Below are positions 1-64,000 of a stretch of 64,000 bases of DNA, in pieces. Source of the DNA: Bacteroides faecis MAJ27 (lineage in GTDB: Bacteria; Bacteroidota; Bacteroidia; Bacteroidales; Bacteroidaceae); NCBI RefSeq assembly GCF_900106755.1, contig NZ_FNNN01000001.1, positions 62,001 to 126,000 on the forward strand, read 5' to 3'. A program made the translations under genes and the position numbers. The notes under the pieces were generated by a model that saw only the letters and a program-made list of their open reading frames with translations, was not told the origin of the DNA and did not search any database. How positions within the stretch are numbered: position 1 is the stretch's first letter; each line of letters begins with the position of its first letter.

Positions 1-1
1 C

Positions 2-1864
2 TATAAATTCCGGACACGTAGTTCAGGAGAACCGACAAGAGAAGTTGACCCTTTAACCGGTAAATCAGTCACCGTCTATCATCTGGAACGATTTGTCCCA
101 GTCTTTTCACACTACTTCTTCTCATCTAAGAAAATTGATGCTAAAAAGAATTACGAAGCTTTCTATCCCAATTCAACCTGGACCGGTAATGATGGATTTA
201 ATGTTTCGGAAGCTTCAGTGAAAGAATATGGCTTAATAGCCAACAACGGCTATATTTATACAATCAACAAAGTTCTGGAACCTTTAGGATCAATTTATGA
301 CCAACTTAAATCTAATCCTGAATATTCCGATTTTCTGGCGATGTATGACAAGTTCTCCATCTATACGCCTAACGATGAACTTACCCAGAAATATGGCAGC
401 GCATTGAATGCAGATACTTTATACTTGCATAGCCACAGATCTCCATTAGCTCCCATTGCTATGGAATGGTACAAATATGACTATCAACGTTTGGACACAT
501 TAGCTTATCGTGCATATAGTCTGTTTGCTCCTAATAATACAGCATTGAACGAATTCTTTAATTCATACTGGAAAAACAGCGGATACGCTGATTACAGTTC
601 ACTTGACCCATTAATACAGACATTGTTCCTTAATGAATATGTATATAGTGGTTCAGTAGCTTTCCCGGAAGAAATTGTGAATGGCACCGTTACCACCGCT
701 TCGGGTACAAAATATAATTTTGATCCCTATGCATCGGACGTCAATAGAAAAATGTGTGTGAATGGCAGTTTCTACGGATTGGGCAAGATTCAGACTCCGA
801 TTCTTTTCAATTCAGTATCCGGTCCGGCCTTCCACGAAAAGAGATTCCTGAATTTCTTATATGCAATGAATGGCGCAAACCTGCTGAGTTCATTCGGATC
901 TGAAAACGAAAAATACACATTATTGATCCCTGACAATTCCGGATTCGAATCAGATGGTATCTTCTTGAATTATTATGCCGAAGGAGGAAAGCTCGAACAA
1001 AAGCCCGAAGGAGAATGGGAAGCCGTTTCTTCGGACGAGTTACAACGCATTATACGTGCACATACTGTAATGAGTGAGGAAGTCGAACTTAAAAAGCAAG
1101 GAACACAAGTCATCCCTATTCAATCTGCCTTCTGCTACTGGTTTGTTAAAGATGGAAAGATAACCTGTAACAGTCATTTCAACGGTATATTGGAACCGGG
1201 AAGTACGATCGATCCATTTGTTGAATTCGAAGAAGTCACCAATAGCGGTAAACCATGGGCAAACGGAAAGACCTACACTTATAAAGCGAATGCAATATCC
1301 GGATTATTCGAGGCAGAAACAGAAGACGGTCAGGGAAACAGCATGCAAAAAGCATTGGCTATCTGTCAGGATGCACGTTATCCTTATTATTGTTTCGCAC
1401 AATTATTGAAACAGGCAGATATGATTTCCGGAGAAACAGTAGCGGGATTAGCAGGCCGTACCATTGCTTTTATTCCGACCAATGAAACGATCAAGAATGC
1501 ATTAGCCGGCAAACAGATTCCGGGAGCCGACAAGCTTACGGTTTATGAGGATGGTACATTAGGTCTGATTGATTCTGGTAACGGACTGACCGGTGACGAA
1601 AAGATTGAGCTGAAGAAATACATCAGTAACTATTTCCTAGTAGCCTCTTCTGTACCTTCAGCTTGTTATCCGGGTTCGAAGATGGAAAGTGGCGAATATG
1701 TCAATTACAGCGGAAATACAATTATTTATAACGACCTGGGGACCTCTCTCTCATTCCAGCTTAAGAATGGTACAAAAGTGGTACAGGTATCTGGAAAATA
1801 CAACTATTTCCCATTCTGTTATAATGACGGATGTTTCCATTTTATCGAATCTCTTCTTATGTAA
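2..1864 (+). CDS. Fasciclin-domain protein, 5' end outside window
   Basis: The reading frame is open from base 2, so the gene begins before the window and the GTG at 218 is not the real start. About 620 residues are visible. Repeated fasciclin-like blocks can be seen, with the typical motifs SLFAPNNTALNEFF and TLLIPDNSGF and a later block with IAFIPTNETIKNAL. Fasciclin domains are small extracellular adhesion modules; in Bacteroidetes they occur as surface lipoproteins coded beside SusC/SusD. The stop lies 17 bp before the SusC start, so it is in the same operon. I infer a surface glycan-binding or SusCD-accessory role; no catalytic motif is seen. The N-terminal lipobox cannot be checked here. 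Confidence 0.8.
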   Translation, partial: YKFRTRSSGEPTREVDPLTGKSVTVYHLERFVPVFSHYFFSSKKIDAKKNYEAFYPNSTWTGNDGFNVSEASVKEYGLIANNGYIYTINKVLEPLGSIYDQLKSNPEYSDFLAMYDKFSIYTPNDELTQKYGSALNADTLYLHSHRSPLAPIAMEWYKYDYQRLDTLAYRAYSLFAPNNTALNEFFNSYWKNSGYADYSSLDPLIQTLFLNEYVYSGSVAFPEEIVNGTVTTASGTKYNFDPYASDVNRKMCVNGSFYGLGKIQTPILFNSVSGPAFHEKRFLNFLYAMNGANLLSSFGSENEKYTLLIPDNSGFESDGIFLNYYAEGGKLEQKPEGEWEAVSSDELQRIIRAHTVMSEEVELKKQGTQVIPIQSAFCYWFVKDGKITCNSHFNGILEPGSTIDPFVEFEEVTNSGKPWANGKTYTYKANAISGLFEAETEDGQGNSMQKALAICQDARYPYYCFAQLLKQADMISGETVAGLAGRTIAFIPTNETIKNALAGKQIPGADKLTVYEDGTLGLIDSGNGLTGDEKIELKKYISNYFLVASSVPSACYPGSKMESGEYVNYSGNTIIYNDLGTSLSFQLKNGTKVVQVSGKYNYFPFCYNDGCFHFIESLLM

Positions 1865-1881
1865 TTTGAATTTTAAGAATT

Positions 1882-4800
1882 ATGAAGTTAACAAAATTAT
1901 ATTTTTCTGTAGTCATACTTCTTTGTACTGTAGGAGAAGTAGTGGCACAGACGCAGCAGATTATCATCGGTAATGTGACGGAACTCATTGGGAAAAGTGC
2001 AGAACCTTTGATCGGTGTTAATATTAATATTATGAACTCGCAGGAACGCTCTCTGGGAGGTACTGTTACCAATATGAGCGGTCAGTACAAGCTGGCTATT
2101 CCTGAAAAAGAGAAAGACCTGACTCTCGTGTTTTCTTATATCGGAATGAAAACAAAGAGAATAAAGTACAACGGACAAAAGTCCTTAAATGTCACCATGG
2201 AATCTATGTCTGAGGCAATAGGTCAGGTAGAAATTGTGGCTGAACGTAAAGACCGTAATGATTTAGGAGTAGGTTTGAAGGAACAGACTTCGGCTACGCA
2301 AAAAATCAATATGGAAGATTTGGTAGCCACTTCGCCTGTAACATCTGTCGAAGAGGTTTTGCAAGGACAATTAGGAGGTGTGGATATCACATTAAGTGGT
2401 GACCCCGGTGCAAAAAGTACTATTTTCATTCGTGGTGCCAGTACATTGAATGCCTCCTCTGACCCTCTGATTGTGATTGACGGTGTACCTTACTCGGACA
2501 GCAACACCAGTGACTTTGATTTTGCAACAGCCAATGAAGAAGATCTGGGAGCCTTACTTAACATTTCTCCGAATGACATCGAGTCTGTAGAAGTATTGAA
2601 GGATGCCTCGGCTACAGCCGTATGGGGAACCAAGGGAGCCAATGGTGTATTGATCATTACAACCAAAAAAGGATCAGTAGGTAAGACACGCTTCTCTTTC
2701 TCCTCCAAATGGACTGCTAAAGTAGAGCCGAAGACAATCCCGATGTTAAATGGTGACGAATATGTTGCCTTGATGCAGGATGCTATCTGGAATAGTGCCA
2801 ACTATGTAGGTGTAAGTCAGGCCTCCAATTATCTGCGTTTGTTGTTCAACACACCGGAAATCGGAGATAACCCGGACTGGCAATATTACGATGAATATCA
2901 TCAGAATACCGACTGGTTGGATTTGGTACGTCAGAATGCCTTATCTTCCGATAATAGTTTCTCTATGAGCGGAGGTGGTAACAGAGCAACTTATCGTCTT
3001 TCTTTGGGATATGCAACCGACGACGGAACAACAATCGGTACTTCCATGGACCGTTTCAACTCTACATTGCGTATTGATTACAATTTCTCGAAGAAATTGA
3101 GATTTGGCGCCAATGTTACCTATACTCAGACTGACAAAGATGCGAACTGGGCAACAACCGTTCGTTCCGAAGCCTTCAAAAAGATGCCTAATAAGTCACC
3201 TTATGTAATTGATGATGCAACTCATCTTCCGCTGGATCAATACTTCACTCGTCAAACCACAGACTGGGAAGGCGTTTTCAAAAGTAATGATACAGGAAGT
3301 AGTGCTACTAACTACAATCCGGTAGCTATGGCAAAAGAATCCAAAAACAATACCCTTCAACGGGAAACCAGAGCAATCATTGATGCCAACTACAAAATAT
3401 TGCCGGGCTTCACCTATAGTGGTTATGTATCTATAAAGATGAATACATCCAAAAACACTAAATTCCTGCCGCAATCAGTAACAGGTGCCGTCTGGATGAA
3501 CTCTTTTGCTAATCAGGCTTATGATGGAATGTCCGAAAGTTTGTCTATTCAAACTGAAAACAAACTTCAATTCATGAAAAACTGGAACGGCAAGCACAAC
3601 CTGATCACCAATCTTCGTTGGAATACCAGCCAGTCGACAAGTTCCAGTTACGCAAGTAAAACATCCGGAATGGCTTCTTCCGGCCTGTCCGATCCTACAG
3701 TAGGAACATCTGTACAGAGTATGGGGTCCGGAGAATCTGAAGGCCGAAGTATTTCAGGAATGGGAATGATCAACTATACCTTGTTAGGACGCTATGTATT
3801 CCAGGCATTATTAAACATAGAAAGCAGTTCGGCAATGGGACGCAACCAACGCATGGGTTATTTCCCGGCATTTGGTGTAAACTGGAACATTCAGGACGAA
3901 CCTTTCCTCGCTGCTGCAAGAGAAAAATGGCTGGATATGGCCAAAATACGTCTTAGCTATGGAGAAAGTGGAACTCCTCCCAAAGGTAACTCTGTTTATA
4001 TGGGTGCATTTAAGTCAACCGGAGATAATTATATGAATATGTCTTCCATTGCCCCCAGCCGTATGCAATTGGATCAATTAAAATGGGAATCTCTTAAGGA
4101 ATACAATATTGGAGTTGATTTAGGTTTCTTGCATAACCGTTTGAGATTTACTTTTGATTACTATTGGAGAGACAGAGAAGATATCTTAAACAAAAACTTC
4201 AGAATACCTTCTACAACAGGATTTTCCAATATTGCATACTTCAACTCGGGGTCTACCAGAAACCAGGGATGGGAATTCCGTACAGACCTGGTATTCTTTG
4301 AAAACAAAGACTGGCGTGTAAGCGGTTATTTCAATGTATCACGTAACAAGAATAAAATTACTGAATTGCAGTCCGGCGTAACAGAAGGTATAAAGAATGC
4401 CGATGAAGTGAAAAATGGAGAATATGCATACATCACACAAGTTGGCCGCCCTATCGGCTCCTTCTTCGGTTATCGTTATAAGGGCGTTTATCAGAATAAA
4501 GATGCTACTTATGCCCGTGATGCAGAAGGTAATGTAATGAATGACCTGAAAGGTAATCCGATTGTTATGAAAAACGGTTCATATCTTTGCTATCCGGGTG
4601 ATGCAATGTACGAGGATATTAATCATGACGGTGTTATCAATAAATATGATATTGTTTACCTGGGAAACACTCAGCCACTAGTCACCGGAGGTGGAGGAGT
4701 AACCGTCAAATATAAACAAGTAAGTCTAAGCGCCTTCTTCCATGGACGTTTTGGCCAATCCATCGTCAATATGGCTCGTATGAACAACGAATCCATGTAT

Positions 4801-5160
4801 GGTTCCAGCAATCAAAGTAAAGCTGTACTTCGTCGTTGGAAAAATGAAGGGGATAATACAGACATACCGCGCGCCTTATACAATGAAGGACGTAACTATC
4901 TGGGATCAGACCGTTTCGTAGAAAAAGCTTCTTTCGTACGTCTGAAATCAATGACATTAAGCTACGGATTCCCCAGAAAAATCTGTAATAAATTCAATGT
5001 CAATTCATTAAGCGTATTCGTAACAGGATATAACTTGTTTACATGGACTAACTATACAGGACAGGACCCTGAAGTATCTGTTAAAGACAATCTAGCAATA
5101 GATACAGCTACCACTCCTGTCTCCAAGAGATTTTCTTTCGGTTTAAATATGAGTTTCTAA
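1882..5160 (+). CDS. SusC-like TonB-dependent outer-membrane transporter (pair 1)
   Basis: A 1092-residue protein with a signal peptide ending near VVAQT, a carboxypeptidase-regulatory-like domain at about residues 27-110, a TonB plug at about 125-265 (IFIRGASTLNASSDPLIVIDG type, then VEVLKDASATAVWG) and a long C-terminal beta-barrel ending in an aromatic residue (LNMSF). This is the normal SusC size and domain order. It imports oligosaccharides across the outer membrane using TonB energy and forms a lidded complex with the SusD partner coded 12 bp downstream. The exact ligand cannot be read from the sequence; the surrounding enzymes suggest RG-I fragments. Confidence 0.95.
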   Translation: MKLTKLYFSVVILLCTVGEVVAQTQQIIIGNVTELIGKSAEPLIGVNINIMNSQERSLGGTVTNMSGQYKLAIPEKEKDLTLVFSYIGMKTKRIKYNGQKSLNVTMESMSEAIGQVEIVAERKDRNDLGVGLKEQTSATQKINMEDLVATSPVTSVEEVLQGQLGGVDITLSGDPGAKSTIFIRGASTLNASSDPLIVIDGVPYSDSNTSDFDFATANEEDLGALLNISPNDIESVEVLKDASATAVWGTKGANGVLIITTKKGSVGKTRFSFSSKWTAKVEPKTIPMLNGDEYVALMQDAIWNSANYVGVSQASNYLRLLFNTPEIGDNPDWQYYDEYHQNTDWLDLVRQNALSSDNSFSMSGGGNRATYRLSLGYATDDGTTIGTSMDRFNSTLRIDYNFSKKLRFGANVTYTQTDKDANWATTVRSEAFKKMPNKSPYVIDDATHLPLDQYFTRQTTDWEGVFKSNDTGSSATNYNPVAMAKESKNNTLQRETRAIIDANYKILPGFTYSGYVSIKMNTSKNTKFLPQSVTGAVWMNSFANQAYDGMSESLSIQTENKLQFMKNWNGKHNLITNLRWNTSQSTSSSYASKTSGMASSGLSDPTVGTSVQSMGSGESEGRSISGMGMINYTLLGRYVFQALLNIESSSAMGRNQRMGYFPAFGVNWNIQDEPFLAAAREKWLDMAKIRLSYGESGTPPKGNSVYMGAFKSTGDNYMNMSSIAPSRMQLDQLKWESLKEYNIGVDLGFLHNRLRFTFDYYWRDREDILNKNFRIPSTTGFSNIAYFNSGSTRNQGWEFRTDLVFFENKDWRVSGYFNVSRNKNKITELQSGVTEGIKNADEVKNGEYAYITQVGRPIGSFFGYRYKGVYQNKDATYARDAEGNVMNDLKGNPIVMKNGSYLCYPGDAMYEDINHDGVINKYDIVYLGNTQPLVTGGGGVTVKYKQVSLSAFFHGRFGQSIVNMARMNNESMYGSSNQSKAVLRRWKNEGDNTDIPRALYNEGRNYLGSDRFVEKASFVRLKSMTLSYGFPRKICNKFNVNSLSVFVTGYNLFTWTNYTGQDPEVSVKDNLAIDTATTPVSKRFSFGLNMSF

Positions 5161-5172
5161 TACTATTCAGAT

Positions 5173-6735
5173 ATGAAAAAGATATTAATATGTTTATTCG
5201 CTTTCGGGAGCCTACTTTGCGGCAGTTGTAGTGACTGGCTTGAAGTTTATCCTAAAAATGAGCAGATAACAGCTAATTATTGGAAAGCAAAAGAAGATGT
5301 AGAAGCTGTTTTAGCTTCAGGATATTCCTCTTTACGTGCCTGTACCCGTACACTGGTTGATTGGGGAGAACTGCGAGGTGCTTCTATCTACGCCTACAGT
5401 GATACTAAAAAACAAAAATTACAGAACTTCCAGATTACAGCTTCTGATGCCTTATGCAGTTGGGCCTCCATATACAACATACTGAATATGGCCAATTCTG
5501 TAATAAAATATGCACCGGAGGTACAAGCTAAAGACAAGACCTATTTGCAAGTCACGATGAACTCGCATTTATCCGAAGCCTATTTCTTACGCGGTCTGTG
5601 TCATTTCTATTTAGTTCGTAACTTTAAGGAAGCTCCTATTGTAACAGAACCTTATGTAGACGATTCCGCTCCTTACGATATCGCTAAATCTTCAGAAGAA
5701 GACATAATCGCCCAGATTAAGTCAGACATTCAAACTGCACTGGATACCGGAGCAGCTAAAGAGTTTTTTGAAGATGACAAATGGGAAGGTGCCAGCAAAG
5801 GACGTGCTACCAAATGGGCACTGTATGCCCTGATGGCAGATGTTTGCTTGTGGAGTGAAGATTATGACGGCTGTATAGAATATGCCAATCAGCTGATTAA
5901 CGCTACAGCTTCACGCCGTCCGGTATTCATGGCTGTTCCCGAACAGTGGATCACCATCTTTACCCAAGGAAACAGTAACGAATCCATCTTTGAGATAAAT
6001 TGGGACGAAAAGAACTTCGCTCAGCAGGAAGAAAATAAAGGCACCTCACCTTCTTATTACTTCACACTCAGCGCTACCGCTCCATACTTATATACAGAAG
6101 CAATGTGCGAAGATTTATATAATGAGAACATTGAGAATGGTGCCGGTGACCTCACCGCTTCCGTACGTGCAAAGTGGGGAGCTTATGCAGACTTGGACGC
6201 CACAGGAACAGCCGATAAAAAACAATATTGCATCTGGAAGTACAAAGGATCAGAATATCAGGATTTAAGTCAGGTACGCCCGAACGACGATGCCAACTAC
6301 ATCATTTATCGTATGACCGAAATATTATTAATGAAAGCAGAAGCATTGATCTGGAAAGGTGCTGCCAATTACGAAGAAGCATTGGAAATTATCAATAAAG
6401 TGCGTAACCGTGCCCGGCTCAAAGATCTGGACTTGACAGCAGAATCTGTAACAGAAGAAGAGATGTTGCAAGCTGTACTGCATGAACGTAATATAGAATT
6501 TGCCGCAGAGGGGAAAAGATGGTATGACTTAGTCCGCTTCGGCAAAACGAAAAATTACAGATATAAAGATTCATTCATTGAAACGATTGTAACATACAAT
6601 TCAACCGCCAACGTTTCTTGGATACGTTCCGTATTGAGCAATGAATATGCTTGGTATCTGCCAATCAATCAGAGTGAAATTGATTCTAATTTATTGTTAG
6701 TTCAAAACCCGTATTATGCAGGTGTAACCGATTAA
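5173..6735 (+). CDS. SusD-like surface glycan-binding lipoprotein (pair 1)
   Basis: A 520-residue protein with a lipoprotein signal (lipobox LCGSC, Cys near residue 19) followed by SDWLEVYPKNE, the usual SusD start. The TPR-rich core is seen as repeated SEAYFLRGLCHFYLVRNF and YRMTEILLMKAEAL blocks, and the C-terminus carries the RNRARLKDL and HERNIEFAAEGKRWYDLVRFG motifs typical of RagB/SusD. It sits on the cell surface as the lid of the SusC barrel coded just upstream and binds the glycan. Gap to the next gene is 10 bp, so all are co-transcribed. Confidence 0.95.
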   Translation: MKKILICLFAFGSLLCGSCSDWLEVYPKNEQITANYWKAKEDVEAVLASGYSSLRACTRTLVDWGELRGASIYAYSDTKKQKLQNFQITASDALCSWASIYNILNMANSVIKYAPEVQAKDKTYLQVTMNSHLSEAYFLRGLCHFYLVRNFKEAPIVTEPYVDDSAPYDIAKSSEEDIIAQIKSDIQTALDTGAAKEFFEDDKWEGASKGRATKWALYALMADVCLWSEDYDGCIEYANQLINATASRRPVFMAVPEQWITIFTQGNSNESIFEINWDEKNFAQQEENKGTSPSYYFTLSATAPYLYTEAMCEDLYNENIENGAGDLTASVRAKWGAYADLDATGTADKKQYCIWKYKGSEYQDLSQVRPNDDANYIIYRMTEILLMKAEALIWKGAANYEEALEIINKVRNRARLKDLDLTAESVTEEEMLQAVLHERNIEFAAEGKRWYDLVRFGKTKNYRYKDSFIETIVTYNSTANVSWIRSVLSNEYAWYLPINQSEIDSNLLLVQNPYYAGVTD

Positions 6736-6745
6736 TTATATTACT

Positions 6746-8515
6746 ATGAAGAATTTGATTAGAATTTGTATATTGATCATTGTCGCTGCCGTTTATTCCT
6801 GCGACGATCCTTATAAGGATGAAACTTTTGCAGTGTACAACATGCAACCTATTTCATCTTACCTGAGTACCCGTCCTGATGATTTTTCGGAATGGATCAA
6901 GGTGATGAAATATGCCGATATGTACAATGCAGTGAATCAAGCGACTGCCAAGTTAACGCTGTTCGCTCCCACCAATCGGGCGATGGAAGCTTTTTATCAG
7001 GAAAAGAAAGTCTCCTCAGTAGAAGAACTGGGAAAAGTCTATGTAAGACAGCTGGTACAATACCATCTGGTAAATGACACGATCACATTGGAAGAATTCT
7101 CCAAAGGCGGAGAGCTGGAAGACAAGACGCTGTCCAATGATATACTGGAAGTAACCTTTAATGCAGACGATGCCTCCGAAGGAGGATTCAACTCCATGTA
7201 TATGAATGGAGAAGCTCATGTGAAGGAACTGGCTATACATACTTCCAATGGTTTTGTTTATGTATTGGACGATGTCATGCGCCCGATGGTCGAAAGTGTC
7301 TATCAGAAATTTTTCGAGAACAATAAGAATAATATTCTTGCAGAAGCCTTGAAACGAACCGGATGGCACGATACATTGAATATAATTGCCGATACCATCA
7401 CGATGCCCGATGGCACCAAACAGGAAGTACGCCGGAATTATACCATATTGGGAGTACCCGATGATGTTTTCCAGCGTGAAGGGATTTCTTCCTGTGACGA
7501 CCTGGTGAAGAAACTGGGAGCCGGAGAAGACTATGAAAATAAGAACAATGCGTTGAACCGCTATGCAGCTTATCATATCCTGAACGGACGTTATAAAGTA
7601 GACAATCTGAAGAAATTTGACGTAGATACAGTAGCAACTTGTAAGATATGGGGAACTGCCTGCGAAAATGCAGCAATCAAAATATCCAAAGAAGCAGATG
7701 GCAACTATTACCTGAATTACGATGGTGGCAGTGAAATGAAAGCTGTTTTCCGTGAAAGTGATTGCGACTATCAGACCAAGAACGGTTATATACAGCAACT
7801 GGAAGGCTTACTTCCTGTTTGCAAAGACCTTAAACCATTTATTCTTTACTGGGATTTGGCCGATTATCCGGAAGTAGCCAACTATATCGGTTCCAACGGA
7901 GCAGACGGTCAGATTTTCCAGCAAGAGATAGATGCAAAGACGGAACCGTCGACAGAACTGAAAGATGCAAAACTATCATGCTATGAATATAAAGTAGGTT
8001 CTCAAGGAATGCCTGAAAGTAATTTTGGCAATTTAGCCTATAGAACCCTGCGCAGTAATTCAAACTATGATAACCAAGATAAAACCAGAAGATTCCTGCA
8101 TGGTGATTTACTGACTGTTTCATTGGGGTATAAAGGATGGGTAGAAATGAAGTCTCCTGTTATGATTCCCGGAAAATATAAAGTGACTTTACGCTATTTT
8201 TACGCAAACAGTATGAAGAATTTCCGTTCCTACGGTAGTGGAAGTAACGGAGGGCAAATAGATGTCGAATTCACTGAAATGGAGAAAGCCGGTTCCGTAT
8301 CACGTCTTTTATATTCCAGTCTTCCGGACGACAAAGATGCTAATGGTAATTATTTGGTAACTATGGGGCTATTTGACACCGTTCTATACGATGTTGTAGA
8401 AATCCCTGATATGAAGGAATATACAATGAGAATCACTTTGAATGATCCGGCAGCCAGTATTTCAAAAGACTTCCGTATCCAAGTTGATTATATTTTGTTT
8501 GAACCAATAAATTGA
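6746..8515 (+). CDS. Fasciclin-domain surface lipoprotein
   Basis: A 589-residue protein with lipobox VYSC (Cys near residue 19). The first fasciclin-like domain spans about residues 35-175, with LTLFAPTNRAMEAFY and ending in NGFVYVLDDVMRP. A second, more divergent one follows at about 180-350. The last about 160 residues contain a beta-rich region (YKVTLRYFYANSMKNF) that may be a jelly-roll or carbohydrate-binding module; this part I do not recognise. Location after SusD is where SusE/SusF-type surface glycan-binding proteins usually lie, so I infer that it replaces them. It ends 8 bp before the next fasciclin gene. Confidence 0.85.
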   Translation: MKNLIRICILIIVAAVYSCDDPYKDETFAVYNMQPISSYLSTRPDDFSEWIKVMKYADMYNAVNQATAKLTLFAPTNRAMEAFYQEKKVSSVEELGKVYVRQLVQYHLVNDTITLEEFSKGGELEDKTLSNDILEVTFNADDASEGGFNSMYMNGEAHVKELAIHTSNGFVYVLDDVMRPMVESVYQKFFENNKNNILAEALKRTGWHDTLNIIADTITMPDGTKQEVRRNYTILGVPDDVFQREGISSCDDLVKKLGAGEDYENKNNALNRYAAYHILNGRYKVDNLKKFDVDTVATCKIWGTACENAAIKISKEADGNYYLNYDGGSEMKAVFRESDCDYQTKNGYIQQLEGLLPVCKDLKPFILYWDLADYPEVANYIGSNGADGQIFQQEIDAKTEPSTELKDAKLSCYEYKVGSQGMPESNFGNLAYRTLRSNSNYDNQDKTRRFLHGDLLTVSLGYKGWVEMKSPVMIPGKYKVTLRYFYANSMKNFRSYGSGSNGGQIDVEFTEMEKAGSVSRLLYSSLPDDKDANGNYLVTMGLFDTVLYDVVEIPDMKEYTMRITLNDPAASISKDFRIQVDYILFEPIN

Positions 8516-8523
8516 ATCAGATT

Positions 8524-10206
8524 ATGAAAGCATATAAATATATCTTATCCGCTGCAATCATATGGGGAGGATTGATGTCTTCCTGTACGGACGAATGGGA
8601 TAACCATTACAATAAACAGGCAGCTATCATCAACAATGAAGAAATGACTATTGTCGATGCGCCGGCCATTGAATATTTAGAGTCACAGCAGTCATACAGC
8701 TCCATATGCAATTTATTCAAAGAGACAGGAGTCTTTAAGGAGATGGAAGCTGCCGGAGTATCTTACACTCTTTTTGTGGTTGACAATGCACTCATGACCG
8801 CAACGAAAAGTTCGGATGACGGCATAGACGAAGAGAAAGTTTATATGGCAAAAAGCCATATAACGACCGCCTCCCTTTCACCTAATACCATCGAAGACGG
8901 TCAGCGTCTGATGATGTGGAACGGAAAATATGTGATGATCAACAAGATGGTATCAGAAGATAGCGGATCACAAGAAATTATTTTCAACAGTAACTGTAAA
9001 GTTAAAAAAGTAGTGAAGGTAAACAATGGATATGTTTATGAATTAGACAATGTCATTGTTACTCCTAAATCTTTGCTGGAAACTCTGGAAGGATTATCAG
9101 ACGAATATTCCATCTTTAAAAATGCGGTTCTTTCAAGAAACATAAAGATCTTTGATAAGAATAACAGCCTTAGCATTGGAGTAGATGAATCCGGTAATAC
9201 GGTTTATGATTCTGTCTTTACGGTGAAGAACCCTTATTTCCTGGATAAAGGCTTGGATTTGGCATCTGAAAGCAAAAAGATAACAATGCTTATTCCATCT
9301 GACGAATTGATCAAGAAAGCATTGGATGAAGGGAAAGCGAAACTTAAAAAGTGGAACTTGGAGCGTCCGGATTCAATTTTGGAAAACTGGTGTTTTCAGG
9401 CCATGTTTTTCAAAGATGTGGAATATGACGCCGAAGCTTTCGGCAATCCGCAAAAACCGGACTTGACTTCCGCTTTTGGTAAACAGTGGAGAACTACAGT
9501 CAATAAGGTAGACCTCGATAATCCTGTGAGAATGAGCAATGGTATAGCTTATTATGTCACTTCTCTGAAACTGCCACAAAAAGACGTGCTGATATGGCGT
9601 TTTAAGGATCTTTTCAAATGGTTCAAATACATGAGCCAGGATGATAAGGACAAATATTTTGCATGTACCAACTTAGCTCCGTACGGAACCGGCGGACCTA
9701 CACGTACCGATGTTAAAGCATGGACTCCGGGATACGGATGGCCGGAAATCAGTAATGAATATGTATGGTTTGTACGTCAGGATGCAAATAATCTGGAGAC
9801 AATTCTGGATTTCACCGCCTTCAAATTTGATTTGCACAGCGACAATACGTATGATGCCGAACCTTACATCATTCCTCCCGGCGAATATACTTTCCATTTT
9901 GGTGTCGGCAAAAATGCGAACATGAAAAATGATTGTGATATTTATATTAATGATAAGCTGGTGGGAACAATAGTCAGGTCCAAATGGAGCAGCTATAGTA
10001 ATGACCGAGGTGGCGGAGGTGCACCGGAGTTCTACCCATCCAGTCTGAACAATAAATATGACAGAGACGGTGGAGAAGTCGGTGTCTTTACAATCGAAGG
10101 AGATGAACCTGTGGAACTTCATCTGAAGTTCGTGGCAAGGCACAATGGAGGAACAGCCTTTACTCCGAACCATTGGTGCATCCGCCCGACTGCAAACTGT
10201 TATTAA
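8524..10206 (+). CDS. Fasciclin-domain surface lipoprotein
   Basis: The ATG at 8524 is chosen (560 residues); the in-frame TTG at 8512 overlaps the upstream stop and only lengthens the leader. Lipobox LMSSC puts the Cys near residue 21. A divergent fasciclin domain is seen at about 50-190 (YTLFVVDNALMTA, then NNGYVYELDNVIVTP) and a second one at about 195-350 (ITMLIPSDELIKKAL). The C-terminal about 180 residues hold a beta-rich domain ending in a region (YTFHFGVGKNANMKNDCDIY) with a plan like the C-terminus of the preceding gene. The two neighbours are probably ancient paralogues. Role inferred: surface glycan binding with the flanking SusCD pairs. Confidence 0.85.
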   Translation: MKAYKYILSAAIIWGGLMSSCTDEWDNHYNKQAAIINNEEMTIVDAPAIEYLESQQSYSSICNLFKETGVFKEMEAAGVSYTLFVVDNALMTATKSSDDGIDEEKVYMAKSHITTASLSPNTIEDGQRLMMWNGKYVMINKMVSEDSGSQEIIFNSNCKVKKVVKVNNGYVYELDNVIVTPKSLLETLEGLSDEYSIFKNAVLSRNIKIFDKNNSLSIGVDESGNTVYDSVFTVKNPYFLDKGLDLASESKKITMLIPSDELIKKALDEGKAKLKKWNLERPDSILENWCFQAMFFKDVEYDAEAFGNPQKPDLTSAFGKQWRTTVNKVDLDNPVRMSNGIAYYVTSLKLPQKDVLIWRFKDLFKWFKYMSQDDKDKYFACTNLAPYGTGGPTRTDVKAWTPGYGWPEISNEYVWFVRQDANNLETILDFTAFKFDLHSDNTYDAEPYIIPPGEYTFHFGVGKNANMKNDCDIYINDKLVGTIVRSKWSSYSNDRGGGGAPEFYPSSLNNKYDRDGGEVGVFTIEGDEPVELHLKFVARHNGGTAFTPNHWCIRPTANCY

Positions 10207-10223
10207 TCTAGATAAGGAACGAT

Positions 10224-13200
10224 ATGAAAAATATAAAAAGAATACTTGCGGTTGCATTGCCATTGTTGTTTGCAACTTGCATGTACGGACAGAAAAACTA
10301 CAAACTGACAGGTAAGATCATCTCTGCCACTAATAAACCTATAGCAGATGCTGTAGTGTCTGTACAAGATACCTTGAATGCGACTACCAAAGCCGATGGA
10401 GAGTTCACTTTTAAATTAAGAGACAAATCCGGAGTGATATCGGTTTGGGCACCCGGTTACCTTCCCGTTCGGCAGTTGCTGAACGGAAGAACGGAAGTGG
10501 TGATCATGATGATTTCAGACAACCAGTATAAGCACAACGAGCAAGTTGTATTGCCCTTCCGGGGAGATAATACGGAAATTTCCGATTATACTACTGCAAC
10601 AAATATTACCAAAAAAGATTTTCTTTTGGGAAGCTCTAAGATTGACCGGGCTTTGGCAGGACAAGTAGCAGGCTTACAAGTAAAACGCGGCAGTGGTATG
10701 CCGGGTGAAGGCAGTTATTATAACCTCCGGGGTATCCGTTCACTGACAGGTGACAATGCGCCATTGATCGTAGTCAATGGTGTACCTTACTTGCCGGACA
10801 AAAACGAATCACCGATAATCGGAGGTCTGACCCGTGATATTTTTCAGGCATACAATATTAATGATATTCAGAACATTACAGTGCTGAAAGGTGCGGAAGC
10901 CGCTATGTATGGTTCAATGGGATCGAACGGAGTTATTCTGATCCAGACAGATGGTGCCAGCTCCAACGATATGGAAACGAAGGTAAGCTACTACGGACAG
11001 TATGGCGTTACCTGGAGTGACAAACGCATTCCTTTGTTGGCCGGGAAAGATTATTTGAACTATCTGACGGATGCAGGTATGACATATTATAGTGATATGG
11101 ATAAATTCTATAGCAACTTTCCTTTCCTGAAGGACCCTAATAATCCATTATACCTCAACACCTATAATAATCAGACTGACTGGCAGGATTTGATGTACAA
11201 TACCGGTTATGCGACAGATCACCTTTTCCGCGTGGAAGGTGGTGACGAAATCGCAAAATATGACCTTTCGTTAGGTTATTCCAAAGAAAACGGTTTATAT
11301 GAAAGCACCAGTACAGAACGTTTCCATACTCAGTTGAATGGTAATATCCTCGTAAGCAAGAAAGTGGATATCTTTGCTACCATCGGATTTGCTTATATGA
11401 ACGGCCATTTCCAGGAACAAGGCATGAACATCAAGACCAACCCGATTCTGGCAGCTTATGCGCAATCACCGGTACTCAGTCCATACAACAAGGATAAAGA
11501 CGGAAATATATTAAGTACTTATTCACCTTACTATTTCGGTAAATGTACCACCATGGATTTTGCGATAAGCAATCCATTAGCTATCGTCAATACCTTAGAC
11601 GCACATAATCGTCAATACGATTTAAATCTGAGAGCAGGTGTAAACTATACCCCGCTACCGGGACTGGTATTCACAGGAATGATAGGAATGTACTACAATT
11701 ATGACAATGAAGCTATGTTTATCCCCGGATTGACAGACAAAACCATCGTTCCGATATCCGACACTTATGGTACAGCCAACAACATGGTTCGTTCCGGTGT
11801 GGGCGAAACCAGCAACCTGTATCTGAATCTGAATGCACGTTATTCAAAAATGTTCAATCGCATTCACCAGTTGAATGCAATCGCCGGTGCACAGATTCTG
11901 ACAACCAAGAACGAATTCGATGTGGGTGAAGGACGTAACACAGACAATGACTTTTATCAGACACTGGGTAACACACAGGCTGACGGACACCGTTTCTACG
12001 GTTATGTTAACAAATGGAACTGGATGAGCTATTACGGACATGCTGATTATACCTACAATAATCTGGTACAGGCTTCTGTCAATGTATCAGTAGACGGAGC
12101 CTCATCTACAGGTACAAGTGCCAACCGGTTCTATGTATATCCGTCGGTAGGATTAGTCTGGCTGGGCAAGGGCTGGAAACCTCTGCAGAATTCAGAATGG
12201 ATCAACAAGTTAAATGTACGCGCTGAATATGGTCTGACCGGTAACACCCGCTTTGCAAGCAATATGGGTACGTTCTACTATTCATCAGCCGCTTATCAGG
12301 ATATTTCCGCCATTGCGCGTGTCAATGTACCGAACACTCATTTAAAGCCGGAAAAGAATGCTTCTCTCAATTTGGGACTGGATCTGTCATTGTTCCGCAA
12401 CCGCTTAAATGTGAGTTTCGATTATTACAATAACAAGATCAGTGATATGATCTGTATGCAACCGACATCATCTATATACGGTTCCGCACCTTATTATGCG
12501 AATGTCGGTAAGATGGATAACAAGGGAGTTGAACTCTCCGTACAAGCCTCATTGGTTCGTACCCGTGATTTCGAATGGATTATAGGTGGTAATATCGCCC
12601 ATTACGATGATAAAATCACTTCTTTGGGTGGTGAAGAAAGAATCATTAATGGCAACTGGATCACAGAAGTCGGAAAGTCGCCTTATCAGTTCTACGGCTA
12701 TCAGGTAGCAGGCGTGTTCTCCACTCAGGCAGAAGCTGATGCGGCCAGTCTGATGGCAGACAACGGTAACTATTTCCGAGGCGGGGATATGCATTATGTA
12801 GACCAGAACGGAGACCATAGAATTGACAGCAAAGACCGTGTAGCTTTGGGAAGTGCAGCTCCCGATTTCTTCGGAGGTTTCTATACTCAGTTCAAATACA
12901 AAGGATTCGCACTCGGTGCTGAGTTCAGCTACTCCAAAGGCAACATGGCCTACAATGCCGTACGCAATCAACTGGAAGGTATGAATACATTAGGCAACCA
13001 AAGTATCGCCGTATTGAATCGCTGGTCTTTGGACGGACAAGTGACCAATATGCCACGTGTACAGCACAACGACCCTTATCGCAGTACTTCATTCTCTGAA
13101 AGATGGCTGGAAGATGCTTCTTATCTCCGCATGAAAAGCGTGACTTTGAGCTATAGTTTTGACAAGACCGTACTTAATTTCTTCCGTTCAGGCACATTGT

Positions 13201-13352
13201 ATGTATCAGGCGAGAACCTTTTGACAGCAACAAAATACCTGGGACTGGACCCGGAATTCTCTTACTCGTACGGCGAAACATCTCAAGGACTGGATTATGC
13301 AAAGATGGTACAACCGAAATCTGTAAAATTTGGTGTTAATTTGAAATTCTAA
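10224..13352 (+). CDS. SusC-like TonB-dependent outer-membrane transporter (pair 2)
   Basis: A 1042-residue SusC-family protein. Signal peptide ends near CMYGQ; a carboxypeptidase-regulatory-like domain covers about 25-100; the plug covers about 125-250 (YNLRGIRSLTGDNAPLIVVNG, then ITVLKGAEAAMYGSMGSNG); the barrel follows and ends in VNLKF. It is divergent from the 1882-5160 SusC, so the two transporters probably take different fragments or chain lengths of the same polysaccharide rather than being recent duplicates. Five bp separate it from its SusD partner. Energised by TonB-ExbBD, in the outer membrane. Confidence 0.94.
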   Translation: MKNIKRILAVALPLLFATCMYGQKNYKLTGKIISATNKPIADAVVSVQDTLNATTKADGEFTFKLRDKSGVISVWAPGYLPVRQLLNGRTEVVIMMISDNQYKHNEQVVLPFRGDNTEISDYTTATNITKKDFLLGSSKIDRALAGQVAGLQVKRGSGMPGEGSYYNLRGIRSLTGDNAPLIVVNGVPYLPDKNESPIIGGLTRDIFQAYNINDIQNITVLKGAEAAMYGSMGSNGVILIQTDGASSNDMETKVSYYGQYGVTWSDKRIPLLAGKDYLNYLTDAGMTYYSDMDKFYSNFPFLKDPNNPLYLNTYNNQTDWQDLMYNTGYATDHLFRVEGGDEIAKYDLSLGYSKENGLYESTSTERFHTQLNGNILVSKKVDIFATIGFAYMNGHFQEQGMNIKTNPILAAYAQSPVLSPYNKDKDGNILSTYSPYYFGKCTTMDFAISNPLAIVNTLDAHNRQYDLNLRAGVNYTPLPGLVFTGMIGMYYNYDNEAMFIPGLTDKTIVPISDTYGTANNMVRSGVGETSNLYLNLNARYSKMFNRIHQLNAIAGAQILTTKNEFDVGEGRNTDNDFYQTLGNTQADGHRFYGYVNKWNWMSYYGHADYTYNNLVQASVNVSVDGASSTGTSANRFYVYPSVGLVWLGKGWKPLQNSEWINKLNVRAEYGLTGNTRFASNMGTFYYSSAAYQDISAIARVNVPNTHLKPEKNASLNLGLDLSLFRNRLNVSFDYYNNKISDMICMQPTSSIYGSAPYYANVGKMDNKGVELSVQASLVRTRDFEWIIGGNIAHYDDKITSLGGEERIINGNWITEVGKSPYQFYGYQVAGVFSTQAEADAASLMADNGNYFRGGDMHYVDQNGDHRIDSKDRVALGSAAPDFFGGFYTQFKYKGFALGAEFSYSKGNMAYNAVRNQLEGMNTLGNQSIAVLNRWSLDGQVTNMPRVQHNDPYRSTSFSERWLEDASYLRMKSVTLSYSFDKTVLNFFRSGTLYVSGENLLTATKYLGLDPEFSYSYGETSQGLDYAKMVQPKSVKFGVNLKF

Positions 13353-13357
13353 CGACA

Positions 13358-15001
13358 ATGAAAAAGAATATACTATTAAAAAGCATGTTGTGTGGTATAG
13401 CCATGATGGGTCTTAGTGCCTGCTCCGATTTCTTTGAACCGGAGAACAACACAATGCTGAAAGGAGATGACTATATAAAAGAAGCCAGCGAAATGTATGC
13501 AGGCTTTCTGGGAGTCGCAACGAAGATGCAGGCTATTGGCGACAAAGCCATTTATCTGACTGATTCCCGGGCTGAAATGCTGATCCCTACCGACAGAGAT
13601 GTCGACATGTATGCACTGTCCAATTATGAATCGGATCTGACAGGCAACACATATGCCGATCCGGCCAAATACTATGATTTGATCATCTCATGCAACGATT
13701 ACCTGCAGAAAATCTACGAATTCAAGCAGGCACATTTGTACAGCATCGACATGGAGCACTACAAAGGATTGGTTGCCAGCACTGTAAGAGTAAAAGCATG
13801 GGTCTATTTCACAATGGCGAAAATCTATAATGAAGTAGTCTGGTTTGATGATCCCATGTACGAAATGAAAGATTATTCCCAATACCCCAAACTGAATTTA
13901 GACCAGACAATAGCCAAATGTGTGGAATATCTGAAGACAGGTTTTGACGGAATCGACGGAAATCATACTATGCCATGGACAGAATGGATCGCCTCAGACA
14001 GTTCACTTTCAGCAGGTGACTACACATTTTGGGATCTTATGACTCCGGAGTATTTTGCACTGTCTGCCGAACTCGCTTTGTGGCAGGGAAGATGGCAAGA
14101 TGTGGTGGACCTGGTTCTGCCTAAAATGAATGAAGCATTCGCCTCCTCTTCTACTTATACCAAATGGATGTGCCAATCTAACTACCACAACGCATATTCG
14201 AAAATATTCAGAGGAGATAATCCTTACGGATCGGCAACTGTTTCGGTAATCACTTATGAGTACAAGAAAAACCAGACGAATGCAACCAAGCAGAATCTTT
14301 ACTCCGCTCCTATTCTGAGACCATCAGAATTGGGTATAGCCCGGTATTCTGACAAAGACTTTAACCCGAATGCTTTTACTTCGGAAGATTCTCGTGACGG
14401 ACGGTTCAATTCTCATTTCAGCCAAGACTCATATGGAAACTGGAGAATGCAGAAATGGAGCTATGCTGCCGATAACTTTATTTACATTTATCGCAATGTG
14501 GAACTTTATTTCATGCTGATCGAAGCATTCAACCACCTTCCCGAACGTTCGGAAGAGAGATATGTATTGATGAACGAAGGAGTGAGCAGCTATTATCCGG
14601 ACGGAGGAGTCACTTATCCCGGATTCACCAATGACTGGACACGTGTAGGCGGTGCCGTTACACATACCTATGCGGATACCGGTATCCGTGGCACATGGGG
14701 AGCATCTGATACAAGTAAAGGTCTACTATGCCGTGACATGAAAAAGGAACCGGGCAACGAGCGTCATAATGACATCGAACTCCTGAAAGAAATCTGTCTG
14801 GAGATGCCCTGTGAAGGTAAAACCCTTCCGGTAATGATACGTATGGCAAAACGTTACAATGACCCCACTATCATCTCAGATTTAGTTTGTTCCAAATACA
14901 GCGAAGAAAATGCAGCAATAGCCGCAAAAGTACGTGCAAAGATTGAAAGTGGCGACTACTTCGTCCATTGGGATATCGACAGCACCTCTTCTACTCATTA
15001 A
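13358..15001 (+). CDS. SusD-like surface glycan-binding lipoprotein (pair 2)
   Basis: A 547-residue protein with lipobox LSAC (Cys near residue 22) followed by SDFFEPENNTML, a usual SusD mature N-terminus. Helical TPR-like segments (VRVKAWVYFTMAKIYNEVVW; YRNVELYFMLIEAFNHLPE) are visible. The C-terminal part is shorter in classical RagB/SusD signatures than that of the first SusD, but LLKEICLEMPCEGK corresponds to the usual HERxxELxxEGxR-type region. Partner of the SusC just upstream. It is the last gene before a strong hairpin. Confidence 0.92.
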   Translation: MKKNILLKSMLCGIAMMGLSACSDFFEPENNTMLKGDDYIKEASEMYAGFLGVATKMQAIGDKAIYLTDSRAEMLIPTDRDVDMYALSNYESDLTGNTYADPAKYYDLIISCNDYLQKIYEFKQAHLYSIDMEHYKGLVASTVRVKAWVYFTMAKIYNEVVWFDDPMYEMKDYSQYPKLNLDQTIAKCVEYLKTGFDGIDGNHTMPWTEWIASDSSLSAGDYTFWDLMTPEYFALSAELALWQGRWQDVVDLVLPKMNEAFASSSTYTKWMCQSNYHNAYSKIFRGDNPYGSATVSVITYEYKKNQTNATKQNLYSAPILRPSELGIARYSDKDFNPNAFTSEDSRDGRFNSHFSQDSYGNWRMQKWSYAADNFIYIYRNVELYFMLIEAFNHLPERSEERYVLMNEGVSSYYPDGGVTYPGFTNDWTRVGGAVTHTYADTGIRGTWGASDTSKGLLCRDMKKEPGNERHNDIELLKEICLEMPCEGKTLPVMIRMAKRYNDPTIISDLVCSKYSEENAAIAAKVRAKIESGDYFVHWDIDSTSSTH

Positions 15002-15012
15002 TTAAAATTCAG

Positions 15013-15059
15013 CTATTGTCAGTTGATACTTTTCCCGGAAAAGCGTCAACTGACAATAG
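15013..15059 (+). terminator. Long hairpin after the SusCD operon
   Basis: Arms CTATTGTCAGTTGA (15013-15026) and its exact complement (15046-15059), with an inner CTTTT/AAAAG stem, form a 19-bp stem-loop 11 nt after the SusD stop. There is no U-run, so it may be a weak terminator or an RNA-stabilising element that lowers expression of the following genes. The stem begins with CTATTGTCA, the same word found in the hairpin at 20475-20514. Confidence 0.65.
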
Positions 15060-15144
15060 TCTCTATAAAGCAAGCTGACTACAAGAATCTAATACAAACA
15101 CCGGAAGCAGTCAGAGAGAAGACGAACACTAATACGATTGAAAT

Positions 15145-17652
15145 ATGAAAAAATCAGCTGTTTTACTATTACTGACACATTTATTAGTGTTGCCTTTAGT
15201 TGCCCAATCCCAACCGGCAAAAGTCTTGTCTGACTATATAAAAGAAATCAACCAATTCAACAAACGCAATCCTCAGGAAAAAGTATACCTTCATTTTGAT
15301 AATACCGGCTACTTTCTGGGCGATACCATCTGGTTCAAAGCATATACCGTTTTAGCTGAGCAACACCGCTTCAGCCCACTAAGCAAAGTACTGCATGTTG
15401 AACTTCTGACCCCACAGGGAGAAGTGATAGCCAACCGAAAACTCATGATAGAGAACGGTCAATGTCATGGTGAATTTCCACTGAAAAGGATTTACCGGAG
15501 TGGTTTTTATGAGGTTCGTGCGTACACACGAGGGATGCTAAACTTTGGAGACGACTGTATATTCTCCCGCGTTTTCCCTGTTTATGATGAACCGGAAACG
15601 GACGGTAACTATGCAGAAAAAGCAATGGACAGCGGCTTTGGAGTGAAGAACGAACGCAAAAAAGAAAAGAAAGGAGGAAAAGTAAATCTGGCTTTCTTCC
15701 CGGAAGGCGGCAATGCAGTAGTCGGAATCGCTTCCCGTATCGGCTTTAAAGCATGGGGAGCAAAAGGAGAAGACCTCCAAATAACAGGTGCCGTCTACAA
15801 TTCATCAGGCAATTCAGTTTCCTTCCTTTCGACCTATCATCAAGGTATGGGATTCTTTGAGCTATTGCCGGAAACAACCTCTTACAAAGTAATAGTCGAA
15901 CATGAAGGCAAACAATATGACTTTAATTTCTCAGATATCCTCCCGGCAGGATACGTGATGCGTATCAATGATACTAACGAAGAATCATACCAGATAGAGA
16001 TATCCAAATCCTCCGTCCTCCCCCGTGACACCATAGCGGTATCCGTATCTTGTCGTGGCACAGTCTATGCAGTAGAAGCCATGAGGCTGGCAGACGCCCC
16101 CTATGTTTTCCGGTTACCCAAATCCCGGCTTCCGGCAGGTTGCATACAGTTTACATTATATGATAAAAAAGGAAATATCCTTGCCGAACGCCTGTCGTTC
16201 AACACTCGTCCTTTAACGTATTACCGGCTATCTGCTCAAACAGAGAAACAGACTTATGTACCTCTCGAAAAGGTAAACATGTTTCTTTCCTTGAACGATT
16301 CCATCGGAAATCCCGTTGAAAGTTCTTTTTCTCTTTCTGTACGCGATGCCGGTACGGAGATTTACACTTCGTACCAGGATAACATATTAACCGATCTGTT
16401 ACTTTCTTCCGATATAAAAGGATATGTGGCCAATCCTATGCAATATTTTGAGAAGGACGACCGCGCCACCCGCATGAAGCTGGATTTACTGATGATGGTT
16501 CAGGGGTGGTGTCGCTATGACTGGCAGACGATGGCAGATGTATCACCTTTCAGGGTAAAACATTATATTGAACAAGCTCTTCCGATAAACGGTAAAATAA
16601 TGGAGCTACTGAGGAACAAGTCAAAAGCATACGCAGATGTCATCTTCTGGATGAATAAAGATAATGCAAGTTTTCACAGCCACTGCCAAACAGATGCTGG
16701 CGGACATTTCTACTTTATGTTACCGGATAGTGTCAAACTTGAAGGGAAATGGCAACTCAGCCTGTCCGTCACAGAAAAGAAAAAGCTAAAGCATTGCCGG
16801 ATCATGCTGGACCGCCATTTCAGCCCTGTTCCACGCAGCTACTCCTACCCCGATTTACTGGTGAAAGATACGGTTACAGTGTTCTCTGACGAGTTTGAGG
16901 ATAGCTTAAAACAACATTCTGTTGATGAGATGCAATATCTGCCGCAGGTTATCATTAAAAAGCAGCGAATAAGAAAGGAAATATCTCCGGAATTTGTTTA
17001 TGATGTGGAAAAGGATGTCAACAAACTAATGGACTCGGGAAAAAATTATCCCGGTACTTTAGGAGAATATATGGAGAACAATATACCCCACCTTAGAAAA
17101 GATAGTGCAGACGGTCCTTATCAATATGCCGGCAAAGACATTGTTTACTTCTTCGATATCCAAAAAGGATCAACACGCTACCCTGCAAGGGGGCTACCAC
17201 CAGAACAGATGCCCATTGAGAATATCCGGCAAATAACTCTTTATGATCAGTATGCACAACTGTGGGCTGTCAAGAAAATCAAAGAAGAGGGAATAGAAGC
17301 CGCATCTCCGTCTGATATAGACTTGCCAACAGTAGCTTCACTACTCCACACCCCTGTCATCATCATGGTCCATCCATACAATGACGGTTTACACGACGGT
17401 TATCAGAAAGGAATCCGCCACACTTTTTATGATGGTTATTCTCAGGTGAAAAGGTTCTATCACATAGATCATAGCAATAGTGTACCCGGTGACATTGATT
17501 TTCGCCGTACCCTGTATTGGAATCCGGAAGTAAAAACCGACAGTCAAGGCAAAGCGCAAATTAGTTTCTATAATAATACTACGTGTAGGCGGATGAAGAT
17601 CAGTGCGGAAGGACTGAGTGACAGTGGGATACCAATTATAACAAAAGAGTAA
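15145..17652 (+). CDS. Macroglobulin (MG2)-like periplasmic or surface protein, copy 1
   Basis: An 835-residue protein with signal peptide (about residues 1-20, LVAQS). The N-terminal motif PQEKVYLHFDNTGYFLGDTI at about residue 45 is the signature of MG2-type domains found in Bacteroidetes proteins often annotated as TonB-receptor-plug or carboxypeptidase-regulatory-like. Other marks are LDLLMMVQGWCRYDWQTM and the C-terminal RRTLYWNPEVKTDSQGKA. No barrel and no catalytic motif is visible. Such proteins commonly follow SusCD pairs; their role is not known to me. I see no clear TAnnTTTG promoter in the 143-bp gap before it, so it may be read through from the SusCD operon past the hairpin. Confidence 0.75.
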   Translation: MKKSAVLLLLTHLLVLPLVAQSQPAKVLSDYIKEINQFNKRNPQEKVYLHFDNTGYFLGDTIWFKAYTVLAEQHRFSPLSKVLHVELLTPQGEVIANRKLMIENGQCHGEFPLKRIYRSGFYEVRAYTRGMLNFGDDCIFSRVFPVYDEPETDGNYAEKAMDSGFGVKNERKKEKKGGKVNLAFFPEGGNAVVGIASRIGFKAWGAKGEDLQITGAVYNSSGNSVSFLSTYHQGMGFFELLPETTSYKVIVEHEGKQYDFNFSDILPAGYVMRINDTNEESYQIEISKSSVLPRDTIAVSVSCRGTVYAVEAMRLADAPYVFRLPKSRLPAGCIQFTLYDKKGNILAERLSFNTRPLTYYRLSAQTEKQTYVPLEKVNMFLSLNDSIGNPVESSFSLSVRDAGTEIYTSYQDNILTDLLLSSDIKGYVANPMQYFEKDDRATRMKLDLLMMVQGWCRYDWQTMADVSPFRVKHYIEQALPINGKIMELLRNKSKAYADVIFWMNKDNASFHSHCQTDAGGHFYFMLPDSVKLEGKWQLSLSVTEKKKLKHCRIMLDRHFSPVPRSYSYPDLLVKDTVTVFSDEFEDSLKQHSVDEMQYLPQVIIKKQRIRKEISPEFVYDVEKDVNKLMDSGKNYPGTLGEYMENNIPHLRKDSADGPYQYAGKDIVYFFDIQKGSTRYPARGLPPEQMPIENIRQITLYDQYAQLWAVKKIKEEGIEAASPSDIDLPTVASLLHTPVIIMVHPYNDGLHDGYQKGIRHTFYDGYSQVKRFYHIDHSNSVPGDIDFRRTLYWNPEVKTDSQGKAQISFYNNTTCRRMKISAEGLSDSGIPIITKE

Positions 17653-17660
17653 AGAGACTC

Positions 17661-20261
17661 ATGCTAAATAAACATTTAGTTATCATATTATATTTCATCA
17701 TCAGAATTCCTTTTTCTCTATGCGCATCCCCAATATCACAAGATGAAAAGGAAACTGATTCACTTTATCAAAACATATCACTTTTTTCCGCCCTCCATCC
17801 GCAGGAAAAAGTCTATCTACACTTCGACAACACTTCCTATTTCATGAAGGAATCAATTTGGTATAAAGCTCATATAGTGAGTGCCGAAACTCTAATTCCA
17901 GAAGTGAAAAGCAAAGTGCTTTATGTTGACCTATTAAGCCAAGAAGGAATTCTGGTGAAACGCAACAGGCATTATATAGAAGAAGGAATGTGTTCAGGAA
18001 ACTTCTATCTTCCGGACACCTTAAATGCCGGATATTATGAAGTGCGCGCATACACAGCCTGGATGCTGAATTTCGGAAGGATAACAAGCCCGCTTCTTAT
18101 CGAGAATTTCCTGTACAAAGACGGAAGTATCTTAAGTGATTTTAAAAATGTAGAAAAACGTACGAGTGAAGTTCCTTCTATTTTTTCTCGTGTACTTCCC
18201 GTATACAATGCCATAGAAAATGAAGAATACCCAACCAAACAAATGCGGACACGCCCACGTTTTAACAGATCATCTCCAAAGGAAGAGAAACAGCGTATTA
18301 AAGTTGGTTTTTATCCTGAAGGCGGACATCTGATCGAAGAAATTGATAATAGAATTGCCTTTGAATTACGTGATAAGGAAGAGAAAATAATCGCTCCCAA
18401 ATACATACTCATAGAAACCAACAATTATAAAGTTCTGGATACACTACAAGTAGTACACAACGGACGGGGAACCTTCAATATCAATCACCTCCATTGGGAA
18501 ATAGGATTAAAAAATTGCCACTTAACAATTTCCGATCAAAACCAAATATATGAATATCCTTTGCCCACACCTGAGAAAGCAGGAGTAGCCTTGCAGGCTG
18601 ATATAAATGAGAATCAGATAAATATCCAAATTCTTTCCAAAAATATCACATCTCCCTTGTTTATAACTTTGCAACAAGGAGGAAAACCTGTCCATTACCA
18701 GTCACTCGGTATCAAGGACCGTTTCCAACTATGCTTCAACACTGATTCTCTTCAACAAGGCGTACACCAGCTAACAGTCTTTGATCGTGCAGGACATATC
18801 TTTGCAGATCGATTATTCTTTGTCAGAAAACAAGAAACAGTGTCCATCACTTTACATGATCACGCTATAAAAGACAACCACCAACCATACCATCCTGAAA
18901 AATATTCATTCAAAATACAAGACAGGAATGGTAAAAGTCTTCCGGAAACATCATTTTCCGTAGCAGTCAGAGATAATGATATGGAAGATTTACACTACAG
19001 CCAAGGAAATATTCTCACGAATCTGCTATTGTCTTCAGAAATACGAGGTTTTATACAGTCACCGGAATATTATTTCGAATCTCAAGACCTGCATCACCGC
19101 AAAGCCCTGGATTTATTAATGATGATTCAGGGATGGAGACGATATGACTGGCAAACCATGGCAGGAGTAAAAACATTCAAACCACACTATCCGATAGAAC
19201 AGAAACTACAAGTAAAAGGAACTGTCTATAAAAGAAGAAGTTCAAGCGGCGAACTAAAGAAATGGAACAAAGAAGTTTTTGTTCGTTGTCAAATATGCTA
19301 TCCTGACGGCTATACCTATGATGCAGTTCAGCAAACTAAAAATGGTGACTTCTCCTTCGATGTAGTTCAAATCTATGGTAAACATACCATGTTCATTCAA
19401 GCATACAAAAATAAAGACAAAATAAGAAAAGAACTGGATTATCACAAGCGAGGAGATTCCTTTTTCTATGACCACTATGTTTGCAAAGACCGTGTATTTT
19501 CTCCGCTGCCTAAACAATATAATTATTATGAAACACATGAGAAGGAATTATCGACATTTTCTTTTCTCGAACAATCCATTGACCAGGTTACTATTAAAGA
19601 CAGAGGCAAAATTAAGATAGATTTCACAAAACCTGATTTTTGTTATGACTTTATTGAAGCAATAGACTATATCAATGATTTTGGATACGAATTCAACAGA
19701 TCCACATTTACAATACCTCTTTACATTACAGAACTTGTTTCACCATTAAAGGGTATATTGTCGGGAACTACTCATATTTGCAGTGGAAACGGTGAAGATA
19801 TTGAGCAATACTATCCCGATTCTCACTTATCATCCTCAGACAAAATTAGAAGAAGGGATATACTTAGTTTTAAAAGATTGAAAACGATATGTGGCTATTT
19901 TGATATCAGGGACCGTTCACGTCTCATAGGCAAAACAGAAGCCCACTCCGGTAAATGGGATTTTTATATAAACTACACACAACGGTCAAAAAAAGAATAT
20001 CTTCCCGACATGGTAGGCGACCGTTGCTACTTCTATGGATATGCACCACCCGTACAATTCTATTCACCGGATTACAGTATGCAACTACCGGATAAACCGG
20101 ATCACAGGCGTACCTTATATTGGAATCCGGATATTAAAACGGATAAGAATGGAAATGCATCTATACAGTTTTACAACAACGCTACATGCAAAAAGATGAT
20201 TATTTCAGCAGAAGGAATAACAAAGGATGGACAACCTTTTTATTTGAATACAGCGAAATAA
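17661..20261 (+). CDS. Macroglobulin (MG2)-like protein, copy 2
   Basis: An 866-residue paralogue of the preceding gene, 8 bp downstream of it. It shares the QEKVYLHFDNTSYFMKESIW motif, the LDLLMMIQGWRRYDWQTMAG motif and the RRTLYWNPDIKTDKNGNA C-terminus at the same places, so the two arose by tandem duplication and then diverged strongly elsewhere. A hydrophobic N-terminal leader ends near LCASP. Codon use is more AT-rich than copy 1. Role unknown; from the context I infer envelope function connected with the SusCD pairs. Last gene of this rightward operon. Confidence 0.75.
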   Translation: MLNKHLVIILYFIIRIPFSLCASPISQDEKETDSLYQNISLFSALHPQEKVYLHFDNTSYFMKESIWYKAHIVSAETLIPEVKSKVLYVDLLSQEGILVKRNRHYIEEGMCSGNFYLPDTLNAGYYEVRAYTAWMLNFGRITSPLLIENFLYKDGSILSDFKNVEKRTSEVPSIFSRVLPVYNAIENEEYPTKQMRTRPRFNRSSPKEEKQRIKVGFYPEGGHLIEEIDNRIAFELRDKEEKIIAPKYILIETNNYKVLDTLQVVHNGRGTFNINHLHWEIGLKNCHLTISDQNQIYEYPLPTPEKAGVALQADINENQINIQILSKNITSPLFITLQQGGKPVHYQSLGIKDRFQLCFNTDSLQQGVHQLTVFDRAGHIFADRLFFVRKQETVSITLHDHAIKDNHQPYHPEKYSFKIQDRNGKSLPETSFSVAVRDNDMEDLHYSQGNILTNLLLSSEIRGFIQSPEYYFESQDLHHRKALDLLMMIQGWRRYDWQTMAGVKTFKPHYPIEQKLQVKGTVYKRRSSSGELKKWNKEVFVRCQICYPDGYTYDAVQQTKNGDFSFDVVQIYGKHTMFIQAYKNKDKIRKELDYHKRGDSFFYDHYVCKDRVFSPLPKQYNYYETHEKELSTFSFLEQSIDQVTIKDRGKIKIDFTKPDFCYDFIEAIDYINDFGYEFNRSTFTIPLYITELVSPLKGILSGTTHICSGNGEDIEQYYPDSHLSSSDKIRRRDILSFKRLKTICGYFDIRDRSRLIGKTEAHSGKWDFYINYTQRSKKEYLPDMVGDRCYFYGYAPPVQFYSPDYSMQLPDKPDHRRTLYWNPDIKTDKNGNASIQFYNNATCKKMIISAEGITKDGQPFYLNTAK

Positions 20262-20262
20262 G

Positions 20263-20282
20263 AAACAGTAATGCAACTGTTT
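20263..20282 (+). terminator. Short hairpin after MG2 copy 2
   Basis: AAACAGT (20263-20269) pairs with ACTGTTT (20276-20282) one base after the stop codon. It is a weak 7-bp stem and a possible terminator. Confidence 0.4.
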
Positions 20283-20474
20283 GTTCCAGTATATTAATAA
20301 GCTAATCTATGCAATAAAGAAAATTGACTTAAAATAAATATAGTGGAGCTTATCAATGCACCAAGAGAGGCATACTCTTATAAAATTTCGCTACTATTCT
20401 TATTATCACTTGTCACTTTTCATCCCAACCACCTTTAAATCAACAAGTAACGAGTGACAATAGCCGGTGATAAT

Positions 20475-20514
20475 AAGGTGACAATAGAAGATTTCAACTT
20501 TCTATTGTCACCTT
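20475..20514. terminator. Hairpin between convergent genes; left end of VirE/HU cassette
   Basis: A perfect 15-bp stem, AAGGTGACAATAGAA (20475-20489) and its complement (20500-20514), with a 10-nt loop. It lies 15 bp after the VirE-like stop (minus strand) and beyond the MG2 stop (plus strand), so it could stop transcription from both sides. Extra copies of GTGACAATAG and GTGATAATA lie just left of it (20453-20476). Apart from these short repeats and the hairpins I see nothing in 20283-20528. Confidence 0.6.
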
Positions 20515-20528
20515 TCTCCCCTGCTCTT

Positions 20529-22607
20529 TTATAGTTTGGCAACCAGATACACCGTCCCCTTATTCGTATGTTTGCAGGGAATCTTCTCCTTCTGAAGCAG
20601 CCTTCCGAAATGGTACGCCTTCCCCGAAGACAATGTGATAGTCGTTCTTTTCTGTAGATAATCCAAAATCTCTACCGGAGACAAGTACTCCCCTTCCCCA
20701 TCCTCTTTGGCAGCTTTGAAGTAGTGATAGAACAACTGAATAGCCGGCGGAGTCTGTTCAAACTCCCGGTTAGCCTGTGTCAGGATAGCCTCATCCTTAT
20801 CATCAAACCAGTATCGTTCGCCATGATAAATTTCGTACATCGCCTGCGCATACAATTGCTGATAATCGATAGGACGTGCCGTATCGATCGTATCCTTTAC
20901 TTCAATGCAAATAAAACGGCGGCTGCCGGAAGGATCGGTCAACAAGTCCTTTTGATTGCTTGTTGCAATAAATGAAGCATAACGCTGCAACTCCTGCACC
21001 GAACTTCCATGCGGCTTACGAAGATTGACTACCGGCTTTTGCAGAATATGCTTCAAGAAGCCTTGCTGAGTCAAAGTCACCTGATCGAACTCATCAATAT
21101 TGATCAGCGCAAAACGATTCAGATACATTTCCGCATCCCGTTTGCGGCTGAAATCAATACTATCCGTATAATAACCCCGAAGCTCAGGCGGTATCAAGTC
21201 CCGGCAAAATGTGGATTTACGTGTTCCTTGTGCACCGACCAGCAATGGTGAAGTACTGTTCGCATGCTGTTTGTCAAATCCTCTCCAATGCGCCACCATG
21301 TTCAGAAACCAACGGTGGAAAAGCATTGTCCAGTGTGGATTGTCACAAGGAACCCGACCTGCCAACTCCGCAATACGGTCCTTCTGGTCCCAATTAGGAA
21401 GATGGAAGATAAACTCTTCCAACGGGTTGTAGACAGGGACACGGTTGGAATGCAAGTAACGGTCCACATCCCGGTCCCACACTGCGATTCCTTCACTTTG
21501 CGCATCCAGCAAAATACTGTTCTGTGCTCTCTTGTCCAACGGACGGAAACGGAAATAAAACGAACAGCGCTCCCTGTATTCCACTTCACTCATCTGAGTA
21601 TTGTAGCGAAACTCATAACGCCGGTTCATAAATTCTTCGGTCTGCATATTGAGATACTGCTCTTTTGTCAGACCGCCTTTCTTTCCGAACCCCTTGCACT
21701 CCTGATACACATTCCCTATCATCTCACGAACCAGCACCGACTGCCCGGAATCATAATACCGATGTATGGTCCGCCTGACCACCTCTTCTTCGGGAATACC
21801 GGAAAGAAAGCAGTTCTCCGCCAGCCTTACAACCATCGGTTGCAAATCATCATTCCGCCTCCATCCTTCCTCCATCGACTGAAAAGTTTTCCGCAAGGCA
21901 GCCTCATACATCAGTGCCAGCGCATCTTCTGCCGCATATCCCGGAACAGCGCGGTTCAATGGGGATTTTTCCGTCACCGTTCTCTCCCGATAAGTCATCT
22001 CCTTAGGCATCCCAAACGGTTGAGAAAGATAAAAAGGCACGGCGTTCTTCCGATAGAAAGGTGCCGGATCATAACTCAGCCGTGAATACTGCTCCAAAAG
22101 CGGCTCTTTCAACTGGATATCGAAAGGGATCTGCGGCTGATAACATTTCACAGCCAAACGATAAGCATGTGCCTGAAACAGTTCCGCTTCTTCCTGTGTT
22201 TGCGGCAATGTTCCGTCCGGACGGGTAAAAAGCGTCCATATCTTGACTGAATTTCCGCTCGACCCCATATAGGCAAACATCGTTTGTGGCAAGTCTGCCG
22301 CTTTTTTCTTGACCAATTCCACCTCTACCTTTCCAGCCAACGGGCCAACGGTCAATTCAACGATACCATTATAAACTTTCATCCGTCTCACGCCATTGAC
22401 ACGCCCGAAAACGGCAGCGGGCATTATTTTAGGAAGCTTTCCGGCAAAGCTGCAAGGCTCTCCGGGCAAAACAAAATGCAGGGCTTGGCGTAGTCCGGTC
22501 ACCGGGCGAGTCTTCGTCTCTGTTTTTATCTTCTCCATCAACAAGTCAAAATCTAATACACTCAGTGCTTCAGCGTCTTCTTTTTCCCTGATTTGTGTGA
22601 TCTTCAT
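20529..22607 (-). CDS. BT4734/VirE-like P-loop ATPase
   Basis: A 692-residue protein. The N-terminal about 150 residues match the BT4734-like/VirE N-terminal domain as I recall it. The central VirE/VapE-type P-loop domain has Walker A GAQGTRKST at 458-466 and Walker B ALINIDEFD around 500-508, followed by a sensor-like FIATSNQKDLL. The C-terminus (about 590-692, SPVEILDYLQKRTTITLSSG) looks like a DUF3874 domain. The family is related to phage and plasmid primase-helicase proteins; there is no signal peptide, so it is cytoplasmic. It is divergent from an HU-like gene, a pairing seen many times in Bacteroides genomes. Its function there is unknown and it has no evident link to pectin use. Confidence 0.85.
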   Translation of the reverse strand: MKITQIREKEDAEALSVLDFDLLMEKIKTETKTRPVTGLRQALHFVLPGEPCSFAGKLPKIMPAAVFGRVNGVRRMKVYNGIVELTVGPLAGKVEVELVKKKAADLPQTMFAYMGSSGNSVKIWTLFTRPDGTLPQTQEEAELFQAHAYRLAVKCYQPQIPFDIQLKEPLLEQYSRLSYDPAPFYRKNAVPFYLSQPFGMPKEMTYRERTVTEKSPLNRAVPGYAAEDALALMYEAALRKTFQSMEEGWRRNDDLQPMVVRLAENCFLSGIPEEEVVRRTIHRYYDSGQSVLVREMIGNVYQECKGFGKKGGLTKEQYLNMQTEEFMNRRYEFRYNTQMSEVEYRERCSFYFRFRPLDKRAQNSILLDAQSEGIAVWDRDVDRYLHSNRVPVYNPLEEFIFHLPNWDQKDRIAELAGRVPCDNPHWTMLFHRWFLNMVAHWRGFDKQHANSTSPLLVGAQGTRKSTFCRDLIPPELRGYYTDSIDFSRKRDAEMYLNRFALINIDEFDQVTLTQQGFLKHILQKPVVNLRKPHGSSVQELQRYASFIATSNQKDLLTDPSGSRRFICIEVKDTIDTARPIDYQQLYAQAMYEIYHGERYWFDDKDEAILTQANREFEQTPPAIQLFYHYFKAAKEDGEGEYLSPVEILDYLQKRTTITLSSGKAYHFGRLLQKEKIPCKHTNKGTVYLVAKL

Positions 22608-22637
22608 TTATTTTCTAAATTATTTATATATATCCTT

Positions 22638-22668
22638 CAAAGATAGGCATAAAAAGAAGAGGATGCAA
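22638..22668 (-). promoter_or_regulatory. Promoter of the VirE-like gene
   Basis: On the minus strand a TATCTTTG -7 box (22638-22645) stands 20 bp after a TTG -33 element (22666-22668). This is the Bacteroides sigma-ABfr layout. The start codon is 31 bp downstream. Confidence 0.65.
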
Positions 22669-22759
22669 CCTTTTCAACAGTTATTATTTGAAGTATATCC
22701 ATTCCTTTTCAACTTTGTCTGACGTACTGGAAATAACGGTAAATAAAACGTTCATTAAC

Positions 22760-22790
22760 TTGTTTCGAACGTTAGATTAATGTATCTTTG
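22760..22790 (+). promoter_or_regulatory. Promoter of the HU-like gene
   Basis: TTG at 22760-22762, a 20-bp spacer and TATCTTTG at 22783-22790 give a full Bacteroides promoter. Transcription should start near 22797, leaving a leader of about 220 nt that holds the 22-bp repeat array. Confidence 0.65.
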
Positions 22791-22804
22791 CAGTGATAAG
22801 AAAT

Positions 22805-22892
22805 CGTTTTACGTACATGGTCCCATCGACTCACGTACGTGATCCTTCGGGTTCACGTATGTAGTCCGAACGGTTCACATACGTGGAACGAA
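22805..22892 (+). repeat. Four 22-bp tandem repeats with ACGTACGT core
   Basis: Four head-to-tail units of exactly 22 bp (22805-22826, 22827-22848, 22849-22870, 22871-22892). Each has a near-palindromic centre: ACGTACATG, CACGTACGTG, CACGTATGTA and CACATACGTG. They lie just after the predicted transcription start of the HU-like gene, so they are both a possible multi-site operator and a possible string of small RNA hairpins. The rest of the 22608-23019 gap holds the two divergent promoters and nothing else I recognise. Confidence 0.85.
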
Positions 22893-23019
22893 AACGTGCA
22901 ACTAACAAAATATATTAGTCGAGCCTTGCCTGCATGTTAAGGTTACTAGTCTTTGTCTTAATACACGCGGTATCAATTAAGTAACACAGGGCATTAACCA
23001 ACAAAAAACAAGTAACGCT

Positions 23020-23631
23020 ATGGCAGCAGATTATGACTTTCGGAGAAAACCGAATGAGAAAGGAGATGAAGAGCTCCAACCATTATATCCTCGTATTGTA
23101 TCTAAAGGTACCATTGATTGCAAACGACTGTTTCGTGAAATATCCGAAGCGTCCACCTTTACCGAAGGTGACTTGGCAGGTATCATGGTATCTCTTCAAG
23201 AAAAAGTATCTTACTATCTGAGTGAAGGGTATCACGTGAAATTAGGAGAAATCGGATATTTCTCCGCAAGCTTGAAAGCACGTCCGGTTATGGATAAGAA
23301 AGAAATCCGTTCTGTCTCTATTTCTTTTGACAATGTCAATTTCAGAGCTACGAAGTGGTTTCGCCGACGAAGTTCGGGCACGGTGACCCGTGCCAAATTC
23401 GGATTTCAGGAATCATCAGATATGTCGGAAGAGACACGCCGCCTGCGTCTTGAAGCATTCTTAGCTAAAAACCATTTCATCACCCGTAGGGAATACAGCG
23501 GATTAACAGGTTTATTGAAAGGAAAAGCACAGCGGGAACTGAATCTTCTGGTAGAAAACGGAGTTCTTAACACTCGTGGGTATGGTAATCGGATTATATA
23601 CTTAAAATCTGAAAATCAGCCTATTAAATAA
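23020..23631 (+). CDS. HU-like DNA-binding protein with C-terminal winged-helix-like part
   Basis: A 203-residue basic protein. Residues about 20-120 fit the HU/IHF-like fold of the Bacteroidetes HU-HIG type (FTEGDLAGIMVSLQEKVSYY, VKLGEIGYFSASLKARP, FRATKWFRRR). Residues about 135-195 (LRLEAFLAKNHFITRREYSG, LLKGKAQRELNLLVENGVL) look like a winged helix. No signal peptide; a nucleoid-type or site-specific DNA binder is expected. It is divergently transcribed from the VirE-like gene across the palindromic array. I infer that it may bind these repeats and control its own transcription. Confidence 0.85.
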   Translation: MAADYDFRRKPNEKGDEELQPLYPRIVSKGTIDCKRLFREISEASTFTEGDLAGIMVSLQEKVSYYLSEGYHVKLGEIGYFSASLKARPVMDKKEIRSVSISFDNVNFRATKWFRRRSSGTVTRAKFGFQESSDMSEETRRLRLEAFLAKNHFITRREYSGLTGLLKGKAQRELNLLVENGVLNTRGYGNRIIYLKSENQPIK

Positions 23632-23647
23632 GAAAAGTATAAAACAG

Positions 23648-23686
23648 AGGTGATAATAGAAATGCTTGAAAATTCTATTATCACCT
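23648..23686. terminator. Hairpin after HU-like gene; right end of VirE/HU cassette
   Basis: A 14-bp stem, AGGTGATAATAGAA (23648-23661) and its complement (23673-23686), starts 17 nt after the HU stop. The stem differs from that of the 20475-20514 hairpin at one position of the shared core (GTGACAATAGAA versus GTGATAATAGAA). Further right, up to 23771, are more TTATCAC/GTGATAAGTGACAATAG words, including the palindrome TATCACAAGTGATA at 23749-23762. Confidence 0.6.
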
Positions 23687-23840
23687 TATTATCACTTCCT
23701 ATTATCACTTTTTATTTATCATTCTCACCTGATTACTAAACATTTATCTATCACAAGTGATAAGTGACAATAGAAAGAGACTTTTTTTCTATATGGGATT
23801 GTATTCAGTAAGTAATATTGTTTTTCTCACAATGAATCAT

Positions 23841-25502
23841 CTATTCACCTACTTTCTGTTTCAAACGGAAAGTGGACAACACCTTCTTGCCGGAAGAAAT
23901 AGTCACAAGGAAATCATAGTCTTCGGCTTTCTCAAAATTAGCCTTAGTCACAAACCGTACATCTGTTTTTTCATACGGTGTCAGAGGCGGCACTGTAGCA
24001 GAAGCTACTTTTATCATCTTACCATCCTTCTTATATTCGATCTTTACCGAAGCCTTCTGTGAGCTGACCTGTCCAAAGTTCTGCACTTCAATATTTCCTT
24101 CCCAGCCTTTATCCGATTGGACAAAAACAGGTGCACGTGCCGACAGGATCGGTTCAATATAATCAATGTAAGGTAAACGCGCATACCCATACAGCATTTT
24201 TCCGTTCTTATATTTCCCTATCAGTTTCGGAGCAAATTCATCTTCAGTCATTCCGTTTCCTTTTCCATCGAAAGTCACGATCAGATCATTACCATCTGTT
24301 TCCGTTTTCAGCAATTTACTTCCCCTGCCGTAATTCACTTCGGTGGAAGCACCAAAACGCAAAGAATTCAGATCGATATCGGTTTGCGGATTGAAGCCGT
24401 CTTCTGCTTGTATTTTCAATCGGATGGTTTTAGTTTGGGCTGTTATGGGCTTTTTGTCCAAGATAGTCAGCAATACTCCCGGGTTCAGCGGAATACTGAT
24501 ATTCTTCGAACTGTGATTATCGAATGGCTTATCTTCATTCTTCAGCGTATCGATCACAGCAAAATTGGCTTGAACAGCACGTCCGTACTTATCCTGATAC
24601 ATTTTGATACGTTCGTACTTGAACCAGTCTTCAGCGCGGCCATCTTCGTGAACAGCAATGCCCGGCATATACGCTTCTCCGGGATCTGTAACCCAGTTTA
24701 CACCATCTTTGGAACGGAGATAGAAAGCTATGCGCCCCAACCAGTCATTTACAATCATATGATACTGAATATGGTCACGCCAAATGACAGGATCTTCAAA
24801 CCGTCCTTTCACATTCGGATAAACACGGCTATCCGTCAACTGGTTATATTCCGACAAGCCATCCCGGCTGATCCAGATTCCACCGCCACGACAAACCATA
24901 ATATAAGAGCTGTCTTCCCGTTGGGCAAATGACAGATTGGACAATCCCTCTATAATCCGGCGATCGCGGGCATTGAAATCAAACTTTCCATATTCCCATT
25001 TACCATTGATATCATCAGAAACATAGCGACCGTTAATTACGTAAATGACATATCGCCCGTCTTTTGCTCTGAATATTTCAGGATTATGACCTTTGCCGAT
25101 GATATTGACAGGTTTAAAAGGTCCGGTCAAGTTATCGCTTACCGTATTGAATACCCATGAATTGCCCCACTCCATATGTCCTTTTGGGGAAGCTTCCAGC
25201 CAGCCGCAGACCATAAGATGGTATTTTCCGTCTTCTCCTTTGCGGATATTTCCGCCCCAGTAAGACCAGATGCGGTCTTCAATGCCATTATCAACATATC
25301 GCGGACGCACACCGGCGGTTCCCCACGTATCAGATGACAGCTTGTTTCCTTTCATTGGTAAAAAGCGATCCATAAAGCGGGCACCATTTACCAGCTGATC
25401 CCACTCTTTAGGGCGCTCCCGTTCCGTCACTTGTGAGAAAGTGACATTACTGATGAGCAACAATGCCCCCATTAATGCTAATTTAAGATTCTTTCCGTAC
25501 AT
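23841..25502 (-). CDS. Putative five-bladed beta-propeller glycoside hydrolase, secreted
   Basis: A 553-residue protein with signal peptide (NVTFSQ, about residue 24). The body carries propeller marks of the GH43/GH32-type superfamily: DGKYHLMVCGW, GHNPEIFRAKDGRYVIY and RFEDPVIWRDHIQYHMIVND, consistent with acidic residues at the blade edges. I cannot assign it to a family with certainty. About residues 330-450 form a linker/beta region, and the last about 100 residues (APVFVQSDKGWEGNIEVQNF) resemble a CARDB-like Ig domain. Reads toward the VirE/HU cassette; its own promoter lies upstream at 25560-25567. Role inferred: glycosidase on a pectic side chain. Confidence 0.7.
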   Translation of the reverse strand: MYGKNLKLALMGALLLISNVTFSQVTERERPKEWDQLVNGARFMDRFLPMKGNKLSSDTWGTAGVRPRYVDNGIEDRIWSYWGGNIRKGEDGKYHLMVCGWLEASPKGHMEWGNSWVFNTVSDNLTGPFKPVNIIGKGHNPEIFRAKDGRYVIYVINGRYVSDDINGKWEYGKFDFNARDRRIIEGLSNLSFAQREDSSYIMVCRGGGIWISRDGLSEYNQLTDSRVYPNVKGRFEDPVIWRDHIQYHMIVNDWLGRIAFYLRSKDGVNWVTDPGEAYMPGIAVHEDGRAEDWFKYERIKMYQDKYGRAVQANFAVIDTLKNEDKPFDNHSSKNISIPLNPGVLLTILDKKPITAQTKTIRLKIQAEDGFNPQTDIDLNSLRFGASTEVNYGRGSKLLKTETDGNDLIVTFDGKGNGMTEDEFAPKLIGKYKNGKMLYGYARLPYIDYIEPILSARAPVFVQSDKGWEGNIEVQNFGQVSSQKASVKIEYKKDGKMIKVASATVPPLTPYEKTDVRFVTKANFEKAEDYDFLVTISSGKKVLSTFRLKQKVGE

Positions 25503-25559
25503 GTTTTTCTTCTGTTAGTTAGTTTGATAGTTCGTTTGATTTACACTATAGTATAACGG

Positions 25560-25567
25560 CAAAAGTA
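25560..25567 (-). promoter_or_regulatory. -7 box of the propeller hydrolase gene
   Basis: TACTTTTG (minus strand) fits TAnnTTTG and stands 58 bp before the ATG. No clear -33 box is seen, and the motif shared by the other enzyme operons was not found upstream. Confidence 0.45.
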
Positions 25568-25656
25568 AGACAATCTCCCATTAGTCGATGATAAGAAAAG
25601 GGAAAAAGGCACGTAATGCTTTACGTAAAGAATCCAAACATTAGACATTCATACTC

Positions 25657-26349
25657 TCATTCTTTATCTTTCTTCAAAATAAAGTTTTCTATTTGGTCGC
25701 AAATTTGCTCCATCCCCTTGACGGAAGGATGCCCGCTCTGTTTATCAATATCATGCAATTCGATGCAATCTATACCATAGTGTTTGCAGGTTGCTCTGAC
25801 TGATTCGTTGAATTCTTCTTTCAAACCGGAATTCAACAGGAAGTAGATTTCAACATTTGGATAACGGTCAATCATGTGGTTGAGCATATAAGCCATAGCG
25901 GGACGGAATCGGTACAAATCCTCTTTGGTCCATCCGCCGTATTTATATTCTCCGAGGGGAGCACCCGCCCAACAGTCATTCGTAGCACCAAAAATAAAAA
26001 TGACATCCGGACATCCCAGTTCATCCATACGAGTGATAAAGGAACGGTCGGAGTAATCTGCCTGACGGTATCCAGTATTGCAAATGGTAGCTCCCGAAAA
26101 AGAATTATTGACACAAAGCCGATAATCATTCTCTTTGATAAATTGATGCCACCAAGTTTGTCGTACAGAGACAACGTCAGTCTTATGCCTCGGAATAGTA
26201 TAATACCATATACTATTGGTATCAGGCTGCAAGTAGCCTTCGAATGTGGAATAGGAGTCACCCAGGATAGAAACTGACTTTTTACTTTGAGCAAAGCTTA
26301 GACTACTACATAGAGTAATTATAAGCAAAAATACACAGGACTTTCTCAT
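25657..26349 (-). CDS. SGNH/GDSL-family esterase, secreted
   Basis: A 230-residue protein with signal peptide (about residues 1-20, SLSFAQ). Block I is GDSYS (nucleophile Ser near residue 33), the oxyanion Asn is in the GATND motif (block III), and the C-terminal SGHPS holds the catalytic His, with Asp residues close before it in ELHDIDKQ. This size and motif set is typical of carbohydrate acetylesterases. In a pectin locus, removal of acetyl groups from galacturonate or a side chain is the likely reaction, but the substrate is inferred. Last gene of the leftward operon that starts near 29784. Confidence 0.8.
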   Translation of the reverse strand: MRKSCVFLLIITLCSSLSFAQSKKSVSILGDSYSTFEGYLQPDTNSIWYYTIPRHKTDVVSVRQTWWHQFIKENDYRLCVNNSFSGATICNTGYRQADYSDRSFITRMDELGCPDVIFIFGATNDCWAGAPLGEYKYGGWTKEDLYRFRPAMAYMLNHMIDRYPNVEIYFLLNSGLKEEFNESVRATCKHYGIDCIELHDIDKQSGHPSVKGMEQICDQIENFILKKDKE

Positions 26350-26381
26350 CTTTTATTTTTTTATGAATATAATTCGTCTTA

Positions 26382-27426
26382 TCAATATTCTTTCATCAAG
26401 CAACGGACAAACTGCGGCTCTTTTGCCAAGTCACCCTGTGTCTTTATTTTCACTTTCCCGCCCGGTATCTGGAAATGCACTTGTTCAAAGAGAATATTGC
26501 GTCCATCGTCGATCAAAACAGTGGAGTCTTTACTCTGAATTGTGATATTCTTCAGTGTAAAACCTTTCACATCTGTCATCCGTATCAATTTATCGGTCTT
26601 TCCCATCAGGTTTTCTATCAAACAATTCTCTGCCGGAGTTTCGGGGATACCATTCAAATCAATAAACAACAATGATATCACGGGCTGCGATATTCTTGAA
26701 AGAAGGAGTCAAAGGAGTGACGGGAAGAGCCGGCAAACGCTTAGCCAAATCACCGACATGTTTTTCTTCTCCCAACATGTCCCACCAGAAAGCAATTCCG
26801 GCTAGATTCATCCGGATTTTACTCCACATACTGCTCTATCGAAACGGAACACTGATGTTTCCATATTTCACAATCGGTCGTGGGAGCTATCAGTCTCCCA
26901 TGACCGGTCAGTGCTATATTTTCTTGATTATCAGCATATACCAGTGCTCCTAATGAATAGACTTCAATCCCTTCATAACGAGTCAGGACAACAGGCAGAT
27001 AATCTTTGATGTTTCCGCTAAAATGCAGTTCCGCACCTTCTTCCAAATACAGGTTCACATTACTCTTTAACTCTATACGACCGGTTTTCCAGACTCCGGG
27101 AGGTACCACTACTTTTCCTCCACCTTTACGACTCACTTCGTCTATCGCTTTCTAGATTGCTTTAGTAACCATCTTCTCAGATTTGGCACCTGTTTCCACG
27201 ATGGAATATGTGAGGTCTTTAAAGACCGGACGCTTCATTTCAGGCATCGCCCAAGGAGCCTGAATGGAGGCTATTTCTTCTGTCACAAGCTCAGGGCCTA
27301 CTTCTCCCGCAACGGTATATATTCACGTGTTTGTGAATGGACGGATAGCACTAAAGGAAAAACCAGCATTCCCAGCAATAATCTGTTTGAGATTCTCCGG
27401 AATGGATTATTCGTTAATGTGTTCAT
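26382..27426 (-). pseudogene. Degraded GH28 polygalacturonase-like gene
   Basis: Read from the ATG at 27424-27426, an intact signal peptide (MNTLTNNPFRRISNRLLLGM and following) leads into EYIPLREK and then a stop, because of a frameshift near 27305. The other frame goes on with EVGPELVTEEIASIQAPW but meets a TAG at 27152-27154, where family sequences would have a Gln codon. The GH28 N-terminal beta-helix then follows (GGGKVVVPPGVWKTGRIELK, ALTGHGRL) up to about 26830. The central part with the catalytic Asp residues is absent, and C-terminal coils resume in other frames (LAGIAFWWDMLGEEKHVGDL; GIPETPAENCLIENL). At least one stop, two or more frameshifts and a large internal deletion: not functional. 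Closest in-window relative by eye is the GH28 at 39574-40962. Confidence 0.9.
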
Positions 27427-27444
27427 CGCCTTCTTTGTTTTCTT

Positions 27445-29052
27445 TTATTTAATGGTTTCCTGATATTCAAACCAGTCATATGCTGCCTTGTTCCTGGATG
27501 GCTTTCCATTACTTGTCGCGTAGACTCCAACTCCCGAACCATTGAACTTATTAAACTTATTGTCCGATATTACTTCCAGCGTTTGGGTTCCACCGATATT
27601 CGTCATATTATCGATCGTTTCGCCAAAACTAAAATCAACATTCAATCCGTTTGCGGTAACTTTCAGATAAACGTCTTTCTTAGCATAAGGAATGCGGCTT
27701 ACGACTTCCTTTTTACCTAAATGCCTTTTAGTCAATACAATACCAGATTTATCTTTCATCAGTGTATAATATCCGGTAGCCGTACGGTAAACGACCAAAC
27801 CCGCCTGTTCATTTTCTTTTTTCGTCTGAAATTCCAGTTTAGTCATTGCTGTGAAATCATGATGTTTTATCTTCTGTACAATCATGGCGGCATTCACCAG
27901 ACTGTCGATGACTTCAGGCTGCAACGATATATTTAAACAGTTATCTTCCAGAGTATAGAATTTCTTTCGGGGGATTCTTACAAAATACCATTTTGATGCC
28001 AGATTCTCTGTTTCAAAGTCATCTCTTACAGGTTCAACCTTCACTGGTTGCCACGGCAGATCCGGACGTTCCTGCTCCGGCAGCACGATTCCATACCCCG
28101 GATTGAAAATAGGAGTCGAATTTTCAAAATTGACTTTACATAAGAAAGTTTCTCTTGCAAGCGGATTGTACCCTTTTATCATTCTTTTTCCCAAAACAAC
28201 TGAATACCATTCTCCATTTTGAGTCTGTACGAGATCAGCATGTCCCAATCCCTGAATAGGATAGTTTTCACCTAAATGGCGGTGTGATAATACCGGATTG
28301 GTTTTATCTGCAACATAAGGTCCCCACAAAGACTTACTTTGATGCACCGTCACTGCATGATGATAACTTGAACCTCCTTCGGCCATCAGCAATAAATACT
28401 TCCCGTTTATCTTATAAAGATGAGGTCCCTCTGCATAAGTTGCATTATTCGCATGCCCGTAAGTCAGAATCTTACGCTCGCCCACCAATTTATTCCGGCT
28501 GAGATCCAACTCTTGCATCCATATAGCACATTGGGCCGGCCATGAGCTTTTAAAATCCCATGTATTCCCGATATAATAACATTTTCCATTATCATCCCAA
28601 AATAATGACGGGTCTATTCCGGGCGCATCTTTCAGCCATACAGGATCAGACCAAGGACCTTTAGGATCAGCAGCTGTTATATAAAAATTACCGCCACATT
28701 TTGATCCGGTTGTGATTAAATAAAACAGACCTTCATGAAAACGTATAGTAACTGCCCATATTCCATCATTATCATTCAGTCCATTCATGTCAATCATGTC
28801 CGGACGACTAATACCATGTCCTACAATCTCCCAATTGACCAAGTCTTTACTATGATAAATGGGGATTCCGGGATACCATGTAAAAGAAGAGGTGACCATA
28901 TAATAATCATCATTCACCCGGCAGATCGAAGGATCAGGATTAAAGCCCGGCAGAACCGGATTTTTAAAAGTCTGGGCTTGCGCCAGCCAAACTGTAGCCA
29001 ACAACCATATACAAATAAACAGTCCCTTGTTCATAATACTTACTATTTTCAT
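27445..29052 (-). CDS. GH43-family glycosidase with C-terminal beta-sandwich
   Basis: About 535 residues. ATG at 29052 is used; ATG at 29034 is also possible and gives a cleaner signal peptide (MNKGLFICIWLLATVWLAQA). The propeller starts with NPVLPGFNPDPSICRV, whose Asp is the GH43 general base. GIDPSLFWDDNGKCYY holds the second conserved Asp, and ATYAEGPHLYK holds the general-acid Glu. The C-terminal about 200 residues (DDFETENLASKWYFVRIPRK, then FNGSGVGVYATS) form the beta-sandwich common in GH43 xylosidases/arabinofuranosidases. In this locus alpha-L-arabinofuranosidase or a beta-xylosidase-like activity on pectin side chains is likely. Twelve bp downstream of the SGNH esterase. Confidence 0.88.
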   Translation of the reverse strand: MKIVSIMNKGLFICIWLLATVWLAQAQTFKNPVLPGFNPDPSICRVNDDYYMVTSSFTWYPGIPIYHSKDLVNWEIVGHGISRPDMIDMNGLNDNDGIWAVTIRFHEGLFYLITTGSKCGGNFYITAADPKGPWSDPVWLKDAPGIDPSLFWDDNGKCYYIGNTWDFKSSWPAQCAIWMQELDLSRNKLVGERKILTYGHANNATYAEGPHLYKINGKYLLLMAEGGSSYHHAVTVHQSKSLWGPYVADKTNPVLSHRHLGENYPIQGLGHADLVQTQNGEWYSVVLGKRMIKGYNPLARETFLCKVNFENSTPIFNPGYGIVLPEQERPDLPWQPVKVEPVRDDFETENLASKWYFVRIPRKKFYTLEDNCLNISLQPEVIDSLVNAAMIVQKIKHHDFTAMTKLEFQTKKENEQAGLVVYRTATGYYTLMKDKSGIVLTKRHLGKKEVVSRIPYAKKDVYLKVTANGLNVDFSFGETIDNMTNIGGTQTLEVISDNKFNKFNGSGVGVYATSNGKPSRNKAAYDWFEYQETIK

Positions 29053-29064
29053 TTTTTTATTCAA

Positions 29065-29757
29065 TTAATATTGCAGCAGGAAACTCTCCGCGACTTTCAA
29101 GAAACGGTCATGTCCCTTACTGTTCAGATGCGCCGTATCCGTATTGTTTTTACTTTTCTGGAAATAGATTTTTCTGAAAGTATCATTATCCGCATAGATA
29201 CTTCCTTTTCTTGCACAATCAAAAATAGGAATACTGTAATTGCCGCAAACTTCAATCATGGCATCAACGACCTTTTCCGAATCGCTTCCTTTGAAGTTTT
29301 TGCAATTCCAACGGGTAAAGAAGAATATTTTCGCCGTCGGATATTTCTCGACCAGTCCTTTACACAGAATCTCCATTTTATCTTTGAAGTTATCAATCCC
29401 CCCGATAGAATCCAGTTTAAAAGCATCATTATGTCCGCCGATGACAATGACATAATCAAGGCTGTCCGCCATTTCTGCATACCGAAGATACATTGCTTTC
29501 CCCCAACGCGGACTGGAATAAGCGATGCTATTTCCATTCTTTCCATAATTAAAGTACTCCATGCCATGCTTCTTCGCAAACTTATAGTGCCATGTATTCT
29601 CAAACGGTTCTTTATGATTCCGCACATAGCTATCGCCAATTACTCCGATTCTCTTGCCATTCAGTTCGTCGACAGTCGTCTTACTATTCTGCGCATTCGC
29701 TGCCTGAGCGGAAAATGCACAAACGATTAACAATAAAAAGATTTTTAAATGTGTCAT
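29065..29757 (-). CDS. SGNH/GDSL-family esterase, secreted
   Basis: A 230-residue protein with signal peptide (AANAQ near residue 23). Block I GDSYV (nucleophile Ser near residue 43), block III GGHND, and the C-terminal DTAHLN with the Asp-x-x-His pair are all present, so it should be active. Sequence is quite different from the other small SGNH protein of this operon (25657-26349), so they are probably not a recent duplication. First gene of a leftward operon with GH43, the dead GH28 and the other SGNH. Role inferred: deacetylation of pectic oligosaccharides. Confidence 0.82.
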   Translation of the reverse strand: MTHLKIFLLLIVCAFSAQAANAQNSKTTVDELNGKRIGVIGDSYVRNHKEPFENTWHYKFAKKHGMEYFNYGKNGNSIAYSSPRWGKAMYLRYAEMADSLDYVIVIGGHNDAFKLDSIGGIDNFKDKMEILCKGLVEKYPTAKIFFFTRWNCKNFKGSDSEKVVDAMIEVCGNYSIPIFDCARKGSIYADNDTFRKIYFQKSKNNTDTAHLNSKGHDRFLKVAESFLLQY

Positions 29758-29783
29758 TTCTTGATGTATTTTTCATTTGATGG

Positions 29784-29827
29784 CAAAGATAAAGGTAGTT
29801 TCTATATCAGCACATGGAAATTCATAC
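29784..29827 (-). promoter_or_regulatory. Promoter and shared operator-like motif, SGNH/GH43 operon
   Basis: Minus strand: TATCTTTG -7 box at 29784-29791. The motif ATGAATTTCCATGTGCTGATAT begins 34 bp before it (about 29804-29825). The same spacing and a very similar motif occur before the GH2 gene at 39290. Confidence 0.55.
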
Positions 29828-29898
29828 GTTTTCCATTAAAATTATACGCTTTTTATCTCACTGCTCGTCTTTTTTGGCCTAAATACCCCAATAAACGG

Positions 29899-29961
29899 AC
29901 GATTTTCCATCTTTCTATACTTATTTACCATTGGAGCACGCCATGACTTTGCCTATCTTTG
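29899..29961 (+). promoter_or_regulatory. Promoter and shared operator-like motif, GH27 operon
   Basis: TATCTTTG -7 box at 29954-29961. ACGATTTTCCATCTTTCTAT and the next bases (29899-29923) resemble the motif at 47936-47960; the motif starts 55 bp before the -7 box here and 54 bp there. Confidence 0.5.
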
Positions 29962-30000
29962 CCAAGAAAGTTATCCATTTCTACAAAAGACTACCAACGT

Positions 30001-31584
30001 ATGAAAAAACATCTGATTGCCTGCGGCATTTTATCTACTATGTTTATGGCAACTAGTTTTGCCCAAAAAGACATCGACCGTCCTATCATGGGATGGAGTT
30101 CGTGGAATACCTATCACGTGAATATCAGTGAAGAGTTAATAAAACAGCAAGCTGACGCTTTAATCAAGCACGGGCTGAAAGAGGCAGGTTACAACTATAT
30201 CAATATAGATGACGGCTTTTTCGGCTACCGGGACGAGACAGGTAAAATGCATCCGCACCCCGACCGCTTCCCGAACGGGATGAAAGTGGTTTCTGACTAT
30301 ATCCATTCTCTGGGACTAAGAGCCGGAATATATTCGGATGCAGGAGACAACACCTGCGGTTCCATCTATGACAACGATGCAAACGGAGTAGGCTCCGGAC
30401 TGTATGGACACGAACAGCAGGATATGGATTTATATATCAAAGAATGGAACTACGATTTCATTAAAATCGATTATTGTGGCGGACGTGAACTGGGACTGGA
30501 TGAAGAAAAACGTTACAACGCAATCTGCCAGGCTATTGCCAACACCGGAAGAACGGATGTATCTATCAACATCTGCCGATGGGCATTCCCCGGCACCTGG
30601 GCCAAAAAACTGGCACGTTCCTGGCGTATCAGTCCGGATATCCGCCCCAAATGGAATTCTGTCAAAGGGATTATTGAAAAGAACTTATATCTTTCTGCTT
30701 ACGCTACCGGCGGGCATTATAACGATATGGATATGCTCGAAATCGGACGCGGGCTGAAACCCAACGAAGAAGAAGTTCACTTTGGAATGTGGTGTATCAT
30801 GAGTTCTCCCTTACTGATCGGATGTGATATGAATACAATTCCCGATTTTTCATTGAAACTACTTAAAAATAAAGAGCTTATCGCACTGAACCAAGATGTA
30901 TTAGGATTACAGGCACACGTCGTACAACATGAAAATGAAAGTTATGTGCTGGTTAAGGACATCGAACAGAAACGTGGATTAACTAGAGCGGTAGCCTTAT
31001 ATAATCCGTCCAATCAGCCCTGTGACTTTATCGTTCCTTTCGAAACTCTGGAACTGGGAGGTGAGGTAAAAGTACGGGATTTAATCAAACAAGAGGATCT
31101 TGGGAAAATGAAAGGGGAAATCCGGCAGACGGTTCAGCCACATAGCGTACTGATATGTAAAGTGAAGGCTGAAAAGCGACTGGAACCCGTTTGTTATGAA
31201 GCCGAATGGGCGTATCTGCCTTGCTATGACGACTTGGGCAAAAAATCCAAACCGATTGTCTACGTACCTGACGCTGATTGTTCCGGTAAAATGAAAATAT
31301 CCAGATTGGGCGGTCGGGAAGAAAACTTCGCCGAATGGAGTGAAGTATACAGCGAAAAAGGAGGTAAGTATAACATGACTATCTTCTACAGTTGTGACAA
31401 GAATCGCAAACTGGAAGTGTCCGTCAACGGAACGGAAACTGTGCTCAAAGATTTGAACAGCAACAAGGAGGTGAAATCCATTACGATCCCTGTCACCTTA
31501 CAAAAAGGTTATAATACGGTGCGAATGGGAAATGATTTCGGATGGGCACCGGACATAGACCGTTTTACATTATCCAGGCAATAA
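30001..31584 (+). CDS. GH27-family alpha-galactosidase-like enzyme
   Basis: The start is ATG 30001 (527 residues); the in-frame TTG at 29959 lies inside the -7 box and is rejected. Signal peptide ends near FAQKD. The TIM barrel starts with MGWSSWNTYHVNISEE and has NIDDGFF. The nucleophile Asp157 is in FIKIDYCGG, and the acid/base is Asp213 in SPDIRPKWN. This is the GH27 pattern for alpha-galactosidases, and also for beta-L-arabinopyranosidases, which act on the same ring configuration. The C-terminal about 130 residues (CYEAEWAYLPC; WAPDIDRFTL) look like a CBM6/CBM35-type module. First gene of a rightward operon with GH2 and GH78. Confidence 0.9.
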   Translation: MKKHLIACGILSTMFMATSFAQKDIDRPIMGWSSWNTYHVNISEELIKQQADALIKHGLKEAGYNYINIDDGFFGYRDETGKMHPHPDRFPNGMKVVSDYIHSLGLRAGIYSDAGDNTCGSIYDNDANGVGSGLYGHEQQDMDLYIKEWNYDFIKIDYCGGRELGLDEEKRYNAICQAIANTGRTDVSINICRWAFPGTWAKKLARSWRISPDIRPKWNSVKGIIEKNLYLSAYATGGHYNDMDMLEIGRGLKPNEEEVHFGMWCIMSSPLLIGCDMNTIPDFSLKLLKNKELIALNQDVLGLQAHVVQHENESYVLVKDIEQKRGLTRAVALYNPSNQPCDFIVPFETLELGGEVKVRDLIKQEDLGKMKGEIRQTVQPHSVLICKVKAEKRLEPVCYEAEWAYLPCYDDLGKKSKPIVYVPDADCSGKMKISRLGGREENFAEWSEVYSEKGGKYNMTIFYSCDKNRKLEVSVNGTETVLKDLNSNKEVKSITIPVTLQKGYNTVRMGNDFGWAPDIDRFTLSRQ

Positions 31585-31635
31585 CTTTCTCTGATTATAT
31601 GGAAACAGAAAAACTTAACGTGTAAGAATAACGAT

Positions 31636-34521
31636 ATGAACAACAAAATTATAAGTATGTTTGTGCTTTGGGTTTTCTTTACCCTATGGAACGGGGTAAC
31701 CTTGCAGGCACAGGCACCTCATCCCGAACGTATCTACCTTTCGGGAACAGGTATCGATGATACCAGGACCTGGGACTTTTTCTGTTCTGCGGGACAGAAT
31801 AGCGGTAAATGGAAAAAGATCGAAGTTCCCTGTAATTGGGAGCTACAGGGATTTGGAGAATATACCTACGGACGTTGGTACACGGTGAAAGGACAACGCC
31901 CCAGTGATGAAACCGGAATCTACCGCTATAAATTCGACGTCCCTAAATCATGGGCAGGGCAACGGGTAAAGATCTTCTTCGATGGAGTGATGACGGATGC
32001 CGAAATCATCATCAACGGCAAACCGGCAGGCGAACTGCACCAAGGGGGATTCTATCGTTTCAGTTACGACATTACCGAATTACTTAACCTCGGGAAAAAG
32101 AACCAGCTCGAAGTAAAAGTAGCCAAAGAATCAGCCAACAGATCGATCAATGCCGCCGAACGGAAAGCAGACTGGTGGTTATTTGGCGGAATCTACCGTC
32201 CTGTATGGCTGGAAGTTCTGCCACAGATACACATGAAGCACTTTGTTTTAAGTGCAGACCACAAAGGGAAATTCCAAGCTTCCATAGACATGGAAGGAGA
32301 TGCCAAAGGGCATGAAATCGTCGTATCCGTCCGTTCATTAAAAGATGGGAAAACCGTATATACTTCCAATGGACAAACAACAATCACTCATCCAATCAAC
32401 AACTCCGGTAAAGAACAGATGATCAGCGGTGAATGGACAAACATAGTCCCCTGGTCTACAGAAGCCCCCAACTTATATGTAGCCAAATTGGAACTGAAGA
32501 ATCCCGAAGGCAAAATCGTACAGACCAGGGAAACACGTATCGGCTTCCGTACCATAGAGTTCTTTCCGCAGGACGGAGTATACCTGAACGGTACCAAATT
32601 AGTGGTAAAAGGAATCAACCGTCATTCATTCTCCGTAGATGGAGGGCGTACCACCAGTGCAGCATTAAGCCGCATGGATGCCCAGCTCATTAAAGAAATG
32701 AATATGAATGCTGTCCGTTCGCACTATCCGCCCGATGAACATTTTCTCGATATGTGCGACTCACTGGGACTTGTCTACATGGATGAGCTGGCAGGCTGGC
32801 AAAACAGTTATGACTCCAAAGTCGGGGCAAAACTCGTGAAAGAAATGATTGAACGGGATGTTAACCATCCATGCATCATCCTTTGGAGCAACGGAAATGA
32901 AGGTGGCTGGAATACGCAAACCGATCCTTTATTTGCCCAATATGACAGGCTGCAAAAGCGTCACATGGTGCATCCCTGGGCTGACTTTAATGAACTGGAT
33001 ACCCACCACTACCCTACTTATCTGACAGGAGTGGCACGTTTTACGAATGGTTATAAGGTATTCATGCCGACCGAATTCATGCATGCCATGTACGATCAGG
33101 GAGGGGGAGCCGGTCTGCGTGATTTCTGGGATCGATGGTGCACCAATCCATTGTTTGCAGGAGGATTTATCTGGGTCTATTGCGATGAAGCTCCCAAGCG
33201 CAGTGATAAAGGAGGAATACTCGATTCCGACAAGTCAAATGCACCTGACGGAGTAGTGGGACCACGCCGCGAAAAAGAAGGAAGCTATTACGCTATCCGT
33301 GCACAATGGTCGCCTATCCAGTTGAAACCTCTTCTCATTACCAACCACTTCGACGGCAGTTTCCTACTGACCAATGAATATACCTTTACCAACCTGAAAG
33401 ACTGTCGTATGTCTTACAAAGTTCTGACATGCGGCACTCCTCTTCAAGGAAACACAGAAACAGGAAAGGTAATCGCCGAAGGAGGAGTTCAACTTCCATC
33501 CATCAATCCGGGAGAAACAGGCACTGCCCGTTTTGAACTGCCCGATTCATTCCGGGAAGGGGATATACTTGAACTGGAAGCATTCGATAAAGAAGGAAAA
33601 AGTATCTGTAACTGGACTTACCCGATTCATCTGGTAAAACGATATTTTGAACGCAAGCTGACACAGGCTGCGCCCACTCCTGCTCCCCCAAAGGCAGAAG
33701 CCCGGCAAACAGCTGATGCCATCGAACTAAAGAGCAGTAAAGTCTGCGTAACCTTCGATGCGGCAACCGGTATGATTCGTCACATTACATCCGGTGAGAC
33801 TGAGGTTCCATTCAAAGATGGTCCGGTGGCAGTAGGTATGAAGATGCGATATGAACCTTCGCTCAGCTATACCCGTCATTCCTCCGACGGAGCCATTTAT
33901 TGTGCCAAATACAAAGGTGCAGCAGATTCGATTGTATGGCGCCTGACAAATGAAGGTTTGCTCTACATGGATGCTATTCTGTTGAACCGTGGTTCCGGTG
34001 GCAGCGGCTTTGACGATGCTTTTATGGATTCCCAGATTTTCAATCTCGGACTTACCTTCTCTTATCCGGAACAAAATTGCTCGGGCATGAAGTGGATGGG
34101 ACGTGGTCCTTATCGGGTCTGGAAAAACCGTATTGCAGGAACAAACTACGGCATCTGGCACAAAGACTACAATAACACCATCACCGGAGAAAGCTTTGAG
34201 AATCTGATATATCCGGAGTTCAAAGGCTACCATGCCAATCTCTATTGGGCAACTCTGGAAGGTGAAAAGACTTCGTTTACTGTTTATTCCCGTAATGATG
34301 GCATCTTCTTCCGGGTATTTACTCCCGAAGAACCCGCAGGACGTGTGAAAGATACAATGCCTGCATTCCCTGAAGGTGACCTTTCATTCTTACTCGATAT
34401 TCCGGCTATCTGCTCGTTCAAACCTATCGAACAGCAAGGTCCCAACAGCCAGCCGGGAAATATCCGGATCAAATCGGGAGACGAAGGGCTTCATCTGAAT
34501 CTGATGTTTGACTTCCGGTAA
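31636..34521 (+). CDS. GH2-family beta-galactosidase-like enzyme
   Basis: A 961-residue protein with signal peptide (LQAQA, about 26). The order is GH2 sugar-binding jelly roll (about 45-200), Ig-like domain (200-310), then TIM barrel (310-620) with acid/base Glu422 in WSNGNEGGW and nucleophile Glu480 in MPTEFMHAM. Next is an Ig-like domain, and a C-terminal beta-sandwich of the beta-galactosidase small-chain type (about 690-960, MKWMGRGPYRVWKNR). The domain set is that of LacZ-like five-domain enzymes. In an RG-I locus a beta-galactosidase acting on galactan or arabinogalactan side chains is expected. The specificity is inferred. Confidence 0.88.
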   Translation: MNNKIISMFVLWVFFTLWNGVTLQAQAPHPERIYLSGTGIDDTRTWDFFCSAGQNSGKWKKIEVPCNWELQGFGEYTYGRWYTVKGQRPSDETGIYRYKFDVPKSWAGQRVKIFFDGVMTDAEIIINGKPAGELHQGGFYRFSYDITELLNLGKKNQLEVKVAKESANRSINAAERKADWWLFGGIYRPVWLEVLPQIHMKHFVLSADHKGKFQASIDMEGDAKGHEIVVSVRSLKDGKTVYTSNGQTTITHPINNSGKEQMISGEWTNIVPWSTEAPNLYVAKLELKNPEGKIVQTRETRIGFRTIEFFPQDGVYLNGTKLVVKGINRHSFSVDGGRTTSAALSRMDAQLIKEMNMNAVRSHYPPDEHFLDMCDSLGLVYMDELAGWQNSYDSKVGAKLVKEMIERDVNHPCIILWSNGNEGGWNTQTDPLFAQYDRLQKRHMVHPWADFNELDTHHYPTYLTGVARFTNGYKVFMPTEFMHAMYDQGGGAGLRDFWDRWCTNPLFAGGFIWVYCDEAPKRSDKGGILDSDKSNAPDGVVGPRREKEGSYYAIRAQWSPIQLKPLLITNHFDGSFLLTNEYTFTNLKDCRMSYKVLTCGTPLQGNTETGKVIAEGGVQLPSINPGETGTARFELPDSFREGDILELEAFDKEGKSICNWTYPIHLVKRYFERKLTQAAPTPAPPKAEARQTADAIELKSSKVCVTFDAATGMIRHITSGETEVPFKDGPVAVGMKMRYEPSLSYTRHSSDGAIYCAKYKGAADSIVWRLTNEGLLYMDAILLNRGSGGSGFDDAFMDSQIFNLGLTFSYPEQNCSGMKWMGRGPYRVWKNRIAGTNYGIWHKDYNNTITGESFENLIYPEFKGYHANLYWATLEGEKTSFTVYSRNDGIFFRVFTPEEPAGRVKDTMPAFPEGDLSFLLDIPAICSFKPIEQQGPNSQPGNIRIKSGDEGLHLNLMFDFR

Positions 34522-34556
34522 TCCTAAGTGAAAACACTTAAAATAAAGATAAAACA

Positions 34557-36755
34557 ATGAATGTAAAATTGAAATTTATACTTGTATATTTAAGTTTGTA
34601 TGCTTCCTCATATACAATCCAAGCACAAAATATACAGTATGATCCTTTACTGGACCCGGCTGTAGAAATCCCGGATGCACCGGTAAGGAATGGAAACGGA
34701 GAGTATATCTGGTATCCGGGACAGCTGAGTGCGCATCTTCAGCAGAAAAGACTAAAAGAATCGGAGAAACGTTGTGTGAACGTAGGGTATCCCGGCAAAT
34801 TTTATGCTCCGGTATATCATACCTCATTCTGTAAAGAAGTAAACTTGCCGGCAGAAACGCTAATGGAATGGACATCTACCGGAAAGGTAAAAGTATCTGT
34901 CAATGAAAAAGAAGCAGGCAATTCCGACAAAAGTTCTCTTACACTACCTAAAGGAAAATCAACTTTATTATTCGAAGTAGAGACTGATAATGATCTGCCT
35001 GCCATTAAAGTATCCTTCAATGGAGAAGTCTCAACGGATCATTGGAAAGCAAGTATGGATGGTATTGAATGGAATATTGCAGAAACATCTCCGGTATTCG
35101 GCACTGCAGGCAGAATGCCTTTGGATGATCCGGAAACAGAGGTTACCATTCATCCGATTTCAATCTTACCTATACGAAACGCAACAGTTGAAAATGAAAA
35201 AATAAAGATTCAAAAGAATGGATATATTCTAGTTGACTTTTTCCATATTGAAGTCGGAAAAGTCTCATTCACTGCCAAAGGTGAGGGAACGCTCACTGCT
35301 TTTGTAGGAGAAAGTCCGGAAGAGGCATTAAACGAAAACACCAAACTCTTCGAACAATATCCTATTGAATCCTATCCTTTGACAGAAGGAGAACAACAAA
35401 TTATCCTTCCGGAAAGGGCGGTCCGCTATCTGAAAATATTCAGTGATAAAGAATGTGAGATATCTGATGTTAAGTTTAAGGCTAAGATATGGCCTGTAGA
35501 CTTCCTGATGTCCTTTGAATGCAATGACGAACGTATGAATAACATCTGGAATGCTTCGGTTGCCTCCCTGCATACCAGCACGCACGGCTTTTATCTGGAT
35601 GGTATCAAGAGAGACTATCTGCCCTGGTCAATGGATGCCGTTTTAAGTACCTTTGCCGGAGATTACCTTTTCGGAGATGAACAGGTTTCGCGCAACAGCC
35701 TTTCAGTAGCTATGCTCCCGCTAAATCCGCAAAAAACAGATTTGGGAATACCGGATTATCCACTTCATGCTTTGATAGGTTTTAACCACTATTACCAAAG
35801 ATATGGAGATTTCAATACGATCCTCTCCTATCGTGACCGCATAGAACAACTGCTGAAACTCTACGAGACTCTTCAGGATGAACGTGGCTTTATCTCCGCC
35901 AATGTCGGTGTCAGCTGGGGATTTGTACCGGGATGGGCTACCAGAAGAGGCCCTGACAAGAAGGGAACTCCTACGTATGCACAAATAATGCTTTATTATA
36001 ATTACAAGATTGGTGCAGACTTCTCCGAAAAATGGGAGGACAGAAAATCAGCAAAACATTACCGAATGAAAGCCGAGGCTTTAAAGAAAAGTATAATCAA
36101 ACATTTCTGGAATGAAGAACAGGGATTATTCATAAACGGATATACCAAAGACGGCAAACTGGATACAGTGATTTCACATCATGCCCAGTACTGGGCTATC
36201 CTTGCCGATATATTTCCCAAAGAACGGTATGATCATCTGTTTGAAGTACTCCCCACCATTCCTTATTACCATGATTATGTAAGTTATGAGAAAGGATATG
36301 AGTTCCTTGCTTATTCAAAAGCAGGTAAGGTCAGAGAAATGTGGGACTTCCTTTTTACTGTATTTGGTGACTGGCTTGCACAGGGACATACCCGTTTTCC
36401 GGAAAACTTCTCATACAAGAAGCCCAAAGATGAACAACTGGTCTTCTATAAACGTCCTTATGGTCTAAGTTTATGTCATGGCGCTAATGGAGTTCCGGGA
36501 GTAGTGGCTGTTTTAAATGGCATAGCAGGTTTCAGCCAATCTCCAACAAAATCGAATCATTATATCATACGTCCTGAACTAATGGATTTGAAATGGGCAA
36601 ATATCGAATTCCCTGTCAAAGAAGGTAAAATCAAGTTGAAGCTATCCAAAGAAGGTAAAAATCTGATTGAAATACCTGACGGATGTAAAGTGGATTTCAT
36701 TGATAAGAATAAGGCCAAAAAGACATTTACGAGAAAAGGCAGTTATAGCATATAA
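34557..36755 (+). CDS. GH78-family alpha-L-rhamnosidase-like enzyme
   Basis: A 732-residue protein with signal peptide (YTIQAQ). N-terminal beta-sandwich modules come first (about 30-310). The (alpha/alpha)6 barrel begins near FECNDERMNNIW, with the GH78 signature DGIKRDYLPWSMDA at 348-361. In classical GH78 this reads DCPxRERxGWxGD, with the general-acid Glu after Arg; here the same place is Asp353, which I believe is common in a Bacteroidetes subgroup. The barrel ends with HGANGVPGVV and a small C-terminal beta domain. Removes terminal rhamnose, probably from RG-I fragments or a side chain. Last gene of the operon, followed by a terminator. Confidence 0.88.
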   Translation: MNVKLKFILVYLSLYASSYTIQAQNIQYDPLLDPAVEIPDAPVRNGNGEYIWYPGQLSAHLQQKRLKESEKRCVNVGYPGKFYAPVYHTSFCKEVNLPAETLMEWTSTGKVKVSVNEKEAGNSDKSSLTLPKGKSTLLFEVETDNDLPAIKVSFNGEVSTDHWKASMDGIEWNIAETSPVFGTAGRMPLDDPETEVTIHPISILPIRNATVENEKIKIQKNGYILVDFFHIEVGKVSFTAKGEGTLTAFVGESPEEALNENTKLFEQYPIESYPLTEGEQQIILPERAVRYLKIFSDKECEISDVKFKAKIWPVDFLMSFECNDERMNNIWNASVASLHTSTHGFYLDGIKRDYLPWSMDAVLSTFAGDYLFGDEQVSRNSLSVAMLPLNPQKTDLGIPDYPLHALIGFNHYYQRYGDFNTILSYRDRIEQLLKLYETLQDERGFISANVGVSWGFVPGWATRRGPDKKGTPTYAQIMLYYNYKIGADFSEKWEDRKSAKHYRMKAEALKKSIIKHFWNEEQGLFINGYTKDGKLDTVISHHAQYWAILADIFPKERYDHLFEVLPTIPYYHDYVSYEKGYEFLAYSKAGKVREMWDFLFTVFGDWLAQGHTRFPENFSYKKPKDEQLVFYKRPYGLSLCHGANGVPGVVAVLNGIAGFSQSPTKSNHYIIRPELMDLKWANIEFPVKEGKIKLKLSKEGKNLIEIPDGCKVDFIDKNKAKKTFTRKGSYSI

Positions 36756-36787
36756 ATAAGGGGATGTCAAAACTCCCCTCTCAACAA

Positions 36788-36828
36788 AATAGCCCTCGCT
36801 ACAACGATCTGTGGCGAGGGCTATTTTT
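36788..36828 (+). terminator. Intrinsic terminator after GH78
   Basis: A 12-bp GC-rich stem, AATAGCCCTCGC (36788-36799) and its complement (36814-36825), followed by a T-run, 32 nt after the stop codon. Confidence 0.85.
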
Positions 36829-36833
36829 AATAA

Positions 36834-36858
36834 AATAAGGGTTTCGACAACCCTTATT
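36834..36858 (-). terminator. Intrinsic terminator after the convergent GH2 gene
   Basis: AATAAGGGTT (36834-36843) pairs with AACCCTTATT (36849-36858) and is followed on the minus strand by T-rich sequence. It serves the leftward GH2 gene that ends at 36873. Confidence 0.75.
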
Positions 36859-36872
36859 TATTATTTCATTTA

Positions 36873-39290
36873 TCATTTGGTCATCATCTTCTTTTCCGCA
36901 CTCTTCAATCCTTTCAGAGAAGCTTTGACCTTCACATCACCACCGGTTTGACTGGAACGTAATATAGCCATCACAAACCCTTGATGCAGCTTCTTATGAT
37001 TTCCGGAGAAAAGCTCATCGGTCATGTGATCACCATTATCTACAGCAATCAGTCTGGCTTCACCTGAAACTTCAAAAGTGACTTCACCTTCGGCAGCAGG
37101 TACTACCCGTCCTTTACCATCAACAGCATATACCTTCACATACTGCAAGTCCATTCCATCTGCCTTCCAGTCTGCATTTTCCAGTTCTATTTTCAGCGCT
37201 TTTGCCTTACCTGTCGTTTCCAACAGATGACGTGCCACTTCTTTTCCATTGTTACGGGCTATCGCCAGTATATTTCCTCCTTTGCCATAAGGTATGTCTT
37301 TCCAATAGATCATATTGCGGCTCTGTATATCATCTCGTTTATTCTTCTGAATGCCGAAAGACTTTCCATTAACCAGCAATTCTACTTCGTCAGCATTTGT
37401 ATAAGTGAACAGGTTCTGCTTACTTCCTTCAGGTCTGTTCCAATGAGAAGAAAGAGGCATACGGCCCACTGTGACATCATTCCATTCAATACTTTCTTTC
37501 TTACTATCTACTACTCCGATATGAACCAGAGGTTCATCACTAAACGCACTTTTTATCAAATACGCTTGTGGATAAGGTTCCAAAGCATGATTAAAGAATG
37601 AATAATTCCAACCTTTTTTAGGCCACCCATTCGATTCTCCCCAGTATTCAATAGCTCCCCAATAAGCAAGTCCTACCATCTTATCCTGATCCATACCAAA
37701 GAAAGGAGCAGTAAGTTCACTACTTGTTGCCTCACTCTGATAAACGATCAATCCGGGACAAGCTTCGAGATACTTGGCATAATCAACATATTGATAGTTG
37801 AAACTGGCCACTTCGGTCACTGTAGACAGCTCAGGAGGAAGGATTTTCTTATTGAAGTCTGACTCTTTTCGACTGATGGCACCTGCCCGCGAAGGATACA
37901 TAGCCACCGTTGTCTTACGGGTAGGGTCATAACGTTTCACAAGCACATCGAAAATTCGATAAGTCGTAACACCCCAATCACCGGTAGGAAATCCGGCCAG
38001 ATCTTCCCGCATCTGCAATTCGTTGCCTATACTCCACATAATAACCGAAGGATGATTTCTGTCACGCTTGATCCATTCGGGAATCATCTTATACCATAAC
38101 TGAGTAAAAGGAACCCGGCCTCCCCAGTAAGATTTATCACTCCACTTGTCAATCAATTCATCTACAATCAGGATACCATGCTTATCTGCCAATTCAAGGA
38201 AAGACTTCGAATAAGGATTGTGCGATGTACGGACATGATTATAGCCGAACTTCTTAAGTAATTCAAACTGTCGTTCAATAGCACGGTCGAATGCGGCTGC
38301 TCCCACAGCACCTAAATCGTGATGATTGGCAATACCTTTCAAGAATAACTTCTTACCGTTTAGTTTAAAGCCAAACTCCGGAGAATATTCAAGTGTACGA
38401 ATACCAAAAGTCTCAGTTACATTATCGATAACTTTCCCCTTATGGAGCAATGTTATTTCTGCTTTATAAAGATTCGGAGTTTCACAAGACCATAACTGAG
38501 GATTGGAAACAGCAACTATCGGAAGAGGTACCTCAACGGTAGCCAACTTGTTTTTCTTAGGAGCCATTCCCTTTGTTTCCGTTACCAGTTCACCTTTCGG
38601 AGAAAAAATTCTGGCATTGATTTCTATATCCAGCTGCTTCCCACGAATACCTTCCAACTCAACCTGTACATTAATATCAGCACTTTGTTCAGTTATTTTA
38701 GGAGTAGATATAAACACTCCATGACGGGCTATGGAAACGGAATCTTTTACCAACAGATGGACATCCCGGAACAAACCTCCTCCTGTATACCAGCGTGATC
38801 CTCCTTTATTGCCTGTAGAAGCACTGACAGCCACTACATTATCTGCATCATATCTAAGCAATTGGGTGATATCCGTTTCGAATCCAAGATAACCATAGTC
38901 TGTACTTCCTACTTTCTGACCGTTCACCCAGACATCACCCACTAACATAATTCCCTCAAAATCAAGCAGTACTCGTTTTCCTTTCCACTCAGGTTCAGCT
39001 TTGAAAGCCTTACGATACCAACCGGTTCCCATCGCTTTAAAGCCACGCGCTCCACCCGCACCCTGGTTCCACGGCTGTTCTATTTGAAAGTCATGAGGCA
39101 AATCCAGCACACGCCAATTACTATCATCATAGTTCAAGGAATACGCATCCTTCAAATCGCCAGCCTGGAATTTCCATCCGAAATTAAACAATCGGGACAA
39201 ACGCACTTGTTCACCAGTATCTTGTGCGATGAGCAAACTAAATTGAAGAGTCAATAAAGATAATAAAATCAGTTTTTTCATTTGGTGCAT
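36873..39290 (-). CDS. GH2-family beta-galactosidase/glucuronidase-like enzyme
   Basis: An 805-residue protein (MHQMKK; the ATG nine bases later is also possible) with signal peptide (LLIAQ). Sugar-binding domain at about 30-185 (LDLPHDFQIEQPW, WYRKAF), Ig-like domain at 190-300, and a TIM barrel at 300-590 with acid/base Glu424 in MWSIGNELQ and nucleophile Glu520 in VYQSEATSS. The C-terminus carries Ig-like modules, including one with YVKVYAVDGKGRVVPAAE (DUF4982 and invasin-like regions in similar enzymes). Single-gene unit with its own promoter. Most likely removes beta-galactose or beta-glucuronate from a side chain; the choice is inferred. Confidence 0.87.
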   Translation of the reverse strand: MHQMKKLILLSLLTLQFSLLIAQDTGEQVRLSRLFNFGWKFQAGDLKDAYSLNYDDSNWRVLDLPHDFQIEQPWNQGAGGARGFKAMGTGWYRKAFKAEPEWKGKRVLLDFEGIMLVGDVWVNGQKVGSTDYGYLGFETDITQLLRYDADNVVAVSASTGNKGGSRWYTGGGLFRDVHLLVKDSVSIARHGVFISTPKITEQSADINVQVELEGIRGKQLDIEINARIFSPKGELVTETKGMAPKKNKLATVEVPLPIVAVSNPQLWSCETPNLYKAEITLLHKGKVIDNVTETFGIRTLEYSPEFGFKLNGKKLFLKGIANHHDLGAVGAAAFDRAIERQFELLKKFGYNHVRTSHNPYSKSFLELADKHGILIVDELIDKWSDKSYWGGRVPFTQLWYKMIPEWIKRDRNHPSVIMWSIGNELQMREDLAGFPTGDWGVTTYRIFDVLVKRYDPTRKTTVAMYPSRAGAISRKESDFNKKILPPELSTVTEVASFNYQYVDYAKYLEACPGLIVYQSEATSSELTAPFFGMDQDKMVGLAYWGAIEYWGESNGWPKKGWNYSFFNHALEPYPQAYLIKSAFSDEPLVHIGVVDSKKESIEWNDVTVGRMPLSSHWNRPEGSKQNLFTYTNADEVELLVNGKSFGIQKNKRDDIQSRNMIYWKDIPYGKGGNILAIARNNGKEVARHLLETTGKAKALKIELENADWKADGMDLQYVKVYAVDGKGRVVPAAEGEVTFEVSGEARLIAVDNGDHMTDELFSGNHKKLHQGFVMAILRSSQTGGDVKVKASLKGLKSAEKKMMTK

Positions 39291-39311
39291 ATTAATAATT
39301 TCATAGTGTCA

Positions 39312-39356
39312 CAAAGATAGGTTCGATTTCAATATCAGTACATAGAAGTTTGTACA
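39312..39356 (-). promoter_or_regulatory. Promoter and shared operator-like motif, GH2 gene
   Basis: Minus strand: TATCTTTG at 39312-39319 and, beginning 34 bp upstream of it, ACAAACTTCTATGTACTGAT (39334-39353), matching the motif before the 29757 operon in sequence and in distance. Confidence 0.55.
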
Positions 39357-39397
39357 TTTACATAGATTATTCATCACTTATCACCCGTAAAAACGAT

Positions 39398-39432
39398 AAA
39401 GTCTCAGGTAGCCGCAAACTACCCGAGACTTT
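39398..39432 (-). terminator. Hairpin downstream of the GH28 operon
   Basis: AAAGTCTCAGGTAG (39398-39411) pairs with CTACCCGAGACTTT (39419-39432) with one mismatch. It is a second possible stop for the leftward operon ending at 39574. Confidence 0.5.
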
Positions 39433-39548
39433 CGTTTAAATATGATCACTTACTTTTTATACAAACCAGACCCTAAATAAAAAAATCAATTAAACAAGGA
39501 ATGATCCGGCAGTTTTCCCAAAAACAGAGATGAACCCAAAAACAAATT

Positions 39549-39568
39549 AAAGTTCATATATGAACTTT
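39549..39568 (-). terminator. 20-bp palindrome after GH28 stop
   Basis: AAAGTTCATATATGAACTTT is a perfect palindrome only 5 bp past the GH28 stop. It is probably the terminator hairpin of the leftward operon, though it could also be a protein site. Confidence 0.55.
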
Positions 39569-39573
39569 TTTAC

Positions 39574-40962
39574 TCAGTCTTTATGATTCTCCATTTGATA
39601 AGTTATCTTCTTTTCTACTACATTTTCAACATTACTTACTTTCTTCACAAACTTCTTAACCGACCCGACCTTTACATTTTTGATTTGCACATTCTTTACA
39701 GGCAGTTCAGCATTTCCTTTCAGCTCATAAACGGCGTCTGCCGACTCACAGTTTACTTTATCCATATAGATACCATCAATGCGAGTGATTCTCTTTTCGT
39801 ATGTCGGCACTAAATCTTTCCACTGATAAAGTACCTCCGTATCTATTTCAAGTACCCGCTGTGCTGTACCTGCCTCTACATTTTTCATATAGATATTCTC
39901 AATAAATCCTCCTCTGCGATGATTGGTCTTCACAAAGAAAAGACGCATCACAGAATTAGGTGCCGTACAGTCGTGCATATAGATATTCCGTATACCACCG
40001 GAAATCTCACTACCGATACCCAGTAATGTGTGTCCTTTCAATATCCGGCAGTTACGGATAACTATATTCTCGCAAGGTGTATTCAACCGCCACGCATCCT
40101 GATTACGACCCGCTTTGATTACGACAGCATCGTCTCCCTGGTCAAAAGAACAATCTTCGACCAGAAAGTTACGGCTCATCTCAAAGTCAATGCCATCATT
40201 ATTATGTCCATGTGCCCGTACATCCAGATTACGTACCATTCCTCCGTCGCACATATAGAGATGAATTGTCCAGAAAGGACTCTCACGTATTTTAAATCCG
40301 TCCAGCATTACATTCTTACAGCGATTGAAATGTATCAGATGCGGACGCAAATGATTTTCGCCAACAGCCATCTGACGTTCAATGACAGGCACATTGGTAG
40401 AAGCTTTTGTATACAAATCCTTCAATGCTTCCAGATGAGGTGCAGGGCGTTTAAACCATACTTTCCATGTTCCCATCTTCGGCTGCAACGTTCCTTTACC
40501 ACTGATTGCCACATTTTCACATTCGAATGCATACAACAGAGGTGAATAATTATAGCACTCCAGCCCTTCCCATGAAGTCATGACTGCCGGAAGATAATCT
40601 TCCGGATTATCGGTGAAACTCAATACAGCATTTTCTTCCAAACAGAGGTTTACATTGCTTTTAAAGTGTACGGGGCCCGTCAGCCAAGTGCCTGCCGGAA
40701 CAACAACACGCCCGCCGCCCGCTTTATTACATGCGTCAATAGCAGCAGCAATCGCCTGGGTATTATTTACTTCCCCACCCGGTACAGCTCCAAAATCAGT
40801 AATTTTAAAATCCTGCTCCGGATAAATAAAAATCTTGATCGGCTGCATCGGAAAAGGAGCTTTTACTTTGACAGTCTTATAGTGATCTCCTGCCACAACC
40901 ATGGTAACGGACAACAGCCCGAAACACATGCTTACCATCCATCTTAAAAAGTTCTGTTTCAT
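39574..40962 (-). CDS. GH28-family galacturonidase
   Basis: The start is ATG 40962 (462 residues); an in-frame TTG further up has nothing in its favour. Signal peptide ends near VVAGD. Right-handed beta-helix with the usual GH28 entry TDFGAVPGGEVNNTQAIAAA. Catalytic set: Asp256 in NNDGID, Asp277-Asp278 in QGDDAV, His311 in KGHTLLGIGSE. All needed residues are present. Likely a galacturonidase acting on RG-I or homogalacturonan pieces; exo or endo action cannot be told. Fifth and last gene of the leftward operon that starts at 47801. Confidence 0.9.
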   Translation of the reverse strand: MKQNFLRWMVSMCFGLLSVTMVVAGDHYKTVKVKAPFPMQPIKIFIYPEQDFKITDFGAVPGGEVNNTQAIAAAIDACNKAGGGRVVVPAGTWLTGPVHFKSNVNLCLEENAVLSFTDNPEDYLPAVMTSWEGLECYNYSPLLYAFECENVAISGKGTLQPKMGTWKVWFKRPAPHLEALKDLYTKASTNVPVIERQMAVGENHLRPHLIHFNRCKNVMLDGFKIRESPFWTIHLYMCDGGMVRNLDVRAHGHNNDGIDFEMSRNFLVEDCSFDQGDDAVVIKAGRNQDAWRLNTPCENIVIRNCRILKGHTLLGIGSEISGGIRNIYMHDCTAPNSVMRLFFVKTNHRRGGFIENIYMKNVEAGTAQRVLEIDTEVLYQWKDLVPTYEKRITRIDGIYMDKVNCESADAVYELKGNAELPVKNVQIKNVKVGSVKKFVKKVSNVENVVEKKITYQMENHKD

Positions 40963-40995
40963 TATTATATCGTATTTAAATTTATCCAATCCATT

Positions 40996-41964
40996 TTATT
41001 TTCGACTTTTCAAAGTCACCTTTATCACATCTCCATACGGATCAAAATCAAAAAGAACCTTGTCACCGGTAACCTGTACAGGCAATTTTCTTTTCCCTTG
41101 TTTTACAGTCACTTTCTTTATATCCTTACCGGTAATCACCATTGTCAATGGTTCTACAAAAAGTTTCTGATCCAATTTCAGTTCCGGAGTTATCAACAGG
41201 GTATTCTTTTTATTCACAACATCCAGTTTCGTTTCTTCTCTTTCTCTGATATAAGAAGCTACTTCCCGAAACGTTCCTACCCATATTTCATTCTCTCTCG
41301 CTTTTACCTGATCCCAATGATCCCACAAGCGTTGAGGATTGCGAAAAGCATCATAACCATAAGTTAGGCCATGTGTCATACCTACTCCCCAGTCATTTGT
41401 CTCAATCAGGGTATTCATCCATTTTTCCAAATCCTGCAGAGTCGATTTACTTCCAATCGAACGTTGATGAGTTCTTGTTCCTACCCGATTCTGTACGGCA
41501 ATCCTCCGCCCTTCCGCTTTTTTATTATTATTGGGATAGCAGAAAGTACGAGGCATTACTCCTGTATTTGCAAAGATAGCACTATCATTCTTTAAAATAT
41601 CCTCTTTGATTTCTTCAATCGGGAAACGTGCGAAGTTTTTATGCGCCCAGCCGTGATTGGATATCTCATGCCCCTTATCAGACATTTCCTTAAGTTGAGG
41701 CCAAGTCATTCTTGTAGTGTCGGTTATATTCCTGTTATCTTTGTTTATATTGGAGCCGCATATCCAGAATGTTCCCCGAAAACCTCTCTTTTCCAGTTGG
41801 GGAGCAACCAGTGTATAGTGCTCCGCCAATCCATCATCAAAAGTATAGCTGATGGCACAGGCCTTGTCCTGTTTATATCTGGCAACGTATACATTCCAAT
41901 CTGCCCCCGACATATAGCCGGTGCAGAACAACAAACTCAAAATAAAGAGTGAAAACTTTTTCAT
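40996..41964 (-). CDS. NodB/CE4-type polysaccharide deacetylase, secreted
   Basis: A 322-residue protein with signal peptide (GYMSGA). The NodB domain covers about 35-240. Motif 1 is TFDDG (metal Asp and catalytic base), motif 2 is SNHGWAH (two metal-binding His), motif 3 lies around FCYPNNN, and a late THG may supply the catalytic His. Family members remove N- or O-acetyl groups from polymers such as chitin, peptidoglycan or xylan with a divalent metal. The C-terminal about 80 residues form a small beta domain. Lying between two GH28 genes, it probably deacetylates a pectic substrate, but this is inferred. Confidence 0.85.
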   Translation of the reverse strand: MKKFSLFILSLLFCTGYMSGADWNVYVARYKQDKACAISYTFDDGLAEHYTLVAPQLEKRGFRGTFWICGSNINKDNRNITDTTRMTWPQLKEMSDKGHEISNHGWAHKNFARFPIEEIKEDILKNDSAIFANTGVMPRTFCYPNNNKKAEGRRIAVQNRVGTRTHQRSIGSKSTLQDLEKWMNTLIETNDWGVGMTHGLTYGYDAFRNPQRLWDHWDQVKARENEIWVGTFREVASYIREREETKLDVVNKKNTLLITPELKLDQKLFVEPLTMVITGKDIKKVTVKQGKRKLPVQVTGDKVLFDFDPYGDVIKVTLKSRK

Positions 41965-41976
41965 CGTTCTATCGTT

Positions 41977-43275
41977 TTATTGGTTTATCTTCACATTATT
42001 CATTGTCAATGAATGGATGATGCTCTGATCCACATTTCCTTTCTTAGCCCGTACTGTCAGATTCTCAAAATGGAAATCGGACAATTTATATTGGTTGGAC
42101 TTCTTCACATTAAAGAAGACATTGCAATCGATATCAAGGTTGCGCATCGTAATATTATTGGAATAAGAAAGGGGAATATCCTTGCGGTCTTTCAAGTCGT
42201 AGAACTGTGTCCAAGGAGCTATATTCAGACAATTCTGCACATTCCCTGTGATATCTTCTACCAAAATATACTCATATTTTTGCGGTGTATCCGGGCGCAT
42301 TTTAAGAGTCAGGAGAGCACGTGCCTTATCCACCTTACAACGGCGGACAATCACATTCCGACTATGAATGGATTCACTGCCACAGGTGAAGGCGCTATGA
42401 CAGAATCCATAAGTACAGTCTTCAATAATAATATTATAATTTTCTCCATTATTGTCATCTTTATCCGCCCAAGGTCCTTTTCCGCCTTTTAAGGCTACTG
42501 CATCATCATTGACAGACATATAACAGTTCTTTATCAGCACATTATTACAAACATCCAGATCCACCGCATCTGTACTGGGAGCTTTTACGGGGCTGGCAGG
42601 CGAGGTAATGCGGAGATTCAATAATTTCAGGAAACTGCATTTATAGAAATGAGTGCTCCAGAAAGGAGAATCCATAATCCTGATTCCTTCAATCTGAACA
42701 TTTTTACAGTTGGACATATAAATAATGCGAGGACGCATTTCTTCCATATTCGTGCAATCCGGGTTTATGGAACGGCGCAACCAGAATGACTTCCAATACC
42801 GGAGCCCGTTTCCATTCAAAGTTCCCTTTCCCGAAATAGTAAATCCATCCAGTCCGTCTGCATTTACCAAAGCCATAAAGTAGTTCAAAGTTTGTCCCTC
42901 CATACGGGTCATTTTCACCGGGAAATGACTGATGTCATCACTCCCCTTTAATACCGCATTTTCCTCCAGATATAAATGAGTATTATTCTTAAAGAAAAGC
43001 GATCCGCTTAAAAAGGTACCTTGGGGAACTACTATCACTCCACCCCCATTCTGTGCAGCCAGATCAATTACTTCCTGTATCTTCTTCGTCTGCACCACCG
43101 TACTGTCGTTCACTACCCCATAACTGGTTATACTATATTTCTTTCCTAAAGCATTCACATTCACTTCCTTGTTTTCCCTGAACCATTCAGGGATTGCCTT
43201 GCCGTCAGGAAAAACCTCCTGAGCCACCATTTGTGTACAACACAAAATCAATACCAGTCCTACAATTTGTTTCAT
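41977..43275 (-). CDS. GH28-family glycosidase
   Basis: A 432-residue protein with signal peptide (QMVAQE). Beta-helix with GGGVIVVPQGTFLSGSLFFK. Catalytic residues Asp236 in STDAVDLD, Asp257-Asp258 in VNDDAV and His293 in GFCHSAFTCGSE. The GHG loop reads CHS rather than GHG, so the active-site entrance differs from ordinary polygalacturonases. This would fit one of the RG-specific GH28 enzymes of Bacteroides. The gaps to both neighbours are short (12 bp and 43 bp), so it is co-transcribed with the deacetylase and GH42. Confidence 0.88.
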   Translation of the reverse strand: MKQIVGLVLILCCTQMVAQEVFPDGKAIPEWFRENKEVNVNALGKKYSITSYGVVNDSTVVQTKKIQEVIDLAAQNGGGVIVVPQGTFLSGSLFFKNNTHLYLEENAVLKGSDDISHFPVKMTRMEGQTLNYFMALVNADGLDGFTISGKGTLNGNGLRYWKSFWLRRSINPDCTNMEEMRPRIIYMSNCKNVQIEGIRIMDSPFWSTHFYKCSFLKLLNLRITSPASPVKAPSTDAVDLDVCNNVLIKNCYMSVNDDAVALKGGKGPWADKDDNNGENYNIIIEDCTYGFCHSAFTCGSESIHSRNVIVRRCKVDKARALLTLKMRPDTPQKYEYILVEDITGNVQNCLNIAPWTQFYDLKDRKDIPLSYSNNITMRNLDIDCNVFFNVKKSNQYKLSDFHFENLTVRAKKGNVDQSIIHSLTMNNVKINQ

Positions 43276-43318
43276 TACCTATTTATCTTTTTATACTTAT
43301 CTATTATTAATCAACACC

Positions 43319-45421
43319 TCACATTGAAAACACCAATACTCCTGCGGTTGGGATCTCTTCAGTTCCTACCAGTACCTTACTTTCCTCCGGTACGCTGAAT
43401 GTATAAGGACGGTCGGAATAATTCAGCACAATCCCCAGCCCGTTCCGGTATTCCAGCGTTACTCCATAAGGCAAATCCATCACAGGAATTTGTAGCTGTG
43501 CATATAATTTCTTCAGGATATCCTTTTCCAACGCACCATTGTGGCTGTCCACTCCGACATACGTTACAGTGCCTTTACCCAGTTTTCTGAATGTGACGGC
43601 AGGACCACCTTCATAAAATTCCCGGGTGTACGTCGCCCAGACCTGTGCATCTGAGGCGGGAATCAGAATTTCACCCCATGTATTCCACGTATATTCCTTT
43701 CCGTTCATGACGACAGTACCCGGATTCTCCGGTAGCAGCAGGTCATAAAAGTTCATTTCATTGCCGGTCAGAGGAGTAACCATAGAACCGAAAGGAGCTT
43801 CCGGTAAACGTCCATAACGGTCTTTCTGGGCCGTGCGACAGGTCAACACAAGATTACCGCCATTCTTCACGTAAGCAACCCATCGGTCTACCAATGCCTT
43901 ATCAGCCAGTTGGTAAGCAGGAGCTATCACTACAGGATACTCCGTCAACTCCTTCTGTTCGGAGATAAAATCAACGGGAGCACCAAAGGACTTTAAAGTC
44001 CGGTAATACTTCTCTATATGTGCAAAAGTATCCCATGTACGGTTCTGTTTCTGCCGCTCGATACTCCAGGAATTCTCGTGGTTGAAAAGGATGGCGGTAT
44101 GACGTGCCAGATAGTCAGCAGGCTTCGTTTCGCGCGGAGCATAATGTTTCCGGAGTTCCCTTATCTCTTTTATAAAGGTTTCATATTCCCTTCCGCCGGG
44201 AGTGACGCTTACCCCATCCGTTCCTACTATTCCATAATGATACTGCTCTGTACCGTACAGAGGCTGGCGATAGCGATACGTACAGATAAAATCGCTTCCA
44301 CCGGCAAATACACTCCACATCCACAGACGGACAGCCCCCGGAAGCGGTTGCGGATTAATGCCACCCCAGTTCACTTGTCCCGGTTGCAACTCCATCACTC
44401 CGTACGTACCCTGTATAGGACGGAAGAAGTCATTCGCCCAGGCAATACGCAATGGATTTCCGACCCGATATCCGCGGCGTCCGATCCCCTCGTTGTCGCC
44501 ATACACCATATAACGTGTATAACTCTGGAAATCAAGTGCAGGACTACCGCCGATATGTCCTTCATCATAGTTGGGGATATAGTTGGTAGTAATCCACTGG
44601 TTCTTTGCATATTTTCTGATCAGCAGGCATTGCTCATTCAGAAAATCATTGGTCTGCGCAGCGGCAAAACGACGATAATCCAGAATCTGATGATGATTCA
44701 TAAACATCTGGACACGCTTAGGAAGAGTGATTTCATCAAAAGAGGAATAAGCCTCACTCCAGAAAGCCGTTCCCCATGCATCGTTCAGCAACTGAATGTC
44801 ATGATTGTATTTTGTACGGAGATAGTCGCGGAAAGCAAGCTCCGCTTTCGGATTATAATCAAACTGTACGGCTGGTTCATTATCAAGCTGCCATCCCACA
44901 ATACGGGAATCACTTCCGTAATGCTGTGCCAGTTTCTCAATCATCTTATACGATAATTCCCGATAGAGCGGCGAAGCAAACGAGGCATGCTGGCGGGCAC
45001 CATGGTCGAGAACGGTACCATCTTCATTCTTCAACAGAATTTCAGGATATTTCCGGCTCATCCATACGGGCGGAGTAGCGGTAGAAGTACACATGATGAC
45101 CTTCAGATCATATTTGGCTGCAAGAGCCACAGCTTTATCGAGCCAGGAAAAATCGTATCGTCCTTCTTCCGGCTCCAGCTGCGCCCATGCGAACTCTGCA
45201 AAGTGGGTAAACTCGAATCCCAGTTCATGCATCTTCTTGAAATCACGCTCCCACTGGCTTTCATCCCAGTGTTCGGGATAATAATAAACCCCAGTCAATG
45301 TCAGATCCTTATCATTGAACCAAGAAGAAGTTTGTGCTTTTGCAGACTGCATTCCCCCGGAAAGGGCTAAAATACCGGCACAAAAGACTGTCAGAATTTT
45401 GCTCTTCATATTCTCTGTCAT
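43319..45421 (-). CDS. GH42-family beta-galactosidase
   Basis: A 700-residue protein (ATG 45421; ATG 45409 is also possible) with signal peptide ending in SAKAQ. TIM barrel starting TGVYYYPEHWDESQWERDF; acid/base Glu182 in WQLDNEPAVQ; nucleophile Glu344 in GVMELQPGQVNWG. The trimerisation-type Rossmann-like domain follows (about 430-620, IAPAYQLADKALVDRWVAYV), then a short C-terminal beta domain. Full-length GH42. Most GH42 enzymes in the cytoplasm lack a leader; this one is exported, as expected for PUL enzymes. Probable activity: release of galactose from beta-1,4-galactan fragments. Confidence 0.92.
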   Translation of the reverse strand: MTENMKSKILTVFCAGILALSGGMQSAKAQTSSWFNDKDLTLTGVYYYPEHWDESQWERDFKKMHELGFEFTHFAEFAWAQLEPEEGRYDFSWLDKAVALAAKYDLKVIMCTSTATPPVWMSRKYPEILLKNEDGTVLDHGARQHASFASPLYRELSYKMIEKLAQHYGSDSRIVGWQLDNEPAVQFDYNPKAELAFRDYLRTKYNHDIQLLNDAWGTAFWSEAYSSFDEITLPKRVQMFMNHHQILDYRRFAAAQTNDFLNEQCLLIRKYAKNQWITTNYIPNYDEGHIGGSPALDFQSYTRYMVYGDNEGIGRRGYRVGNPLRIAWANDFFRPIQGTYGVMELQPGQVNWGGINPQPLPGAVRLWMWSVFAGGSDFICTYRYRQPLYGTEQYHYGIVGTDGVSVTPGGREYETFIKEIRELRKHYAPRETKPADYLARHTAILFNHENSWSIERQKQNRTWDTFAHIEKYYRTLKSFGAPVDFISEQKELTEYPVVIAPAYQLADKALVDRWVAYVKNGGNLVLTCRTAQKDRYGRLPEAPFGSMVTPLTGNEMNFYDLLLPENPGTVVMNGKEYTWNTWGEILIPASDAQVWATYTREFYEGGPAVTFRKLGKGTVTYVGVDSHNGALEKDILKKLYAQLQIPVMDLPYGVTLEYRNGLGIVLNYSDRPYTFSVPEESKVLVGTEEIPTAGVLVFSM

Positions 45422-45443
45422 TATAGTTATTACACTGTTTTAG

Positions 45444-47801
45444 TTATTCATAAATCTTCCATTCCCACAAGCCGGCATCTCCCCGACGGATATGGAGACG
45501 AAGATAGCGGGCTTCACCGATGGCACCGGCAATATGCGGAGACCGTGCCTGTACCTTGCCCTGTTCGGCACATGTCTGCCAATTCTTTCCATCTGCAGAT
45601 TTCTCCAGCCTCCACGCATGCCCTTCTGTGGGACGGGTAAAGAAGAAATGACATTCACTTACTGTCCGTACTTCTTTCAAATCTACTGTAATAAAGGGAC
45701 TGCTGTCCGTATCAGCTGCCAGCCAACGGGTTCCGTTTGATTCGTCCGCCACATGGGCAGCCTGATAAGTATGTGTACGGGTATAATTCTTCACTGAGCC
45801 TTTATCCGGCAGGGGCTGATTGGGTTGTGTTTCTATGCTGACCGTTGAAGTACGCGGTGCTTTCTCACTGGAAGCATAAAAGTGCGACTGCAATGCCAGA
45901 TTTTTTCTCGTTTCCTGCGGAGCAGCCAGACAGCCTACTCCCCGTGCGTCCGGTACCAGCGTCCTGATGGTCCCGTCTTCATCAAATTCCATCCGGTTGG
46001 CATATACCTGCCGGGTGGTACCTCCATCTCCATATTCAAGATAGACGAAGATATATGCATCGGTTCCCTCATCATAGAACACATTGCCATGCCCCGGTCC
46101 CCAAACCTGATTTTCAGGGGCAGAGAATAAAAAGATATCATTGCCTTCCGGTTTGACAAAGCCTGTCAACGGAGACTCACGACTCATCATGTAGGCATTG
46201 GCATAATTCTGATGACCGCTTAAGGTATATACATAGTAGTAAATACCTTTTCGCTTGAACATCAGCGGGCCTTCAGAGTATCCCTGACGGGCAGTTTTGA
46301 TACTGACCGGCTCACCCTCTATGTGCAGCTTATCATCCGAAAGACGGGCGGCAAACCTGCGCCGCCAGAAAATATATCCCTTCCCATCCTCATCGACAAA
46401 CGGTTCTCCATCGATATCCGGTACAATAGCGGGACTATCCGCTTCCGCTGTTCCGGGCACAGACAGTCCTTTTCCTTCAGCAAACCGGAAAGGGCCATCC
46501 GGACGATCGGCCACAAGCACATACGTACCCATCTTCTCGTCCGGTTTTACAAATGTCACGTACAGATAATACCTGCCGTCCTGTTCAATCACTTTTCCGG
46601 GAGCCCAATACCGGAAATATCCTTTTTTCTTTTCACCTTTGTCATTTACATATTCATATCCTTTCGCCCAGTCGAACCCGCGAATGTGGGAACCTTCAAA
46701 ACTCCAGTTTACAAAATCTTTCGACTTCCACACTACCGGAGTGCCGGCACGTCCCAATCCGTAGTCCAAATCTGTCGTACCATACAAATAGTACGTATCG
46801 CCGAACTTGGAGACAGAAGGGTCTGCCAGATTATCGGGGATCAACGGATTGTAAGCCCGGTTGGCAACCAGCGCCTCTACTACGGAAGCATCCACCGCAA
46901 AAGCGGTTCCGTGACGGATTCCTCTCGGAAAAGAAACCTGATCGGACACGTCTTCCCACGTTTCACCATGATCCAGCGAACGGACTGCACCGTAGCGATG
47001 ATCACGATACTTATCAAAATATACATAAAGCGCATCACCGACAAAAAGAGGTGCCGGTCCTTCCGCCCAATACTTTCCCGTAATGGGGACCGATACCTTC
47101 GTTGGAAAACCTTTGGCCAGATCTTTGGTACGTGTCACACGCAGGTTTTTCTCCGGAGGATTGGAGTTCTCATTCTTAACGACCATGATCAGGTCTCCCT
47201 CTTTCGGGTCTTTCACGATAGCCGCATCAATAACACTAAAATCCGGATTGAAAAACATCTTTGTCTTTGAGAAAGTGCGGAAATCCTTCGTAGTGACATA
47301 GTACATGCGATGGTTCAGCCCCTTCTCACTTTCGCTAGTGGGCACTTCTTTGTGACGTCCGGGGATAGTAGTCGCCCAAAAGATATAATACGTTTCCGAA
47401 GCTTCGTCATAAAAGAGTTCCGGCGCCCAACAATTATGGGCCTTCGGTTCATGCATCATCACCGGAATGGCTTGTTGTTCACTCCAATGAATCAAGTCAC
47501 GGGAAGAGGCATATCCGATAATCCGGTCCGTCCAGCTGGAAGTCCAGACCATGTGAAATGTTCCGTCGGGAGCTTGGCATATACTGGGGTCACGCATCAA
47601 TTTATCTTTACCAACAGCCGGAGTCAGAAAAGAGCGTCCGCCGTTCAAAGGAGTCCAGTTCAGTCCATCATAACTGTAGGCAAGATGCAGACCGTCCTTA
47701 CTGTCATTGATAAAATAAGAAAAGAGATAAGCAGTCTCACCTGCCGAGATTGTCATTACTGACCAGAGAGTTAAAGCCATCCAGGCAAATACTTTTTTCA
47801 T
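45444..47801 (-). CDS. Tandem GH43-GH43 enzyme with C-terminal F5/8-type CBM
   Basis: A 785-residue protein with signal peptide (MTISAG). The first propeller covers about 22-325 (LMRDPSICQAPDGTFHMVW, NCWAPELFYDEA, KYWAEGPAPLFV). The second covers about 325-645 (LIPDNLADPSVSKFGDTYYL, FRYWAPGKVIEQDG, EADSPAIVPDIDG, QGYSEGPLMFKRKGIYY). A discoidin/F5/8 type C domain (CBM32-like) closes the protein at about 655-785. Each propeller keeps an acidic set compatible with GH43 catalysis, so the protein may be bifunctional or one half may be non-catalytic. Arabinan or galactan side chains are the likely target. First gene of the five-gene leftward operon. Confidence 0.87.
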   Translation of the reverse strand: MKKVFAWMALTLWSVMTISAGETAYLFSYFINDSKDGLHLAYSYDGLNWTPLNGGRSFLTPAVGKDKLMRDPSICQAPDGTFHMVWTSSWTDRIIGYASSRDLIHWSEQQAIPVMMHEPKAHNCWAPELFYDEASETYYIFWATTIPGRHKEVPTSESEKGLNHRMYYVTTKDFRTFSKTKMFFNPDFSVIDAAIVKDPKEGDLIMVVKNENSNPPEKNLRVTRTKDLAKGFPTKVSVPITGKYWAEGPAPLFVGDALYVYFDKYRDHRYGAVRSLDHGETWEDVSDQVSFPRGIRHGTAFAVDASVVEALVANRAYNPLIPDNLADPSVSKFGDTYYLYGTTDLDYGLGRAGTPVVWKSKDFVNWSFEGSHIRGFDWAKGYEYVNDKGEKKKGYFRYWAPGKVIEQDGRYYLYVTFVKPDEKMGTYVLVADRPDGPFRFAEGKGLSVPGTAEADSPAIVPDIDGEPFVDEDGKGYIFWRRRFAARLSDDKLHIEGEPVSIKTARQGYSEGPLMFKRKGIYYYVYTLSGHQNYANAYMMSRESPLTGFVKPEGNDIFLFSAPENQVWGPGHGNVFYDEGTDAYIFVYLEYGDGGTTRQVYANRMEFDEDGTIRTLVPDARGVGCLAAPQETRKNLALQSHFYASSEKAPRTSTVSIETQPNQPLPDKGSVKNYTRTHTYQAAHVADESNGTRWLAADTDSSPFITVDLKEVRTVSECHFFFTRPTEGHAWRLEKSADGKNWQTCAEQGKVQARSPHIAGAIGEARYLRLHIRRGDAGLWEWKIYE

Positions 47802-47832
47802 GGTTCACCTTAAGATTAAAAAGTTTACTTCG

Positions 47833-47906
47833 CAAAGATATGGCATCCATCAGAAAATCAGAAATCAATGATAATGGAGATATTATCACATTCATGTAGT
47901 TTCGTA
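47833..47906 (-). promoter_or_regulatory. Promoter and shared operator-like motif, GH43/GH42/GH28 operon
   Basis: Minus strand: TATCTTTG at 47833-47840. A weaker copy of the shared motif (ACGAAACTACATGAATGTGA) begins about 65 bp upstream of it, near 47905. Confidence 0.45.
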
Positions 47907-47935
47907 CACCAACCGTCAGAAAAGCCATTTTTAGC

Positions 47936-47997
47936 ACAATATTCTATGTATCTGTACATCTTTCTATTTTATTGATTCTCCAAAACCCCTACTTTAG
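47936..47997 (+). promoter_or_regulatory. Promoter and shared operator-like motif, GH2/CE12/GH106 operon
   Basis: The motif ACAATATTCTATGTATCTGT continues to 47960, and an imperfect -7 box TACTTTAG lies at 47990-47997, 54 bp from the motif start. The geometry is almost the same as before the GH27 operon. Confidence 0.45.
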
Positions 47998-48043
47998 CAC
48001 CAGATTTTAAAACATAGTGAGAAACATATCAATCCTACATATC

Positions 48044-50920
48044 ATGAAACAACTTTTAGTAAGTATTGCCATTGTATTCGCCTCTGTACTGACTGTAGGA
48101 GGGCAAAACTCTTCTTTCAGCCTATCCGGGACATGGGATTTCCAAATTGACCGGCAAGATGCGGGTGTGAAAGAACAATGGTTCAATAAATCGCTCGACG
48201 AATCTATCAACCTGCCCGGTTCCATGCCCGAAAAACTGAAAGGGGACAACGTAACCGCACGCACCAAATGGACAGGAAGTTTATATGACAGTTCTTACTA
48301 TTTCAATCCTTACATGGAGAAATACCGGATAGAAGGGCAAGTCAAATTACCTTTCTTCCTGACTCCCGACAAACACTATGTAGGTGTCGCCTGGTATCAA
48401 AAGAAAGTGACAATTCCATCCGACTGGAAAGGGGAGCGAATCATTCTTTTCCTGGAGCGTCCGCATATCGAAACGACCGTATGGGTAAACTCTAAGAAGA
48501 TGGGTATGCAGAACAGTCTTTGTGTTCCTCATGTATACGACCTGACTTCGGCAGTCACTCCCGGCAAACCTTGCCGGATCACTATCCGGATCGATAACCG
48601 GATTAAAGAAATCAATGTCGGTCCGGACTCACATAGCATCACCGACCAGACACAGGGCAACTGGAACGGTATCGTAGGCAAAATCGAACTGCAAACAACA
48701 CCTAAAGTCTATTTCGATGACATACAGGTATATCCCGATCTGAGCAACCGGAAAGCGCTGGTACGTATGAATGTGAAATCCTCTTCCGCTGCCAAAGGAG
48801 AAATAACGCTTTCTGCCGAAAGCTTCAATACAGATACCCGGCATAAGGTAGCCCCTGTTCAACAGACATTCCGTATCCAGTCAGGAGACAATCGGGTAGA
48901 AATGGAACTTCCGATGGGAAAAGACTTCCTGACATGGGATGAATTCAACCCGGCACTCTACAAGCTGACGGCTACACTGAGCAGCGGCAAGCAGTCTGAA
49001 AGGAAGCAAGTGCAGTTCGGCATGCGTGATTTTAAGATAGAAGGAAAATGGTTCTACGTCAACGGACGGAAGACAATGCTCCGCGGTACAGTGGAAAACT
49101 GTGACTTCCCGCTTACAGGCTATGCGCCGATGGATGTGGCTTCATGGGAACGGGTTTTCCGCATCTGCCGCAGCTACGGACTGAACCACATGCGCTTCCA
49201 CTCTTTCTGTCCGCCGGAAGCAGCTTTCATTGCTGCCGATCTGGTCGGTTTCTACCTGCAACCCGAAGGTCCCAGCTGGCCCAATCATGGTCCGAGACTG
49301 GGCAACGGACAGCCTATCGACAAGTATCTGATGGACGAAACGATCGCTTTGACTAAGGAATACGGAAATTACGCCTCTTATTGCATGCTGGCGTGTGGCA
49401 ACGAACCTTCCGGTCGTTGGGTACCCTGGGTAAGCAAATTCGTCGATTACTGGAAAGCAACCGATCCCCGCCACGTATATACAGGAGCCTCTGTGGGAGG
49501 CAGCTGGCAATGGCAACCTCACAATCAATATCATGTGAAAGCCGGAGCACGCGGTCTCAGCTGGGCCGGCTCGCAACCGGAAAGCATGTCCGACTACCGT
49601 GCCAAAATCGATTCCGTGAAGCAACCGTATGTATCTCATGAGACCGGACAATGGTGCGCATTCCCGAATTTCAGCGAGATACGCAAATATACCGGAGTAA
49701 ACAAGGCCAAGAACTTTGAAATCTTCCGGGATATCCTGAATGACAATCACATGGGCAGCATGGGACACGACTTCATGATGGCTTCGGGCAAACTTCAGGC
49801 AATCTGCTACAAACACGAGATTGAAAAGACACTGCGTACACCCGATTATGCAGGATTCCAACTGCTGGCACTGAATGACTATTCCGGTCAGGGAACTGCA
49901 TTGGTAGGTCTTCTGGATGTCTTCTTTGAAGAAAAAGGCTATATCAACGCAGATGAGTTCAGACGCTTCTGCAGTCCGACCGTCCCATTGGCACGCATTC
50001 CCAAATTCGTGTATACCAACGATGAGACTTTCCATGCCGATATCGAAGTGTCGCACTTCGGGGCAGCCCCCTTGCAGGGAGCCAAAACCGTGTACAGCAT
50101 CAAAGATGAATATGGCAAAGTATACGCTCACGGAACAGTAGGTACTCAGGACATACCTGTCGGAAATCTTTGCCAGCTGGGAAGTGTAGATATGAAACTG
50201 AACGGCATCACTACACCGCAGAAATTGAATATGGAGATTCGTATTGAAGGCAGCAACGCTATCAACGACTGGGACTTCTGGGTATATCCTGCACAGGTAG
50301 AACTGACTCAGGGGAATGTATATACTACCGACACACTAGATGCGAAGGCCATCTCCATTCTGAAAGAAGGAGGAAACGTACTGATTACGGCAGCCGGAAA
50401 AATCCAGTACGGCAAGGAAGTGAAACAATACTTCACCCCTGTCTTTTGGAACACTTCCTGGTTCAAGATGCGTCCACCCCACACCACGGGTATCTTCCTC
50501 AACGAATATCATCCGCTTTTCCGTGAATTCCCGACAGAATATCACAGTAACCTGCAATGGTGGGAACTGCTGAACAAAGCACAAGTGATGCAGTTCACCG
50601 GTTTCCCGGCAGACTTCCAGCCGACTATTCAGAGCATAGACACCTGGTTTATCAACCGGAAAATCGGAATGTTGTTCGAAGCCAACGTACTGAACGGCAA
50701 AGTGCTGATGACCAGCATGGACATCACTTCAAAACCGGAAAAACGAGTAGTTGCACGCCAGATGCATAAAGCAATTCTGGACTACATGAATTCCGACGCT
50801 TTCCGCCCGACAGCGAACATTGCTCCGGAACTGATTCAGGAACTATTCACCAAAGTAGCAGGAGACGTGAAATCTTACACCAAAGATTCGCCCGACGAAC
50901 TAAAACCGAATATTAATTAA
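48044..50920 (+). CDS. GH2-family glycosidase (divergent beta-galactosidase-like)
   Basis: The start is ATG 48044 (958 residues); an in-frame GTG nine codons earlier gives no better leader. Signal peptide ends near TVGGQ. Sugar-binding domain at 25-215 with an insertion (about 60-105) before the VAWYQKKVTIP strand, Ig domain at 220-330, TIM barrel at 335-640 with acid/base Glu454 in LACGNEPSG and nucleophile Glu533 in VSHETGQW. The C-terminal about 300 residues hold Ig-like and flavodoxin/GATase-like parts (ILKEGGNVLITAAG). In the B. thetaiotaomicron RG-I locus a similar GH2 occupies this place, from memory. First gene of a six-gene operon. Substrate inferred to be RG-I side-chain galactose. 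Confidence 0.85.
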   Translation: MKQLLVSIAIVFASVLTVGGQNSSFSLSGTWDFQIDRQDAGVKEQWFNKSLDESINLPGSMPEKLKGDNVTARTKWTGSLYDSSYYFNPYMEKYRIEGQVKLPFFLTPDKHYVGVAWYQKKVTIPSDWKGERIILFLERPHIETTVWVNSKKMGMQNSLCVPHVYDLTSAVTPGKPCRITIRIDNRIKEINVGPDSHSITDQTQGNWNGIVGKIELQTTPKVYFDDIQVYPDLSNRKALVRMNVKSSSAAKGEITLSAESFNTDTRHKVAPVQQTFRIQSGDNRVEMELPMGKDFLTWDEFNPALYKLTATLSSGKQSERKQVQFGMRDFKIEGKWFYVNGRKTMLRGTVENCDFPLTGYAPMDVASWERVFRICRSYGLNHMRFHSFCPPEAAFIAADLVGFYLQPEGPSWPNHGPRLGNGQPIDKYLMDETIALTKEYGNYASYCMLACGNEPSGRWVPWVSKFVDYWKATDPRHVYTGASVGGSWQWQPHNQYHVKAGARGLSWAGSQPESMSDYRAKIDSVKQPYVSHETGQWCAFPNFSEIRKYTGVNKAKNFEIFRDILNDNHMGSMGHDFMMASGKLQAICYKHEIEKTLRTPDYAGFQLLALNDYSGQGTALVGLLDVFFEEKGYINADEFRRFCSPTVPLARIPKFVYTNDETFHADIEVSHFGAAPLQGAKTVYSIKDEYGKVYAHGTVGTQDIPVGNLCQLGSVDMKLNGITTPQKLNMEIRIEGSNAINDWDFWVYPAQVELTQGNVYTTDTLDAKAISILKEGGNVLITAAGKIQYGKEVKQYFTPVFWNTSWFKMRPPHTTGIFLNEYHPLFREFPTEYHSNLQWWELLNKAQVMQFTGFPADFQPTIQSIDTWFINRKIGMLFEANVLNGKVLMTSMDITSKPEKRVVARQMHKAILDYMNSDAFRPTANIAPELIQELFTKVAGDVKSYTKDSPDELKPNIN

Positions 50921-50937
50921 ACTTATTGATTACTGAT

Positions 50938-52176
50938 ATGAAAACAATCTTCGCAGGGCTTCTGCTCCTGATGGCAACGTCTATCGGTGCTCAGGAACAA
51001 GCCCGGACATTTCAACTGGCAGACGCTCCCCGCTACAGCGAGGAAACAGGATATGGATATGACCTCGCAGCTACGCCCGAAAAAGGAAGCAAAGCTCCTT
51101 TCTTCTTCTCGGTCCGTGTGCCGGACGGCAACTACAAAGTAACCGTACGTCTCGGAAGCAAGAAGCAGGCAGGCGTAACCACTGTACGAGGTGAATCACG
51201 ACGTTTATTTGTCGAGAATCTACCCACCCGGAAAGGTCAGTTTGTAGACGAAACATTTGTCATCAACAAGCGGAATCCACGCATTTCCGACAAAGAATCG
51301 GTACACATCAAGCCGCGTGAAAAGACCAAACTGAACTGGGATGACAAGCTGACACTGGAGTTCAACGGTGACGCTCCCGTATGCCAAAGCATCAGCATTG
51401 AACCTGCCGACCCGTCTGTGATTACCGTATTCCTATGCGGCAACAGTACGGTGGTCGATCAGGACAACGAACCGTGGGCAAGCTGGGGACAAATGATTCC
51501 TCACTTCTTCGGCACCGACGTCTGCATAGCCAATTATGCCGAATCCGGCGAATCGGCGAATACCTTTATCGGAGCCAAACGGCTGGCAAAAGCGTTAAGC
51601 CAGATCAAAAAGGGAGATTATCTTTTTATGGAGTTCGGCCACAACGACCAGAAGCAGAAAGGACCGGGCAAAGGAGCTTACTACTCCTTCATGACCAGCC
51701 TGAAAACATTTATCGATGAGGCACGTGCCCGCGGAGCGCATCCTGTACTCGTCACTCCTACCCAGCGCCGCAGTTTCGATACGAACGGGCACATCCGCGA
51801 TACTCATGAAGATTATCCGGAAGCCATACGCTGGCTGGCAGCCAAAGAAAATGTTCCATTGATCGATCTCAATGAAATGACGCGCACTCTGTATGAAGCA
51901 CTGGGACCGGACACTTCCAAACGTGCTTTCGTCCACTATCCGGCAGGCACTTATCCGGGGCAGACCAAGGATATCGCCGACAATACGCATTTCAATCCTT
52001 ACGGTGCTTATCAGATAGCCAAATGCGTCATCGAAGGAATGAAGAAAGCCGTACCCGAACTGGCGAAGCATCTCAAAATAGACCCGGCATATGATCCTGC
52101 ACATCCGGACGACGTGAATGCGTTCCGCTGGAATGAATCACCTTTCACGGAAATAGAGAAACCGGACGGCAATTAA
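50938..52176 (+). CDS. CE12-type rhamnogalacturonan acetylesterase
   Basis: ATG 50938 is used (412 residues). Signal peptide ends at IGAQE. An N-terminal beta-sandwich (about 22-155, FFFSVRVPDGNYKVTVRLG) resembles a malectin/CBM35-like galactose-binding fold. The SGNH domain (about 160-390) follows: nucleophile Ser170 in CGNSTV, the Gly in ESGES, Asn in FGHND (about 236), and Asp348/His351 in DNTHFN. The whole matches CE12 rhamnogalacturonan acetylesterases with an extra N-terminal module. Reaction: removal of acetyl groups from GalA in RG-I, which opens the backbone to GH28, GH106 and lyases. Located in the operon with exactly those enzymes. Confidence 0.9.
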   Translation: MKTIFAGLLLLMATSIGAQEQARTFQLADAPRYSEETGYGYDLAATPEKGSKAPFFFSVRVPDGNYKVTVRLGSKKQAGVTTVRGESRRLFVENLPTRKGQFVDETFVINKRNPRISDKESVHIKPREKTKLNWDDKLTLEFNGDAPVCQSISIEPADPSVITVFLCGNSTVVDQDNEPWASWGQMIPHFFGTDVCIANYAESGESANTFIGAKRLAKALSQIKKGDYLFMEFGHNDQKQKGPGKGAYYSFMTSLKTFIDEARARGAHPVLVTPTQRRSFDTNGHIRDTHEDYPEAIRWLAAKENVPLIDLNEMTRTLYEALGPDTSKRAFVHYPAGTYPGQTKDIADNTHFNPYGAYQIAKCVIEGMKKAVPELAKHLKIDPAYDPAHPDDVNAFRWNESPFTEIEKPDGN

Positions 52177-52200
52177 AAGAATCCTATATTAAAGAACTAT

Positions 52201-53721
52201 ATGAGAATCAAAAACATCCTTCCCCTACTGCTGGCAGGCTCGTTTATGGTAGCGTGCACCCCGGCAAAACAAGCCGGAAACAGCTTCGAATGGGGACAGG
52301 TACCTCAGCAACCGGACTTGTCGTGGGCAGACAGCGTAGGCAGTCGCCAACTTCCCGGAGACAAGATGATTATATCCGCCAATTCTTTTGGCGCAGTAGC
52401 AGACAGCACTGTACTCAGCACGGAAGCCATTCAGAAGGCAATCGACAGTTGCGCTGTCTCCGGCGGAGGAACTGTAATCCTGCAACCGGGGTATTACCAG
52501 ACAGGCGCCTTGTTTGTGAAAAGCGGTGTCAACTTGCAAATCGGCAAAGGGGTGACTCTGCTTGCCAGTCCCGACATCCACCATTATCCCGAATTCCGTT
52601 CGCGCATAGCAGGAATAGAGATGACATGGCCGGCAGCAGTAATCAACATTGTTGACGAGAAAAACGCTGCCGTCAGCGGAGAAGGTACCCTGGACTGCCG
52701 GGGAAAGGTTTTCTGGGACAAATACTGGGAAATGAGGAAAGAATATGTGGCCAAAGGGCTCCGCTGGATTGTGGACTATGACTGCAAACGGGTACGGGGC
52801 ATCCTCGTCGAACGCAGTTCGGACATCACACTAAGCGGTTTCACTCTGATGCGTACAGGGTTCTGGGGATGTCAGATTCTTTATTCCGACTATTGCACCA
52901 TAGACGGATTGACGATCAACAATAACATCGGCGGTCACGGCCCGAGCACGGACGGCATCGACATCGACTCCTCCTGCAACATTCTGATCGAAAACTGTGA
53001 CGTGGACTGCAACGACGACAATATCTGTATCAAATCGGGAAGGGACGCAGACGGACTGCGCGTGAACCGTCCGACTGAGAATGTGGTAGTGCGTAACTGT
53101 ACCGCCCGCAAAGGAGCAGGACTTATCACCTGCGGCAGCGAAACTTCGGGCAGCATCCGCAATATATTGGGCTATGACCTCAAAGCGGTCGGCACATCGA
53201 CCGTACTGCGGTTAAAAAGTGCCATGAACCGTGGAGGAACCATAGAAAATATCTACATGACCCGCGTCAGCGCGGAAAATATCAGTCAGGTATTGGCGGC
53301 AGACTTAAACTGGAATCCGAGTTATAGCTACAGCACCTTGCCTAAAGAATATGAAGGCAAAGAAATTCCGGAGCACTGGAAAGTGATGCTGACTCCGGTA
53401 GAACCGCCCGAAAAAGGATATCCGCGTTTCCGCAATGTATATCTGTCGCAGGTAAAAGCGGAAAATGTAGATGAATTTATCTCTGCTTCCGGCTGGAATG
53501 ATACGTTACGTCTGGAAAACTTCTATCTTTACGGCATCGAAGCGCAGACCAATAAACCGGGAAAAATCTGCTATACGAGAAACTTTAATTTATCGGGAAT
53601 CACATTGGACGTCAAAGACAGGGATGCCATCGAATTAAAGGAAAACGAACAAAGTAATATCCACTTCGACTATGTTAAAACAACTACTGACCGCCGTACT
53701 GCTGGCAATCTGCCTCATTAG
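52201..53721 (+). CDS. GH28-family lipoprotein with altered active-site loop
   Basis: A 506-residue protein with lipobox MVAC (Cys19), so it is membrane-anchored. Beta-helix of GH28 type with [20 protein letters not shown], the long insert [20 protein letters not shown] seen in RG-directed GH28 enzymes, Asp251 in STDGID and Asp272-Asp273 in CNDDNI. The canonical GHG histidine is missing: the aligned stretch reads [12 protein letters not shown]. The carboxylates that do the chemistry remain, so activity is still possible. A rhamnogalacturonan galacturonohydrolase role is inferred. Its 3' end overlaps the next gene by 50 bp. Confidence 0.87.
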
Positions 53722-54259
53722 CGTACAAGCGCAGCCATTGACTCCTCCCGCCGGAACCTTCCGTCTGGGAATTTCGAAAGGAGCCGACAGTCATTGGCTG
53801 GCTCCTCAGGAAAAAGTAAAAGGAATCACTTTCCTGTGGAAAGCCTTGCCGGATACCCGTGGCTTTATCCTCGAAGTAACAGTCGCTTCCTTACAGCAGG
53901 CCGACACCTTATTCTGGAGTTTCGGAGACTGCCGTCCGGACATGGATATCAATGTATTCAGTGTAGAAGGACAAGCCTTCACCTGCTACTACGGTGAAAG
54001 TATAAAACTCCGTACCTTGCAGGCCGTCACTCCCACTGACGACATCCGTCTAAGCAACGGTCATCAGGACAAGACCCCTTTGCAGCTCTACGAATCGGGA
54101 AAACGAACAGACCGCCCTGTTCTTGCAGGTCGCTGTCCGCTCACAGCAAACGGGAAGCTTTATTTCTGTTTCTACGAGCAAAACGCCCAAGCGGATTATA
54201 ATTATTTCATGTTGCCGGAGCTTTTTAATAAAATAAAGAATGAACTCAAAACCAAATAA
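53672..54259 (+). CDS. Small secreted protein of unknown function
   Basis: A 195-residue protein with a clear signal peptide ([20 protein letters not shown]). I do not recognise the mature part with certainty; it looks all-beta ([40 protein letters not shown]) and might be related to the DUF4450-type N-terminal modules of larger Bacteroides proteins. It starts inside the preceding GH28 gene (50-bp overlap, +1 frame) and ends 20 bp inside the next, so translation is probably coupled on both sides. Both overlaps and the leader make this a real gene. Being locked between two GH28 genes suggests a pectin-binding or helper role; this is inference. Confidence 0.7.
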
Positions 54260-55661
54260 GAAAAGAATATATCTATTACTCACTCTGCTGGCCAGTTGCC
54301 TGTATTTGCAGGCAGCAACCTACAACGTCAGAGACTTCGGAGCAAAAGCGGACGGAAAGACTATTGACTCTCCCGCCATCAACCGTGCCATCGAAGCCGC
54401 GGCACAAGACGGCGGAGGCACCATATATCTTCCTGCCGGAGAATATGCCTGTTATTCCATCCGGCTGAAAAGCAACATCCATCTCTATCTGGAACAGGGC
54501 GCACGCATCATCGCCGCTTTCCCGGGCAAGGAGGAAGGATATGACCTGGCAGAGCCCAACGAGCATAATAAATATCAGGACTTCGGACACAGTCACTGGA
54601 AGAACTCGCTCATCTGGGGAATCGGTCTGGAAAATATCACCATCAGCGGTCCGGGACTGATCTATGGCAAGGGACTGACCCGTGAAGAAAGCCGTCTGCC
54701 GGGAGTAGGCAACAAAGCTATCAGCCTCAAAGACTGCCGGAATGTCACGCTGAAAGATTTCTCCATGCTCCATTGCGGACACTTCGCCCTGCTAGCCACC
54801 GGTGTGGAACATCTCACCCTGCTGAACCTGAAAGTAGATACCAACCGCGATGGATTCGATATCGACTGCTGCCGCAACGTACGCATCAGCCAATGCACGG
54901 TCAATTCTCCGTGGGATGATGCCATTGTTCTGAAAGCCTCTTATGCATTAGGACGTTTCAAAGATACGGAAAACGTAACGATCAGCGATTGCTACGTCAG
55001 CGGATTCGACAAAGGAAGTGTACTGGACGGAAGCTGGCAACTCGACGAACCACAGGCACCCGACCACGGATACCGCACCGGACGTATCAAGCTCGGAACG
55101 GAAAGCAGCGGAGGATTCCGCAACATCGCCATCACCAACTGTATATTCGAACATTGCCGGGGACTGGCACTCGAAAGCGTGGACGGCGGTCATCTGGAAG
55201 ACATCGTTATCAGCAATATTACCATGAGGAATATCGTGAACGCTCCTGTCTTCCTCCGGCTTGGCGCGCGAATGCGTAGCCCCGAAGGTACTCCCGCAGG
55301 AAGCATGAAACGCATTCTTATCAGCGACATCAACGTATGGAATGCCGACAGCCGTTATGCTTCTATCATCAGCGGCGTGCCCGGAACCTATATCGAGGAC
55401 GTGACTTTCCGCAACATTCATCTATATTATAAAGGTGGATATAGCGCGGAAGACGGCAAACGTGTTCCGCCCGAACAGGAGAAAGTATATCCCGAACCCT
55501 GGATGTTCGGCACGATTCCCGCCAAAGGATTTTATATCCGCCACGCAAAGAACATAACTTTCGACGGCATCCGCTTCCACTTTGAACAGCCGGACGGACG
55601 TCCGCTCTTCGTGACTGACGACGTAGAAAACATTGAATACTATCATACACCCACAGAATAA
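54240..55661 (+). CDS. GH28-family galacturonidase-like protein
   Basis: A 473-residue protein. The leader [13 protein letters not shown] can be read as a lipobox (LASC, Cys20) or as a normal signal peptide cut after LQA. Beta-helix with [20 protein letters not shown] and [12 protein letters not shown]. Catalytic set: Asp204 in NRDGFDID (NTD becomes NRD), Asp226-Asp227 in SPWDDAI; the region after it has KLGTESSGG, with no GHG motif seen. Such forms occur in RG-I-directed GH28 enzymes. Overlaps the upstream gene by 20 bp and shares one base with the ATG of GH106. Confidence 0.87.
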
Positions 55662-58426
55662 TGAATAAAAAACAACTGATATTCCTCTGCATGCTCGCAG
55701 CAGGCGGAAGTGTACAAGCACAACAGTGGCCGGATGCTCCGGCAGAAGCCCGCCCCGGCACCAGATGGTGGTGGCTGGGAAGCGCTGTCGACGAGAAGAA
55801 CCTGACTTACAATCTCGAAGAATACGCCCGTGCCGGCATGGGCGCCGTAGAAATCACTCCCATTTATGGAGTGCAGGGCAATGACGCCAACGATATTCAG
55901 TTTCTTTCTCCCCGATGGATGGAAGTGCTCAAACATACACAAGCGGAAGGAAAGCGCACCGGCATCGAGATCGACATGAATACCGGAACAGGATGGCCCT
56001 TCGGAGGACCGGAAGTCAGCATCGAAGAGGCAGCCAGCAAAGCTATCTTCCAGACGTATGAGATAGAGGGAGGCCAGGAAATCGTACAGGACATCAATGT
56101 AGCTGACAAGAAACAGCAACCTTATTCGGTATTGAGCCGCGTGATGGCCTATGACGGAAACGGGCGGTGCATCAATCTGACTTCCCATGTCAGGAAAGAC
56201 AAACTGGAATGGAAAGCTCCCGCCGGAAAATGGAAAGTGATAGCCCTTTATAACGGCAAGACACGGCAGAAGGTTAAACGTGCCGCTCCCGGAGGAGAAG
56301 GATACGTGATGAACCATCTTTCCAAAAGTGCGGTCAAAAGCTATCTTTCCCGGTTCGACCGCGCTTTCAAAAGCAGCAAGACGAGTTATCCGCATACATT
56401 CTTCAACGACTCCTACGAGGTATATCAGGCAGACTGGACAGAAGATTTTCTGGATCAGTTCGCCCGCAGGAGAGGATATAAGCTGGAAGAACACTTTCCG
56501 GAGTTCCTGGACGAAAGCCGTCCGGAAGTCAGCCGCCGCATCATATCCGATTACCGGGAAACGATTTCCGATTTACTGCTGGAAAACTTTACCCGTCAAT
56601 GGACGGACTGGGCACACAAGAACGGAAGCATCACCCGCAATCAGGCACACGGATCGCCTGCCAACCTGATTGATGTTTACGCAGCCGTAGACATTCCCGA
56701 ATGTGAAGGATTCGGTCTGTCTCAATTCCATATCAAAGGATTACGCCGGGATTCACTGACCAAGAAGAATGATTCGGACTTGTCGATGTTGAAATATGCC
56801 TCTTCTGCTGCCCATATTGCTGGAAAGCCCTATACTTCTACCGAGACATTTACATGGCTGACGGAGCATTTCCGCACTTCCTTGTCGCAATGCAAACCGG
56901 ATATGGACCTGATGTTTGTTTCCGGCATCAATCATATGTTCTTTCACGGAACTCCCTATTCGCCCCAAGAAGCCGAATGGCCGGGATGGCTGTTTTACGC
57001 CTCTATCAATATGAGCCCGACCAACAGTATCTGGCACGACGCTCCTTCTTTCTTCGATTATATCACCCGTTGCCAGAGTTTCCTGCAAATGGGTAAACCG
57101 GATAATGACTTCCTTATCTATCTGCCCGTCTATGATATGTGGGAGGAGCAGCCGGGACGTTTGCTGCTATTCAGCATTCATCACATGGACAAACTCGCCC
57201 CCAAATTTATAAATGCCATCCACCGCATCAACAACAGCGGATATGACGGAGATTATATCTCTGACAACTTCATCCGCAGCACCCGTTTCAAAGACGGCCA
57301 GTTAGTCACTTCCGGCGGAACCGGCTACAAAGCACTGGTTGTGCCCGCCGCCCACTTAATGCCGAATGACGTTCTGGCTCATCTGCTGAAACTGGCGCAA
57401 CAAGGAGCTACCATCGTATTCCTCGAAAACTACCCGACAGACGTGCCGGGATACGGTCAGCTGGAACAGAAGCGCAAGACTTATCAACAAACGCTGCAAA
57501 AGCTGCCTTCCGTATCATTCTCCGAAACAACGGTCACCCCGGTGGGAAAAGGCAAGATCATTACAGGAACGGACTATGCACGCACTTTGGCGAGTTGCAA
57601 TATTCCGCAGGAAGAAATGAAAACCAGGTTCGGACTGCAAGCTATCCGAAGGGTGAACGATAACGGCCACCATTATTTCATCTCTTCCCTCCAAGATAAA
57701 GGAGTGGATGATTGGGTGACACTGGGAACAAAAGCCGAAGCCGCCGCCCTCTTCAATCCCATGACAGGCGAATGCGGAGAAGCACGTATACGCCAGACTG
57801 GAGATCAGACACAAGTCTACCTCCAGTTGAAATCCGGTGAATCGGTGATTTTGCAGACTTATCAACAGCCGTTGACAGGCGCCAAATCATGGAAATACAT
57901 TCAGGAACAACCGTTCAGCCTCAGCCTGAATCATGGCTGGAAACTGCATTTTGCCGAAAGCCAGCCGGAAATAAAAGGTACATTCAACATCGACCGCCCT
58001 TGTTCGTGGACGGCCATTGACCATCCGGCAGCCAAAACCAATATGGGAACCGGTGTTTATTCATTGGACATCGAATTGCCTGCCTTGCAAGCTGACGACT
58101 GGGTGCTCGACTTAGGAGATGTCCGCGAAAGTGCCCGTGTCCGGATCAACGGACAGGAAGCAGGCTGCGCATGGGCAGTACCTTATCAGCTAAGGGTAGG
58201 CCATCTGCTGAAATCAGGAAAAAACCACATCGAGATAGAAGTCACCAACCTTCCTGCCAACCGAATAGCCGAACTGGACAGGCAGGGAGTGCAGTGGCGC
58301 AAATTCAAGGAGATCAATATCGTCGATCTGAACTATCGTCCGGCTAACTACGGTCATTGGGCTCCCATGCCTTCGGGACTAAATAGTGAAGTCCGGCTGA
58401 TTCCGGTAGATTATTTATCTTTTTAG
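55661..58426 (+). CDS. GH106-family alpha-L-rhamnosidase
   Basis: A 921-residue protein with signal peptide (SVQAQQ). GH106 marks are TRWWWLGSAVDEKNL, ARAGMGAVEITPIYG and EIDMNTGTGWPFGGP near the N-terminus, and ETFTWLTEHFRTSLSQCKPD with NHMFFHGTPYSP in the TIM barrel. The C-terminal about 150 residues are a GH2-like galactose-binding domain (WVLDLGDVRESARVRINGQE). GH106 enzymes remove rhamnose, and in Bacteroides RG-I loci they act on the Rha-GalA backbone after GalA or side chains are gone. Last gene of the six-gene operon; followed by a clear terminator. Confidence 0.92.
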   Translation: MNKKQLIFLCMLAAGGSVQAQQWPDAPAEARPGTRWWWLGSAVDEKNLTYNLEEYARAGMGAVEITPIYGVQGNDANDIQFLSPRWMEVLKHTQAEGKRTGIEIDMNTGTGWPFGGPEVSIEEAASKAIFQTYEIEGGQEIVQDINVADKKQQPYSVLSRVMAYDGNGRCINLTSHVRKDKLEWKAPAGKWKVIALYNGKTRQKVKRAAPGGEGYVMNHLSKSAVKSYLSRFDRAFKSSKTSYPHTFFNDSYEVYQADWTEDFLDQFARRRGYKLEEHFPEFLDESRPEVSRRIISDYRETISDLLLENFTRQWTDWAHKNGSITRNQAHGSPANLIDVYAAVDIPECEGFGLSQFHIKGLRRDSLTKKNDSDLSMLKYASSAAHIAGKPYTSTETFTWLTEHFRTSLSQCKPDMDLMFVSGINHMFFHGTPYSPQEAEWPGWLFYASINMSPTNSIWHDAPSFFDYITRCQSFLQMGKPDNDFLIYLPVYDMWEEQPGRLLLFSIHHMDKLAPKFINAIHRINNSGYDGDYISDNFIRSTRFKDGQLVTSGGTGYKALVVPAAHLMPNDVLAHLLKLAQQGATIVFLENYPTDVPGYGQLEQKRKTYQQTLQKLPSVSFSETTVTPVGKGKIITGTDYARTLASCNIPQEEMKTRFGLQAIRRVNDNGHHYFISSLQDKGVDDWVTLGTKAEAAALFNPMTGECGEARIRQTGDQTQVYLQLKSGESVILQTYQQPLTGAKSWKYIQEQPFSLSLNHGWKLHFAESQPEIKGTFNIDRPCSWTAIDHPAAKTNMGTGVYSLDIELPALQADDWVLDLGDVRESARVRINGQEAGCAWAVPYQLRVGHLLKSGKNHIEIEVTNLPANRIAELDRQGVQWRKFKEINIVDLNYRPANYGHWAPMPSGLNSEVRLIPVDYLSF

Positions 58427-58487
58427 ACACACTGAAGTTATTATCTAAATCTACTCTCAGTTCAAGATAAGGCAATATACCTTGATT

Positions 58488-58518
58488 CCCCTCTTTTCAA
58501 AAAGGAGGGGATTTTTTT
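58488..58518 (+). terminator. Intrinsic terminator after GH106
   Basis: CCCCTC (58488-58493) pairs with GAGGGG (58505-58510) and is followed by a seven-T run, 61 nt after the stop codon. Confidence 0.85.
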
Positions 58519-58540
58519 GCTCTCAACAGTAATTATGCAC

Positions 58541-59014
58541 GACTTTTGCTCCCATGCTCTCACTATCCGTCTGTATCCTCCTGTTCATCGGCGTTACAGT
58601 GATGAGAGCGAATGTGGTAGCAGAGTGAGAGATAACTGTTGCCCTCACTTTGTATCATCCAGGTTTCGCAGAGCCCTTTACACCAGGGGAGTCAATCGAA
58701 GTAGTTTCATATAGGGAAACTAAAAGTTTCAAGTAATGAAACCAAGAGTTTCAAGCAGAAGAAACTGTTGTTTCAAGCGGGGAAACTAAAGTTTCAAGCC
58801 ATGTGGAACTGAAGTTTCAAACGGTAAGAAACTGTTGTTTCACCGCATGAAACCGGTATTTGAACTATATCGAATGAATAACCGCTAAGAACCTGCGATC
58901 TGAACAGTGAGAGCAACAGCTTGCTCTCACTCTGCTACCACATTCGCTCTCATCACTGTAATACCGATGAACAGGAGGATACAGACGAATAGTGAGAGCA
59001 TGGGAGCAAAACTC
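58541..59014. repeat. 474-bp inverted-repeat element
   Basis: Two arms of about 108 bp, 58541-58648 and 58907-59014, are inverted copies of each other with only about eight differences by eye. Their inner ends form smaller hairpins: AGTGAGAGCAA pairs with its exact complement at 58906-58931. Between the arms lies an array of 22-bp palindromes. No transposase or other credible gene is inside. The element fills most of the 635-bp gap between GH106 and the next gene; apart from it I see only the GH106 terminator there. Confidence 0.9.
58703..58853. repeat. Array of GTTTC...GAAAC palindromes, 22-bp period
   Basis: GTTTC half-sites begin at 58703, 58726, 58748, 58770, 58791, 58814 and 58837. GAAAC half-sites begin at 58716, 58738, 58761, 58782, (degenerate) 58805, 58828 and 58849. 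The period is 21-23 bp, and each unit reads about GAAACTnnnGTTTCAAGnnnn, so each is a small dyad. Confidence 0.9.
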
Positions 59015-59061
59015 ATATTAAATCTATTGGGAGAGATAAATTAGTTGAAACAGAGTTAAGT

Positions 59062-59388
59062 TCAACCGATTTCCTCTTCATTCGACTTCGTTTGTTCTGT
59101 TTGTAATTCTTTCAATTTTATGATTTCTATAGCATTCTGAACATATTCCCGTGTCAATACCAAACGGGCCATAACACGATCCGAGCAGGGTGATGCATCA
59201 TCTACAAACTCATCAATAAGGACATTAAGGAAACAAAGTGTGCAATTAAGATCCTGTTTTGACGACTCATCAATACTTTCAATTTGTCCAAAGCTGGGCC
59301 AGTTGTCTTTAAGAAAGGCAAGTTTATCGGTGGTGTTCTGCAAATCAGTCTTCATCAAGCAGGTACCGGAACAAGTAGGGTCATCCAT
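59062..59388 (-). CDS. Small Cys-containing protein of unknown function
   Basis: ATG 59388 is used (108 residues, beginning MDDPTCSGTC); an upstream ATG at 59424 would lie in a hairpin. No signal peptide or membrane segment. It is acidic and mostly helical, with Cys residues in CSGTC, NCTLC and SPCSD. The C-terminal helix ARLVLTREYVQNAIEIIKLK is probably amphipathic or coiled. I do not recognise the family. The A/T-rich leader just before the ATG (AAACAAATAATT) is typical for a well-translated Bacteroides gene, which supports a real CDS. Confidence 0.6.
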   Translation of the reverse strand: MDDPTCSGTCLMKTDLQNTTDKLAFLKDNWPSFGQIESIDESSKQDLNCTLCFLNVLIDEFVDDASPCSDRVMARLVLTREYVQNAIEIIKLKELQTEQTKSNEEEIG

Positions 59389-59421
59389 AATTATTTGTTT
59401 TTTTATTTGTGTGTATTTCCG

Positions 59422-59617
59422 CACGCTTTCAAAAGAAAAGCGTGGAAACTATTACCACATTACCCCTCGCTGGCTCTGGTAGGGCCGTACTCGAATAATA
59501 AGCAATAGCTCCACACCCATGAGGCATATAACATATATATATACAACAGAGACGTGGAGAATGGTTACTTATTATCTGCGAGCTTCAAATTTACCAGATT
59601 TGCGAAACAGATAATAA
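59422..59617 (-). other. Structured region upstream of the small Cys protein
   Basis: On the minus strand this stretch has a TAAATTTG -7-like box (59586-59593), which lies inside the loop of a 10-bp inverted repeat (TTATTATCTG at 59569-59578 with its complement at 59608-59617). It also has a CTCCAC/GTGGAG pair around 59511-59558 and an 8-bp hairpin CACGCTTT/AAAGCGTG at 59422-59444, about 35 nt before the ATG. No ORF or known RNA family was recognised. It could be a long regulated leader or a small RNA. Confidence 0.4.
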
Positions 59618-59635
59618 ATACGCTATCCCCAAAAT

Positions 59636-59666
59636 AAAAAAGCGTAGCTCCTTTGCAGAGATACGC
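59636..59666 (-). terminator. Intrinsic terminator after the phosphoesterase remnant
   Basis: Minus strand: GCGTA/TACGC with inner CTC/GAG (59642-59666), directly followed by TTTTTTATTTT. It lies 45 nt after the pseudogene stop. Confidence 0.75.
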
Positions 59667-59710
59667 CACAAATATAGTTATATTTTCCGATATTGAAACT
59701 TTGGTGAGTA

Positions 59711-60142
59711 CTATTTTGCCATCTGATTTAGTTGGAATACTGCCATATCGCTATTCGTCCCTATTCTGAAAGGAGGTCCTCACAAAGATAATCCGCTGGA
59801 TAAGCAGACAGCAAGTAACTCCCAACGCATAATAGAAACCGTGATTCAGCGATGGTACAAACAACTTCGTCACATCGGCTATCAATAAAGCAAAAATCAT
59901 ATACAAGGTAAATACCAGCCATGCCGAACCGATGTGAAACATGGATTTCGACAATAGAACAGGCATATCAATGTGACGGGTCAGCATAGCGATTACCAGC
60001 GAGAACGCTACCATCCAGTAGATGACAGACAGCAGCACCTTCATCCCCAGTGAGAAACCGGAGAGCATCTGTAAAGCACGGATAAATATGAGACATTGCC
60101 TCCTACATAGGCAAGTATAAATATCAGGAAAAATATCCGCAT
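59711..60142 (-). pseudogene. Metallophosphoesterase gene with catalytic domain deleted
   Basis: From ATG 60142 the frame reads MRIFFLIFILAYVGGN and then breaks; a shift near 60094 is needed to continue with IFIRALQMLSGFSLGMKVLL and three more hydrophobic helices (to ALGVTC). This is the membrane N-terminus of YkuE-like Bacteroidetes phosphoesterases. Immediately after it the last strand of the same family appears: LSSGLSL, a TGA in place of the expected Trp codon, then GPPFRIGTNSDMAVFQLNQM and a stop at 59711. The whole metal-binding catalytic domain, normally a few hundred residues, is missing between them. One frameshift, one nonsense codon and a big deletion: clearly dead. Confidence 0.8.
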
Positions 60143-60278
60143 AATCGTTATAAGTTAAAATGGTTATCAAATACATTATCGCCCTTCTCCGTAGTCAGGC
60201 AGTGGAGTGTCTGCATATTTTTGTGAGGTATTTGTCAGGAATCGAAGTCTATATTTGCTAAAATAAAGATTATGCAGC

Positions 60279-60295
60279 AGAAACACCATGTTTCT
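60279..60295 (-). terminator. Possible terminator after aminotransferase
   Basis: AGAAACA/TGTTTCT stem with a 3-nt loop about 50 nt after the aminotransferase stop; T-rich sequence follows on the minus strand after a short gap. The rest of 60143-60344 shows nothing I recognise. Confidence 0.4.
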
Positions 60296-60344
60296 ACTAC
60301 ATAATAATTATAATTAGGTTTATGCGAGACATTCAGCAATACTG

Positions 60345-61514
60345 CTATCTATTGTTGACCGCCTGCTCCAGTTGCTTCAAAGCTTTCTCCAGCGTAGCAC
60401 GTGGACAAGCGATATTCAACCGCATAAATCCTTCACCCTCTTTGCCGAAAGTCGTTCCTTCATTCAAAGCTAAATGAGCATCTTCCACAAACAGGTTGTT
60501 CAGTTCTTTCTGATTCAATCCCAGTTCGCGGCAATCCAAAAAGATAAGGTAAGATGCTTGCGGACGGATCATTCTGATGGCAGGAATATGTTCCTTCAGA
60601 TAATTTTCGGTAAAGTCAATATTTGCTTTTATATAAGCTATGACCTGATCCAGCCATTCAGTACCATGACTGTACGCCGCCGCTACACTGAGATAAGCAA
60701 ACAAGTGTCCTTCGCTAAACTCGCCAGCTTCCATATATACCTGAAACCGGTGACGAAGCTCGTCATTCTCGATGATTGTATAAGAGCTTGCCAGTCCGGG
60801 CATATTGAATGCCTTGCTCGGAGACATAAATACAAGTGAATTCATTCGCGCTTTCTCCGAAATCAAGGCAAAGGCAGGATGCTTGTAAGGAGGTAAAGTC
60901 AGGTCGGCATGAATCTCGTCAGAAATCACCAAGGTACCGCTTTCGTAGCAGATATCAGCAATCTGTGACAATTCCTCTTTCGTCCATACCCGTCCGCCCG
61001 GATTATGGGGATTGCTTAGAATAAGCAGTTTACATCCTTGTACATCTTTACGGAAACGGTCAAAATCAATATGATATTGTCCCTCTTTCAGCACCAGCGG
61101 ACTGAATACCACTTCACGTTCATTCTTCTGCGTCACTAGGAAGAAAGGATGGTACACAGGAGGCAGCACCATCACTTTATCTCCTTTCTCCGTGAAGCAA
61201 TGGATAGCAAAAGCCAGTCCACGGACAATACCGGGAGTAAACGTCAGCATTTCTTCACGAATCTCCCAGCCATGCCGTTCTTTCAGCCAGTTGACAATGG
61301 ATTCCGCCCACTCTTTGCAAGCAAAGGTATACCCCAACACTTCATGATCAAGACGTTTCTTTAAAGCCTCGATAACAAAAGGAGCCGTACGAAAATCCAT
61401 ATCGGCCACCCACATCGGAATCAAATCATTACGTCCCCAACGTCCTTGTACGGCATCCCATTTTACGGAATCCGTACCGTTACGGTCTATTATTTCATCA
61501 AAATTATAGTTCAT
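60345..61514 (-). CDS. MalY/PatB-type PLP aminotransferase (cystathionine beta-lyase-like)
   Basis: The start is ATG 61514 (389 residues); an upstream in-frame start only adds leader bases near the -7 box. Fold-type I aminotransferase class I/II. MWVADMDFRTAP is the MalY/PatB entry motif, SNPHNPGGRVW and Asp199 in SDEIHAD follow, and the PLP lysine is Lys234 in SPSKAFNMPG. The C-terminal Arg of LNIACP-type motif (MRLNIACPRATLE) binds the carboxylate. Cytoplasmic. Members cleave cystathionine or cysteine-like C-S bonds; E. coli MalY also regulates the maltose system. It has its own promoter and is probably a core gene beyond the PUL edge. Confidence 0.9.
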   Translation of the reverse strand: MNYNFDEIIDRNGTDSVKWDAVQGRWGRNDLIPMWVADMDFRTAPFVIEALKKRLDHEVLGYTFACKEWAESIVNWLKERHGWEIREEMLTFTPGIVRGLAFAIHCFTEKGDKVMVLPPVYHPFFLVTQKNEREVVFSPLVLKEGQYHIDFDRFRKDVQGCKLLILSNPHNPGGRVWTKEELSQIADICYESGTLVISDEIHADLTLPPYKHPAFALISEKARMNSLVFMSPSKAFNMPGLASSYTIIENDELRHRFQVYMEAGEFSEGHLFAYLSVAAAYSHGTEWLDQVIAYIKANIDFTENYLKEHIPAIRMIRPQASYLIFLDCRELGLNQKELNNLFVEDAHLALNEGTTFGKEGEGFMRLNIACPRATLEKALKQLEQAVNNR

Positions 61515-61542
61515 ACTGCATAAGTTTTTATGAATCTTGAAG

Positions 61543-61550
61543 CAAAAGTA
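61543..61550 (-). promoter_or_regulatory. -7 box of aminotransferase gene
   Basis: Minus strand TACTTTTG, 28 bp before the ATG; fits TAnnTTTG. No clear -33 element. Confidence 0.5.
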
Positions 61551-61597
61551 CACAAAAACTCTGAGTTTGTATCTTAAAACTCTGTAACAGACGTTTT

Positions 61598-64000
61598 CTA
61601 TCCTGCCGGTCTGTCAAATTTCACATCATATACCGGAGCTATGCGTATCGACCGGACGCCTTGCGAAGATAACTCTAACTTCTTTCTGACAGATGGGTCC
61701 AGATAAATATTCACTTCCGGTGCAAAGGGAATTATCTGCAATAAATATTCCTGACTGCCCTGCCGCTTCATTCTGCCGGTGTCAAACATCATAGGACCTC
61801 CCCAATAGTAATCATCGGCTATCAATGCACCTTTATTATACAGAGCTCCGGTATCTCCCGTATAGTCTATCATCAAATAGGCATTTTTCACGGAAACAGG
61901 CAACTGAGGAACACTAACCGCATAATACAATGATGAGGGGACAGGCTTGAAATTCACAAAATACTGAGGTCCCGGACAAGACTCAGGAGTTTCTTTCAAT
62001 CTGTTGTCTTCAGGATAAACCGGTTGCTGCGGAACATAAGAGTCCGGGTTCTGCTCTTTCCGGCAAGAGACCTGTAAGGGAACTGCCGGAACTTCAAAAC
62101 GAATGACTTGAAATTCTCCCTGCTTACGTTTCTTCACACTGATTCCCTCCCGGACTTTCCAGCGGCTGTCCGCCGGATATATCTGCATTTCAAATTGATT
62201 CCTGTCGACATTGCGAACGGTTATTTCTTCCGAAGAAGGAATGACCTGCGAAGAAGTGATACATAAGAGATCTTCATTCCCTTTCTGTATCTTCCAGCTC
62301 CTACGGGCTTGCTCCTGAGTCAGCAGCAGAATTTTAGTCTGCCTGCCATTCACTGCCGACAACACGATCAGATGTTCTTTTTCCTGTCCGCACTTCAAGA
62401 GGTATTTATCGCCTGTATTCTTTACCGGACGACCATCCATCATCACTTTCTTCAACTGACCGGCAGAGAAAACCAGCTCTGAAGCAGTGGCCGGATGAGA
62501 AAGAAACACGTAAGTCGGCACCTTGTTTTTCAGAATATAGAGTGGCTGAACCGTTGCATAATGCAGTAAATGCCCGTTAATGTCTATATTGAAAGGCATA
62601 ATCAGTTGCTCGCCGGATGCGATGTTCAGTGGCGGGAAAAGCAATTCTGTACCGCCTTGCTGCTGAATACGGATACGAATATCACTTAAATCCTTCATTT
62701 CCAGCAAACGCTGATAGTTATTGATAAAAACATAACCGCTATTTCCATGACTGCGCACGCTCATTCTCAACGTTTCATTGTCACCCGGTTTCAACGGACG
62801 TTTGTCGGGGAAAGTAGTCACTGTAGTTGCCAGGTGCGGTCCGAAATCATTCAGGAAGGCATGCAGAGTTTTCAGATCGTAATATGATTCATTCAATTGC
62901 CCCCACTCTCCTATCGGTGCATTAAAATCGTAATTGATAATCGGATAGTCGTTGGGGTATTTGGTTGCTTTCGATTCTTGCAGCGTGCTGTATTTGCCTA
63001 TGGGATTGGAGCCGCCATGATACATATAATATCCCATCATATTAGCTCCCGAACCTACTTTGACATAACTCTGGGCTACCACATCTTTGGCAGCGATCAC
63101 AGGACAGCGATGGTAAGTGATCTGATTTCCTCCTCCCATCTCGGCTGTGCTATAAGGATATTGAAGTCCTTTGGACGTCGTATTTTCCTGCTCGCCCAGC
63201 AAATCGGCGCCCACAGCAGGATCACTAGCCCAGGAACTGAACAAGTAATTTCGTGACAAAGCCAGTTCGGTGACTTTTGAACTCCAGGGAGCTTCGGGAT
63301 ATCCTCCCCAGACAGGAATCAGCTCGGTCTGCTTCAAATCCGACTTAGGCCAGCCGGTAGCTGTATAATAAGGAACATCCATGCCGGATTGTATGGCTAT
63401 CCGCTTCAGGTTCAGCATATGATTTAACCGCGTTCTGCTATCAAAACGATATTCGTTCTCGATCTGCAAGCCGATGACGGGACCTTCATTCTTAAAGTAC
63501 ATTCCTTCCGCCTGTTTGCCTATTTCATTGAAAAACCGCTCCACATGTTTCAGATAAACCGGATTATCTTTACGCACTCCTCCCTCAATGCCCATCAGCC
63601 AATCGGGAAAACCACCGTAACGAACCTCACCATGACACCACGGTCCGATTCGCAGCCACACATACATGCCATGCTGATGACATAGTTCCAGAAAATGACG
63701 CAAATCCTTATTACCTTCCCAAATATACGTATTCTCCTTTTCTTCATGATAGTTCCAGAAGACGTAAGTCGCTATGACAGTTACCCCGGATGCTTTCATT
63801 TTCAGGATGGATTCTTCCCAGTCGGCACGGGGAACACGACCGTAATGAATCTCACCCATTACAGGATACCAGGGTTGCCCGTCTTTCAGATAATACAGGT
63901 TGTTCAAAGAGAAGGAATGACCGGAAGGAGAAAGGTGAGTCCCCTGTTTCAAATGTCCTTCTATCAGTGGAGATTCCTTTGGCAAAACAACTGTATAGTC
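61598..64000 (-). CDS. GH35-family beta-galactosidase, N-terminus outside window
   Basis: The frame is open to the window end (DYTVVLPKESPL...), so the N-terminal leader is not visible; the TTG at 63985 is not the true start. About 800 residues are seen. GH35 TIM barrel: PWYPVMGEIHYGRVPRADWE, WNYHEEKENTYIWEGN, acid/base Glu in GLQIENEYRF (codon near 63452-63454) and nucleophile Glu in STAEMGGG. C-terminal beta-sandwich domains follow. It is larger than the usual 600-residue bacterial enzyme. Removes terminal beta-galactose; it may or may not belong to the pectin regulon, being separated from it by the aminotransferase and the repeat element. Confidence 0.9.
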   Translation of the reverse strand, partial: DYTVVLPKESPLIEGHLKQGTHLSPSGHSFSLNNLYYLKDGQPWYPVMGEIHYGRVPRADWEESILKMKASGVTVIATYVFWNYHEEKENTYIWEGNKDLRHFLELCHQHGMYVWLRIGPWCHGEVRYGGFPDWLMGIEGGVRKDNPVYLKHVERFFNEIGKQAEGMYFKNEGPVIGLQIENEYRFDSRTRLNHMLNLKRIAIQSGMDVPYYTATGWPKSDLKQTELIPVWGGYPEAPWSSKVTELALSRNYLFSSWASDPAVGADLLGEQENTTSKGLQYPYSTAEMGGGNQITYHRCPVIAAKDVVAQSYVKVGSGANMMGYYMYHGGSNPIGKYSTLQESKATKYPNDYPIINYDFNAPIGEWGQLNESYYDLKTLHAFLNDFGPHLATTVTTFPDKRPLKPGDNETLRMSVRSHGNSGYVFINNYQRLLEMKDLSDIRIRIQQQGGTELLFPPLNIASGEQLIMPFNIDINGHLLHYATVQPLYILKNKVPTYVFLSHPATASELVFSAGQLKKVMMDGRPVKNTGDKYLLKCGQEKEHLIVLSAVNGRQTKILLLTQEQARRSWKIQKGNEDLLCITSSQVIPSSEEITVRNVDRNQFEMQIYPADSRWKVREGISVKKRKQGEFQVIRFEVPAVPLQVSCRKEQNPDSYVPQQPVYPEDNRLKETPESCPGPQYFVNFKPVPSSLYYAVSVPQLPVSVKNAYLMIDYTGDTGALYNKGALIADDYYWGGPMMFDTGRMKRQGSQEYLLQIIPFAPEVNIYLDPSVRKKLELSSQGVRSIRIAPVYDVKFDRPAG

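Follow-up and report, generated by a model that had tools for sequence, protein, structure and literature searches.

A gene-free inverted-repeat element of Bacteroides faecis that shares the plan of chromosomal VapE(-HU) cassettes

Results

Two matched arms enclose a palindrome array

The element occupies positions 58541-59014 of the window, by which we mean the whole stretch of 64,000 nucleotides of Bacteroides faecis DNA analysed here. Just before it, a GH106 gene (55661-58426) is followed by a hairpin that looks like a terminator (by eye). The element has the following parts.

58511..58540, minus strand: weak outward continuation of the left arm (14/30 bases match the right side)
58541..58649, minus strand: left arm, family A (GTGAGAGCA words), 109 bp, hairpin side toward the array (inverted-repeat search)
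58545..58563, minus strand: outer tandem motif of the left arm (motif scan; G000:C38:120545-120563)
58704..58853, no strand: array of 14 alternating GTTTC/GAAAC half-sites, i.e. 7 dyads with a period of about 22 bp (from the sequence)
58906..59014, plus strand: right arm, family A, 109 bp, hairpin side toward the array (inverted-repeat search)
58907..58930, plus strand: inner hairpin of the right arm, GTGAGAGCAA-CAGC-TTGCTCTCAC (read from the sequence)
58992..59010, plus strand: outer tandem motif of the right arm, GTGAGAGCATGGGAGCAAA (motif scan; G000:C38:120992-121010, offset 62000)
59015..59044, plus strand: weak outward continuation of the right arm (base comparison)

The original prediction described arms of about 108 bp with over 90% identity around seven dyads spaced at 21 to 23 bp, and both parts of this description hold. 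The arms are 93% complementary and 256 nt apart in the inverted-repeat search, and base by base 101 of 109 positions are identical, against 14 of the next 30 outward. They are nearer to each other (93%) than to any other arm in the same genome (best 87%). GTTTC starts at 58704, 58726, 58748, 58770, 58791, 58814 and 58837 (steps of 22, 22, 22, 21, 23 and 23), with GAAAC or GGAAC between these sites and a mean half-site spacing of 11.15 bp. Folded as single-stranded DNA, positions 58535-59020 reached -155.4 kcal/mol, compared with -52.2 (sd 4.5) for 100 dinucleotide shuffles (z -23; 0/100 as good).

The further claim that no ORF explains the element also stands, the single frame of at least 60 aa that overlaps it (65 aa, 58517-58714) merely crossing the left arm. 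A protein-coding reading of the arms was rejected: a short frame (MNKGIQ...) present in some copies is broken by stops in others (by eye), so that the repeat is not explained by codons. Transcription termination, judged by eye, was set aside as well, the arm hairpins being without a T-run. An Rfam search of 58000-59700 gave no match at E≤1.

Between the element and an aminotransferase gene lies a 120-aa ORF (59062-59424) with no Pfam or NCBIfam match at E≤0.001 and no DNA match over it among the matches listed for the sampled genomes of the genus. Further to the right, positions 59433-59694 match several other Bacteroides genomes at unrelated places and are either another dispersed intergenic sequence or a conserved leader, with no Rfam match at E≤1.

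A complete VapE-HU cassette in the same window

The window also contains a complete cassette (20.4-23.8 kb) in the order arm, VapE, array, HU-HIG, arm.

20394..20513, minus strand: arm on the VapE side, GTGACAATAG words (locus own_w, +16 to +135 after the VapE stop)
20529..22607, minus strand: VapE gene (BT4734-like_N, VapE-like, DUF3874; fold)
22810..22890, no strand: palindrome array, CACGTACGTG word (from the sequence; right part by eye)
23020..23631, plus strand: HU-HIG gene (Pfam/NCBIfam)
23647..23778, plus strand: arm on the HU side (locus own_w, -1171 to -1040)

The element had been said to repeat the plan of this cassette, there called 'VirE/HU', and it does so. The name itself is corrected: the protein is composed of BT4734-like_N, VapE-like and DUF3874 domains (Pfam) and is structurally a PriRep1-type initiator. 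Gut Bacteroides commonly carry genes for VapE/BT4734 and HU-HIG proteins, and other work on HU-HIG proteins exists; we know of no established role for either gene.

The C-terminal half of VapE matches PriRep1 (7pds) in sequence (E 1.6e-9). The AlphaFold model of the protein (mean pLDDT 76) matches it in fold (Foldseek E 4.4e-11), with Z 21.2 over 356 residues for residues 308-692, the next family being NrS-1 (Z 13.3); SaPI5 primase-helicase entries also match VapE. The Walker A K-S-T and Walker B D-E residues are invariant in 43/43 VapE sequences, in which no conserved DxD occurs at the motif I position and no His in the motif II stretch. BT4734-like proteins are counted as an archaeo-eukaryotic primase family, with motifs given, in a passage of PMC5862659. 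As judged from the 43 sequences, the N-terminal primase-like domain of VapE is without the usual catalytic residues. Given the PriRep1 match, the missing N-terminal motifs and the invariant Walker motifs, the active part is likely an initiator helicase, and priming may have been lost. For the N-terminal half we claim no fold beyond the Pfam match, as the structure comparison barely tests that domain.

VapE matches at E≤1e-5 were found in 56 of 72,556 plasmid records (6 covering at least 80%; one, H2, carries priA) and in 304 of 50,697 phage records (7 covering at least 80%), and IMG/VR yielded relatives at 3 loci. From these counts we concluded that VapE is mainly chromosomal, and a phage or plasmid element was rejected as an explanation.

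Arms and arrays of VapE(-HU) cassettes vary in words and keep their plan

A search of GTDB genomes with a VapE profile built from five proteins gave 152 relatives, and the top 80 were used; these are mostly from Bacteroides, with a few from Phocaeicola, Mediterranea, Parabacteroides and other Bacteroidales. They include near-duplicates (e.g. L089/L090), so locus counts are not counts of independent events. Together with five further loci, own_w and own_L029 among them, they made 85, and 77 remained after eight with short flanks were dropped. When the stretch after VapE was compared with the stretch before it, matching inverted arms at 40 bits or more were found at 38/77 loci, against 2/77 when the 3' side was paired with the 5' side of a random other locus; the remaining 39 had no 40-bit arm pair. 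Ranking was done for 37 of the 38 armed loci (own_L029, with a 3' arm starting at +78, was dropped), and the cognate 5' arm came first of 37 at 24 loci and within the top four at all 37.

The complete plan is arm, optional HU-HIG, palindrome array of about 22-bp period, VapE, arm, the arms being inverted with their hairpin sides toward the array. Measured from the end of the VapE match, which is a few bases off the stop, the 3' arm starts within 1-51 bp (37 loci with a 3' arm within 60 bp). The 5' arm ends 872-1196 bp before VapE where HU lies in between, as it does at 15/37 armed loci, and 232-574 bp before VapE where HU is absent, apart from three loci at 1307-2877 bp. At 34/37 armed loci, all but L101, L148 and L150 with their distant 5' arm, VapE, alone or together with HU, appears to take up nearly all the space between the arms. 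No transposase or integrase was seen between the arms, nor any amidase gene of the kind named in the original prediction.

Arm words vary widely among cassettes (GTGACAATAG, GTGACGGCA, GTGAGGGCA, GTGATAGGT, GTGTGTAAGAT, GTGCTGGCA, GTGACGACC), and by eye the arm plan is largely retained: an inner hairpin, further copies, about 35 bp and, outermost, a tandem pair. Array words differ too, again on a constant plan. After three of the 85 loci were dropped, arrays upstream of VapE, scored as exact-word chains with two or more dyads at a spacing of 20-24.5 bp, were found at 24/82 loci, compared with 3/1640 dinucleotide shuffles, 0/82 VapE coding stretches and 0-1/82 at each of four other periods; by this strict score 58/82 loci had no periodic pair. 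It was used in place of an earlier, weaker score by which 5/80 loci exceeded the shuffle maximum. Arms tend to be more alike where the VapE proteins are (Spearman coefficients of 0.36-0.44 depending on the domain, with the largest for the C-terminal DUF3874; 0/500 permutations), in a set that includes L157 (2 stops) and L146 (28 stops, naive frame), whose poor translations dilute the correlation.

VapE genes are interrupted or internally deleted in places. At L048 and L049 (G000:C58:39300-55824) a VapE gene 79-82% identical to that of the window is split by about 14 kb, and a serine-recombinase-like frame starts beside one of the breaks (by eye).

The element belongs to a dispersed intergenic family in its own genome

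The original prediction would have fallen had the arms been unique. In the element's own genome (G000; 5.96 Mb in 76 contigs) there are instead 58 matches to its 474 bp, grouped into 28 places, namely 27 loci and the window copy. At 15 of the 28, a GTTTC array is followed by a single family A arm, always oriented the same way, and the two are separated by a spacer and by an AT-rich TTAAT array of about 22-bp period. The window copy has a family A arm on each side. Two family A arms enclose VapE at L019, and two family B arms (GTGACRGCA words) do so at L029; L033 has two B arms and is gene-free, and L026 has two arms of different families. One B arm each is present at L022, L027 and L032, one arm of other families each at L028 and L031, and a truncated A end at L034, and no arms were seen at L025 and L030. 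Arms of families other than A were recognised by eye, save those scored at a shared site in G011, G008 and G020 (see below).

Relatives with genes between the arms, which the original prediction proposed to look for, thus exist: besides VapE at L019, same-family arms enclose VapE and HU in other genomes at L116, L120, L124, L135 and L214 (HU by eye at the last). L213 is probably the same cassette as L120, and L209 the same as L117; no count mixes them.

On the far side of 12 single-armed family A units, a second arm of another family is present at L008 and L013 (by eye) and none was seen in the other 10, for one of which (L012) less than 200 bp was available. The remaining three (L015, L016 and L020) are cut on that side by contig ends. 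At L010 (4320-4389) and in other single-armed units, the second, AT-rich array is formed by TCAnnnATTAATnnnTGA palindromes at a 22-bp period (by eye).

By ORF picking the 27 loci are intergenic apart from L009, L017 and L028, where an ORF starts inside the arm, a 122-aa ORF lies over the locus and an ORF overlaps by 32 bp, respectively. The ORF at L009 (4873-7959) has 1028 aa, and since it begins within the family A arm, the gene downstream could take its start or N-terminus from this arm. The armless array of L030 (4507-4635; G000:C38), of GTTTC/GAAAC type, lies between genes that read like nuoK and nuoL (by eye).

Arm families are distributed unevenly among related genomes

The family A outer motif, which marks arm ends, occurs 19 times in G000, 11 times in G043, 8 in G011, 7 in G029 and 5 in G008, and not in the five other genomes of the genus scanned; the reversed motif gave 0 in all 10. 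Each genome with family A shows its own variant words. Family B was counted 9 times in G000, 7 in G011, 6 each in G043 and G008, 5 in G020, 3 in G046 and once each in G041 and G056, with 0 in G029 and G052 and 0 or 1 per genome for the reversed control. Among 295 genomes of the order, the family A motif was found in the element's own genome and as 6 single matches in other genera, compared with 3 matches of the reversed control; outside the genus it is at noise level. The genus and order scans are samples of larger groups. An exact 22-mer of the arm end matched 0 stretches in GTDB genomes, from which the element's own and near records may be excluded, and this word varies between species.

Compared with VapE arms, the gene-free arms of G000 gave values of 0.782 for its own genome, 0.792 for G008 and 0.791 for G043. 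By this measure the VapE arms of G000 are not their clear nearest match, which counts against membership in the cassette family.

Orthologous sites hold different arms and arrays

At one orthologous intergenic site, the matching flanks are just 28 bp apart in G000 and about 1 kb apart in G043, where a single A arm accompanies a GGGAA/TTCCC array. At the same site G020 carries a GTTTC array whose left arm is most similar to VapE arms of G020 itself (score 48, compared with 32 at most for arms of other genomes) and whose right arm belongs to a different family. In G011, B-type arms flank a GTTTC array (score 76; best shuffle 22), and in G008 a GTGCACTCTAGTGCAC array is flanked by arms from a further family (score 100; best shuffle 27), with other open frames to the right. 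Next to its GTTTC array, G011 (L279) has a distinct tandem repeat, CTATnTTTTGCTATCTTAA-like and of about 20-24 bp (by eye). A base-by-base comparison at the near-empty G000 site revealed no target-site duplication or clean insertion, at a resolution set by the 28 bp of its own sequence that this site keeps and by the inexact definition of the element ends.

Modules also differ elsewhere. L194 (G043) and L242 (G020) have their array in common (84%) and carry A-type and B-type arms, respectively. At the window's own site, GH106 and aminotransferase genes are about 375 bp apart in G020 with no such element (by eye), and in G052 the site carries a TGGCAC/GTGCCA array together with an arm from a different family, with ATGAGAGAT words (by eye). 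A VapE cassette common to G043 and G008 is 92-98% identical in pieces and internally deleted in G043; its right flank is shared and its left flank differs, the divergence beginning about 21 bp past the arm.

In G043, five of the ten family A loci tested with Rfam lie upstream of 16S genes (the eleventh, L190, was outside the test). L013, L015 and L020 of G000 match the flank or leader of these units with a different array word, and L016, at a contig end, is a unit of the same kind; the four G000 contigs concerned end before any 16S gene. Among the six G043 loci away from rrn, only L199 matched the flanks of an examined G000 locus, L011, where a unit lies between the same genes with a different array. 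L202 and L212 lack 3 kb of DNA in which G000 has the L018 element together with two genes, and the flanks of L200 are 4.4-5.1 kb apart in G000 and G020 with no family A motif between them in either.

Discussion

We interpret the element, which lacks genes, as non-autonomous and as belonging to a large family of VapE(-HU) cassettes in Bacteroides chromosomes, moved or exchanged without an evident recombinase, and give this interpretation a probability of about 0.58. It builds on the common plan, the arms matched within each cassette, the dispersal of the family in its own genome, the lineage-specific sets of copies and the differing modules at orthologous sites. The original prediction of a stripped, non-autonomous relative is largely upheld and is the best reading, because the plan is the same and same-family arms bracket VapE at L019 and VapE with HU elsewhere. 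Simple internal deletion is not the whole story, since many relatives have one arm or arms of two families, and a full-length ancestor of exactly the window copy was not found. Several observations weigh against the cassette family: the correlation between VapE and arms is just moderate, as shared descent alone would give; the second arm that a two-ended transposon needs is not visible in 10 of 12 single-armed units; about half of the VapE loci have no detected arm pair, and no target duplication was seen; and rrn-upstream positions shared between species fit a host function equally well.

Action of VapE on the arms, and the way in which copies arise, can be sketched as follows. VapE from a cassette with the matching arm word would bind the repeated short motifs of the arms, as suggested by arm similarity following VapE similarity, and would open or copy the DNA between them. 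HU-HIG, or some other dimeric protein that contacts a single face of the helix, might coat the array. Host recombination could then establish the exposed or copied DNA at an orthologous site or a new one; we invoke it because no transposase or integrase was seen between the arms. A bolder proposal, which we regard as tentative, is a type of mobile element with neither a transposase or integrase nor an HUH nuclease. Its initiator helicase, of PriRep type, would act on its own inverted multi-motif arms and would spread or exchange gene-free arm-array-arm units as well as itself, and families and species would swap arm and array specificities with one another as modules.

An unlikely alternative is that the units are host chromosomal sites for nucleoid organisation or for insulation of replication or transcription, kept at set places while their words change with the evolving binding proteins, VapE cassettes being one context among others. 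The units upstream of 16S genes at five of ten G043 loci and their counterparts at L013, L015, L020 and, at a contig end, L016 would be expected of such sites, as would the unit between the same genes at L199 and L011, the armless array between the nuoK-like and nuoL-like genes at L030, and the array kept under a changed arm family at L194/L242. Yet most family A sites differ between G000 and G043, with matched flanks for one of six G043 loci away from rrn; the related complete genome G020 is without the family A outer motif, and one orthologous site in G000 is near-empty. Less likely still is a small replication origin, in which the array would be iterons, the neighbouring AT-rich 22-bp TTAAT array the unwinding region and the inward arms initiator sites or polar fork barriers, and VapE would fire local replication. 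A PriRep1-type initiator, the AT-rich second array beside the 22-bp array in single-armed G000 units (by eye) and the inverted, multi-motif arms suit an origin, but the window copy has no AT-rich array, gene-free units have no VapE beside them, and dozens of chromosomal origins would be odd.

Slightly less probable still is plain decay, by which fragments of old cassettes or integrated satellites persist by chance and homologous exchange with no present activity. Intergenic placement of the 27 loci, small ORF overlaps aside, the truncated arm at L034 and the interrupted or internally deleted VapE genes are what decay would leave behind; the arms of the window copy, however, resemble each other more closely than any other G000 arm, and the arm plan is intact while the words change.

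For VapE/BT4734 and HU-HIG genes, these data supply a cassette plan with two testable cis parts, the arms and the array, and tie these genes to dozens of gene-free intergenic units, some of which precede rRNA operons. Should VapE move or exchange the units, a replication initiator would be driving the spread of DNA without a recombinase; should they be host sites, they would represent a fast-evolving chromosome architecture.

Comparison with known systems

Like REPIN/RAYT systems, the family is dispersed and intergenic and has inverted hairpin ends. REPINs reach hundreds of copies, whereas here there are tens; the arms here are about 110 bp long with several motif copies, their words start with GTGA rather than carrying the GTAG tag, and a palindrome array stands in the centre. 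The enzyme differs too, being an HUH transposase there and a VapE/PriRep-type helicase here: no cognate HUH (Y1, IS200/IS605-like) transposase gene lies between the arms, where the gene is VapE. A further likeness lies in related ends beside the gene of a putative mobilising enzyme and in co-evolution of enzyme and repeat, as described for REPIN/RAYT in PMC3116915 and PMC8266576.

By the definition given in a passage of PMC3116915, the element also resembles MITEs, being about 0.5 kb long, gene-free, intergenic and present in many copies, with short inverted terminal arms and a gene-bearing relative with the same ends. It differs in that no target-site duplication was seen at the one near-empty site compared and in that the gene-bearing relatives have no visible transposase; the parents with such ends carry VapE with or without HU (34/37 armed loci). 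The family resembles REPINs and MITEs, yet the enzyme that defines either was not seen between the arms.

With SaPI/PICI satellites the VapE-bearing relatives, and only these, share a PriRep-type initiator, the C-terminal half of VapE matching PriRep1 in sequence and fold. The cassettes differ from such satellites in measuring about 2.5-3.4 kb, with an arm at each end and VapE, alone or together with HU, taking up the interior, in showing no integrase or packaging gene, and in having only 3 relatives in IMG/VR. BT4734/BF3469-family (VirE_N) and HU-HIG are the names of the cassette genes in Pfam and plasmid annotation, and we recognised no paper in the open-licence PMC literature that describes the arms, the arrays or the gene-free relatives. 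Set beside the VapE(-HU) cassettes themselves, the window element has the inward-facing matching arms around a palindrome array and is gene-free where they hold VapE; it is a derivative or relative of these cassettes, not a complete member.
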